From contig NZ_JAPWGM010000004.1 in NCBI RefSeq assembly GCF_027213715.1, positions 372,001 to 436,000 of the forward strand: a stretch of 64,000 bases of DNA. The letters run 5' to 3'. Shown piece after piece: positions 1 through 64,000 of the stretch. A model generated the notes under the pieces. That model did no database searches and was not told the DNA's origin. It saw nothing but the letters and a program-made list of their open reading frames with translations. The DNA is from Pedobacter punctiformis. GTDB lineage: Bacteria > Bacteroidota > Bacteroidia > Sphingobacteriales > Sphingobacteriaceae. How positions within the stretch are numbered: the stretch's first letter is position 1; every line of letters begins with the position of its first letter. A program made the position numbers and the translations under genes.

Positions 1-201
1 AATTTTGGAGTAGTTATGGAGCCCTGGAGCGATTGGAGAAGAACAGGTTTCCCTAACATTACACCTCTTCCGATTTCAGTAGCGGTTTATGATAAAATCC
101 CCAGAACTTTAGTGTACCCTCAATTTGAGAAAAGTAGTAATCCTAATGTTCCAGCCAGATCGGACATGCTGGGTAGGGTATTTTGGGATACCCGTCAATA
201 A
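1..201 (+). CDS. SusD/RagB-family outer-membrane lipoprotein, C-terminal fragment
   Basis: The reading frame is open from base 1 and ends at the TAA at 199-201, so only about the last 66 residues are present. The segment with EPWSDWRRTG followed by a proline-rich stretch and a terminal RVFWDT is typical of the C-terminal end of SusD/RagB-like proteins, which sit on TonB-dependent SusC porins and capture ligand outside the cell. It lies 32 bp upstream of the first of two secreted S10 carboxypeptidases on the same strand. This suggests that the missing upstream SusC/SusD pair imports peptides and heads the operon running to 10573. The family call rests on a short tail only. Confidence 0.7.
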   Translation, partial: NFGVVMEPWSDWRRTGFPNITPLPISVAVYDKIPRTLVYPQFEKSSNPNVPARSDMLGRVFWDTRQ

Positions 202-233
202 TTTGATTTATAGAAAGTTATAATCGTTATAAA

Positions 234-1760
234 ATGAAGAAACTAATAATTTTTCTCCTGTCTTTGAGTATGCAATTTGCATATGCTCAAAAAAAAGATC
301 CTGATGCGGCTGCTCCAGCCGCACAGGAAAATATTAAAACTGTGGAAGGTGTTGTAAAAACTAAAGGTTCTGTTACCATTAATGGAAAAGTAGTTAATTA
401 CACGGCAACAACAGGTTACATGCCGATGAAATCAGAAGATGGTAAACTAAGGGCAAATATTTTTTTTACGGCTTATACCAAAGATGGAGTAAGCGATTTA
501 GATAAAAGGCCCATTACCTATACATTTAATGGAGGGCCCGGTTCAGCTTCAATTTGGTTACACATGGGCGTAATCGGCCCTAAACGCATTGTAATGTCAG
601 AAAAAGGCGATGCATTAGCCGCACCATATTCTTATACAAATAATGAATATTCATGGTTAGATCAAACCGATTTAGTTTTTATTGACCCTGTTGGAACAGG
701 TTTTTCAAGAGCCGCTCCCGGTGTAGATAAGGCAGAATTTCAAGGTTATGTAGAGGACATCCAATCGGTAGGAGAGTTTATAAAATTGTATACCTCAAAA
801 AATAAAAGATGGGGTTCGCCTAAATTTTTAGCCGGAGAAAGTTATGGCACAACCCGTGCCGCTGGTTTGTCAGAATATTTACAAAGCGCTTTTAAAATGT
901 ACGTAAATGGTGTTGTGTTAATTTCTGCAGTTTTAAATTTTCAAACCATTCAGTTCGTTGTCGGTAACGATTTACCATATCCTTTATATTTGCCAAGTTA
1001 TGCCTCCACATCCTGGTATTATAAAAAGTTAAGTCCTGAATATCAGTCAAAAGACCTTAAATCACTTACCGGAGAAGTTGAAAAATTTGCAATGACCGAA
1101 TATGCTACTGCGCTAATGAAAGGAGATCAACTTCCAAAAGCCCAATACGATGCAGTAGTAAATAAATTGGTAAAATACACGGGTTTATCTGAAGCATTTA
1201 TCCGACAAACAAACCTTCGCATAAATTTAGCCCAGTACAACAAAGAATTATTGCGTGATGAAGGTAAAACAGTGGGGCGCTTAGATTCCAGGTTTACCGG
1301 AATTGATTATAATGACACAGGTTCATCTACAGAATATGATCCGAGTAATACCGGAACAATTTCCGGTCCTTATACACACGGATTATTAAATTATTTAGGT
1401 AAGGAATTAAATTATACAAATGATTTAACCTATTATACTTTAGGTGGCGGAATAGGCAGATGGAATTATAGTAATGTTCAAAATAAGTATTTAAATGTTG
1501 CCGAATCGTTAAGAAAAGCAATGTCGGTAAGTCCAACACTTAAGGTTTGGGTTTTAGGTGGGTACTATGATTTTGCATGTCCGTATTATGCTTCAAAATA
1601 TGTAATTAACCATATGGGCCTAAGACCAGAACAGCAAAAAAACATCGATTTTACTTACTACGAGGCTGGGCACATGATTTACATTCATATGCCATCACTT
1701 AAGCAAATGAAGATTGATGCCGATTCTTTTTACGATAAAACTTTAAAAGAAATTAAATAG
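234..1760 (+). CDS. Secreted S10-family serine carboxypeptidase (copy 1)
   Basis: The protein has 508 residues. A signal peptide (MKKLIIFLLSLSMQFAYAQ) predicts export. The S10 signatures are clear: the FNGGPGSAS oxyanion segment near residue 100, the nucleophile in GESYGTTRAAG (Ser203), the Asp in GGYYDFACP (Asp446) and the His in EAGHMIYIH (His480). The catalytic triad is therefore intact. S10 enzymes remove C-terminal residues from peptides. The next gene is a close paralogue only 2 bp downstream, and the operon ends with proline dehydrogenase, so a role in trimming imported or periplasmic peptides, possibly proline-rich ones, is an inference from context. Substrate preference cannot be read from the sequence. 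Confidence 0.9.
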   Translation: MKKLIIFLLSLSMQFAYAQKKDPDAAAPAAQENIKTVEGVVKTKGSVTINGKVVNYTATTGYMPMKSEDGKLRANIFFTAYTKDGVSDLDKRPITYTFNGGPGSASIWLHMGVIGPKRIVMSEKGDALAAPYSYTNNEYSWLDQTDLVFIDPVGTGFSRAAPGVDKAEFQGYVEDIQSVGEFIKLYTSKNKRWGSPKFLAGESYGTTRAAGLSEYLQSAFKMYVNGVVLISAVLNFQTIQFVVGNDLPYPLYLPSYASTSWYYKKLSPEYQSKDLKSLTGEVEKFAMTEYATALMKGDQLPKAQYDAVVNKLVKYTGLSEAFIRQTNLRINLAQYNKELLRDEGKTVGRLDSRFTGIDYNDTGSSTEYDPSNTGTISGPYTHGLLNYLGKELNYTNDLTYYTLGGGIGRWNYSNVQNKYLNVAESLRKAMSVSPTLKVWVLGGYYDFACPYYASKYVINHMGLRPEQQKNIDFTYYEAGHMIYIHMPSLKQMKIDADSFYDKTLKEIK

Positions 1761-1762
1761 TT

Positions 1763-3409
1763 ATGGATATGACATTTATAAAAAATAAACGATGTGTAGC
1801 TATCGCAGGCGTATTATCATTTTTAGCTTTAAATGGTATGGCTCAACCCGGCGGTAACCGCCAGCAACAAGGACAAGCTGCAGCCGTAATACCTCCAACC
1901 GATTCAAAAGGATCGGTAGTTGCTTTACCTGTAGATCCTACCGGGTATATTGTTTCCAATTCGCCTAATATTCCACCTCCGGTTGTAACTAAGCATAGCG
2001 TAACCATAAAAGGGCAGGTAATCAATTATACGGCTACTACAGGCTACCTTCAACTAAAAAATGAAGACGGTAAACCAAAAGCGAATATATTTTTTACAGC
2101 CTATACTAAGGATGGCGTAAGTGATAAAAGCAAAAGACCGATTACCTATACTTTTAACGGAGGGCCGGGTTCGTCGTCTGTATGGTTACACATGGGTTTA
2201 TTGGGGCCTAAACGGGTTGTGATGACGGATAAAGGAGATGTTTTGCCTCCGCCATACAGTTATGTAAACAATGAATATTCGTGGTTGGATAAAACCGATT
2301 TAGTATTCTTAGATCCGGTTACAACAGGCTACAGCAGAGCTGTAACAGGAGAGAACGATAAACAATTTCATGGTTATGTAGAAGATCTTCAGAGCATGGG
2401 TGATGCGATTCAACTCTTTAGTACCAAATACGATAGATGGAATTCGCCTAAGTTTTTAGCCGGAGAAAGTTACGGAACAACCCGTGCAGCCGGTTTATCG
2501 GATTATTTACAAAGCAGGCATAAGTTTTATTTGAACGGAATTGTATTAATCAGTTCTATTTTAAATATGCAAACGGCCAGATTTGATGTCGGTAATGATT
2601 ATCCATTTCCTCTATTTCTTCCAACTTACACTGCTACGGCCTGGTACCATAAAAAACTACCAGCTGATTTACAGCAGAAAGATTTGAAATCGGTATTAAA
2701 AGAAGTTGAAGATTTCGCCACCGAAGAGTATAACATTGCTTTGCTAAAAGGATCAGAGTTAACGGGACAGGAGTACGAAAATATAGTTAATAAATTAAGC
2801 AGATATACCGGTTTAACTAAAGAATATATTCGTCAAACCAATCTTAGGATTGATATTCATAAGTTTGATAAAGAGCTGCGAAGAACAGAAGGTTTAACTG
2901 TTGGCAGACTGGACAGCCGGTTTACCGGCCGGGATTATAATGATGTAGGAGTTACCCCTGAATTTGATCCCAGTAACACAGGCACTATTTCGGGCCCGTA
3001 TGCCGCTGCGATAAATCACTATGTAAAGGCCGAATTAAAATACAATAATGATTTGCCTTATGAAATTTTAGGAGGAAGAGTAAACCCCTGGAATTATAAT
3101 AATGTTCAAAACCGTTATTTAAATGTTGCAGAAGATTTGAGATCAGCTATGGCGAATAACCCTCATTTAAAAGTTTGGGTTCTTTGTGGATATTACGATT
3201 TGGCAACTCCTTATTTTGCTGCAGAATATACTTTTAATACCATGGGATTAAGACCAGAGCAGCGTAAAAATGTGAACTTTACTTATTACGAGGCCGGTCA
3301 TATGATTTACATTCATAAACCTTCATTAATTCAAACTAAAATTGATGCAGATAAACTTTATGATGAAGTGACTAAGGAAATAAACTCGGCAATAGTAAAA
3401 AGCAGATAA
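1763..3409 (+). CDS. Secreted S10-family serine carboxypeptidase (copy 2)
   Basis: The protein has 548 residues and is a tandem paralogue of the preceding gene, sharing long blocks of near identity (for example the region around YTFNGGPGSSS and around RLDSRFTG). It carries a longer, Pro/Gln-rich N-terminal region after the signal peptide. The triad is intact: Ser236 in GESYGTT, Asp479 in CGYYDLATP and His513 in EAGHMIYIH. The start lies 2 bp after the previous stop and the stop lies 3 bp before the next start, so the genes are surely cotranscribed. The pair probably arose by local duplication, and the extended N-terminus is the main structural difference between copies. Confidence 0.9.
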   Translation: MDMTFIKNKRCVAIAGVLSFLALNGMAQPGGNRQQQGQAAAVIPPTDSKGSVVALPVDPTGYIVSNSPNIPPPVVTKHSVTIKGQVINYTATTGYLQLKNEDGKPKANIFFTAYTKDGVSDKSKRPITYTFNGGPGSSSVWLHMGLLGPKRVVMTDKGDVLPPPYSYVNNEYSWLDKTDLVFLDPVTTGYSRAVTGENDKQFHGYVEDLQSMGDAIQLFSTKYDRWNSPKFLAGESYGTTRAAGLSDYLQSRHKFYLNGIVLISSILNMQTARFDVGNDYPFPLFLPTYTATAWYHKKLPADLQQKDLKSVLKEVEDFATEEYNIALLKGSELTGQEYENIVNKLSRYTGLTKEYIRQTNLRIDIHKFDKELRRTEGLTVGRLDSRFTGRDYNDVGVTPEFDPSNTGTISGPYAAAINHYVKAELKYNNDLPYEILGGRVNPWNYNNVQNRYLNVAEDLRSAMANNPHLKVWVLCGYYDLATPYFAAEYTFNTMGLRPEQRKNVNFTYYEAGHMIYIHKPSLIQTKIDADKLYDEVTKEINSAIVKSR

Positions 3410-3412
3410 CAA

Positions 3413-6313
3413 ATGAAAAAGATAATATTTTCTTTCGGATTTTTAGTCCTGATAAGTTCAATGCAGCTTTCAGCTCAAACCATTGAAGCTGATAACACTA
3501 CGCTGGCTTTAACCAAGCTGGCGCAAACCCAAAAACAATTATTGGTAGAAGTAGCAAAGGCTGAAGGCAACAAGTTTTCAACTATCGAGAAAATGTTTAA
3601 TCTGGGCATGTGGGATAAAGCATTGCTTGAAATGAAGAAGTTAAAGCCAGGTTCTTTTGATTATAAAGTGTTGCAAACGGATTATTTAATCTTGAATAAT
3701 GATTTTAAAGCAGCAGATAACATGGTTAAAGAATTAAATAAACTTCAGCCTAAAAATCCGAAAGTAATATTATTCAATGCTTATTTAGATATGATGGCCT
3801 GGAAATTACCACAAGCCGCCAATATTTGCGAACAAGCATTAAAAATCAATCCGTCAAGCGCAATTAAAATGATGCTTGGTAAAATTAAATTACTTCAAAA
3901 AGATTATGCCAGAGCTTTAGCTTTAGCAAAAGAGGTACAAAAAAGTGATTCGAAGAATGCATTGGCCTATCAGTTAGAAGCCGATGTATATTTTTGGGAT
4001 CAGCACCCTGAACTCGCTGAAGCACCTTTAAAAAAATCTTTAGAAATTGATCCTTTTAATGCTGATGCCAGATTTAGCTACGGTTATGCAATTTGGAGAA
4101 GAATTGATGCTACTCAATTAAATGCAATGGCCGCTCAATGGGAAATTGCTTTAGCTGTTAATCCTTTACATTTTCAAACACACTGGCATTGGGGCAATGG
4201 GCACACCAATTTAACATATGCCGATTATGCACAAAAAGACGACGATGAAGTTAGAAAAGAATTAATAAAGGCCGACGACTTATTTAAAGCGAATAAAATT
4301 CAGGAAGCCATTGATTTTACCCGTACTGTCGAGAAAAAATACCCCGCGTCTGTGATTCCTAAATTACACCGCGGATCTCTCTATCACGCCGCATTTGATA
4401 TGGACAGAAAGTCAAGGTTAGATTCAGCCGAAAATATTTTTAAACAGATTTTAGCTGTAAAAAAACATTACGGTCCAGCTCATAATGGCCTGTCGGCAGT
4501 AATTAAATCTAAAAGAATTCCTTATTTGTCACAGTACGATTCCATTACCAATCGCTTATTAGCCACAAAGATTACCGATATGGAGAATTTTATTCGGGTG
4601 TTTCCTGATGCAACTTATTATCCCGGTGATATTGCTAAAGGAATGATCTGGAATCAGTTAAATACCGCTGTGGTGTATTTTCCATTCTTATCCAAAGGAG
4701 ATAATGTTTTTAGAGTTCAGCCTTTACACCTGGATTTAGCCACAGTAATGAATTCGCCCAGTTTTAGGTTTAATACCACTTTCGATAACAGGCAGTGGAT
4801 GGATATCAGAGGTGTAGGCAGTGGCGCGGCATCAATTGAGTATACCGAGCGTGGCGCTTATATGGAGCGTAATGTTTTACTACACGAATATGTTCACCTT
4901 TTCCATGGCAGAGTACTTACTGATGATGAAAACCGGCAGGTTAGAAAGCGTTATTATACCGCGATGAAAGAGGGTAGAACCTTAGATTACTACTCTCAGA
5001 ACAATGAGAGCGAATATTTAGCACAAACTTATCCGGCTTATTTCGAACCAGAGAAAGTTCATCCGCTTGATTTTAAATCGATGAATACAACAGCTGATTT
5101 GAAAACCAAAGATCCGGAAATGTATGCATTTTTAGATAAACTGGTTAAAAAAGAAAGGGCTTATTTAAACGGAGATAAAAGTGTAATGGCCAGTAACTGG
5201 GCCAACGTTTATTTAAATTTAAGCAACAGGGTCCGTATGAATAATGCAGATCTGGCCACAAAATATTTAGATACTGCTTTAACCTACGATGATAAATATT
5301 TGCCGGCAATTTTAGCTTATGCGAAAATAAATACAGGTAAAAGGGATTTTGAAGCTGCTGAAAAATGGATAAAAAAGGCCGAAAATATTAATGCCAATTA
5401 TGCACCAGTTTATGTAGCCTATGCTGATTTAGCAGGCGCAAAACAAATTAATAAACTCCTTGATGATGAAACGGCAATAAAGCAACAAGCCGAACAATTA
5501 ACAAAATCTTATAAACTGGAAGACGATTATCAAGAGTTGGCGAGAGTGAATATACTGTTGAGAGAGATGTATAAGAAAAATGCTTTAATTCCGGAGGCTA
5601 TTGCGGCGGCTGATGATTATAGCAAGAATGGCGCTACAGTTTCTACCTATTTAAGAGATAGAATAGATGATGCAAAAGCATTTTCTGCTTCGTTAAAAGC
5701 AGCCAATGGATATGTAGATGCTATTGAAGTTTTAAGAGATTTAGTTGCTCAAAAACCACAAAATTTTGAATACCGGAATTTATATGCCGATGCCCTGGCT
5801 ACTCATGGTAACTATAAAACGGCTATTGAAACGATTAAACAGGCACAAAGAATTTTGGCAGCATCCGGAAATGCCAGATCAGATTACAATTTGCGTTTAG
5901 CAGAGTTTTATTCTGCTGGTAATCAGGCAGATAGTGTTAATTACTATGTTAATTTAATCAAATCCAAAAGTGCACAATTAAAAGATAATGATAAATTAAG
6001 ATTGGCCCGTTTACTATCCTCTCAAAAAAATAGTGAAGAAGCATTAAAATTAATCAATTCCGTAATTGTTAATTCAGATCCGTTATTACAAGCCGACCTG
6101 GATTATACAAAGGCTAAGGTTTTCGAAAATGATGGAAATCAGGACCAGGCCTTATTAATGTATGAGCAGGTTCTTAAAAGTAATCCTTATCAGTTTAGCG
6201 TATATAAATACTTGATAAATCGCTATCAATCAGTAAACAATACGGATAAAGTAACCGAATTGCTCAATAAGAGAGCTGCTTTAAAAATTCAACCCGGAAA
6301 ACTATTTAATTAA
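3413..6313 (+). CDS. Exported TPR protein with an embedded HExxH metallopeptidase-like domain
   Basis: The protein has 966 residues and begins with a signal peptide ending SMQLSAQ. The N-terminal half (about 60-260) and the C-terminal half (about 610-960) are made of TPR-like helical repeats, with typical spacing of Ala/Tyr/Leu and phrases such as ALKINPSSA and EQVLKSNPYQ. Between them is a domain with LLHEYVHLFHG, where HEYVH at about 491-495 is a zinc-binding HExxH. A downstream NESEYLAQ (Glu about 534) could supply the third ligand, as in gluzincins. It sits in a peptidase operon 3 bp after an S10 gene. The architecture suggests a periplasmic metallopeptidase held in a TPR scaffold. I do not recognise a named family and activity is unproven. 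Confidence 0.75.
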   Translation: MKKIIFSFGFLVLISSMQLSAQTIEADNTTLALTKLAQTQKQLLVEVAKAEGNKFSTIEKMFNLGMWDKALLEMKKLKPGSFDYKVLQTDYLILNNDFKAADNMVKELNKLQPKNPKVILFNAYLDMMAWKLPQAANICEQALKINPSSAIKMMLGKIKLLQKDYARALALAKEVQKSDSKNALAYQLEADVYFWDQHPELAEAPLKKSLEIDPFNADARFSYGYAIWRRIDATQLNAMAAQWEIALAVNPLHFQTHWHWGNGHTNLTYADYAQKDDDEVRKELIKADDLFKANKIQEAIDFTRTVEKKYPASVIPKLHRGSLYHAAFDMDRKSRLDSAENIFKQILAVKKHYGPAHNGLSAVIKSKRIPYLSQYDSITNRLLATKITDMENFIRVFPDATYYPGDIAKGMIWNQLNTAVVYFPFLSKGDNVFRVQPLHLDLATVMNSPSFRFNTTFDNRQWMDIRGVGSGAASIEYTERGAYMERNVLLHEYVHLFHGRVLTDDENRQVRKRYYTAMKEGRTLDYYSQNNESEYLAQTYPAYFEPEKVHPLDFKSMNTTADLKTKDPEMYAFLDKLVKKERAYLNGDKSVMASNWANVYLNLSNRVRMNNADLATKYLDTALTYDDKYLPAILAYAKINTGKRDFEAAEKWIKKAENINANYAPVYVAYADLAGAKQINKLLDDETAIKQQAEQLTKSYKLEDDYQELARVNILLREMYKKNALIPEAIAAADDYSKNGATVSTYLRDRIDDAKAFSASLKAANGYVDAIEVLRDLVAQKPQNFEYRNLYADALATHGNYKTAIETIKQAQRILAASGNARSDYNLRLAEFYSAGNQADSVNYYVNLIKSKSAQLKDNDKLRLARLLSSQKNSEEALKLINSVIVNSDPLLQADLDYTKAKVFENDGNQDQALLMYEQVLKSNPYQFSVYKYLINRYQSVNNTDKVTELLNKRAALKIQPGKLFN

Positions 6314-6333
6314 TCAGTTAAAAAATAAAATCA

Positions 6334-7764
6334 ATGCCTTTAAAAGAAGAAGAAACACAACAGGAGATGAAGCGTGAATTAGGTTTGCTTGATGCAACCA
6401 TGCTTGTTGTGGGCTCAATGATTGGTTCAGGAATATTTATTGTTAGTGCCGATATTACCAGGAATGTTGGAAGTGCAGGCTGGTTAATCATAATCTGGAT
6501 TTTAACAGGTGTTATAACTTTGATGGCTGCATTAAGTTATGGAGAACTTTCGGCCATGTTTCCAAAAGCTGGTGGGCAATATGTTTATCTTAAAGAAGCC
6601 TATAATAAATTAATTGCCTTTTTATATGGATGGTCGTTTTTTATGGTTATCCAAACGGGTACTATCGCAGCGGTTGGAGTAGCTTTTGCAAAATTTGCAG
6701 CTTATTTATATGAACCATTTAGTGATCAAAATATTTTATTCAATCTGGGTAGTTTTAAAATAAATGCTTCGCAAATTTTGGCTATTGTTACTATTTTTCT
6801 ATTAACATGGATTAACAGCAGAGGAGTAAAAAACGGTAAAATTATTCAAACCATATTAACCATTGTTAAAATCTTATCGCTGTTTGGATTAATAATAGCA
6901 GGCCTGGTTTTCGCTTTCAGAGAGAATGTTTGGACGACCAACTGGACAAACGCTTTTACACCCGGGCAATGGACAATGAATGGTTCAAACATGCTTCAAA
7001 TAGGAGGAACCACGCTTTTTGCCGGGGTAATTTCGGCAATGGTTGGTTCCCTGTTTTCCAGCGACGCCTGGAATAATGTTACTTTCATTGCTGGTGAAAT
7101 TAAAAATCCTCAAAAAAACATTGGGCTCAGTTTATTACTCGGAACCATCATCGTAACCGTCATTTATGTTTTGGCAAACATTATGTACACCGCCATACTC
7201 CCTATGCAGGAAATCGCACATGCTCCTGCAGACAGGGTGGCGGTAGCCGCTTCACAATATATTTTTGGAAGCAGTGGTACAATATTAATTGCCTTAATGA
7301 TCATGATATCAACTTTTGGCTGTAATAATGGATTAATTTTATCCGGCGCAAGAGTTTATTACACAATGGCTAAGGATGGTTTGTTTTTAAAACAAGCAGC
7401 TCAGTTAAATAAGTTTGAAGTTCCATCATGGGGGCTATGGACTCAATGTATATGGGCATCCGCTTTATGTTTGACAGGCAAATACGGTGATTTATTAGAT
7501 TATGTAATTTTTGTAGTCTTAATTTTCTACATCCTTACCATAGCCGGAATTTTTATCCTGAGAAAAACTAAACCAGATGCTATTCGACCATATAAAGCTT
7601 TCGGTTATCCATTTATACCCGCCCTGTATATCATTTTAGCAGCCATACTAAGCCTGGCTTTATTGTACTATAAAACAAGTACCTGCGGTTGGGGCTTATT
7701 ATTAGTGCTTACCGATATCCCTGTTTACTATTTGTCAGAACGTTATCAAAAAAATAAAAATTGA
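6334..7764 (+). CDS. APC-superfamily amino acid transporter
   Basis: The protein has 476 residues and about 12 hydrophobic segments. The first helix carries the APC signature VGSMIGSGIFIVSADI, whose Gly-rich unwound section binds the amino-acid backbone. ALSYGELSAMFPKAGGQY in helix 2 is another family hallmark. It is an inner-membrane permease that uses the proton gradient or exchange. Its gene follows three peptidase genes and overlaps the amidohydrolase gene by one base (TGATG), so it very likely imports products of extracytoplasmic peptide breakdown. Proline or short proline-containing products are a reasonable guess, since proline dehydrogenase is encoded downstream. The exact substrate is not visible. 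Confidence 0.87.
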   Translation: MPLKEEETQQEMKRELGLLDATMLVVGSMIGSGIFIVSADITRNVGSAGWLIIIWILTGVITLMAALSYGELSAMFPKAGGQYVYLKEAYNKLIAFLYGWSFFMVIQTGTIAAVGVAFAKFAAYLYEPFSDQNILFNLGSFKINASQILAIVTIFLLTWINSRGVKNGKIIQTILTIVKILSLFGLIIAGLVFAFRENVWTTNWTNAFTPGQWTMNGSNMLQIGGTTLFAGVISAMVGSLFSSDAWNNVTFIAGEIKNPQKNIGLSLLLGTIIVTVIYVLANIMYTAILPMQEIAHAPADRVAVAASQYIFGSSGTILIALMIMISTFGCNNGLILSGARVYYTMAKDGLFLKQAAQLNKFEVPSWGLWTQCIWASALCLTGKYGDLLDYVIFVVLIFYILTIAGIFILRKTKPDAIRPYKAFGYPFIPALYIILAAILSLALLYYKTSTCGWGLLLVLTDIPVYYLSERYQKNKN

Positions 7765-9365
7765 TGAAGAGATTTAGTAGAAAAATAAACCTGATTGTAG
7801 TTATGATTTGCTTCGTAAGCCAGGTTTTTGCCCAACAAAACGGGGTAAAAAAAGCGGAGCCCAGAAAAGAAGGAGAAGGTCCATATTCGCAATTAATTAT
7901 TAGAGGAGTAACCTTAATCAACAGTACGGGTTCTCCACCTTTGGGGCCGGTTGATATTGTGGTAGAAAACAACAGAATTGTTCAAATATCAGTTGTTGGT
8001 GCACCTAATTTACCCATAAACCCCGAAAGAAGGCCAAAACTAATTGCTGGTGGTAAAGAACTAAATGCTGAAGGTATGTTTTTAATGCCCGGATTTATCG
8101 ATATGCACGCACATATTGGTGGAGCAAACAAGGGTACTGATGCTGATTACGTTTTTAAATTATGGATGGCTCATGGAATTACCACCATTCGTGAACCCGG
8201 AAGTATGAATGGAATTGACTGGACGCTTGAACATAAAGCAAAAAGTTTGAAAAATGAAATCACAGCGCCCAGAATTTTTGCTTATACCGTATTTGGCCAG
8301 GGAAGCAAAACACCTATATCTACACCCGAACAAGCCAGGGTTTGGGTTAGAGAAAATGCCAAAAAGGGTGCTGATGGTATAAAGTTTTTTGGCGTAGCAC
8401 CTGATATTATCGCTGCTGCAATTGATGAAAATAAAAAACTTGGTTTAAGGGCTATGGCGCATCATGCGCAAACTGATGTGGGCAGATGGAATGCTATGAA
8501 TAGCGCTAAAGCAGGTTTAACTTCTTTAGAGCATTGGTATGGGCTGCCAGAATCTATGTTTACCGATCGTACTGTGCAACACTATTCTAACGATTATAAT
8601 TATCAAAATGAACAAGATCGTTTTGGTGAAGCCGGAACATTATGGAAGCAGGCTGCAGCGCCATATTCGGAAAAATGGAATAAAGTAATGAATGATTTAA
8701 TTGCTTTAAACTTCACCCTAACGCCTACAATGGATATTTACGAAGCAAACAGGGATTTGATGAAGGCAAGAACAGCAGAATGGCATGCCGATTATACCAT
8801 GCCAAAGCTATGGGATTTTTACAGCCCGAGCTGGAATTCGCATGGCTCTTACTGGCATTCCTGGGGGACCGAACAAGAGGTAGACTGGAAAGAAAATTAT
8901 CAATTGTGGATGAAATTTATAAATGAATATAAAAACAGGGGAGGAAGGGTAGTTATTGGCACAGATGCCGGTTTTATTTATCAATTATTTGGATTTTCTT
9001 ATGTAAGGGAGATGGAACTTTTAAGAGAAGCTGGTTTTCATCCTTTAGAGGTAATTAAAGCCGCTACTTTAAATGGTGCCGAAGCATTAGGTATGGATAA
9101 GGACTTAGGAAGCGTAGAAGTAGGTAAGCTGGCAGATTTTGTAATTGTTGAAGAGAATCCACTGGCTAATTTACAAGTGTTATATGGTACAGGTGCGATT
9201 AAGTTAACGGCTAAAAATGAGGTTGTGCGTGTGGGAGGTGTAAAGTTTACCATAAAAGATGGTATTGTTTACGATGCTAAGCAACTTTTACAAGAAGTTA
9301 AAGAAATGGTTAAAAATGAAAAGGCTAAAACAGGTTATTTGTTTAAGCAGCCCGGTGTTAAATAA
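7764..9365 (+). CDS. Amidohydrolase-family metal-dependent hydrolase (imidodipeptidase-like candidate)
   Basis: The protein has 533 residues from the ATG at 7764, which overlaps the preceding TGA by one base. A TTG three bases upstream is a poorer start. A signal peptide ending SQVFAQ suggests a periplasmic location. Amidohydrolase motifs are present: GFIDMHAHIGG (His115/His117), MAHHAQ, SLEHWYG and VVIGTDAGF with the catalytic Asp, followed by the C-terminal composite-domain sequence GSVEVGKLADFVIVEENPL. The family includes Xaa-Pro dipeptidases, imidazolonepropionases and other cyclic amidases. Between a transporter and proline dehydrogenase, hydrolysis of Xaa-Pro dipeptides is an attractive but unproven role. 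Confidence 0.83.
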   Translation: MKRFSRKINLIVVMICFVSQVFAQQNGVKKAEPRKEGEGPYSQLIIRGVTLINSTGSPPLGPVDIVVENNRIVQISVVGAPNLPINPERRPKLIAGGKELNAEGMFLMPGFIDMHAHIGGANKGTDADYVFKLWMAHGITTIREPGSMNGIDWTLEHKAKSLKNEITAPRIFAYTVFGQGSKTPISTPEQARVWVRENAKKGADGIKFFGVAPDIIAAAIDENKKLGLRAMAHHAQTDVGRWNAMNSAKAGLTSLEHWYGLPESMFTDRTVQHYSNDYNYQNEQDRFGEAGTLWKQAAAPYSEKWNKVMNDLIALNFTLTPTMDIYEANRDLMKARTAEWHADYTMPKLWDFYSPSWNSHGSYWHSWGTEQEVDWKENYQLWMKFINEYKNRGGRVVIGTDAGFIYQLFGFSYVREMELLREAGFHPLEVIKAATLNGAEALGMDKDLGSVEVGKLADFVIVEENPLANLQVLYGTGAIKLTAKNEVVRVGGVKFTIKDGIVYDAKQLLQEVKEMVKNEKAKTGYLFKQPGVK

Positions 9366-9385
9366 TATTAAATGATAAGATTTTA

Positions 9386-10573
9386 ATGGCAGAGCCTATA
9401 CTGATAAACAAGATAAATTTTGATAATACGGAAATCGCATTTCGTCAAAAATCAAATTCAGCGCTTAAAAAAGCCTTTTGGCTTTTTAAAATGATAGGGA
9501 GTAATTTTTTAACAAAAGTTGGACCGCCAATAACCAATTTCTTCTTAAAAATAGGTTTACCCATTAAAGGCATTATTAAAACGACCATATTTCAACAGTT
9601 TTGTGGAGGTGAGAGTATAACCGAATGTGAATATACTATTGAACAATTACATCAGGGCGGTGTTGGAACTATTCTAGATTACTCAGTTGAAGGGGAAGAA
9701 GAAGACCCTGTTTTTAACGAAACCTGTGAAGAGATTATCCGCACCATTTTAAGAGCAGATGGCGATAAAAGAATTCCAATTACCGTATTTAAAGTGACCG
9801 GAATTGGTCGTTTTGCTTTATTAGAAAAATTAGATGCCAAAGCAGAATTAACACAAGAAGAGCTTGCTGAATTTGAAAGGGTAAAGCAACGTTGTGAACG
9901 AATTTGTCAGACTGCATTTGCTAAAAAAGTGCCGGTCATGATTGATGCTGAAGAAACCTGGATTCAGAATACGATCGATGAATTAGCCATAAATATGATG
10001 CGCAAATTTAATCGGGCAGGTATTGTTGTGTACAATACTTATCAAATGTATCGCCATGATAAACTAGCAGATTTAAAAAACGATCATATGACCGCTAAAA
10101 ATGAAGGTTTTATTTTGGGGGTAAAAATGGTTCGTGGGGCCTACATGGAGAAAGAACGAAAAAGAGCCGCTGAAATGGGCTATCCATCACCAATACAACC
10201 TGATAAAGCAAGTTCGGATAGAGATTATGATGATTCATTACGTTACTGCGTGGAGCATATTAATGAAATAGCTTTTGTTGCAGGCACACACAGTGAAAGT
10301 AGCTGCAGATTGTTAACCTATATTTTACAAGAGAAACAGATTGAACAAAATCACCCGCATATTTATTTTGCTCAGCTTTTAGGAATGAGCGATAATTTGA
10401 GTTTCAATTTGGCTGATTTAAACTATAATGTGGCCAAATACGTGCCTTACGGGCCAGTTAAAGCCGTAATGCCTTATTTGTTTAGAAGGGCACAGGAAAA
10501 TACTTCAGTTGCCGGACAAACAGGAAGAGAACTTGGACTAATTGAAAGAGAACTAAAAAGAAGGAAATTGTAA
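9386..10573 (+). CDS. Proline dehydrogenase (FAD-dependent)
   Basis: The protein has 395 residues and no signal peptide. The PRODH domain motifs are clear: KMVRGAYMEKER (substrate and FAD contacts), GTHSESS, FAQLLGMSDNLSF and the C-terminal PYGPVKAVMPYLFRRAQENTS, which includes the RRxxEN substrate-binding helix. The enzyme oxidises L-proline to pyrroline-5-carboxylate and passes electrons to the quinone pool. It is the monofunctional form; no P5C dehydrogenase lies in the window. It is the last gene of the plus-strand run and gives the operon its best metabolic clue, release and oxidation of proline from peptides. A hairpin at 10577-10614 follows immediately. Confidence 0.93.
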   Translation: MAEPILINKINFDNTEIAFRQKSNSALKKAFWLFKMIGSNFLTKVGPPITNFFLKIGLPIKGIIKTTIFQQFCGGESITECEYTIEQLHQGGVGTILDYSVEGEEEDPVFNETCEEIIRTILRADGDKRIPITVFKVTGIGRFALLEKLDAKAELTQEELAEFERVKQRCERICQTAFAKKVPVMIDAEETWIQNTIDELAINMMRKFNRAGIVVYNTYQMYRHDKLADLKNDHMTAKNEGFILGVKMVRGAYMEKERKRAAEMGYPSPIQPDKASSDRDYDDSLRYCVEHINEIAFVAGTHSESSCRLLTYILQEKQIEQNHPHIYFAQLLGMSDNLSFNLADLNYNVAKYVPYGPVKAVMPYLFRRAQENTSVAGQTGRELGLIERELKRRKL

Positions 10574-10576
10574 ATA

Positions 10577-10614
10577 GTTTTCAGTTCAAATGATAACAAG
10601 TATGAACTGAAAAC
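10577..10614. terminator. Bidirectional hairpin terminator between convergent genes
   Basis: A perfect 12-bp inverted repeat, GTTTTCAGTTCA and its complement, is separated by a 14-base loop. It starts four bases after the proline dehydrogenase stop and ends three bases before the stop of the convergent DUF962 gene. The A/T runs at the arm ends would give U-tracts in both directions, so it can serve both genes. Confidence 0.7.
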
Positions 10615-10616
10615 GA

Positions 10617-10937
10617 CTATTTGGTTACTTTAAAAGGCTGCTTGCCTGTTAAAAGATCATAAAATAGAATAAAGTCACTGGCCAGGCTATAGCCCGGATA
10701 CTGAAAAGTGGCTGGCTTATTTTTTTCAAAAAAGAAATGACCCACCCAGGCAAAGCCATAACCTAAAACCGGCATAGCCAAAAAGAAACGCCAATCGTGA
10801 AAAAGGAATCCCGTAAAAAAAGCAAGGGCAACCAAACCTGTTCCAATAAAATGTAAAACCCTTGAAGTTGTATTGGCGTGCTCCGTTAAATAAAATGGAT
10901 AAAACTCCTTTAACGATTTAAATTTTTTCTCCTGCAT
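10617..10937 (-). CDS. DUF962/Mpo1-like small membrane protein
   Basis: The protein has 106 residues. The N-terminal motif FYPFYLTEHANTTSRVLHFIGT and the later GYGFAWVGHFFFEKNKPATF match the DUF962/Mpo1 family, with its conserved histidines (H in TEH, RxxHFxG and GHFxFE). There are two or three hydrophobic stretches between the motifs. Yeast Mpo1 is an Fe(II)-dependent dioxygenase of 2-hydroxy fatty acid alpha-oxidation. Bacterial homologues of this short type are uncharacterised, so a role in fatty-acid metabolism is only suggested by family. It is probably cotranscribed with the HAD gene 9 bp upstream. Confidence 0.85.
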   Translation of the reverse strand: MQEKKFKSLKEFYPFYLTEHANTTSRVLHFIGTGLVALAFFTGFLFHDWRFFLAMPVLGYGFAWVGHFFFEKNKPATFQYPGYSLASDFILFYDLLTGKQPFKVTK

Positions 10938-10946
10938 TTTTTAAAT

Positions 10947-11582
10947 TTACAAAATTCCGTTCTTTTTTAAGAAGTCCTTCAGTTGGGCTGGCTTCTCCGT
11001 CATTAACAGGGTTTGTAAACCTACTTTCTTAGCACCTTCAATATGTTGTGGACTATCATCTATAAAAAGGGTTTCTGCCGGGTTTAAATTATTTTCTTTA
11101 ATAACCTGTTCAAAAATATTGGTATTTGGTTTGCGCAATTTCATGTGTTGTGAGAAATAAGCTTTCTCAAAATAATCATCATAATTGTTGATCTTAAAAG
11201 TAGTTTTAAGGTAATTGATGATCCAGTTGTAATGAATTTCGTTATTATTACTTAAAAGGAAAGTGCGGTATTTTTCTTTAACCTTTAAAAGTAAATCGTG
11301 ATTTTCCTGTATGGTGCCAATTAATAAACTGTTCCATGCATCATCAATCTGTTGATCCGTTAAGTCATTGTTATTGGCGGCTTTTCTAATTCCCGCTCTG
11401 AATTCGGCAGGAGAAATAGAACCGGTTTCCAGATCATCAAAGAGTTGATTATGACCTTTATGAGCGAAAAAACTTTCGATATCGGTAACACCTAATTTTT
11501 GAAAGGCATTTTGGGCAATCCTGAAATCAATATCAAATATTACATTGCCATAATCAAATATTACGTTTTTTATATTCTGCAT
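10947..11582 (-). CDS. HAD-superfamily phosphatase (YihX-like subfamily)
   Basis: The protein has 211 residues and no signal peptide. HAD motif I is VIFDYGNVIFDID, motif II is TFLLSNNNEIH, a conserved Lys precedes PNTNIFE, and motif IV is ETLFIDDSPQHIEGAKKVG. The FDxGNV form of motif I and the cap inserted after it are typical of the subfamily containing E. coli YihX, which dephosphorylates sugar phosphates such as glucose-1-phosphate. The substrate here is unknown. The gene starts the short minus-strand unit with the DUF962 gene. The upstream spacer to 12091 holds little else. Confidence 0.85.
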   Translation of the reverse strand: MQNIKNVIFDYGNVIFDIDFRIAQNAFQKLGVTDIESFFAHKGHNQLFDDLETGSISPAEFRAGIRKAANNNDLTDQQIDDAWNSLLIGTIQENHDLLLKVKEKYRTFLLSNNNEIHYNWIINYLKTTFKINNYDDYFEKAYFSQHMKLRKPNTNIFEQVIKENNLNPAETLFIDDSPQHIEGAKKVGLQTLLMTEKPAQLKDFLKKNGIL

Positions 11583-12091
11583 GAGCTATCTATGAATTTG
11601 CGGCAAATATCCTGAATAAATTTAAGGCTGTATAATTATTTCGTTAATCTTTTTTAAAGAATAACAAGGTAAAAACCCTATATAACCCATCACCATATTA
11701 CGGAGATCTTTTAAAAAAGCTCCGGATGGCGGAGCCAAATCTAAATAAAGAGGCTACCACGCAGATTAAATTTCTTACAACTTATAGTGATAAAAATATT
11801 TTAATAATAGGCTTAATGATGGTTAAGAAGCTGATTTGTAATAAGGGTAAATTTCAATATGCACTTAAATCAGCCGAATGTAATTTTCTTTGAATTGGTT
11901 TAGCTACCTTACAGAATGGGAGATACAGTAAATTTTATTCTTGGGGTGGTATTTATTATTGGTGGTTTTAGCGTTTTCTGCATCATATTTGGCAGCAAAA
12001 AAGGATAGAATTTCTGTTTAAATCTAAACTTCCGGCATCTTTAATATATGCGTAAATGAAATTTAACCCTTTTAAACAAGGTGAGGGTTAT
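11583..12091. other. AT-rich spacer with a small hairpin and one short ORF
   Basis: This 509-bp region lies between the HAD gene start and the stop of the DeoR gene. It holds an inverted repeat, GCTCCG-gatgg-CGGAGC, at 11719-11735 preceded by an A-run but without a following T-tract, and the 30-codon ORF listed separately at 11916-12008. I see no tRNA-like or other RNA gene. Confidence 0.6.
11916..12008 (+). CDS. Candidate 30-residue single-pass membrane peptide
   Basis: An ATG-initiated ORF of 30 codons ends in TAG. After MGDTVN it encodes about 19 hydrophobic residues rich in Phe, Ile and Val, and it ends with GSKKG, so it has a charged cytoplasmic tail. Such a clean single transmembrane segment is uncommon by chance in AT-rich spacer, although AT-rich DNA does favour Phe/Ile codons. 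No ribosome-binding site can be used as evidence in Bacteroidota. It could be a small membrane protein like those that modulate transporters or oxidases, or it may be non-coding. Confidence 0.35.
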   Translation: MGDTVNFILGVVFIIGGFSVFCIIFGSKKG

Positions 12092-12841
12092 TTATCGGAT
12101 TTCAATGCCTGCATCTACGTAAGCACTTAAATTAACAGATTTAGGATCGGCTTCGGTAATAATAATATTCAATGAATTTGCAGCACAGATGTAAAAAGAA
12201 TCAGAAGTGCCTAACTTATCGGAAGTAGAAAGCGCAATGGTACATTTTGAAGTTTCAACCATTACTCTTTTAATTAAACTATCTTCATATTCGGCGCCCG
12301 TAACGCCTAAATTTAAGTCAATACTGCAAATTCCCAACAAACACAAATCCGCTCTGATGTTTCTTATGGCTTGAATGGTTTCATATCCGGTAGTTGAAAA
12401 TGAAACTTTGTTTAACATTCCGCCAATAAATAAAACTTCTATTTTTTCATGATCTTCTAAGATAGAAGCAACCGGAAAACTATTGGTTACTACGGTAAGG
12501 GCAATATCTTTTGGTAGGTTTGACACTACTGCAAGGGCAGAAGTTCCTGAATCAACCAGTAAAACCATCCCGGGTTTGATGTATTCCAATACCTTCTCCG
12601 CAATTATTTTTTTATATGGAACATCAATATGCTGCCGGTCTTTAAAATGAACAGGTATCGAAGATCGCTGAATTGCACCACCACGTACAGCTTTAAGTAA
12701 ACCCTTATCCGATAATTCTTTAATATCCCTTCGCACCGTATCTTCAGATACTTTAAGTACTTTACTGATCTGATCAAGTAATACTTTTTTATCTTTTAAC
12801 AAGTGTTCGAGGATTAAATCCTGTCTTTCGGCCTTTATCAT
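12092..12841 (-). CDS. DeoR-family transcriptional regulator
   Basis: The protein has 249 residues from the ATG at 12841. An in-frame ATG at 12880 would add 13 hydrophobic residues and run into the operator-like DNA and the divergent ORF, so the shorter start MIKAERQDLILEHL fits the family better. The winged helix (about 6-60) contains VSEDTVRRDIKELSDKGLL. The rest is the DeoR C-terminal sensor domain with VLLVDSGTSALAV, VVTNS, FIGGMLN and a late Lys/Asp region, which binds phosphorylated sugars. It diverges from a 5'-deoxynucleotidase gene across an 81-bp spacer with repeated sequences, so autoregulation and control of that gene are likely. Confidence 0.87.
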   Translation of the reverse strand: MIKAERQDLILEHLLKDKKVLLDQISKVLKVSEDTVRRDIKELSDKGLLKAVRGGAIQRSSIPVHFKDRQHIDVPYKKIIAEKVLEYIKPGMVLLVDSGTSALAVVSNLPKDIALTVVTNSFPVASILEDHEKIEVLFIGGMLNKVSFSTTGYETIQAIRNIRADLCLLGICSIDLNLGVTGAEYEDSLIKRVMVETSKCTIALSTSDKLGTSDSFYICAANSLNIIITEADPKSVNLSAYVDAGIEIR

Positions 12842-12862
12842 TAAGCAAATATAAAAAATAAT

Positions 12863-12921
12863 TTTTGCGATATAATGCAATATTTTGCGATAATTAATAT
12901 ATTTGTTGCAAATAATTGCAA
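12863..12921. promoter_or_regulatory. Repeated operator-like sequences between deoR-type gene and deoxynucleotidase gene
   Basis: The decamer TTTTGCGATA occurs at 12863-12872 and again at 12883-12892, exactly 20 bp apart, which places both copies on nearly the same helix face. A further TTGCAA pair occurs at 12906-12911 and 12916-12921, ten bases apart. DeoR proteins are multimeric and often bind several direct repeats in a divergent spacer. The location next to the regulator supports this, but binding is inferred. Confidence 0.5.
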
Positions 12922-12922
12922 A

Positions 12923-13483
12923 ATGAAAAACAAAAAACCAACAATTGCTATAGACATGGATGGTGTTTTAGCAGATATAGAAACACAGTTTATTGATTGG
13001 TACCACAGAGATTATGGCATTTTAATTAGCCGGGAAGACATGCTTGGCAAACCTGAACCCGAAGCTTTCCCGGACAAAGATGCTGTATGGAGATTTGTAA
13101 ATACTCCAGGCTTTTTTCGCACACTACCAGTAATGCCCAATGCAGTAGCTGTAGTAAAAGAATTAATGAATGATTTTGATATTTACATTGTAACGGCAGC
13201 AATGGAATTCCCTTTGTCTCTTTTTGAAAAATATGAGTGGCTGCAAGAGCATTTTCCTTTCATTTCGTGGAAAAATATTGTGATGTGTGGCGATAAAAGT
13301 GTTATTAACACAGACTATTTAATTGATGACCATTGTAAAAACCTCGATTTTTGTAAAGGAAGGGCCATAATGTTTAGTGCCGCACACAATAGTAATATCG
13401 ACAGGCATGAAAGAGTAAATACCTGGGATGAGGTGAGGGCTTTATTTAATGAGGTTCGGAATTTAACAGAACATGTTGTTTAG
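12923..13483 (+). CDS. 5'(3')-deoxyribonucleotidase-like HAD phosphatase (NT5C type)
   Basis: The protein has 186 residues from the ATG at 12923. An upstream in-frame ATG at 12875 would add 16 residues encoded by the operator-like repeats and is less likely. Motif I is IAIDMDGVLADIE with the two catalytic aspartates (about 11 and 13). Then come LPVMPNAVAVVKEL, the motif II region IYIVTAAMEFP and the late acidic motif YLIDDHCKNL. This pattern matches cytosolic deoxyribonucleotidases, which dephosphorylate dUMP and dTMP and help balance dNTP pools. It is divergent from a DeoR-type regulator, a neighbour that often controls nucleoside or sugar-phosphate genes. Confidence 0.85.
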   Translation: MKNKKPTIAIDMDGVLADIETQFIDWYHRDYGILISREDMLGKPEPEAFPDKDAVWRFVNTPGFFRTLPVMPNAVAVVKELMNDFDIYIVTAAMEFPLSLFEKYEWLQEHFPFISWKNIVMCGDKSVINTDYLIDDHCKNLDFCKGRAIMFSAAHNSNIDRHERVNTWDEVRALFNEVRNLTEHVV

Positions 13484-13521
13484 GCAGTAACTTAACATGC
13501 TGTTGCCCCCGAATTTTAGAT

Positions 13522-13566
13522 GATTCTTTTGCTGGGATTAAGCTTTAATCACCTGCAAAAAGAATC
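13522..13566 (+). terminator. Nested stem-loop downstream of the deoxynucleotidase gene
   Basis: The outer arms GATTCTTTTGC (13522-13532) and GCAAAAAGAATC (13555-13566) pair with one bulged base. Inside them GATTAA (13536-13541) pairs with TTAATC (13545-13550). The element lies 38 bases after the stop and 33 bases before the LysR start. It may end the upstream transcript, although the following T-rich stretch is interrupted, or it may act in the LysR leader. Confidence 0.45.
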
Positions 13567-13586
13567 TTATCTTTACCGCTTGCAAA

Positions 13587-13594
13587 TATCTTTG
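13587..13594 (+). promoter_or_regulatory. Candidate Bacteroidota -7 promoter element for the LysR gene
   Basis: TATCTTTG is an exact match to the Bacteroidota -7 consensus TAnnTTTG. It ends five bases before the LysR ATG, which would place transcription start at or next to the start codon and give an almost leaderless mRNA. I do not see a good TTG at the usual -33 spacing, so this is tentative. Confidence 0.3.
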
Positions 13595-13599
13595 TTTAA

Positions 13600-14496
13600 A
13601 TGGCAGATTTTCGATTAGAGGTTTTTTACATGGTTGCTAAAGAGCTGAGTTTTACCAAAGCTGCAAATCAGTTATTTATTACCCAGCCTGCAGTAACCAA
13701 ACATATAAAAGAACTGGAAGACCGGTATAAAAATAAGCTGTTTGACAGAAATGGAAATAAAATAAAATTAACTCCGGCAGGCGAACTTTTACTTAAACAT
13801 GCAGAAAATCTGCAGGCAATTTATCGCAATGTCGAATTTGAAATGCTTGCCTTGGTGCAGGATCAAAAGGGATTATTGCGGTTGGGCGCCAGCTCTACCA
13901 TTGCTCAATATGTTATTGTTCCATTCATCGCCGATTTTAAAAACCGTTTTGAACAAACTAAAGTATTGCTGATTAATGGCAACACACAACAAATAGAAAA
14001 AGCAATCCTGGATAAAGATATTGACATTGCAATTGTTGAAGGCCATATCAAAAACCAGCAGATTAGTTATACAACATTTATAAAAGATGAAATTGTTTTA
14101 GTTTGCAGCAAAACGCATCCTCTGGCTAAAAAAAATGAAATTGAACCTCAGCAAATTCTGGATCAGCGGTTTGTATTGAGAGAGCAGGGATCGGGTACGC
14201 TGGAAGTTATTGATCATGCTTTAAAAAGCGTAAACCTGAAACTGGCTGATCTTAATGTCGACATTCATTTGGGGAGTACAGAAGGAATTAAAGCTTATTT
14301 GTCATTTGCACCTTGCTTAGCTTTTATTTCTATTCATGCAGTAGCAAAAGAGTTACAGGATGGTGAGTTAACCGTTGTTGATGTAAAAGGGTTGAGCATA
14401 GAACGTTATTTTTATTTTATCCATTTACACGGAATGCAGGATGGTTTAAGTCAGGCTTTTTTAAATTTTGCAGTAAATTCTCATAACTTAAAGTAA
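13600..14496 (+). CDS. LysR-family transcriptional regulator
   Basis: The protein has 298 residues. The N-terminal winged helix-turn-helix (about 1-60) has the classic sequence SFTKAANQLFITQPAVTKHIKELE followed by LFDRNGNKIKLTPAG. The rest is the periplasmic-binding-protein-like effector domain, starting GLLRLGASSTIAQYVIVP. The next gene in the same direction, 70 bp on, is a YeiH/UPF0324 exporter. The E. coli regulator YeiE lies next to yeiH in the same way. Control of the exporter gene in response to a small sulfur compound such as sulfite is therefore plausible, but the effector cannot be read here. Confidence 0.9.
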   Translation: MADFRLEVFYMVAKELSFTKAANQLFITQPAVTKHIKELEDRYKNKLFDRNGNKIKLTPAGELLLKHAENLQAIYRNVEFEMLALVQDQKGLLRLGASSTIAQYVIVPFIADFKNRFEQTKVLLINGNTQQIEKAILDKDIDIAIVEGHIKNQQISYTTFIKDEIVLVCSKTHPLAKKNEIEPQQILDQRFVLREQGSGTLEVIDHALKSVNLKLADLNVDIHLGSTEGIKAYLSFAPCLAFISIHAVAKELQDGELTVVDVKGLSIERYFYFIHLHGMQDGLSQAFLNFAVNSHNLK

Positions 14497-14566
14497 TGGT
14501 AGATTAATATTAACCATTTGATTGGTTATAGAACATTCATGTCCTTTGTACCACAAAACAAAGCAT

Positions 14567-15535
14567 ATGAAAACGATCAAATCCATTATTGCTGGCTGCT
14601 ACCTGCGGTTACCCCACAATGCAAATAAAATTATATTTTTAACCGGAGCCGGATTTTGTTTATTTCCTGTAATAACAGCCCCAATTGCACTGATAATGGG
14701 TCTGGTTTATGCGCAAATTCTGAAACACCCATTTCCGGTATATAACCATAAAGCAACCAATTTTTTATTAAAAATATCTGTTGTGGGCCTGGGTTTTGGA
14801 ATGAACATCACAACGGCTTTACATGCCGGTAAAACAGGTTTTTTCCTGACCATAGGTTCAATTCTGCTGGTACTCGTAGTAGGCTATTTATCAGGCAAAT
14901 TATTAAAAACCGATTCGAAAACTTCTTTTTTAATATCAGCCGGAACTGCAATTTGTGGTGGAAGTGCTATTGCTGCTTTATCACCGGCAATTAATGCAAA
15001 AGAAAAACAAATTTCCGTTGCTTTGGGTATTGTATTCGTTTTAAATTCTGTGGCCTTATTTGCTTTTCCTGTAATCGGTCATGCCTTTAATTTATCACAA
15101 ACTCAATTTGGAATGTGGTGTGCAATTGCCATTCATGATACCAGCTCGGTAGTAGGGGCAGCATCCAGGTATGGTGCACAGGCTTTAGAAATTGCTACAA
15201 CTGTAAAACTTGCCCGTGCCTTATGGATTGTTCCTTTAACTTTTTTATCAGTGCTTTTGTTTAAAGGCAACCGCTCCAAAATACAAATGCCTTACTTTAT
15301 TGGTCTTTTTATTTTGGCGTTACTAGCTAATACTTATATTTCATCTGTTCACTTTTTAGCACCTTATGTAGTTTATTTATCTAAAATTGGCTTAACACTA
15401 ACCTTATTTTTAATTGGAAGTGATTTGTCATTCAGCGTTTTGAAAAATGTTGGCTTCAAACCACTGGTTCAGGGGTTAATATTATGGATCATGATTTCAA
15501 TAGTGTCCCTTTGGGTAGTGATATGTTTGGTTTAA
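14567..15535 (+). CDS. YeiH/UPF0324-family putative sulfate (sulfite-related) exporter
   Basis: The protein has 322 residues from the ATG at 14567. A TTG at 14522 would add 15 residues of no family character, so the ATG is chosen. About ten hydrophobic helices are present. UPF0324 hallmarks are LLKISVVGLGFGMN, the conserved loop ISAGTAICGGSAIAALSP and AIHDTSSVVGAASRYG in the second half. Members are annotated as putative sulfate exporters, and recent work links YeiE/YeiH to sulfite stress. The preceding LysR gene is the usual partner. A perfect 46-bp palindrome follows the stop. Confidence 0.87.
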   Translation: MKTIKSIIAGCYLRLPHNANKIIFLTGAGFCLFPVITAPIALIMGLVYAQILKHPFPVYNHKATNFLLKISVVGLGFGMNITTALHAGKTGFFLTIGSILLVLVVGYLSGKLLKTDSKTSFLISAGTAICGGSAIAALSPAINAKEKQISVALGIVFVLNSVALFAFPVIGHAFNLSQTQFGMWCAIAIHDTSSVVGAASRYGAQALEIATTVKLARALWIVPLTFLSVLLFKGNRSKIQMPYFIGLFILALLANTYISSVHFLAPYVVYLSKIGLTLTLFLIGSDLSFSVLKNVGFKPLVQGLILWIMISIVSLWVVICLV

Positions 15536-15556
15536 TTCTATGTAATAAATGGTCAA

Positions 15557-15602
15557 AAAGACTGTCATTTGAAAATTTATAAATTTTCAAATGACAGTCT
15601 TT
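15557..15602. terminator. Perfect 46-bp palindrome, bidirectional terminator
   Basis: Two 23-base arms are exactly complementary with no intervening loop base, beginning AAAGACTGTCATTTG and ending with its complement. The element lies between the convergent YeiH gene (stop at 15535) and the outer-membrane protein gene (stop at 15644). The A and T ends would act as U-tracts in either direction. The length and perfection of the stem are unusual for a simple terminator. Confidence 0.7.
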
Positions 15603-15643
15603 AATTTGTTGATTATCAAATAATCAATTATATTTTAATTCCA

Positions 15644-17122
15644 TTAAAACTTGTACTGCAATGCAATATATGGTTTTGGTGGCCAGGTAAATTGATATTT
15701 AAGGTCTTTTTCAATATCATCTGTTCCTGCTACCTTATCTCCAACTTTTAGTTTATCCAGCTCTTTAACCCAGGTCATGGCAATACCGCCAGATATGGCA
15801 ATTCTTTTAAGCCCGTTAGAGTTTATTCGAACGCCAGCCCCGGTTAATAAGGCCGGAATTCCGGTATTAATTCCGGCACCGATTTGAAAGAATGGATGTA
15901 GATCAGATTTTTCAATGAAATAATTGAAATTGATCATGGTTACTACATTGAAATTGCGGAGTCTGTTTTCGGTGGGTGTTCCAATAAATTGTTGACCAGC
16001 CGCATCTGTAGTTGTACCGTAGGTATTATACTTGATAAAGGTAAATGCAGTTCCTGCATAAACTTCCGGTATAAAGCGGTTAAATTCTCTGAATCTTAAG
16101 GTCTTTTTTATTTTATCTTTAGTTTCGCTGGCAATAATTTCCTGACCATCAGATAATTTAAAGCCTGATTCTTTTAAGCTAAGTGTGTAAACTGAAATTT
16201 TATTATCTGGAACAGCATTTTCTAAAGCAAAACACCATTCTAAACCCGGTGTATCACCACCTTTACTAGCCGTTTGTTGTGCCGTTTTAACCAGTTTATA
16301 TACATTTTTTAAATTGTCTAGACGTTTTTTTTGTTCATTATGCGCTAAAGTGAGTTTATCCAAAATATCATTAAAAATGTATTTTGTTGTAAACGGTTCA
16401 GGGTAGAGGCACTCGTAATTTTTAACCTTGGTCCTTGTATTTACAATTTGTTTCATAATATCGGAAAAATGTACTTCGATATCATGAATCTTGTACTCAG
16501 CGCTTTTGATGCTGTCTTTTGTTTCCTGCTCACTTATAAAGTCAAGTGCTTTTAAATCTTTGAAAATGTCCGTTATCTCCGCTTTTTTATCAGTTTCCAG
16601 TGCGCCCTTAATGTTTTTTATTTCGGCTTCTAACTTGGCAAAAGCATCACAGATCTTAAAGGTTTGTTCTTCTTTTTTTTGACTTGGAACCGCTAATGAC
16701 CAACCGATTTTTTTTATTTTATCGTCAGTTATTGCTGTTGGTGGTTTCATTACAGAGCCAAGAATATCTGCAATAGCGCCCAGAGCGCTTGTTGCATCGT
16801 TTCTAACCTGATCTAAAATAAGTGTACTTACACTATTGTAGCTGTAGTTTAGTGGATTAACAGGTTTCATATATAAATTAACTCCATTATCTTGAATCAT
16901 ATAAACAGTAGAATCCTTTACAGGAATAAATGAAGGAGGATTGGATCGGTCTGATAGACTTTTGCCTATATAAACCTTAAACTGATTCTGATTGTAATAA
17001 AAAAAGACTTTCTTATCAGAGTTGATCTTAATGCCACGTTCAAGAAGATCTCCGGCAGTTTGAGCCATTGAAATTTTACACCAGCATACCACCAGTATAA
17101 AGATTGAGAGTGATGTTTTCAT
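15644..17122 (-). CDS. Exported protein with coiled-coil middle and C-terminal beta-barrel-like domain, unknown function
   Basis: The protein has 492 residues. A signal peptide ends with CKISMAQ. Residues about 140-280 are rich in Lys, Glu and Leu and look helical or coiled-coil. The last 170 residues alternate polar and hydrophobic residues (FFQIGAGINTGIPALLTGAGVRI and a final YIALQYKF ending in Phe), as expected for outer-membrane beta-strands. I do not recognise the family. It diverges from a four-gene signalling operon across 299 bp that contains two NarL-type 7-2-7 inverted repeats, so it may be a target of the response regulator encoded at 19324. Confidence 0.65.
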   Translation of the reverse strand: MKTSLSIFILVVCWCKISMAQTAGDLLERGIKINSDKKVFFYYNQNQFKVYIGKSLSDRSNPPSFIPVKDSTVYMIQDNGVNLYMKPVNPLNYSYNSVSTLILDQVRNDATSALGAIADILGSVMKPPTAITDDKIKKIGWSLAVPSQKKEEQTFKICDAFAKLEAEIKNIKGALETDKKAEITDIFKDLKALDFISEQETKDSIKSAEYKIHDIEVHFSDIMKQIVNTRTKVKNYECLYPEPFTTKYIFNDILDKLTLAHNEQKKRLDNLKNVYKLVKTAQQTASKGGDTPGLEWCFALENAVPDNKISVYTLSLKESGFKLSDGQEIIASETKDKIKKTLRFREFNRFIPEVYAGTAFTFIKYNTYGTTTDAAGQQFIGTPTENRLRNFNVVTMINFNYFIEKSDLHPFFQIGAGINTGIPALLTGAGVRINSNGLKRIAISGGIAMTWVKELDKLKVGDKVAGTDDIEKDLKYQFTWPPKPYIALQYKF

Positions 17123-17182
17123 TTTATAAATAGTTTGAGTTTATTTTTAATCAAAATTACCCCCATAAAGCAGGCTAAAACA

Positions 17183-17221
17183 ATACCCCTCAAGTGGTAT
17201 AACTTTAAACATGAGTGGTAT
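17183..17221. promoter_or_regulatory. NarL-type 7-2-7 inverted repeat plus an extra half-site
   Basis: TACCCCT-CA-AGTGGTA at 17184-17199 is two inverted heptamers with a 2-bp spacer, the arrangement bound by NarL/NarP-family dimers (consensus heptamer TACYYMT). The right half-site AGTGGTAT (17193-17200) recurs at 17214-17221, 21 bp or two helical turns away. The nearby kinase operon encodes a NarL-family response regulator, so these are candidate binding sites. Confidence 0.55.
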
Positions 17222-17291
17222 TATTGATAGAAATGTATATTTTTATAAGTCAGAAGGTTAGTTTGGGTTTTGATTGGTGTGAATTTGAAAT

Positions 17292-17309
17292 ATACCCCCA
17301 GAGAGGTAT
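17292..17309. promoter_or_regulatory. Second NarL-type 7-2-7 inverted repeat
   Basis: TACCCCC-AG-AGAGGTA at 17293-17308 repeats the layout of the site at 17184, 109 bp away, with flanking A and T completing ATACC-N8-GGTAT in both copies. It lies 113 bp upstream of the 17422 start, suitably placed to control the signalling operon. Confidence 0.55.
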
Positions 17310-17421
17310 TGCAGAAATCTTTTTTAAGAAAGAATTTTGATTAACAAAGATTTCGGGATGTGAGATAAATTGTGTTCATCAGATTTGATATTAAACAATA
17401 ATCATCATAAAATAAATTAAC

Positions 17422-17907
17422 ATGGAAAACTCAACCACAACAACCATTGTTCCTTGTACAGACATGGGGAATGACCTTGAAAATGCAGGGAAATTTATCA
17501 AAGCTTCAGAAGCTAAAGCATCACTTTTAAGCTATTTTAGTGAACCAGGTACGCTTAGCCCGGATGATCCAAATCATATCTATGGATATACCTATGGAAT
17601 TAATAAGTTAAGAACATTATTGTCAAACATTGATCAGTATAATAAGGGACAAGCAGGAACTGATTCTGAAATTAAGGCGATAAGAATTTATCATGGCATG
17701 TCTGTTCGTCACGATGCTAATTTTCCTTTAAATCCTCCGGATGGTTGTTTTAAGGATCTGTTTATCATTGCTGTAAGGGCCAAAGGAGATGATTTTTATG
17801 ATGTTAACCGTTTAGATGAGGAAGAAGTTATTTTAAGCGAATCAAGACCTTGCCCTAATCAATGTGGATTAACCATATATGAAATCGATAAAAAAGAGAA
17901 TGCATAA
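17422..17907 (+). CDS. Conserved-looking cytoplasmic protein of unknown function, first gene of kinase operon
   Basis: The protein has 161 residues, no signal peptide and no membrane segment. I do not recognise a domain. It is acidic, begins with a Thr-rich stretch and ends with a Cys-containing segment, SESRPCPNQCG, that could bind a metal or form a disulfide. Its stop overlaps the next start by one base (TAATG), so it is translationally coupled to a membrane protein, a histidine kinase and a response regulator. It may be a sensor-associated or effector protein of that pathway, but this is inference from position only. Confidence 0.6.
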   Translation: MENSTTTTIVPCTDMGNDLENAGKFIKASEAKASLLSYFSEPGTLSPDDPNHIYGYTYGINKLRTLLSNIDQYNKGQAGTDSEIKAIRIYHGMSVRHDANFPLNPPDGCFKDLFIIAVRAKGDDFYDVNRLDEEEVILSESRPCPNQCGLTIYEIDKKENA

Positions 17908-18554
17908 TGCTTATGGGGAGCCTCAAAGACATCATTTTTTCAATTTCGACACTATCTGATGTTTCTGAATGTTTGCCTCTGATCAGCTGGATTTTATTCG
18001 CTCGAAAAAAGATGCCCTACACCTTAATGGGCATCTTTTTTATGATTTCTGCACCACTTAAATTATTTACATTAATTACGGCAGAACTTTATATAAACAA
18101 TATGCCTGTTTTTCACCTTCTGGCATTTGTAGAGATTTCAATGGTGTATTGCTTTTATTGTTACCTCATTCAACAACGGATTAACTACTGGGGTATACTG
18201 GTTTTACTTGTTTTTAATGGTTTAAATACGCTCTTTATACAAAGTATTTATGGCTTTAATTCGCTTGCATGGACATTAAATATGATTTTGTTAATTGTAA
18301 TGGGGTTGATGTATTTTTTTAGATTGTATAAAGATGATGAGGATTATACGCCTTTAGAGCAAAGGCCCACTTTTATAATCGCCGCCGCCTGGTTAATTTA
18401 TGCGTCAGGCTCTTTATTTACTTATTTAATGGGTACAGAAATATTATCAGGAAAACCGGAAGGTTTTTTTAATAATGCCTGGGTTTTTCAGAGCATCTCT
18501 AATATTTCTAAAAATTTAATTATTAGTTATGGTTTATGGTTAACTAAAAAATAA
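17907..18554 (+). CDS. Polytopic membrane protein, possible sensor module of the adjacent kinase
   Basis: The protein has 215 residues with about six or seven hydrophobic helices joined by short loops and one charged loop near residue 140 (KDDEDYTPLEQR). The start ATG overlaps the preceding TAA by one base, and its own stop overlaps the kinase start in the same way. The following kinase has only a single short N-terminal membrane segment and no sensing domain, so this protein could supply the input as a split receptor. I recognise no transporter or enzyme motif. Confidence 0.65.
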   Translation: MLMGSLKDIIFSISTLSDVSECLPLISWILFARKKMPYTLMGIFFMISAPLKLFTLITAELYINNMPVFHLLAFVEISMVYCFYCYLIQQRINYWGILVLLVFNGLNTLFIQSIYGFNSLAWTLNMILLIVMGLMYFFRLYKDDEDYTPLEQRPTFIIAAAWLIYASGSLFTYLMGTEILSGKPEGFFNNAWVFQSISNISKNLIISYGLWLTKK

Positions 18555-19327
18555 TGTCAGATTTAATTTATCTTATACTGGGTACGGGCTCTATGGTGTT
18601 AATGATGACAGCAATTATTTTGTTTGTTTACGTCTATCAGCGTAAACTGGCCGTAAAAGCAAAGGCATATCAGGAGATTGAAAAATTAATGCAAAAGCAG
18701 GAAGTTCAATCCGTTTATTCTTTAATAGAAGGGCAGGAACAGGAAAGGAAACGTATTGCTGCAGAATTGCATGATAATGTAGGCGGATTACTGGCTACGC
18801 TAAAAATGTATAGCGACCTTACCATGGCTAAGGATGATTTTAATGAAGTTAAAAGATTGAATCGCAAAATCAACCTGCTGACTGAGAATTTAGGCGAAGA
18901 AGTCAGGAAACTATCGCATAAACTTGATTTAAGGACTTTATCCAGCTTTGGATTAAAAGTTGCCGTACAACAATTGTGTGAAGCCATTGTAGAATCAGGG
19001 AAAATAAATGTGGTAACGGTTATTGATCTTGCCAGCCCGATTGCTGAAAATATTTCGCTTCAGTTGTATAGAATCATTCAGGAGTTATTTACCAATACTT
19101 TAAAGCATGCTATGGCTACTGAAGTCAGACTGGAAATTACACTTATTGATAAAGAAATTACCTTAATTTACGAAGATAACGGTAAAGGTTTTGAAATTAA
19201 TAGTGAGGGAAGTACTGGAATGGGTATCAGCAATATTCACTCCCGGGTAAGTTATATTCACGGTAAGCTTACATTTGATTCAAACAGTAAAGGAACTACC
19301 TACATACTAGAACTCTGCAACTCATGA
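18554..19327 (+). CDS. Sensor histidine kinase, NarX/DesK (HisKA_3) class
   Basis: The protein has 257 residues. One transmembrane helix (about 5-28) is followed by a short helical linker. The dimerisation and phosphorylation motif EQERKRIAAELHDNVGG places the phospho-His at about 73, typical of the HisKA_3 class. The ATPase part contains IIQELFTNTLKHAMA (N box) and YEDNGKGFE...GMGISNIHSRV (G boxes). It has no extracytoplasmic sensing domain of its own. It overlaps the response regulator gene by four bases (ATGA), so the two form a cognate two-component pair. Confidence 0.92.
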   Translation: MSDLIYLILGTGSMVLMMTAIILFVYVYQRKLAVKAKAYQEIEKLMQKQEVQSVYSLIEGQEQERKRIAAELHDNVGGLLATLKMYSDLTMAKDDFNEVKRLNRKINLLTENLGEEVRKLSHKLDLRTLSSFGLKVAVQQLCEAIVESGKINVVTVIDLASPIAENISLQLYRIIQELFTNTLKHAMATEVRLEITLIDKEITLIYEDNGKGFEINSEGSTGMGISNIHSRVSYIHGKLTFDSNSKGTTYILELCNS

Positions 19328-19941
19328 AAGAAATCTCTATTTATATTGCCGATGACCATGCCATAGTTGTAGATGGATTGACTGAGATTTTAAAAACGCA
19401 GCCATGGCTAAAAATTATGGGAACAGCCGGAGATGGGGAGAGCCTGATTGATTTAATGATTAACAGGAGGGTTGATGTGGTGGTTATGGACATCAATATG
19501 CCACGAATGAACGGCATTCAATGTACAGAATGGATTAAAAAGAACTATCCGGCAACTAAAGTGATTATTTTAACCATGTTTCCGGAAAAAACGTATGTAG
19601 ATCAATTAATTAAAGCCGGGGCTGATGGTTGCTTATTAAAAAGCAGGGGAAGCAAAGATCTTTTGGATGCGATAGAAAGGGTAATGAGCAGTAAATCGTA
19701 TTTCGATACCATAAACGATTTTATGGAACCTAACCACCATCCGGTTTACAACCTTAGTGAGCGGGAAGTAGAGATTATTAAGCTAATTGTTAACGGCCTA
19801 ACAAGCGGTGAAATAGCAGATAAATTATTTATTTCTGAACACACGGTAAAAACCCACCGCAAAAATATTTTTAAAAAAATGGGGATCAATAGCATAAGTC
19901 AGCTAACCACATTTGCAATTAATAATAAACTTTTACCTTAA
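19324..19941 (+). CDS. NarL/LuxR-family response regulator
   Basis: The protein has 205 residues. The receiver domain shows the acidic pair at 10-11, the phospho-acceptor Asp56 in VVVMDINMPRMNG, and a conserved Lys after LIKAGADGCLL. The C-terminal LuxR-type helix-turn-helix contains LSEREVEIIKLIVNG and ISEHTVKTHRKNIFKKMGI. It is the partner of the kinase it overlaps. NarL-family regulators bind inverted heptamers with 2-bp spacing, and two such elements lie upstream of this operon at 17184 and 17293. Autoregulation, and control of the divergent outer-membrane protein gene, is a testable inference. Confidence 0.93.
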   Translation: MKEISIYIADDHAIVVDGLTEILKTQPWLKIMGTAGDGESLIDLMINRRVDVVVMDINMPRMNGIQCTEWIKKNYPATKVIILTMFPEKTYVDQLIKAGADGCLLKSRGSKDLLDAIERVMSSKSYFDTINDFMEPNHHPVYNLSEREVEIIKLIVNGLTSGEIADKLFISEHTVKTHRKNIFKKMGINSISQLTTFAINNKLLP

Positions 19942-19947
19942 ATAAAA

Positions 19948-19979
19948 AGGCCTGTACCCTTTATAATAGATACAGACCT
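19948..19979. terminator. Imperfect hairpin between convergent genes
   Basis: AGGCCTGTA (19948-19956) pairs with TACAGACCT (19971-19979) apart from one mismatch, with A/T-rich flanks on both sides. It lies between the response regulator stop and the stop of the convergent permease gene, so it probably ends both transcripts. Confidence 0.5.
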
Positions 19980-19983
19980 ATTA

Positions 19984-21468
19984 TTATTGAACCGGGCTAT
20001 TTTCCATTTTTTGTTTCCGCTTATTCACCACCAGGTAACACAGATATAATAGAACTAACCAGCCCGGAATTAATTCTACAGAGATTTTTAAGCCGGTTAT
20101 CCACATCATCACTAAAATACCCACCAAAAATATAAGACAGATGTAATTCGATAATGGATAAATAAAAGAAGGAAATTTAGTTTTGATTCCAGCTTTCTGT
20201 TTCGCCTTTTTAAACTTTAAATGTGTAATACTGATCATTAACCAATTGATAATCAATGAGGAAACAACCAAGGACATTAGAATTTCTAATGCTTCTTTTG
20301 GAATTAACTTATTAACAATAATGCATATTGCAGCAAAAAGACCCGATACTAAAATGGCTTTTACGGGTACATGGCTCTTATTTAATTTTGATAAAAACGC
20401 AGGTGCATTCCCTTGTTCGGCAAGCCCATAAAGCATGCGGCTGTTGCTGTATACGCAGCTGTTGTAAACAGATAATGCTGCCGTTAAAACAATAAGATTA
20501 AGCACATTAGCAATAATACTGGTAAAATAAATTGTTTTACCGCCAATGGTAAACTGAAAGCCTTTTAAACTTTCAAAAACCATTACAAACGGGCTGCTGT
20601 CTGTAGTAATATTTTTCCACGGAGAGAGCGAGAAAAGAATAACTAAGGCTCCTACATAGAAAATTAAAATCCGGTAAATAACCTGATTGGTGGCCTTTGG
20701 AATTGTTTTTTCAGGTTGTTCTGCCTCTGCTGCGGTAATTCCAATAAGCTCAAGGCCTCCAAAAGAAAACATAATTAAAGCAATAGCTGCAAGTAAACCT
20801 TGATAATGCCCTTTTCCATCTCCTTTTAATAAACCTTTTGCAAAAAATCCGCCATCATTCCAAAGATTGCTAACAGTGGCTTGTTCCCCGCCTGATCCAC
20901 TAAACAACAAATAAATACCAAAAATAATCATGGCAATAATAGCCACCACTTTAATAATGGAAAACCAGAATTCTGCTTCCCCATAAACCTTTACCGAAGT
21001 TAAATTCAATGCGTTTATGGCCACAAAGAAAAAGAGGCTTGAAGTCCATAAAGGAACCTCTGGCCACCAGAAATGTACATAAATGCCTATTGCTGTTAGT
21101 TCAGACATGCTTACTAAAATGTAAAGTACCCAATAATTCCAGCCAGAAGCAAAACCTGCAAATGAACCCCAGTATTTATAAGCAAAATGACTGAAACTGC
21201 CCGATACAGGCTCTTCTACAACCATTTCGCCCAATTGCCGCATAATAAAGAATGCAATAATTCCGGCAATTGCATAACCTACAATTACAGACGGTCCGGC
21301 AAGTACCGCTGCAGGGCCAATGCCTAAAAATAAACCCGTGCCAATAGCGCCTCCAAGTGCAATAAGCTGGATGTGTCTGTTTTGTAAACCCCTTTGAAGT
21401 TTTTGCTTTTCAGGTTTTTCTTTCTCTTCCTTCAATGTAGTATTGTTGATCTGAATAAATTTCAGCAA
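19984..21468 (-). CDS. AAT-type amino acid permease (APC superfamily)
   Basis: The protein has 494 residues. The charged N-terminal tail leads into LQRGLQNRHIQLIALGGAIGTGLFLGIGPA, the classic AAT signature, then GEMVVEEPVSGSFSHFAYKYWG. About 12 helices follow, with FGGLELIGITAAEAEQPEKTIPKA in the middle, another family hallmark. Relatives include the ProY, GabP and AroP permeases, so the substrate could be one of several neutral or aromatic amino acids. It lies 87 bp downstream of arsC on the same strand, where an arsenite efflux gene might be expected. Cotranscription with the ars genes is possible but uncertain. Confidence 0.9.
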   Translation of the reverse strand: MLKFIQINNTTLKEEKEKPEKQKLQRGLQNRHIQLIALGGAIGTGLFLGIGPAAVLAGPSVIVGYAIAGIIAFFIMRQLGEMVVEEPVSGSFSHFAYKYWGSFAGFASGWNYWVLYILVSMSELTAIGIYVHFWWPEVPLWTSSLFFFVAINALNLTSVKVYGEAEFWFSIIKVVAIIAMIIFGIYLLFSGSGGEQATVSNLWNDGGFFAKGLLKGDGKGHYQGLLAAIALIMFSFGGLELIGITAAEAEQPEKTIPKATNQVIYRILIFYVGALVILFSLSPWKNITTDSSPFVMVFESLKGFQFTIGGKTIYFTSIIANVLNLIVLTAALSVYNSCVYSNSRMLYGLAEQGNAPAFLSKLNKSHVPVKAILVSGLFAAICIIVNKLIPKEALEILMSLVVSSLIINWLMISITHLKFKKAKQKAGIKTKFPSFIYPLSNYICLIFLVGILVMMWITGLKISVELIPGWLVLLYLCYLVVNKRKQKMENSPVQ

Positions 21469-21555
21469 AAATGTAAACTTATATTCACTCCTGCAAACCA
21501 GGAGAAGATTGCAAGGGAATGAAGCTGAGCTTTTTTCTAGCCTTTGGAGGGGGTG

Positions 21556-21975
21556 TTATACTTTTATAAACTCATTTATAAAATTTTCAGCATAACCTTT
21601 AATCATATCCCTTACTTTGGCAAATTGTAGCCTTATTTCTTCTTCAGTTCCGGTGGCTTTTGCGGGATCCGGGAAATTATGATGAAACTTGATGGCTTTG
21701 GTAGGGAAGTAAGGACAACTTTCTTTTGCGTGATCGCAAACCGTAATTAAATAGTCAAAATCAATATCCAGATATTCATTGATGTGATTAGAGGTTTGGC
21801 CTGAAATATCTATACCATCTGCTTTCATCGTTTCAATTGCCTTGGTATTTACTCCATGAGTTTCAATTCCTGCGCTATAAACAATTGCTAAATGACCAGC
21901 AAAATGGCTTAAATAACCTTCTGCAATTTGACTGCGACAACTGTTACCTGTACAAAGGACCAATATTTTTTTCAT
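21556..21975 (-). CDS. arsC: Arsenate reductase, thioredoxin-coupled type
   Basis: The protein has 139 residues. It has the low-molecular-weight tyrosine phosphatase fold with the P-loop CTGNSCRS (nucleophile Cys8, Arg14). The redox pair Cys80 and Cys87 lies in VCDHAKESCPYFP and corresponds to Cys82/Cys89 of the Bacillus and Staphylococcus enzymes. All three redox cysteines are present, so it should reduce arsenate to arsenite with thioredoxin. It is the third gene after arsR and a DUF6428 gene, 15 bp downstream of the latter. No arsenite exporter is encoded within the window. Confidence 0.92.
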   Translation of the reverse strand: MKKILVLCTGNSCRSQIAEGYLSHFAGHLAIVYSAGIETHGVNTKAIETMKADGIDISGQTSNHINEYLDIDFDYLITVCDHAKESCPYFPTKAIKFHHNFPDPAKATGTEEEIRLQFAKVRDMIKGYAENFINEFIKV

Positions 21976-21990
21976 TTTAAAGCGGTTAGA

Positions 21991-22458
21991 TTAACAACAT
22001 CCGCCTCCTGGTGTACAACTTGAACCGGAAGCCAGATTAACCAGATTAATTTTTTGTTTTTCTGTAGGTACACCACATTTATCTGCCGCCAAACAAGCCG
22101 TTTTCTTTGATAGTAAAAGGAAATTTTGACCATCGAAACCTAAATCATATTTACCAATAGTTTCAGCCTGGTATTCTACTTCGATTTCAAGATCTTCCAT
22201 CCCCAAAACTTTCTCGGAAAGCGAAATAATGCTTAGTAATTTGTTAGGTTTTAAGCGATGTTCGAAATCGTTTGCATCCCACAATTGGAAATTGGCAACT
22301 TTTTCATGTCTGATTGTACCACCACAATCTATAAAATCTTTAGTAATGATACCGACCTCTGTTACATGAAAGTTTTCGGGTACCATAGCTCCGTTTTCCA
22401 GTTGGAAATTAACGCCTTCAGTGTGGGTTAAGTAATTTTTAATTTCTGATAGTTTCAT
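21991..22458 (-). CDS. DUF6428-family protein of ars operon with Cys-rich tail
   Basis: The protein has 155 residues. The sequence and its place between arsR and arsC match the family I know as DUF6428, common in Bacteroidota ars operons. The body contains paired cysteines (DCGGT and TACLAADKCG), and the C-terminus is GSSCTPGGGCC, a likely thiolate site for As(III). A role in binding arsenite, as a chaperone or buffer, is an inference from the cysteines and context. An operator-like palindrome identical in half-sites to that in front of arsR sits 30 bp upstream of its start. Confidence 0.78.
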   Translation of the reverse strand: MKLSEIKNYLTHTEGVNFQLENGAMVPENFHVTEVGIITKDFIDCGGTIRHEKVANFQLWDANDFEHRLKPNKLLSIISLSEKVLGMEDLEIEVEYQAETIGKYDLGFDGQNFLLLSKKTACLAADKCGVPTEKQKINLVNLASGSSCTPGGGCC

Positions 22459-22488
22459 ATTTATTCTTAATTTAAATAATACTTCATC

Positions 22489-22504
22489 ATCGTAATTTTA
22501 CGAT
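22489..22504. promoter_or_regulatory. ArsR operator candidate inside the ars operon
   Basis: ATCGTA-ATTT-TACGAT is a perfect 6-4-6 palindrome in the 64-bp gap between the arsR stop and the DUF6428 start. The same half-sites flank ATAA at 22859-22874 just ahead of arsR. Two identical half-site pairs in one small operon are strong evidence for a regulator-specific site. Confidence 0.72.
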
Positions 22505-22522
22505 TGATTCGGCCAAAAAATT

Positions 22523-22852
22523 TTAGCAACAGTTAATTTCTCCTTTGTAAGAAGAAAAGAAATAATTCAATTGATTCTGCAACAATTTCCAGGTAACCGG
22601 ATTAATGCAATAACAAATACTCACCCCCTCGATAGTGCCCTGAATAATGCCTGCATTTTTCAATTCTTTTAAATGCTGCGATATTGTGGCCTGGGCAAGG
22701 CCAAGTTCATCAACCAAATCGCCACAAATACAGGTATTAGAAGCTAAAATTCGCTGAAGAATAGCAATTCGTGCAGGATGTGCCATAGCTTTTAAAAGCT
22801 GTGCCAGTTGATTTTGTTCGTCTGTAAATATTTCCGTTTTGGTATATCCCAT
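22523..22852 (-). CDS. arsR: ArsR/SmtB-family metal-responsive repressor
   Basis: The protein has 109 residues. The winged helix carries KAMAHPARIAILQRI, then the metal-site region SNTCICGDLV (Cys41, Cys43) at the start of the DNA-recognition helix pair, and LAQATISQHLKELKNAGII. Two further cysteines end the protein (NCC) and could complete a three-coordinate As(III) site. It should repress its operon until arsenite binds. It is the first gene of the minus-strand ars operon, with an operator-like palindrome six bases upstream of the start codon and a second copy after its stop. Confidence 0.92.
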   Translation of the reverse strand: MGYTKTEIFTDEQNQLAQLLKAMAHPARIAILQRILASNTCICGDLVDELGLAQATISQHLKELKNAGIIQGTIEGVSICYCINPVTWKLLQNQLNYFFSSYKGEINCC

Positions 22853-22858
22853 AGTTGT

Positions 22859-22874
22859 ATCGTAATAATACGAT
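22859..22874. promoter_or_regulatory. ArsR operator candidate in front of arsR
   Basis: ATCGTA-ATAA-TACGAT is a perfect 6-4-6 palindrome six bases upstream of the arsR start codon (read on the minus strand). Its half-sites are identical to the site at 22489-22504. Binding here would block transcription or early elongation and give autoregulation. Confidence 0.75.
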
Positions 22875-23015
22875 TAATATTTGATTTATCAAAAAACTTT
22901 TGAAAAACAAAAGAATTATTTGCATAAGATTATACAATTTAGGGATATTAGCTAACTACATTTCCATGCAAATCCATTATTATTTATACATTCGTTTGGA
23001 TAATTACATACCATA

Positions 23016-23963
23016 ATGAAGACAAAAGAACTTGCTGTAATAGGCCTTGGAGGCGTTGGAGGGTATTTCGGTTTTAAGCTTGCTCAAAAATATTTCAACA
23101 ATGGTCAGGTTAACATTTCTTTTGTGGCCAGAACGGAAACCTTTGAGACCGTTAAACAAAATGGATTGACTTTACTTTCTGCCGAGCATGAAAATGCAGT
23201 AGCCAAACCTGATCATTTATATCAGCATATTAATGAAATAGGGCATGCAGATGTTTTTCTGATTGGGGTAAAAGAATATGACCTCGAAGCGATTTGCCAG
23301 CAACTAAAAAGCAAGGTTACTGAAGATACCATTTTGTTGCCTTTAATGAATGGGGTGGATATTTATGAGCGGATCCGTAAAATAATTCCAAATGGCATTA
23401 TACTTCCTTCCTGTGTATACGTGGCCTCGCACATTAAAGAAAAAGGCATTGTTGAGCATAAAGGCATTCCTGGTAAAATTATTACAGGCAATGATCCGCT
23501 CCATACCGAATATTCTGCAGTGGAACTGATCAATATTTTAAAAGATGCGGGGATTGATATTACTTATAAAACCAATGCATTGTCGGATATCTGGACCAAA
23601 TTTTTCTTTATAGCAGCCTTTGGCTTGGTTACGGCAAGATACAATCAATCAATAGGGCAGGTTAATGAAAATGCTTTATTGCAGGAGCGGGCAAGGTTAA
23701 TTATGCGGGAGATTGAAACCATATCAAAAGCGAAAGGAATTATAATTTCGGATACTATTATCGAAGATACTTTTAAGAAAGCGGCTTCTTTTCCTTATCA
23801 AACGCCCACTTCGTTACAGTTAGATATCCAATCTGGAAAGAAAAATACCGAACTTGAATTATTTGCCGGGGCAATTATTGATTATGGAAGGCAACTGGCT
23901 ATTCCGGTAACCGAAACTGAAAAAATTTATAACGAAATAAAAAAAGGTTTCATAAGTGTGTAA
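23016..23963 (+). CDS. Ketopantoate reductase-like protein (PanE/ApbA family)
   Basis: The protein has 315 residues. The N-terminal Rossmann motif is LAVIGLGGVGGYFGFKLA. Later motifs are ADVFLIGVKEYDLEAICQQL, the LLPLMNGVD segment, and the C-terminal domain with Lys in SDIWTKFFFIAAFG and TPTSLQLDIQSGKKNTELE. These match the PanE/ApbA family, which reduces 2-dehydropantoate to pantoate with NADPH in pantothenate synthesis. Many bacteria carry several homologues, some acting on other 2-oxo acids, and no pantothenate gene is nearby, so the precise reaction is uncertain. Confidence 0.85.
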   Translation: MKTKELAVIGLGGVGGYFGFKLAQKYFNNGQVNISFVARTETFETVKQNGLTLLSAEHENAVAKPDHLYQHINEIGHADVFLIGVKEYDLEAICQQLKSKVTEDTILLPLMNGVDIYERIRKIIPNGIILPSCVYVASHIKEKGIVEHKGIPGKIITGNDPLHTEYSAVELINILKDAGIDITYKTNALSDIWTKFFFIAAFGLVTARYNQSIGQVNENALLQERARLIMREIETISKAKGIIISDTIIEDTFKKAASFPYQTPTSLQLDIQSGKKNTELELFAGAIIDYGRQLAIPVTETEKIYNEIKKGFISV

Positions 23964-24023
23964 TTTTTCTTGGTACGGCAGATTTAAACACACTTTAAAT
24001 TTATTAATTATAAAACGAAACAC

Positions 24024-24215
24024 ATGGAGAACAAAACAACACAAAACTTAAAGGATGGCGATCAGTGTATGGTCATTGCAGGAACCCATGCCGGTAAATC
24101 GGGTACGGTTAGAGATATTAATACCAGTAAAACGGGTCACATTACCATTACAGTTGAGCAAAAAAACGGAGTTCGGTTTAAAACACTTGGAAAGAATGTT
24201 GTAGTCACCAATTGA
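24024..24215 (+). CDS. Small KOW-motif protein
   Basis: The protein has 63 residues. The core, LKDGDQCMVIAGTHAGKSGTVRDI followed by a short beta-strand pair, matches the KOW motif (alternating hydrophobic residues around an invariant Gly) seen in RpL24, RpL26 and NusG. Nearly the whole protein is this one domain. It may bind RNA or ribosomes, but stand-alone KOW proteins of this size are not well characterised. It is 60 bp downstream of the PanE-like gene and followed by a strong terminator, so it may be the last gene of a two-gene unit. Confidence 0.75.
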   Translation: MENKTTQNLKDGDQCMVIAGTHAGKSGTVRDINTSKTGHITITVEQKNGVRFKTLGKNVVVTN

Positions 24216-24241
24216 GCTAAATAAAATCTGCTTTATAAACG

Positions 24242-24277
24242 AAAAGCGGTTAGTGATTTACTCATTAACCGCTTTTT
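24242..24277. terminator. Strong hairpin terminator between convergent genes
   Basis: AAAAGCGGTTA (24242-24252) and its exact complement (24266-24276) enclose a 13-base loop, followed by a T-run in one direction and preceded by an A-run for the other. It separates the KOW gene from the convergent OmpA-family gene. Confidence 0.82.
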
Positions 24278-24297
24278 ATTATTCAATTTGTTGGTAA

Positions 24298-26262
24298 TTA
24301 ATACTTTACAATTTTAAATTCTGTTCTTCTGTTTGCCTGATGATCAGCCTCAGAACATTTAACCCCATTTGCGCAACGGTTTACAAGCTGACTTTCGCCA
24401 TAACCTTTAGCGGTAATTCTGTTCTTACCAATGCCTCTGTCTATAATGTACTGAACGGCTGAATTTGCACGGCTTTGGGATAACCATTGATTATACTGAT
24501 CCTTACCTCTGCTATCTGTATGCGATCCTAATTCAATCCATATAGTCGGGTTATCCTGCATAATTTTAACCAGCTTATCCAGTTCTTTAGCGGCATCCGG
24601 TCTGATATTAGATTTGTCAAAATCATAATAGATATTTTCAATTTTAATAGGCTTGTTAATTACAATGGGTTCTAAAAAAAGATCCTGTTTCAACGTTGTC
24701 GAAACCAGCAGATTTTGTGTCGTTACTTTTGCAACATCGCTGCGGTAATCTGTTTTCTCGCCCGTTAGTTCATAATCAGCCGCTTTATCCAGGTTAAATT
24801 TATAATTGCCATCCGCCTCGGTTTCAGCTTTTAATATTCCACCACCTATTTTAGCCAGACTGATAATAGCATGCGACAAAGGTTCGCCGGTTTTTTTATT
24901 ATAGGCAATACCGTTTAATTTAAATGCAATTGGCTCTTGCGCTTTAAAGCTGTAAATATCGTCATCGCCCGAGCCCTCCATCCGGTTTGATGATAAATAT
25001 CCCTGCAACGGGCTGCTTAAATTATAGGCAAAATCGTCCTGTGGTGAGTTAACAGGGTAGCCCATGTTTACAGCTTTACCCATTTTGCCCCCAACAGCGG
25101 TTGATTTAAATATATCAAGTCCGCCCATTCCAATCCATCCATCACTGCTAAAATAAAAAGCCATATCGCCATCCACAAACGGGCAGCGTTCATTACTGGC
25201 GGTATTAAATTCTTTCAGGTTAACCGGTATTCCCCAGCTTCCATTATCGGTTTGCGGGCAGTAATACAAATCAGTACCGCCTTGTCCGCCCGGAAGATTA
25301 GAGGCAAAGTACAGGGTTTTACCATCTTTACTGATGTAGGGATCGCCTACAGAATATTCGTTTACTCTGTTGTAAGGGAAGGGAACAGGTACTGACCATT
25401 TTCCATCATCACCTTTTTTACTGCCATATATTTCTACATTTACGGTAGCCAGTTTTCCATTAACATATTTTGGTTTTTCAGGTATTCGGGTCAATGTAAA
25501 ATACATTTGTTTGCCATCTCCGGTAAAACTTGCAGGCCCAACATGGTAATTGGTTTCAGCATTTAGCGGAAATTCTGCTATGGCATTTCCCGGTTCAGTT
25601 TGGGTGTACAAACGCAGATAATGGTTTCCGGTCCAGCCATAAATTTTCGGATCTGGTTTTTTCGAACCATCAAATTTCAAAAAAGGTCTCGATGCAGATT
25701 GATGGGCACTATCGGTTTTAAAACCACGATCTGATGCGAATACCACAGCGTTACCGGTTTGTACGGCACCCCAATCAGATTGAGGTGTGTTTAATAATTT
25801 TTGATTCTGAATGAGGGTACTTTTCGGATTCTTCATCCAATACATGGCCGAATCACAGGATAAAAGCCACATGCTTTTTTGAGTAGCGGTAACATTTTTG
25901 TCCAAACCGGTATATTTTTCATATTGTATTCTGGCTTCGCTGTATTTAGAGTTGTTTTGCAAAGCCTTTGCATAAAGCAATACATTTTCGGGTTTACTGC
26001 CTGCCATGTTAGCTGCTATAGCCGCCCAGCTTTCTGTTTCTTTATAGTTCCGGGTTAATTCGTAACAATTGGCTAAACGTTCGGCCGCATGCAAGCTGGG
26101 CTTTTTCTGGTAAGCCTGTTCGTATAAATCAATGGCTTTTATATAATTGTATAATTCATACTGGGCATCGGCTTCCTTCAAAACATATTGGGCCTTTGCA
26201 GTTTGAACCATGATTAACCATAGTGCAAAACATATAAATAAACTGGAGAGAGACTTTTTCAT
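24298..26262 (-). CDS. OmpA-family protein with TPR, PD40 propeller and carboxypeptidase-regulatory-like domain (T9SS-associated)
   Basis: The protein has 654 residues. The order is signal peptide (ending TAKAQ), TPR-like repeats (about 25-135), a PD40-type beta-propeller (about 170-420, with repeats such as DPYISKDGKTLYFASN), a CarboxypepD_reg-like beta sandwich (about 445-530) and a C-terminal OmpA domain (about 545-654) with IYYDFDKSNIRPDAAKELDKL and ELGSHTDSRG, which binds peptidoglycan. This architecture matches PorE-like proteins of the type IX secretion and gliding machinery. It is the last of three minus-strand genes after the giant adhesin and the PorP/SprF gene, so it probably helps anchor or assemble that adhesin at the cell surface. 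Confidence 0.88.
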   Translation of the reverse strand: MKKSLSSLFICFALWLIMVQTAKAQYVLKEADAQYELYNYIKAIDLYEQAYQKKPSLHAAERLANCYELTRNYKETESWAAIAANMAGSKPENVLLYAKALQNNSKYSEARIQYEKYTGLDKNVTATQKSMWLLSCDSAMYWMKNPKSTLIQNQKLLNTPQSDWGAVQTGNAVVFASDRGFKTDSAHQSASRPFLKFDGSKKPDPKIYGWTGNHYLRLYTQTEPGNAIAEFPLNAETNYHVGPASFTGDGKQMYFTLTRIPEKPKYVNGKLATVNVEIYGSKKGDDGKWSVPVPFPYNRVNEYSVGDPYISKDGKTLYFASNLPGGQGGTDLYYCPQTDNGSWGIPVNLKEFNTASNERCPFVDGDMAFYFSSDGWIGMGGLDIFKSTAVGGKMGKAVNMGYPVNSPQDDFAYNLSSPLQGYLSSNRMEGSGDDDIYSFKAQEPIAFKLNGIAYNKKTGEPLSHAIISLAKIGGGILKAETEADGNYKFNLDKAADYELTGEKTDYRSDVAKVTTQNLLVSTTLKQDLFLEPIVINKPIKIENIYYDFDKSNIRPDAAKELDKLVKIMQDNPTIWIELGSHTDSRGKDQYNQWLSQSRANSAVQYIIDRGIGKNRITAKGYGESQLVNRCANGVKCSEADHQANRRTEFKIVKY

Positions 26263-26298
26263 ATTGAATATTTTGAATGGAAATTTTTGATCTGCTGA

Positions 26299-27273
26299 CT
26301 AAAAATATCGTGGTGTAAGCATGCGTAAATTTTTGCGGTTGAAAAAATAACCAATGGAAATTTCGTGGGTGCCGCTGCTATAACCCTGCAGGGGCCCAAT
26401 TGAAAAATCATATGCATAACCAATCCGCAGGTTTTGGCTTGGAAATAGTTGTACCGCCGCAACTGCAGAATTGAGCTGGCTAAGGTCTTTCTGAAGATAA
26501 GATTTATCATACAGTTTTATACCAGTCCGGTACGAACCACCTACCCAGATTTTATCGCTGATGATGAAGAAAGCATTCAGGTCTAAACTTGTCGGGCCAC
26601 CCCGGTCATCCTTTAATAAAAATGAAGGTTTAAGCAGCACATCTGCTGATAAAGGCAATAACATACCTGCAGTTAAATAGTAATGCGGTTTGGGTTTGGG
26701 TATAAAGGCATATTGATTAATATCTATATACTGTGAGATCAGGTTATCGGCTGAAAACCCGGCATAAAACCTGTTATTTGAATAAAATACACCAGCTCTT
26801 GCATCGGGTACAATAGTACTTTGCAGGCCAGTTGGCTGTTCTCTTTCAAAATCATTTGGATCAAGTAACGAACCATCAATGCCCAATTGTACAGCACCGG
26901 CGCCAATTCCGAAGGCCAAACGCGAAGTTCCGTCATTGTTCAGCCTGATGCGGTAAGCATAGTTGGCATAAATGGCCGTGTTACGTTGCGCCCCAAGCCG
27001 GTCGCTCGATGCCTGCAAAGCCAAACCTACATTTCCATCATTGGCAATGGCATCTATAGCGAAAGAAAGCGTTTTAGGTGCACCATCTATACCCGTCCAC
27101 TGGTTGCGATAAAAAGCATGTACATTCAGTTGTTCGCGATAGCCTGCATACGCCGGGTTAATATAAATGCCATTAAACATATACTGACTGAACTGAGCAT
27201 CTTGCTGGGCTTTTGTTGGCCTGGCCAATAACAGAAGGACGCCTGCAATTAATAATATTGATCTTTTCTTCAT
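26299..27273 (-). CDS. PorP/SprF-family T9SS outer-membrane protein
   Basis: The protein has 324 residues. After a signal peptide ending PTKAQ comes QDAQFSQYMFNGIYINPAYAGYRE, the near-invariant opening of PorP/SprF proteins, then FYRNQWTGIDGAPKTLSFAIDA. The remainder alternates in beta-strand fashion and ends with an aromatic (RYF), as outer-membrane barrels do. SprF is needed for surface delivery of the giant SprB adhesin in Flavobacterium, and each such partner is usually encoded just downstream of its own type-B substrate. The gene lies 54 bp downstream of the 7013-residue adhesin, so the pairing is clear. Confidence 0.93.
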   Translation of the reverse strand: MKKRSILLIAGVLLLLARPTKAQQDAQFSQYMFNGIYINPAYAGYREQLNVHAFYRNQWTGIDGAPKTLSFAIDAIANDGNVGLALQASSDRLGAQRNTAIYANYAYRIRLNNDGTSRLAFGIGAGAVQLGIDGSLLDPNDFEREQPTGLQSTIVPDARAGVFYSNNRFYAGFSADNLISQYIDINQYAFIPKPKPHYYLTAGMLLPLSADVLLKPSFLLKDDRGGPTSLDLNAFFIISDKIWVGGSYRTGIKLYDKSYLQKDLSQLNSAVAAVQLFPSQNLRIGYAYDFSIGPLQGYSSGTHEISIGYFFNRKNLRMLTPRYF

Positions 27274-27327
27274 GTGCTAATGTCTTAAAGTACAGCCGGA
27301 ATTACCCGGCCATACTTGATTTTGCCT

Positions 27328-48973
<21,646 letters not shown>

Positions 48974-49453
48974 TTAATGCCAAATGTATCTTTTATTGAA
49001 GTGGAGATAGATCAGAAACAATAAACCTCCTAAAAATAAAATGATTACCTCATTATCAATCGGGCAATAAATGCTACTGGTTTGAAAAGTACCCCTGATG
49101 CCAATTGTTCCACTAACCGAACAACTCATATTTGCTGGCGAAGTATTAACAAACCGCGTACATTGATAAGGGGCTTGTAATGCATAAAAGTTATCCCATT
49201 GCGTATAGCGTCCGCCTGGTAAGAAATGATAATAGGTAACCCCACCGGAAACATTACTGGTACCATCCCAATCATAATAAACATTATTGCCTACCTTACA
49301 ACCCCAGGTTGTTGCAATAATTGGAGGGATATTTTGAGCAAAAGAAAAGGAGAAAGTGCTTATCGATATAATGAAAACTAAAAATAATTTTGAAATAAAA
49401 AAGCGGTTAAACCAATGCTTACCGCAATCGGAATTCAAGTGATAAGTTTTCAT
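48974..49453 (-). CDS. Small exported protein with C-terminal membrane segment, unknown function
   Basis: The protein has 159 residues from the ATG at 49453. The frame stays open to 49546, but the upstream 31 residues are low in family character and the shorter form has a normal signal peptide ending FSFSFAQ. The mature part is rich in Tyr, Thr and Gly with four cysteines (WGCKVGNNVYYDWDG, YQCTRF, NMSCSV, IYCPIDN). It ends in a hydrophobic helix, VIILFLGGLLFLIYLHF, followed by Asn-Lys-Arg and four more residues. A signal peptide, a PID before the helix and a basic tail recall C-terminal sorting or anchoring tails. I do not recognise the family. Confidence 0.55.
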   Translation of the reverse strand: MKTYHLNSDCGKHWFNRFFISKLFLVFIISISTFSFSFAQNIPPIIATTWGCKVGNNVYYDWDGTSNVSGGVTYYHFLPGGRYTQWDNFYALQAPYQCTRFVNTSPANMSCSVSGTIGIRGTFQTSSIYCPIDNEVIILFLGGLLFLIYLHFNKRYIWH

Positions 49454-49840
49454 AAGAATAGACAAAAAATAAACTGAAGAAATATTCTTTACAAAGATAA
49501 GCAAAATTACTAAAAAGAACTTATGTGAGGCCGTAGAGCTTAGCAAACATTTGCGTAACTAAACGGCGGCGTAAATGGGCCAGAATTGGTTTGAATAATT
49601 GGACACACATCAGAAGTATATCGATTTTTTTTTAGTTGACTTACTAAAGTTCAATTGCGTTAGTATTTATCTGACAAGCCTTTTCGTGATTCACGGAGCG
49701 CTTTTTTAATCGGATCAATTTATATGCCGGACTAAAAAATAATGTTCATTGTCAAACCCAATTTGTTGCTTAAATCTGAAATTAATTCTATAAAATTGCA
49801 GGTGAGATTGTATAAATCACATCATCTTGGCTGAGCATTT
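49454..49840. other. Divergent spacer between the small exported protein and the ECF sigma gene
   Basis: These 387 bp lie between divergent genes and should hold both promoters. The part nearest the minus-strand gene is also readable as a 31-codon extension of that gene, which I consider untranslated. I see no clear promoter match or hairpin. Confidence 0.5.
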
Positions 49841-50440
49841 ATGATTCCGGTTGGTTTTGAAAATAATTCTGTTTTGTTACTTGAATTTCAGGAAGGAAGC
49901 GAGCAGGCATTTGACCAGGTTTTTACACATTTTCATCCCTTATTGTGCGTATTTGCAGAACGTATTTTACATGATCAGACCACTGGTCAGGATATAGCCC
50001 AGGACAGTTTAATAAAAGCATGGAAAAAAAGAAAGGATTTCCCCAATTTCCCCCAGCTAAAATCATTTCTATATACCTGTGTACGTAATGCCTGTTTTAA
50101 CGAACTGGAAAAAGCGAAGGTAAAAACCAGATATCAATCTACACTGGAAAAAACTGAGCCTGCAGATGATTATAATCCACTTAAGGATATAATACATGCC
50201 GAAGTGGTCAGCCGGATTTTTGCTCAAGTAGATACCTTACCCGAACAATGCCGGAAAGTAATTCAAATGACTTTTGTGGATGGTAAAAGCCCAAAGGAAA
50301 TTTCAGATGAGTTAAATGTATCAGTAAGCACAGTGAACAGCCATAAAATGCGTGGACTGCAATTGTTGAAAGGCAAATTATCCGACCGGGACTTTCTGAC
50401 TGTAATCGTGATATTGCTTCCGGGTATCTGGAATAAATAA
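49841..50440 (+). CDS. ECF-type RNA polymerase sigma factor (SUS-associated)
   Basis: The protein has 199 residues. Region 2 contains FDQVFTHFHPLLCVFAERIL followed by GQDIAQDSLIKAWKKRKDF, and region 4 contains LPEQCRKVIQMTFVDGKSPKEISDELNVSVSTVNSHKMRGLQLLK. These match the Bacteroidota group of ECF sigma factors that control SusC/SusD loci. The FecR anti-sigma gene follows 83 bp downstream and the SusC gene carries an STN signalling domain, so ligand binding at SusC should release this factor to transcribe the locus. Confidence 0.92.
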   Translation: MIPVGFENNSVLLLEFQEGSEQAFDQVFTHFHPLLCVFAERILHDQTTGQDIAQDSLIKAWKKRKDFPNFPQLKSFLYTCVRNACFNELEKAKVKTRYQSTLEKTEPADDYNPLKDIIHAEVVSRIFAQVDTLPEQCRKVIQMTFVDGKSPKEISDELNVSVSTVNSHKMRGLQLLKGKLSDRDFLTVIVILLPGIWNK

Positions 50441-50523
50441 AGCAAATTCAAAAAAAATGTAAATTCTTTTGGACAAAACGAACAGGCTTCCTGTTATAGC
50501 TGTAAACCTCCCAAAAAGAATAA

Positions 50524-51714
50524 ATGGAAAAGCTTAATATACATGTTGTTACCCGGATTTCTGATTTAATTAATGGTTACCTGTTTAATCATTTGAGCGA
50601 TGCTGAAGTGGATGAATTACAAGTTTGGATAGATGCATCAGTTGATAACCGCCAAATATTTGAAAGCATAGTTAATGAATCAGCACTATCATACGGCGGA
50701 CAAGTATATGCCTCTGCAAATACAGTTTCGTCATTAACAGATGCAAAAAAGAAGCTTGGTTTTACTGCTAATACACAAGAACGCAAGCGAAGTGTAAAAC
50801 TTTGGATGAGTGTAAAAGTTGCTGCTGCAATAATTATAATCCTGGGTTTTGGGATTTATTTTTATGTGTCTTCCCCTTATTTCGGAGATCACCTGGCTAA
50901 TAATATTGCCACCGGTAAAAATATTGCAACCTTAACATTGGCCAATGGCAAAACCATAACACTTAGCGATGCCAAGACCGGAGTGATAATTAATGCGTCG
51001 AAACTGACCTATAACGATGGTACGGTAATTAAGACTGAAGATGTCAATAATCAGAATCCTCAGACTGAATCAGATGAACAAATTATAAAAACACCTGTTG
51101 GAGGCACTTATCAGATTGTATTATCAGATGGCACCAAAGTTTGGCTTAACGCCGCCTCGTCACTCAAATTTACTTCATCTTTTCATGGGTTAGTTACTAG
51201 AAAGGTAGAGTTGCTTGGCGGCGAAGCCTACTTTGAAGTAAGCAAAGATAAAGCGCATCCTTTTGTGGTGCACAATCAGGGGCAGGAAGTTGAAGTTTTG
51301 GGAACACATTTTAACATCAATAATTATTCAAATGATGGTACCTTAAGAACTACGCTGATAGAAGGATCTGTAAAGATTAAAAATATCGCATCGGAAAAAA
51401 CTGCTCTTTTAAAGCCCGGACAACAATCGGAAGTAAAAGGTATTGCTATTCAGCTTACAAATGTGGATACAGAACCTGTAGTGGCCTGGAAAAATGGTGA
51501 TTTTAATTTTAAAGATGAGAGTATTAAAGAGGTTATGAACAAACTGGCGCTTTGGTATAATATAGAAGTTGTATATGAAGGCCCGGTAAGTACAGAAAGA
51601 TTTAATGGAAAAATCTCACGTGCAAAGAATATTGCCGAAGTATTGCGGATGCTGGAGGGAACTAAAAGCATAAAATTTAAAGTAGAGGGAAGGAGGGTAA
51701 CCGTTATACAATAA
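50524..51714 (+). CDS. FecR-family anti-sigma factor
   Basis: The protein has 396 residues. The N-terminal cytoplasmic part (about 1-95) should bind the sigma factor. One transmembrane helix (about 97-118, VAAAIIIILGFGIYFYV) crosses the inner membrane. The periplasmic FecR domain has TPVGGTYQIVLSDGTKVWLNAAS and the LLGGEAYFEVSKD segment, and a C-terminal DUF4974-type domain ends with FKDESIKEVMNKLALWYN. It links the STN domain of SusC to the ECF sigma factor encoded just upstream. Confidence 0.93.
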   Translation: MEKLNIHVVTRISDLINGYLFNHLSDAEVDELQVWIDASVDNRQIFESIVNESALSYGGQVYASANTVSSLTDAKKKLGFTANTQERKRSVKLWMSVKVAAAIIIILGFGIYFYVSSPYFGDHLANNIATGKNIATLTLANGKTITLSDAKTGVIINASKLTYNDGTVIKTEDVNNQNPQTESDEQIIKTPVGGTYQIVLSDGTKVWLNAASSLKFTSSFHGLVTRKVELLGGEAYFEVSKDKAHPFVVHNQGQEVEVLGTHFNINNYSNDGTLRTTLIEGSVKIKNIASEKTALLKPGQQSEVKGIAIQLTNVDTEPVVAWKNGDFNFKDESIKEVMNKLALWYNIEVVYEGPVSTERFNGKISRAKNIAEVLRMLEGTKSIKFKVEGRRVTVIQ

Positions 51715-51749
51715 AATCTACTATGAATGGAATAACCTTATTTTAAAAA

Positions 51750-51780
51750 GTCAGGAACCGAATGAAACCGGAAACCTGAC
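51750..51780 (+). terminator. Hairpin in the fecR-susC gap
   Basis: GTCAGG (51750-51755) and CCTGAC (51775-51780) flank a 19-base loop that can also pair partly (CCG with CGG). No strong T-tract follows. It lies 36 bases after the fecR stop in a 168-bp gap, where it may partly end the regulatory transcript so that the structural genes use their own promoter. Confidence 0.4.
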
Positions 51781-51882
51781 CTCAGCTGGTTATTCATAAT
51801 TTAAATACATAAACCATCAACTTATTGCAATCCCCACACATCTGGACAATGACTGGGAGTGCATTTAAACCAAGCTTAACAA

Positions 51883-54800
51883 ATGTACATTTTTTACACG
51901 AAAAAACTGTGTGAGCATTATAGCCGCACAGCAAAAATTTTGCTGATCATGAGGTTAACTGCTCTGATATTACTAACGGCTATTCTGCAGGTTAGTGCAA
52001 ATACTTATGGACAAAAAATAACCTTGTCTGAAAAGAATACCGCTCTTGATAAAGTGTTTGATAAAATTCGCTTACAAAGCGGGTTTGACTTCGTTTTTAC
52101 CACCAGCACAATGAAGCATGCCAATCCTGTTGATATTAACATCAGGAATACGGATTTGAAAGATGCACTGAAACTGGTCTTCGAAAAACAACCCTTAAAC
52201 TATTCAATTGAAGGTAAATCCGTAATTATTTCGCCAAAAGTTAAATCGTTTCTGGATAAAATCGTTGATGCTTTCGATGCCATAGAGGTAAAGGGTAAAG
52301 TAATTGATGAAAACGGAAAACCTTTAGCCCGGGCAACTATAAAGATCAAAAATGAATACCGGTTTACCTATACCAATGACTACGGAGAATTTAAAATGAC
52401 CGGAGTTGATGAAAGTGCCACTTTGATCATCTCTTTTTTAGGTTATGAAAACAAAGAAATAAAGGCAGCAAAAGAATTGGGTAATATCCAATTGGTTGAA
52501 GCATCAGGCAAATTACAAGAGGTAGTTGTTTCTACCGGTTATCAGCTGATAGACAAATCAAAAATGACTGGATCAAGTGCTAAAGTTGAGGCCAAAGATT
52601 TAGTGATTAATGGAACAACCACTTTAGAACAATCCTTACAAGGAAAGCTCGCAGGTTTAGAAGTAGTCAATAACACAGGAATGGTTGGAACACGTCAAAC
52701 TGTTCGTGTACGGGGTACATCTACATTATTAGGTAGTCAGGAGCCCGTATGGGTGGTTGATGGGATTATTCAGGAAGATCCCTTACCTTTTAAAGCAGCC
52801 GAGTTAAATCGTTTTGGAAAAGATCCAAGTAATGAAACCGCTTTAAAGAATTTTGTTGGAAGTACCATATCCTGGTTAAATCCTTATGATATTCAGGATA
52901 TTACTGTGCTTAAAGATGCAGCATCAACTGCAATTTATGGTGTAAAAGCGGCCAATGGTGTAATTGTAATCAACACCAAAAGGGGCCAAACTGGCAGAGC
53001 GCCTTCTGTTACCTATAGCAATAGTTTTTCTACCCAATCCAAATATAGTTATGATAAATTGGAACTGATGAACTCTAAGGAAAGAGTGGATGTTTCCAGA
53101 GAGGTTTGGGAAAGAGGACTGATCTCTAGTTACAGCCTTGATGAGGTTGGTTTCCAGGGAATTTTAAAACAATACCTGGCCCAAAAAATTTCGTACGATC
53201 AGTTTAATTCCGGAGTTAAACAGCTTGAGGTAAACAATACCGACTGGCTGGATATTTTATTTCAAACGCCGTTGAATCAAAATCACAACATCAGTATTAG
53301 TGGTGGCGGTAATGGTGGCGGAAGTTATTTTGGTTCATTCGGTTATAATAATCAAAAAGGACTGGCAAAAGGAAATGGTTTGAAAGGTTATAATGGTAAT
53401 GTGAGTTTTACCAGTAATATCAGCAGTAAGCTTGTGGTTAGTGCCCGTATTTCAGGTAATTATAGTAAAACAGAGGGTTTTAAAGGTACAGATCCTTATC
53501 AGTATGCAACTTCAACTAACCGGGCTATTCCTGCTTATAATGAAGATGGTACCCTTTCTTATTATCGGTACGGTAATTTTCAGTACAATATTCTTAATGA
53601 ATTGGCCAACTCAGGTAACGATAACATTAAAACCAGTTTAAATGCTACCGTTAATGCCACGTATAAGCTTCCTGTCGGCTTTAGGTTTGAATCTGTTTTA
53701 GGTTTGTCTTATTCGGGCACCCATGGCGAAACTTATGCAACAGACCAAACCAATGAGATTACGGCCAGAAGAAGATATGAATATGGTGCATTTAGCCCGG
53801 AAACTTATGAATATAAATCATCGCCTTTACCAGTAGGCGGAGTGTTATCTACGCTGGAGAGCAGAAACACCAATTATACCTGGAGAAATGGATTAACCTA
53901 TGGTACAACCATTAATCAAAAACACAGTATTTCCGGGATGATGGGTATGGAATTACGCAGTAATATGTACCAGGGCTCGTTAGCGACTTCTTATGGATAC
54001 CTGCCAGGAATGGGTAAAATTATAGTAAACCCACCATTAACGACCTTAAACGGTACAACATATATTCCAAATAGTATTATTTATGATGCATCTACGCATA
54101 CCATAACCGATCAAAAGGCAAATTACGTATCTTATTATTTAACAGGTGGTTATACCTATGATAATCGTTATGTGTTTAGTGCAAGTGTGCGTGGCGATGC
54201 TTCAAACAGATTCGGACAGGATAAAAGAAGCCGCTTTAAGCCGGTATGGGCACTTGGCGCACGATGGAATGTAGCCAGAGAACATTGGTTTGATCAAAAT
54301 ACCTGGTTTAATGATTTTAGCATCAGAACGTCGTTTGGCCATCAGGGTAATGTGGCAGAAAATTATGGCCCTGACCTTATTACAAAAATGGGCGGTTTAA
54401 ACACGTTAACCGGCGAAGCATTACTAAATATTAGTAACCTTCCGTATACCAATCTTCGGATGGAGAAAACCCAGACCATAGACCTTGGCGTTGACTTTGG
54501 TTTCTTTAAAAACAGAGTAACCGGAAGTGTGGATTATTATCATAAGAAAAGTAAGGATCTTATTGTATTACTGGACGTTCCGTTTGAAAACGGCGTAAGC
54601 CAGATGCCGGTAAATAATGGTAATATGATCAATTCAGGCTTTGATCTGGCTTTAAATTTTATACCTGCCAGGAATGGAAATTTTACCTGGACAGTAGGCT
54701 TTAATTTCTCAAAAAATTATAATAAAGTTGAATCAAAGCTTTTGCCTAATCCTACCTGGAATAATGCAACCTCAGGAACTTATAATGTAGAAGGTTTCCC

Positions 54801-55470
54801 TGTATCTTCTTTTTGGGTATTTGATTATAAAGGATTAAATGCAACTACAGGATTGCCGATGTACAACATTCCTACGGGAACTGATAATTTAAATGCACGA
54901 ACAGATGCAAGTGCCTATATGGTTTATGGTGGAAAGTTAAATGCAGATTTTAATACCGGTATTAATACCAGTTTTAGATATAAAAATCTAACCCTGTCTA
55001 CAAACATGTACTTATCAGTAGGTGGTAAAAAAATACTTGCACCGGTATACACCGATATAACCAATAATACTCCAAATGAGTATAACAACCTGCCAAAAAT
55101 ATTGGTTGACCGATGGAGAAAACCTGGTGATGAGTTAACAACAAATGTGCCTGCATTACCTTATTTCGGAATACCTTTTATAAGTATTCCGGGCGAAGTT
55201 ACAACGTATTCACCTTATGTGTTATATAACTTCAGTACGCTGAGGGTTGTAAGTGCCTCGTACCTGCGCATTAGCAATATAAACCTGAGTTATACATTGC
55301 CTGATTCTTTTTGTAAGCGAATTTTAACCAAAAGCGTTACGCTGGGCTACTCGCTAAGCAACCCTTATACTTTTGTAAGTAAAGATTATAAAGGTTTAGA
55401 TCCTGAGGTGGCTTCCGGTAATCAACCTTTACCCCGCATACACGTGTTAAACATGGCAGTTACATTTTAA
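51883..55470 (+). CDS. SusC/RagA-type TonB-dependent outer-membrane transporter with STN domain
   Basis: The protein has 1195 residues. The order is an N-terminal signal region (long basic n-region, then MRLTALILLTAILQVSA), STN signalling domain (about 45-115, DKVFDKIRLQSGFDFVF), carboxypeptidase-regulatory-like domain (about 133-210, VKGKVIDENGKPLARATIKI), plug (about 225-370 with RVRGTSTL and PVWVVDGI) and the beta-barrel to the final aromatic-rich strand (HVLNMAVTF). It forms the gated import pore with the SusD lipoprotein encoded 10 bp downstream. The STN domain ties it to the FecR/ECF pair. The downstream genes point to a peptide-like ligand rather than a glycan. Confidence 0.95.
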   Translation: MYIFYTKKLCEHYSRTAKILLIMRLTALILLTAILQVSANTYGQKITLSEKNTALDKVFDKIRLQSGFDFVFTTSTMKHANPVDINIRNTDLKDALKLVFEKQPLNYSIEGKSVIISPKVKSFLDKIVDAFDAIEVKGKVIDENGKPLARATIKIKNEYRFTYTNDYGEFKMTGVDESATLIISFLGYENKEIKAAKELGNIQLVEASGKLQEVVVSTGYQLIDKSKMTGSSAKVEAKDLVINGTTTLEQSLQGKLAGLEVVNNTGMVGTRQTVRVRGTSTLLGSQEPVWVVDGIIQEDPLPFKAAELNRFGKDPSNETALKNFVGSTISWLNPYDIQDITVLKDAASTAIYGVKAANGVIVINTKRGQTGRAPSVTYSNSFSTQSKYSYDKLELMNSKERVDVSREVWERGLISSYSLDEVGFQGILKQYLAQKISYDQFNSGVKQLEVNNTDWLDILFQTPLNQNHNISISGGGNGGGSYFGSFGYNNQKGLAKGNGLKGYNGNVSFTSNISSKLVVSARISGNYSKTEGFKGTDPYQYATSTNRAIPAYNEDGTLSYYRYGNFQYNILNELANSGNDNIKTSLNATVNATYKLPVGFRFESVLGLSYSGTHGETYATDQTNEITARRRYEYGAFSPETYEYKSSPLPVGGVLSTLESRNTNYTWRNGLTYGTTINQKHSISGMMGMELRSNMYQGSLATSYGYLPGMGKIIVNPPLTTLNGTTYIPNSIIYDASTHTITDQKANYVSYYLTGGYTYDNRYVFSASVRGDASNRFGQDKRSRFKPVWALGARWNVAREHWFDQNTWFNDFSIRTSFGHQGNVAENYGPDLITKMGGLNTLTGEALLNISNLPYTNLRMEKTQTIDLGVDFGFFKNRVTGSVDYYHKKSKDLIVLLDVPFENGVSQMPVNNGNMINSGFDLALNFIPARNGNFTWTVGFNFSKNYNKVESKLLPNPTWNNATSGTYNVEGFPVSSFWVFDYKGLNATTGLPMYNIPTGTDNLNARTDASAYMVYGGKLNADFNTGINTSFRYKNLTLSTNMYLSVGGKKILAPVYTDITNNTPNEYNNLPKILVDRWRKPGDELTTNVPALPYFGIPFISIPGEVTTYSPYVLYNFSTLRVVSASYLRISNINLSYTLPDSFCKRILTKSVTLGYSLSNPYTFVSKDYKGLDPEVASGNQPLPRIHVLNMAVTF

Positions 55471-55480
55471 ACGTTAAAAC

Positions 55481-57055
55481 ATGAAAAAGATATTATACAT
55501 TTTGATGGCCACTGTAACAATATCCAGTGGTTGTAAAAAATTTCTGGAAGAACAAAGCCAGGATGAAGTAAGACCTTCCACCATTCAGGATTTGAATAGT
55601 GTGATGTCTGCTGACGGTTATCCATATTCCAGTACCAATAACGCTTCTACCCGCTTAAACCTGATGGCCGACATAATCACTGATGATGTGCAATGTTTCG
55701 GTGGCCAGGGGCAAATAAATTATGAGTTGGTAGCAAGACGTGGAAAAGGCCCTTATACCTGGTCAAGTCAGTTATTTGAAGACGTTTTATCAGGTGATGG
55801 GTTAACCAACACCTCAAATGTAAACTCCTGGGCTATTATTTATAAGCGCATAGCCGGTTGTAACGTCGTAATGAATTATGTGGATAAGGTAAGTGGCTCG
55901 CAGAGTGATAAAGAAAACCTCAAAGGACAGGCGCTTGCTATGCGGGGTTATTATTATTTTACGCTGGTTAATATATTTGGCAAGCCATATAACGATCCTG
56001 CATCCAAACCTGAAACCAGTTTGGGTGTACCCCTGAAATTATCAATGGAAGTAGGCGATGAGTATTTGGCAAGAAATACCGTTGCCGAAGTTTACACACA
56101 AGTGGAAGCTGATCTTAAACAGGCAGTAGAATTGTTAAAAAATAACCCAGGAACCTCAAGCAGTCCTTATAAAATGAATGAGGCAGCTGTATATGCTTTA
56201 TTATCAAGGGTGTATCTGTATCAGGAAAAATGGGACTTAGCAATTGAATATGCCAACAAGGGATTAGCAAAAAGATCTGTCCTGGCACAGTTAAGCTCAT
56301 TTGCTGCAGATGGAGGTTACTATAGTTTCAACAGTAGCTTTGCAAGTACCATTCCGCACGAAAACAGGATTTATGACGCAACCAGAAGTAAAGAGGTTTT
56401 GTGGAGTTATATTCCCAATCTTGCAAGTCAGGACGAATGGTTTAGAGAGTCGGGCATGACACCATCGTATACCCTTTATAAACCTGTGTATGCGCCTTCT
56501 GAAAGTTTAATGGCTTTGTATGAAACCCGGCCAACTACAGAAAATGCAGTTTATCTGGCTGATTTAAGAGCAAGGTTATACTTTAAATTTGTCTCCATAT
56601 TTACGTCAAAAGGTCTGGTTGTTATCAACTGTAATGGCGCTCCGGGTGGAGCAGGCCTAAGAGTAGCAGAGCTTTATTTAAACAGGGCTGAAGCAAATAT
56701 CAGAAAATTTATCAGTACGGGTAATGCCCAGTTTCGCTTGGATGCTTTAAAGGATATCAATGCCTTAAGAATGTCGAGATATGACATCCGCAAAGCTTAT
56801 GTTGCGATAGACATTGCAGATCCGACAGCCTTACTTAATTTCTATAAAGACGAAAGACGCAGGGAGTTTCCTTTTGAGGAGGGACACCGCTGGTTTGACC
56901 TTCGCCGTTATGGTATGCCTTCCATCAGCCACTTTTACGAAGAAGTTGCCGGAACGGGTCAGATTTATACCCTTGTTCAGGGCGATAGCCGTTATACATT
57001 GCCTATACCGGCAGCTGTATTGCAACGTAATGGCGTATTAACTAAAACTCCTTAA
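55481..57055 (+). CDS. SusD/RagB-family surface lipoprotein
   Basis: The protein has 524 residues. A lipoprotein signal peptide has its cysteine in ISSGCKKFLEE. The SusD fold is indicated by TPR-like helices (GQALAMRGYYYFTLVNIFGKPY, AAVYALLSRVYLYQEKWDLAI), LRVAELYLNRAEA and the C-terminal ERRREFPFEEGHRWFDLRRYG, a very conserved family signature. It sits on the SusC barrel and binds the substrate. The gene follows susC by 10 bp. Confidence 0.95.
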   Translation: MKKILYILMATVTISSGCKKFLEEQSQDEVRPSTIQDLNSVMSADGYPYSSTNNASTRLNLMADIITDDVQCFGGQGQINYELVARRGKGPYTWSSQLFEDVLSGDGLTNTSNVNSWAIIYKRIAGCNVVMNYVDKVSGSQSDKENLKGQALAMRGYYYFTLVNIFGKPYNDPASKPETSLGVPLKLSMEVGDEYLARNTVAEVYTQVEADLKQAVELLKNNPGTSSSPYKMNEAAVYALLSRVYLYQEKWDLAIEYANKGLAKRSVLAQLSSFAADGGYYSFNSSFASTIPHENRIYDATRSKEVLWSYIPNLASQDEWFRESGMTPSYTLYKPVYAPSESLMALYETRPTTENAVYLADLRARLYFKFVSIFTSKGLVVINCNGAPGGAGLRVAELYLNRAEANIRKFISTGNAQFRLDALKDINALRMSRYDIRKAYVAIDIADPTALLNFYKDERRREFPFEEGHRWFDLRRYGMPSISHFYEEVAGTGQIYTLVQGDSRYTLPIPAAVLQRNGVLTKTP

Positions 57056-57071
57056 CCTAAACCAGTTAAAC

Positions 57072-58010
57072 ATGAAAACGAATCAACAGCTTCATTTATT
57101 GATGCCAAAATATATTTTAGTGTTATGCCTGCTTTTTATGCTGGCTGCCTGTAAAAAAACAGAAGAAAAGCTAAGTCCAACAGAAAGGCCTGAATATGGG
57201 TATAGTGTACCACAAGGCAATAACAACTTTGATGACCGCATTGTTGCTTACCATAAACGCTGGGGAACTTATTTGCTTTATAAATTCAATGTTCAGGATT
57301 TTACCTGGCAAATTACAGGTTATGACAAATATTATAAAAGTGTAGGCTCCAATGAAGCTTACATTAATCAACAGCTCGATTTGCTGGATAATACATTTTT
57401 TAAATACTATCAGGATAGTACCCTTACCAAGTATTTACCCAGTAAGTTTTTTCTATGCAGTTCGCTCACCTTTCAAAATAAAAGGGTAGACGCCTTTGCA
57501 TTAACAAGCACCTTTATTGGTGGTTATGAGAGTTTTGCAGTGAATTGGGGCAATAAAGGGATTCTGAATATCAGTTCGCCGATTGATAGTGTAAGCATTT
57601 TCAGAGGTAATGTGAATTATAGCTTCCTTAAAATAATGAACCTTAAAGGCAGAATGGGCATGTCGGACGTTTTTCAAAGCATTACTGATTATGTAGCTAC
57701 AATAAGTCCAACCGCTCCGGCTACCAATCCAACCAATGCAGATCTTTATAAAAGAGGCTTTTTAGGCAATTCATCTATCTCTACTCCATCCAATCAAACA
57801 GATTGGTATAGCTACCTGCAGGTCATCTTATCTAATAAATATGCCAATCTCATCAATCCGGCAACCACCGCTACAGATGTTAGCGCAAAGGGCATTTTAA
57901 GTCCGGTAAAAGATGTAAACGGTTTGGTCAGACGTAAATATGATGCCATGATCAAGTTCTATAAAGAGGTTTATAATATTGACCTTCAAAAAATAGGAGA
58001 CGGGCTGTAA
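57072..58010 (+). CDS. Lipoprotein resembling SUS-associated zinc-metallopeptidase-like proteins but lacking HExxH
   Basis: The protein has 312 residues. Its lipobox is LFMLAAC (about residues 20-26), so it should be membrane-anchored. The region FDDRIVAYHKRWGTYLLYKFN plus FTWQIT, then LLDNTFFKYYQDSTLTKYLPSKFFL, resembles the putative zinc-binding peptidase lipoproteins (PF15890-like) that follow SusD genes. Those carry HExxH after the middle beta region. Here the corresponding stretch reads YSFLKIMNLKG, with no HExxH anywhere in the protein, while the following F-x-x-I-x-x-Y pattern is kept. It is therefore probably a non-catalytic relative that binds ligand on the cell surface. The family assignment is from memory of the pattern. 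Confidence 0.6.
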   Translation: MKTNQQLHLLMPKYILVLCLLFMLAACKKTEEKLSPTERPEYGYSVPQGNNNFDDRIVAYHKRWGTYLLYKFNVQDFTWQITGYDKYYKSVGSNEAYINQQLDLLDNTFFKYYQDSTLTKYLPSKFFLCSSLTFQNKRVDAFALTSTFIGGYESFAVNWGNKGILNISSPIDSVSIFRGNVNYSFLKIMNLKGRMGMSDVFQSITDYVATISPTAPATNPTNADLYKRGFLGNSSISTPSNQTDWYSYLQVILSNKYANLINPATTATDVSAKGILSPVKDVNGLVRRKYDAMIKFYKEVYNIDLQKIGDGL

Positions 58011-58015
58011 AGGAT

Positions 58016-59005
58016 ATGAAAAAGATAATTTTCTTCATCAGCCTCCTTTTGCAGGTGTATACCTCTATGGCTTCAGAACAGATGCTAATTAAAGGAAACA
58101 TTAAAAGTTTGAGCAAAATAACCGTTTCATTAAAAAACCTGGAAGGAAAATTAATGGCAGAAGCGCTTGTTCAAAAACAATCAGAATCCTTTGTTTTCGG
58201 CCCCATTTCTATAGTCCCTGATTTATATATGCTGACCATTGGAAAAACTACACAAAAAGTTTTTTTAACGAATACGACTGTAACCATAAACGGGTATTAC
58301 GATGACGCAGATCCTCAAAATAGTAATCTGGAGTTTACAGGTTTGGAACAACATTTAGAATTGATGACCTATATACCCAAGCGGATAAAGGATCAGGTTA
58401 GTCCTGAAGCTTTTTCCAGGTTGAACGGACAGCAATTGTCGGCTTTATCTTATTTGGTTAAAGTGGATAATTACGACTATAGTAAAACCTTTGTCGAAAA
58501 AATTCCGGTAGCCGATCTTAAATCTATATCAGCTCAGCACTTACTGAAAAAAGCCGATAGCCTGAAACAATTCTCAACAGGGATTAATGCGCCTGATTTT
58601 AGCCTGCCTGATGAAAAAGGTAAATTGGTTTCGCTGGCCGATTTTAAGGGACGTATTGTTGTACTCGATTTTTGGGCCTCTTGGTGCGGGCCTTGCCGCA
58701 GGGAAATGGAGGTTTTTAAAACTTTTTACAAAAATTACGAAGATAAGGTACAATTCATTAGTATCTCCCTGGATGAAGACCCTTCCAAGTATAAAACAGC
58801 TTTACAAGAAATGAACATCCCGTGGTTAAAGCTATGGGATAAAAGTGGTTTTGGTAAATCTGCTCTGCAGGCTAGCTATGGCTTTAAAGCAATTCCTTTT
58901 TGTGTTGTAGTTGATCCTGAAGGAAAGGTATTCAAAAGAAATATTATTAACGGCGTCGAATTGCAAAAAGCCCTGAATGCCATCACTAAAAATAAAGAAA
59001 TCTAA
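58016..59005 (+). CDS. TlpA-like thioredoxin with N-terminal DUF4369-like domain
   Basis: The protein has 329 residues. A signal peptide (ending YTSMAS) is followed by a beta-rich DUF4369-like domain (about 20-125), a helical linker, and an AhpC/TSA-type thioredoxin domain from about residue 190. The active site is LDFWASWCGPCRREME. The cis-Pro loop is GFKAIPFCVVVDPEG. It should act in the periplasm or at the outer membrane as a disulfide reductase or isomerase. It lies five bases after the lipoprotein gene in the SUS-like operon that also encodes a second thioredoxin domain at 61949. Confidence 0.9.
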   Translation: MKKIIFFISLLLQVYTSMASEQMLIKGNIKSLSKITVSLKNLEGKLMAEALVQKQSESFVFGPISIVPDLYMLTIGKTTQKVFLTNTTVTINGYYDDADPQNSNLEFTGLEQHLELMTYIPKRIKDQVSPEAFSRLNGQQLSALSYLVKVDNYDYSKTFVEKIPVADLKSISAQHLLKKADSLKQFSTGINAPDFSLPDEKGKLVSLADFKGRIVVLDFWASWCGPCRREMEVFKTFYKNYEDKVQFISISLDEDPSKYKTALQEMNIPWLKLWDKSGFGKSALQASYGFKAIPFCVVVDPEGKVFKRNIINGVELQKALNAITKNKEI

Positions 59006-59034
59006 CTTTTAAAACACTTAAGCTTACCTATAAT

Positions 59035-60771
59035 ATGAATATAATAAAATCAAAGGGATTGTTAATTTTTACCCTATGCATTCCCTTTTTTCAGTTGAAA
59101 GCACAATTGATTAAAAATACAGCTAAAGAAAACATTGCAGACTGGTATAATTTGTCAGCCGACCAGGATGGTGTATATGGTGCAGATGTTAATAAAGCGT
59201 ATCAATTTTTAAAGGATAAAGCCATTAAAAAGAAACCGGTAGTTGCCATTATTGGTTTTGGATTAGATACTGAACATGAGGATTTGAAGCAAGCTGTATG
59301 GCTTAATCCAAATGAAAAGGCAGATGGCAAGGATAATGACAAAAACGGGTGGGCTGACGATTTGCATGGCTGGAATTTTTTAGGGAATACCAAAGGCGAG
59401 ATGGTTGATGCCATTTCAAAAGTAGGTGACCGTGAATTTCTGCGCTTAAGAAGTAAGTATGAGGGCATATTTTGGACCGGACAGAATTATGTACGCTTTG
59501 ATGATGCTTTAAATAAGCCCGTTAAGGTAACAATACCTGTTGATAAAGCTGAGTTTGATTATTTTAAACTGTTGAGAGGAGAATCTCAGGCTGCTGCTGC
59601 ATCTAATACGTATCAATTTGCAAAGTTTATGAAATATTACCTTTTAAATGATTTCGATCAGGAGATTAAGAAAACTTACCCTGATGATTCGAAAATTACA
59701 GCAAAGGAATTTCGTAAGATAAAAATAGAAGAAAACGGGCAAACCGATTCGGTTAAAATGGTTGCACACATGTTTCTTACGTCTTTTATGGGTACAGCCA
59801 ATCCAACAGGAGGCCCCAATCAGCAACCCACTACGCTGGATAAGTTTAAGGAAAACATCATCAAAACTTTTCCGAATAGAAAGGAAAAGTATGATAACGC
59901 CCTTGCAGCCATTGTTGATGGACGTAAGGCGATTGAAGATAATCCGAATGACGTCAACCAGAAGAATTATGGTAACGGTAATTTATCCACAAGCAGCTCT
60001 TTTTCCAGCACGATGTGTGCAGGTATTATTGCCGCTGCCAGAGATAATCAATTGGGTGTAAATGGTATTGCACCAAATGCAGAGCTGATGTCGTTAAGAA
60101 TTTATCCTAAAACCGGAGAGATTTATTACAAAGATTTAGCCCTGGCTATCCGGTATGCGGTTGATCAGAAAGCAGATGTAATTTTATTGGGAGCACCTAA
60201 TTCAATTTATCCGCCAAATGAAGCTAAATGGGTAAACGATGCACTCCTGTACGCATCATCAAAAGGTATATTGGTTGTATCCCCCGTACTCGATCTTTCA
60301 AAAGATTTAAGTAAGCAATCCTTTTATCCCAACAAAAATATCTCTGCAGAAAACGAGCTTTCAAACTTTTTAACAGTAGCGGCTTCTGATAGTACAGGAA
60401 TGCCATTGAAAGATGGAAATTTTGGTAAAAAAGAGCTTGATGTTTACGCACCTGGGGTAAATGTTAGCTCTACTTATATGGGCAGTACATACCGCAAAGG
60501 CACCGGATCAATGCTGGCTGCCGCAAATGTTGCCGGTGTTGCAGCTTTAATAAAAGCTTATTATCCGCAGTTTACTGGCACTCAGCTTAGAAGTTTGATT
60601 GTTGGAAACGTTACATTAAGAGACAATGTTGAAGTAGAAAAGGAAACTTTTGTTAAAGACAGGAAAGTAACTGATTTATTTCTTTTTAATGAATTATGTG
60701 TATCAGGGGGGATTTTAAACGCTTACAAAGCCATCCTCGCAGCTGATGCGTTAAGCAAACAAAAACAATAA
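59035..60771 (+). CDS. Exported subtilisin-like (S8) protein with lost catalytic residues
   Basis: The protein has 578 residues and a signal peptide ending QLKA. The S8 framework is unmistakable: VVAIIGFGLDTEHEDLK, DKNGWADDLHGWNFLGN, MCAGIIAAARDNQLGVNGIAP, ELDVYAPGVNVSSTY and NVAGVAALIKAYYP. However, the usual D-S/T-G is I-G-F-G (Gly74 for Asp). The usual H-G-T-H is S-S-T-M (Ser324 for His). The A-G-N-D oxyanion region is replaced by SPVLD. The G-T-S-M-A segment reads GTGSMLAAANVAG, placing Met493 at the Ser position if aligned without a gap (Ser492 is adjacent). It is probably a pseudo-protease that binds peptide. It is the fourth gene after susC. Confidence 0.85.
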   Translation: MNIIKSKGLLIFTLCIPFFQLKAQLIKNTAKENIADWYNLSADQDGVYGADVNKAYQFLKDKAIKKKPVVAIIGFGLDTEHEDLKQAVWLNPNEKADGKDNDKNGWADDLHGWNFLGNTKGEMVDAISKVGDREFLRLRSKYEGIFWTGQNYVRFDDALNKPVKVTIPVDKAEFDYFKLLRGESQAAAASNTYQFAKFMKYYLLNDFDQEIKKTYPDDSKITAKEFRKIKIEENGQTDSVKMVAHMFLTSFMGTANPTGGPNQQPTTLDKFKENIIKTFPNRKEKYDNALAAIVDGRKAIEDNPNDVNQKNYGNGNLSTSSSFSSTMCAGIIAAARDNQLGVNGIAPNAELMSLRIYPKTGEIYYKDLALAIRYAVDQKADVILLGAPNSIYPPNEAKWVNDALLYASSKGILVVSPVLDLSKDLSKQSFYPNKNISAENELSNFLTVAASDSTGMPLKDGNFGKKELDVYAPGVNVSSTYMGSTYRKGTGSMLAAANVAGVAALIKAYYPQFTGTQLRSLIVGNVTLRDNVEVEKETFVKDRKVTDLFLFNELCVSGGILNAYKAILAADALSKQKQ

Positions 60772-60772
60772 A

Positions 60773-61924
60773 ATGAAATTAAAGACATTCATCATCCTGG
60801 TTTCGATAATTGCTTTTTTTTCAATAGGTGTTTCTGCGCAGGATAATTTTTCGGATACCATTCCTTACCAGATTGTTCACGATAAAATCGTTATTTCATT
60901 AAAAATCAATGGAAAGGATGCAAAGGTTGTTTATGATTCGGGAGGAAAACCATGGATTATCCAAAGTGAAGCACAGAGACTTGGTATCGGAATTAGTGGC
61001 CAAACAGGCGTTTCTGATATGAATGTTAAAACATCCTGGCAAAACAAGGGAAGTATTGCTGAGCTGGTTATAAGCAAGCATTGTAAGCGCATCAATCAGG
61101 AAACCATTATTGGGCCCAACAATGGCTCCTTTAAAACATTAGGGGTAGCCGGATTGATCAATAATGAGGTTTTTCAAGATGTTGTGGTAACCATCCTTTC
61201 CCGTGAAAATAAACTGGTAATTACGCCTTACAGACCCTCATGGGTAAAAAAAACAGATGGTATTCAGATTAAATCGCTGACTAATCATGCCTTTATGATA
61301 CCCTTACAAATCGGAGACCGGCCTGCAACTGCCATGTTTGATACCGGGTACGGAGGACTGCTGGTTGTAGGAAATGCCATGTTGAGAAGCCCTGACAGCA
61401 TTTCTTTTAAAAAGATAAACAGCTTATTTGGTATTAATGGTATTGGCATCAATGGAATTCCCGAACCTTCAAATTTTTATAAAGTACTGATTCCGAGCTT
61501 TCGCATAGGTCAAAAATTATTTAGCAACTATGGTACCGTCACCCATGCACTCGATAGATGTGTAATCGGAATAGACTTATTAAAGTACGGAAATGTTGTA
61601 TTGGATATCCCAAGGCAGGTATTTTATTTTTACCCGTTTGAACCGGAAACCGTAAACTTCGATGGGGTACCGAAAACCTGGAACCTGTCTGTATTACCGG
61701 TAAAAAAAGATCATTTTCAGGTCTCAGGCATCTGGGGAACTTTAAGAAAAGATGTATCGGTTGGCGATAAAGTGACAGGCATTAATGGTAAATCCTTAAC
61801 AGGTATTGCGCCCAGTCAGTTTGAAATAGAAAAAATGATGGACGATATTAAATCGGATCAAGCTTATCTCACCATCGAAAAAAATGGGAAAGAGATTAAA
61901 GTACCCATGAAACAAGTTAAATAA
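60773..61924 (+). CDS. Exported two-lobe aspartic protease-like protein with C-terminal PDZ-like domain
   Basis: The protein has 383 residues. A signal peptide ends IGVSAQ. Two retropepsin-like lobes are present, with KVVYDSGGKPWII (DSG, about residue 61) and TAMFDTGYGGLLVV (DTG, about residue 190). Both catalytic aspartate motifs are kept. The C-terminus (about 310-383) has VGDKVTGINGKSLTGI and a YLTIEKNGKEIKV strand, as in PDZ domains. It starts one base after the S8-like gene, and 24 bp separate it from a related, degenerate protein. Of the four protease-like proteins in this operon, this is the only one with intact catalytic motifs. It may be the processing enzyme of the system. Confidence 0.82.
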   Translation: MKLKTFIILVSIIAFFSIGVSAQDNFSDTIPYQIVHDKIVISLKINGKDAKVVYDSGGKPWIIQSEAQRLGIGISGQTGVSDMNVKTSWQNKGSIAELVISKHCKRINQETIIGPNNGSFKTLGVAGLINNEVFQDVVVTILSRENKLVITPYRPSWVKKTDGIQIKSLTNHAFMIPLQIGDRPATAMFDTGYGGLLVVGNAMLRSPDSISFKKINSLFGINGIGINGIPEPSNFYKVLIPSFRIGQKLFSNYGTVTHALDRCVIGIDLLKYGNVVLDIPRQVFYFYPFEPETVNFDGVPKTWNLSVLPVKKDHFQVSGIWGTLRKDVSVGDKVTGINGKSLTGIAPSQFEIEKMMDDIKSDQAYLTIEKNGKEIKVPMKQVK

Positions 61925-61948
61925 CCATAAAAGCAAATTGTAAATCAA

Positions 61949-63190
61949 ATGAACATAAAATACAATAAATTCCTGTGGTTTGTTTTTATAACAGTAACCT
62001 GGAGTTGCAGTAGCGCATTTGCACAGAAAAACACTTTTGAAGAAGTAATGCCTTATAAAGATATAAATGGTTATATGGTCATCAAGGCAAATGTAGGTGG
62101 AACCGAAGGAGATTTTTTGTTAGATCCCCGTGGAGCTATTGCCCTTACGGAATCGGCTGCAGCACAACGCAAGATTAAGGTAGACCCTTCTACAACCAGT
62201 TATCCCAGAACCGGGTATCAGTCTATTGGTAAAGGAACAGCATTTGGATTCTTTATTGGTAAAAATGTATATCTGAAAGACATTTCTGTTATGGTACTTA
62301 AAGAGGAGCCCTTACTTAAAAAGCTGGGTGTTGATGGGGTCATTAATTTTAGTGTTTTTACCAATGCCGTGCTAACGATTAACAGCAAGATTAAGACCTT
62401 CACAATCTCCTCACCATACAGACCTTCTTATATTAAACTCGCAAACAGGGCCGATGCCCAGTTAATTTCAGGGGGGGTGGCTATCACTGCTGATTTAAAT
62501 GGAAAGTTAACCAATTTCCTGGTTGATTTTTATGAAGAGCATCCATTATTGCTAAGTAAGCAACTGGCTAAAGAAATAATTCCAAATGCGCAGCAGCAGG
62601 TTAAAGAATATAATAAAATAGCTGTTCCAAAAGTTAAACTGGCAAACGAGGTATACCTGAAGCCCGAAGCTTATACCAGTTCGGAGCAAGCCGTTTCTGT
62701 AATTGGAAAAGAGCTTTTAAATAAAGGAATTATTTCATTTGATCTGGATAAAAACAAGTATTATTTCCAGCCGTTTGGACAAGGCGAAGAATCTGGAGCC
62801 CCAGCTCTAAAAAAGGATGAGATTGTTGCTGTAGCCGGGAAAGTAAATTCCATAGACCGGGACTATTTTTTAAATGAAGTTTACGATTACAGGAATAACA
62901 AAGAATGGAAAACCAAGGGAAACAAGCCTGTAGTGGTCGATTTCTGGGCAACCTGGTGTGGGCCTTGTATGCGAATGATGCCAATAATGGAAGAATTGGC
63001 GTTAAAGTATAAAGATCAGATTTTGTTTTATAAAGTAAATGTAGATAAGGAAGGGGAGTTAAGAGATGTATTTAAAGCTAATGCAATCCCTTTAATGATT
63101 TTTGCGCCCCTTGATGGCAAGATAACCACTGAATTAGGTGCTGATACTAAAGAAAAAGTAGAAGAAAAATTGAAAAAACTGATTTTGTAA
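61949..63190 (+). CDS. Degenerate aspartic protease-like domain fused to a thioredoxin domain
   Basis: The protein has 413 residues. A signal peptide ends SSAFAQ. The N-terminal 270 residues follow the layout of the preceding protein (KANVGGTEGDFLLDPRGAIALTE, then TNFLVDFYEEHPLLLS), but the D-T/S-G motifs are DPRG and DFYE, so neither lobe can be catalytic. From about residue 310 a thioredoxin domain begins, with VVVDFWATWCGPCMRMMPIMEEL and the cis-Pro loop NAIPLMIFAP. The fusion may hold a peptide while reducing its disulfides. It is the last gene of the operon and is followed by a terminator at 63253. Confidence 0.85.
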   Translation: MNIKYNKFLWFVFITVTWSCSSAFAQKNTFEEVMPYKDINGYMVIKANVGGTEGDFLLDPRGAIALTESAAAQRKIKVDPSTTSYPRTGYQSIGKGTAFGFFIGKNVYLKDISVMVLKEEPLLKKLGVDGVINFSVFTNAVLTINSKIKTFTISSPYRPSYIKLANRADAQLISGGVAITADLNGKLTNFLVDFYEEHPLLLSKQLAKEIIPNAQQQVKEYNKIAVPKVKLANEVYLKPEAYTSSEQAVSVIGKELLNKGIISFDLDKNKYYFQPFGQGEESGAPALKKDEIVAVAGKVNSIDRDYFLNEVYDYRNNKEWKTKGNKPVVVDFWATWCGPCMRMMPIMEELALKYKDQILFYKVNVDKEGELRDVFKANAIPLMIFAPLDGKITTELGADTKEKVEEKLKKLIL

Positions 63191-63252
63191 TTAAAATCAG
63201 TTTGTATTACCGCCCTTTATTGCGTTAACAAATAATACAAAATACATTTTAC

Positions 63253-63287
63253 AACGCCTCATAACCCTGGTTTTGAGGCGTTTTTTT
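63253..63287 (+). terminator. Rho-independent terminator of the SUS-like operon
   Basis: AACGCCTCA (63253-63261) pairs with TGAGGCGTT (63274-63282) around a 12-base loop and runs into a T-tract (63281-63287). It lies 62 bases after the stop of the last operon gene and is the clearest terminator in this half of the window. Confidence 0.85.
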
Positions 63288-63500
63288 ATCCAATTACACC
63301 TTAATTACATCACATCTCTAATTAAAGATGCATGATGGTATAATAAACCCCCTCGGTTTATCTGCTGTTTAACTGGCGTCAGCATTCATGAACATGCTGT
63401 TGTTTAAGACAATTTACTCAGTCAATTTTTAATTCTATTGATCATTTAAAGAGCTGCTATAAATTTGTAAAAGCCATCTTTTGGCAAGCTATTATTCTGT

Positions 63501-63705
63501 TTTGTGGAAAATTGGGGCGAAATATCTCGTAAATGTGGTTTGTAAAGTAAAGCTTTGACTCATAATTCCACATTTAAAAAATATAAATCGGTAAGTAGAT
63601 ATAATTGTTTGTTTTATAAAGGATTGATTTGTTTATTTTATACTTATGTCTGTGGTATTAGGTGTACAATATTTATGTTTTTTGTGGAAAAATGGGGTGA
63701 AATAT
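63501..63705. repeat. Pair of direct repeats, exactly 180 bp apart
   Basis: 63501-63525 and 63681-63705 both begin TTTGTGGAAAA and continue GGGG(C/T)GAAATAT, differing at two positions over 25 bases. A third, shorter copy of the core TGGGGTGAAAT is at 63906-63916. Their function is unknown. They may be regulator sites or remnants of a short repeat family. Confidence 0.6.
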
Positions 63706-63929
63706 TCCTATGTGGGGAAGGTGGTGTGGAATTTTGAAGTGAAATGCCCCGTTAATAATTTTAAATATATAGATATAGTGTAAATGTTACAATAGGGTAT
63801 ATCGTTTACTGAACGGATGTCAGATAAGTATTACTCCATGAATTGGGTTGATTTTAAAGCAAATTTTTAGAAGAGTTGGCGCTATGGTATGATAGTTTCT
63901 AATACTGGGGTGAAATCAGATATCATATT

Positions 63930-64000
63930 ATGGAAAAAAAAATTTACTTAATTTTATTTTTTTGCATTTTTTCCCTACTCTCAACAATAAGTAATGCTGT
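63930..64000 (+). CDS. N-terminal fragment of an exported protein
   Basis: An ATG at 63930 opens a frame that runs off the window. The 23 visible residues (MEKKIYLILFFCIFSLLSTI, then SNA) form a signal peptide with a basic n-region and a long hydrophobic core. The mature protein is not visible, so no function can be given. The 739-bp spacer upstream suggests that it starts a new transcription unit. Confidence 0.65.
   Translation, partial: MEKKIYLILFFCIFSLLSTISNA

Follow-up and report, generated by a model that had tools for sequence, protein, structure and literature searches.

A SUS-like locus of Pedobacter punctiformis that combines thioredoxin-fold proteins with protease-like proteins showing conserved losses of catalytic motifs

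In this study, a SUS-like locus was analysed within a 64,000-nucleotide stretch of the Pedobacter punctiformis genome (contig NZ_JAPWGM010000004.1; hereafter the window). With somewhat better than even confidence, we propose that it encodes TonB-dependent machinery that captures and processes a polypeptide, and that dead proteases have been retained in it in roles other than cutting. Three of its protease-like proteins appear to lack their catalytic parts; they probably retain a function, since relatives preserve them in that state.

Gene content of the locus

The locus consists of full-length open reading frames, all on the + strand, and their order is that given in the preliminary description. 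Genes for an ECF sigma factor (49841–50440; Pfam Sigma70_r4_2, 3.9e-13, and Sigma70_r2, 1.7e-10) and a FecR anti-sigma factor (50524–51714; Pfam FecR, 1.4e-20, and FecR_C, 2.7e-20) are followed by susC and susD and by genes encoding a lipoprotein (P0001), a redoxin (P0002), an S8 protein (P0003), an aspartic protease (P0004) and a fusion protein (P0005). The sigma factor gene lies immediately upstream of the range originally noted (50524–63190). The SusC/RagA TonB-linked barrel (51883–55470; TIGR04056, 619 bits; STN and Plug) has an N-terminal STN signalling domain, and its closest solved chains by sequence are 8ypt_C and 8ypu_C, with RagA next. This plug-bearing barrel adjoins a SusD/RagB lid lipoprotein (55481–57055; Pfam SusD-like_3, 1e-29, and SusD_RagB, 1.5e-14), which identifies the locus as SUS-like; it does not qualify as a polysaccharide utilisation locus, as no carbohydrate-active enzyme was matched (9 proteins searched with Pfam and 8 with NCBIfam). 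The adjacency of the sigma/FecR pair and the STN domain on SusC suggest that this pair regulates the operon. No publication on this system was among the literature matches listed, which comprised open-licence papers only and are hence weak evidence of absence.

The lipoprotein P0001 (57072–58010) was assigned to the TIGR04549/PF15890 metallopeptidases because its relatives match that family (PF15890 and, under the cut-off, TIGR04549); P0001 itself matched no Pfam family, nor TIGR04549. A TIGR04549 scan of four HExxH-less relatives gave 18–46 bits for three of them (cut-off 75) and no match for the fourth. The profile of seven relatives matches PDB 9urd_A at 7.1e-5, and it is on sequence profiles that the fold link rests, since the structure prediction for P0001 was unusable (pLDDT 33). 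The absence of HExxH from P0001, reported previously, was confirmed: the motif is missing from 47 of 47 and a further 4 of 4 lipoproteins, so from all 51 loci, which were gathered by likeness to HExxH-less seeds. This count leaves out L120, an active member with HEFAH, and L088, which duplicates L027, and the weaker lipoprotein matches were sampled in part (G178, G300, G266 and G137, plus G415). Another active lipoprotein of this kind (HEYTH) is found at locus L105 of the P. punctiformis genome itself.

The pseudo-subtilase P0003 (59035–60771; PF00082, 3.2e-25, 89.5 bits against a cut-off of 21.8) has indeed lost its triad: the Asp column has G, the His column S and the Ser column M. There is a Ser next to the last of these, but the loss of Asp and His is clear. 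Most of the S1-wall and oxyanion positions have been replaced too, which weakens, for this protein, the earlier idea of a peptide held in an inactive cleft, and P0003, with its active-site region remodelled in this way, need not be a peptide binder. Foldseek linked its model (moderate, pLDDT 59) to subtilisins with a probability of 1.00, although TM by target was only ~0.6. An anti-phage defence role was considered and rejected, as PADLOC, run on P0001–P0005, matched P0003 alone, and with a generic subtilase model.

Both thioredoxin-fold domains with WCGPC that had been described are present, one in the TlpA/ResA-like redoxin P0002 (58016–59005; Pfam Redoxin, 1.2e-22), predicted to be periplasmic, and the other in P0005 (61949–63190; Thioredoxin, 4.5e-20), in which it is fused to a degenerate aspartic-protease domain. 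Each of the two proteins combines a family match with CxxC, as expected of thioredoxin-fold oxidoreductases, and two DsbD homologues were found that could supply electrons. P0004 (60773–61924; PF13650, 7.7e-4, under its cut-off; weak C-terminal PDZ match) looks, as proposed, like the one intact aspartic protease: it retains D-S-G and D-T-G, and D55, G57, D190 and G192 are invariant across all 10 sequences of A5 (P0004 included). It thus has the two D-[ST]-G motifs of clan AA, which P0005 does not. The aspartic-protease profile has one weak solved relative under E 0.01 (9iy9_A, 1.2e-5). The N-terminal part of P0005 shares 21–23% identity with P0004 (E about 1e-12), and the claim that it has lost both aspartic motifs held only in part: the glycines of both are gone (DPR and DFY), but both aspartates stay. 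As these are retained in 6 of 7 homologues (P0005 included), residual activity is possible.

Distribution and maintenance of the losses

Loci of this type (type A) are rare, with 7 found in 5 of 399 genomes of the family, including a second one in the same P. punctiformis genome. P. punctiformis is a soil-type bacterium. The triad is missing from 7/7 type A S8 proteins and intact in 21/21 other subtilases compared, so the losses belong to this branch only. The seven triad-less subtilases form a single clade (support 100/100; L088 left out of the tree), and the pseudo-aspartic–thioredoxin fusions form one clade of seven (support 100/99; L032 and L088 left out). When 385 genomes of the class were searched for triad-less S8 proteins, three matches came from outside the family (E up to 1e-90), and each of them had the usual S8 motifs.

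Decay, meaning that catalytic residues were lost under relaxed selection in a locus on its way out, is highly improbable and was rejected. It would fit the rarity of the type, the L027 fusion, which lacks most of the second lobe, and the lipoprotein of a related non-type-A locus (G340/L091), which is broken across two frames. However, in each of the 7 type A loci the dead proteins are encoded by open frames, and the S8 Asp-to-Gly change is common to these loci. Between loci L008 and L083, dN/dS is 0.077 for the S8 protein and 0.066 for the fusion (0.071–0.201 for the other eight genes), in a single pair whose dS exceeds 1, so that the ratios are rough. Strain-specific decay, named in the preliminary description as the outcome that would speak against its proposal, was looked for and not found, the catalytic losses being common to all seven loci. 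Losses in 7/7 loci, open frames and low dN/dS together support the view that non-cutting proteases are maintained.

In related loci of other types, the proteases are mostly intact. A thioredoxin-fold gene lies at most 8.5 kb away in 49 of the 51 loci; of 30 SusD loci in the P. punctiformis genome, 6 have a redoxin gene within that distance, detection having differed between the two counts. For the latter count, 30 of 31 SusD places were used (the 31st being a further piece of one that was included), as were 22 of 24 redoxin places (two were under the cut-off). L116, of type A, has no separate redoxin.

Fifteen loci (type C) combine an intact zinc metalloprotease with a HExxH-less paralogue, the profile of which has no solved relative at E 0.01. 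When the type C loci were compared pairwise (105 pairs), the identity of the lipoproteins followed that of SusC (rho 0.87) and SusD (0.80), but not that of the neighbouring protease (0.28), and the two metalloproteases, intact and HExxH-less, followed one another (0.83). The lipoprotein therefore diverges in step with SusC and SusD in type C, apart from the protease pair, and a capture role is what fits it best. In type A, the lipoprotein follows the dead proteases and SusD alike (0.48–0.91, all genes). Faster divergence of surface than of periplasmic genes was rejected as a rule, since the periplasmic genes were better conserved on average in only 49 of 156 pairs; cassette exchange is thus not general, and an exchange-like pattern was seen in some pairs only.

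Proposed function and its alternatives

In the proposed system, SusC, SusD and the pseudo-metallopeptidase lipoprotein would form a surface capture unit, and the ligand, presumably a polypeptide, would be pulled into the periplasm. There, the redoxin and the thioredoxin domain could reduce its disulfides and P0004, the sole intact-looking aspartic protease, could cut it, while the pseudo-subtilase and the pseudo-aspartic domain may work alongside active proteases in a binding or regulatory role. The operon would be switched on when loaded SusC signals through STN, FecR and the sigma factor. More tentatively, and with less than even confidence, we suggest that the loci may represent a utilisome for polypeptides that relies on the lasting pairing of active with dead proteases. 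Dead metallo-, serine and aspartic versions would each have been fixed as permanent subunits across related loci, one serving surface capture with SusC/SusD and the others holding the thioredoxin-unfolded ligand and presenting it to an active periplasmic partner.

Three other functions were weighed. The SusCD systems that have been studied in detail import glycans (examples in PMC7618045), and the locus might likewise take up a glycan or a small compound, with the protease folds having roles unrelated to polypeptides. Such ordinary SUS-like uptake is improbable, given the lack of matches to carbohydrate-active enzymes in the locus and the presence in 37 of 51 related loci of a gene from a protease family used as seed. 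Metalloprotein piracy is an unlikely but better alternative: the locus would be related to the iron capture system of Capnocytophaga, and its surface unit would dock an iron or haem protein, from which the metal would be extracted and imported, the protein not being a nutrient. The Riemerella homologues of IcsC, IcsD and IcsE are upregulated under iron limitation (log2 3.1–3.8), and the IcsE homologue is annotated as a TIGR04549-type gene (PMC5429918). Against this, that system has further genes (icsA and icsF–H); neither a protease nor a redoxin is among those that the relevant passages of the source mention (PMC5429918); and Pfam and NCBIfam matched no iron-related family in the locus except FecR, named after ferric citrate uptake. 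Rather unlikely, too, is the sensing or maturation of a self- or neighbour-made peptide, with the dead proteases as putative receptors and sigma activation, not nutrition, as the output. It would suit the FecR/sigma pair, the STN domain on SusC, the remodelled S8 active-site region and the pseudo-subtilase CspC, a proposed germinant sensor (PMC6636752). It sits less well with the intact-looking proteases beside the dead ones, and FecR/sigma genes lie beside most of the related loci gathered, irrespective of the proteases that these contain.

Capture and processing of a polypeptide remains the reading that we prefer. To our knowledge, little is known about the uptake of disulfide-bonded proteins by Bacteroidota, and the loci offer a defined set of candidate surface and periplasmic parts for its study. 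With proteases that range from intact to dead in operons that are otherwise comparable, they also form a natural series for testing the worth of a non-cutting protease fold.

Comparison with known systems

The known loci closest to the present one are those of the TIGR04549/PF15890 'substrate import-associated zinc metallohydrolase lipoprotein', including IcsE; they have FecR, SusC and SusD in common with it and encode a lipoprotein from the same family, and L105 and L120 are of this kind. The locus described here differs from them in that HExxH is gone in every branch member examined, scores fall under the cut-off and a thioredoxin/protease set follows. A Riemerella TIGR04549-type gene matches IcsE of the serotransferrin-using iron capture system (PMC5429918). 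By analogy, this system, which is defined by IcsA, IcsC–H and iron regulation, may serve as a precedent where the lipoprotein family is concerned. Of its parts, SusC/D and a related lipoprotein occur here.

In the SusCD utilisomes known from glycan loci, surface lipoproteins constitute one unit with SusC and SusD (PMC7618045); here, protease folds and redoxins occur and no glycan enzyme was matched, and such a unit is putative, with co-divergence seen in type C relatives. RagAB of Porphyromonas gingivalis is a SusCD-type transporter implicated in protein uptake, and RagA is among the closest solved SusC relatives; the abstract of that report does not mention dead proteases or redoxins (PMC11817032). 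Active and triad-less subtilases are found within one pathway in CspB/CspA/CspC of C. difficile (PMC6636752), although those are spore germination proteins of another phylum. P0003 resembles the CspC model weakly (NF040808, 7.7e-10; 37.8 bits, cut-off 675). In the metalloprotease pairs MPP alpha/beta and PqqF/PqqG, which belong to other protease families, an inactive paralogue stands beside an active one, like the pair of the type C loci.

Gene content of the operon and of related loci

The operon under study is compact, lies on the + strand and is composed of genes encoding an ECF sigma factor (start at 49841), FecR (50524), SusC (51883), SusD (55481), the lipoprotein P0001 (57072), the redoxin P0002 (58016), the S8-like protein P0003 (59035), the aspartic protease P0004 (60773–61924) and the aspartic-like/thioredoxin fusion protein P0005 (61949–63190). 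The gene families named in the preliminary description agree with the profile matches. SusC contains an STN domain, through which such proteins are usually linked to FecR. By their N-termini, read by eye rather than with a predictor tool, P0001 reads as a lipoprotein and P0002–P0005 as Sec-exported soluble proteins. The operon, which ends at 63190, adjoins a gene of the opposite strand (27328–48369) for a 7013-aa protein with many similar repeats spaced 121 residues apart; its C-terminus presumably resembles a gliding-type (T9SS) sorting domain, and it is probably a giant surface protein.

Forty-seven lipoprotein loci were sorted into four types. Type A, that of the window, comprises 6 of them, and 7 with the later addition of L116. 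Type B (11 loci) combines a redoxin, an S8 protein and an aspartic protease. DUF5117-type zinc metalloprotease(s), a thioredoxin and an S9 peptidase characterise type C (15 loci, with 3 more in a shorter form), while the remaining 12 loci (type D) contain thioredoxin-fold genes and gave no protease-seed matches. The same genome has a second type A locus besides the window, L008; between the two, the SusC, SusD, lipoprotein, redoxin, S8 and fusion proteins are 51–59% identical, FecR 41% and sigma 28%; L008 has doubled aspartic proteases, approximately 22% identical to P0004. In four of the seven type A loci (L008, L080, L083 and L085) the fusion gene is followed by an S41 tail-specific (Prc-like) protease (Pfam match at L008:15396–17462; the other three copies are 55–72% identical to it), a relative of which occurs near the type D locus L095. 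L116 lacks a separate redoxin and encodes a zinc metalloprotease with HEVGH. The window contains neither of these additional proteases.

Loss of catalytic motifs in three protease classes

P0001 alone gave no Pfam match. A profile of seven of its relatives matched a "substrate import-associated zinc metallohydrolase lipoprotein" of the PDB (9urd_A; 7.1e-5), and one relative matched PF15890 above the cut-off (27.9 vs 25.6 bits). In a TIGR04549 scan (cut-off 75 bits), three of four HExxH-less relatives scored 18–46 bits and one had no match; two active members scored 295 and 308 bits. Judged by these matches, P0001 is a distant branch of the TIGR04549/PF15890 family. HExxH is absent from all 47 aligned lipoproteins, a count that describes this branch of the family, since the loci were gathered by likeness to HExxH-less seeds. 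The motif is also missing from four more distant lipoproteins (L116–L119), the active homologue in the same genome has HEYTH, and a weaker match, L120, is an active member with HEFAH. Lipoprotein matches at E <= 1e-4 were found in 64 of the 350 genomes searched in the order (37 at E < 1e-20), and at 1e-8 in 3 of the 395 searched in the class. In L091 (genome G340) the lipoprotein gene is split over two frames and is probably a broken copy.

The S8 triad is intact in 21 of the 28 proteins compared and absent from all seven type A members, in which the Asp column is Gly and the His column Y, S or F, although L116 still has Ser in the Ser column. The oxyanion Asn is kept in 1/7 type A proteins vs 21/21 others, and the Asp-to-His column spacing is 249–256 vs 215–227 residues. 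The type A S8 proteins form one clade (support 100/100; tree on 566 of 868 columns), with L116 on a long branch and a program warning of long-branch joins. The fusions are likewise one clade (100/99); none of the 7 retains the Gly of either motif, 6/7 keep both Asp, and the L027 fusion is missing most of its second lobe. In the aspartic proteases themselves both motifs are kept, in all ten from six type A loci and in that of L116. P0004, the only intact-looking protease of the window, may be of a different origin from the other type A aspartic proteases, because it is only 23–26% identical to them and groups, on a long branch, with the degenerate fusion clade (97/81).

All 18 type C loci (the three shorter ones included) have HExxH in their first metalloprotease, and the paralogue that follows this DUF5117/DUF4953 protein lacks the motif in 15/15 (L009 and 14 others). 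Thus, in three protease classes of these loci, the absence of catalytic motifs is fixed in some members, and intact relatives lie next to or not far from these. In L008 vs L083, the closest type A pair, dN/dS was 0.077 for the motif-less S8 and 0.066 for the fusion, with 0.071–0.201 for the other eight genes, values that are rough because dS was 1.2–3.9. In three closer type C pairs the motif-less metalloprotease had values of 0.22, 0.09 and 0.08, and its active counterpart 0.22, 0.11 and 0.07. All these figures are pairwise locus comparisons, not a significance test.

Predicted surface and periplasmic genes, and thioredoxins

Across the 105 pairs of type C loci, SusC, SusD and lipoprotein identities intercorrelate (rho 0.77–0.87), as do those of the two metalloproteases (0.83), whereas correlation between the two sets is weak (0.27–0.41), though lipoprotein and metalloprotease genes adjoin; since pairs share loci, all identity correlations here are descriptive. 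SusC/SusD/lipoprotein are 0.87/0.92/0.91 identical between L009 and L064 and the metalloproteases 0.50/0.38; L064 and L074 show the opposite pattern (0.66/0.53/0.54 and 0.93/0.91). It looks as if SusC–SusD–lipoprotein had been swapped as a surface cassette between these three loci, which retained their own protease genes, and by this exchange pattern the lipoprotein would belong with SusC/SusD. Such exchange fails as a general rule: mean identity is higher for the periplasmic than for the surface genes in 7/15 type A, 2/36 type B and 40/105 type C pairs. The type B lipoprotein correlates at 0.72–0.74 with SusC/SusD, at 0.58–0.66 with periplasmic genes and most strongly with FecR (0.91; 28 pairs), and in type A the identity correlations show no separation of surface and periplasmic genes.

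In 49/51 loci, a CxxC thioredoxin-fold gene of the same strand is no more than 8.5 kb away; in the own genome, a redoxin lies within 8.5 kb of 6/30 SusD loci, two of which are the type A loci, a contrast that is indicative, as the former count comes from seed proteins and the latter from PF08534. The genome encodes two DsbD homologues, which could serve as a source of electrons.

Predicted working and known systems

Most likely, SusC, SusD and the motif-less lipoprotein would form a surface unit capturing a polypeptide, which would be imported in a TonB-driven manner, have its disulfides opened by the redoxins and be cut by the aspartic protease, with the motif-less S8 and aspartic–thioredoxin proteins as non-cutting partners. 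Ligand, localisation, complexes and inactivity of the motif-less proteases are predictions from sequence, and the structure models were of poor or moderate quality. It had been proposed that a peptide is held on inactive protease folds; for the S8 protein we doubt simple holding by a frozen enzyme, since the active-site region is rebuilt. It is as likely that the S8 protein acts as a partner or sensor, like CspC, the C. difficile pseudo-subtilase, for which a sensor role is proposed in PMC6636752. That the ligand may be a protein has a precedent in the lipoprotein family, the iron capture system (ICS): according to PMC5429918, such a locus of Capnocytophaga canimorsus uses serotransferrin as an iron source, and its member IcsE maps onto a Riemerella gene annotated as a substrate import-associated zinc metallohydrolase.
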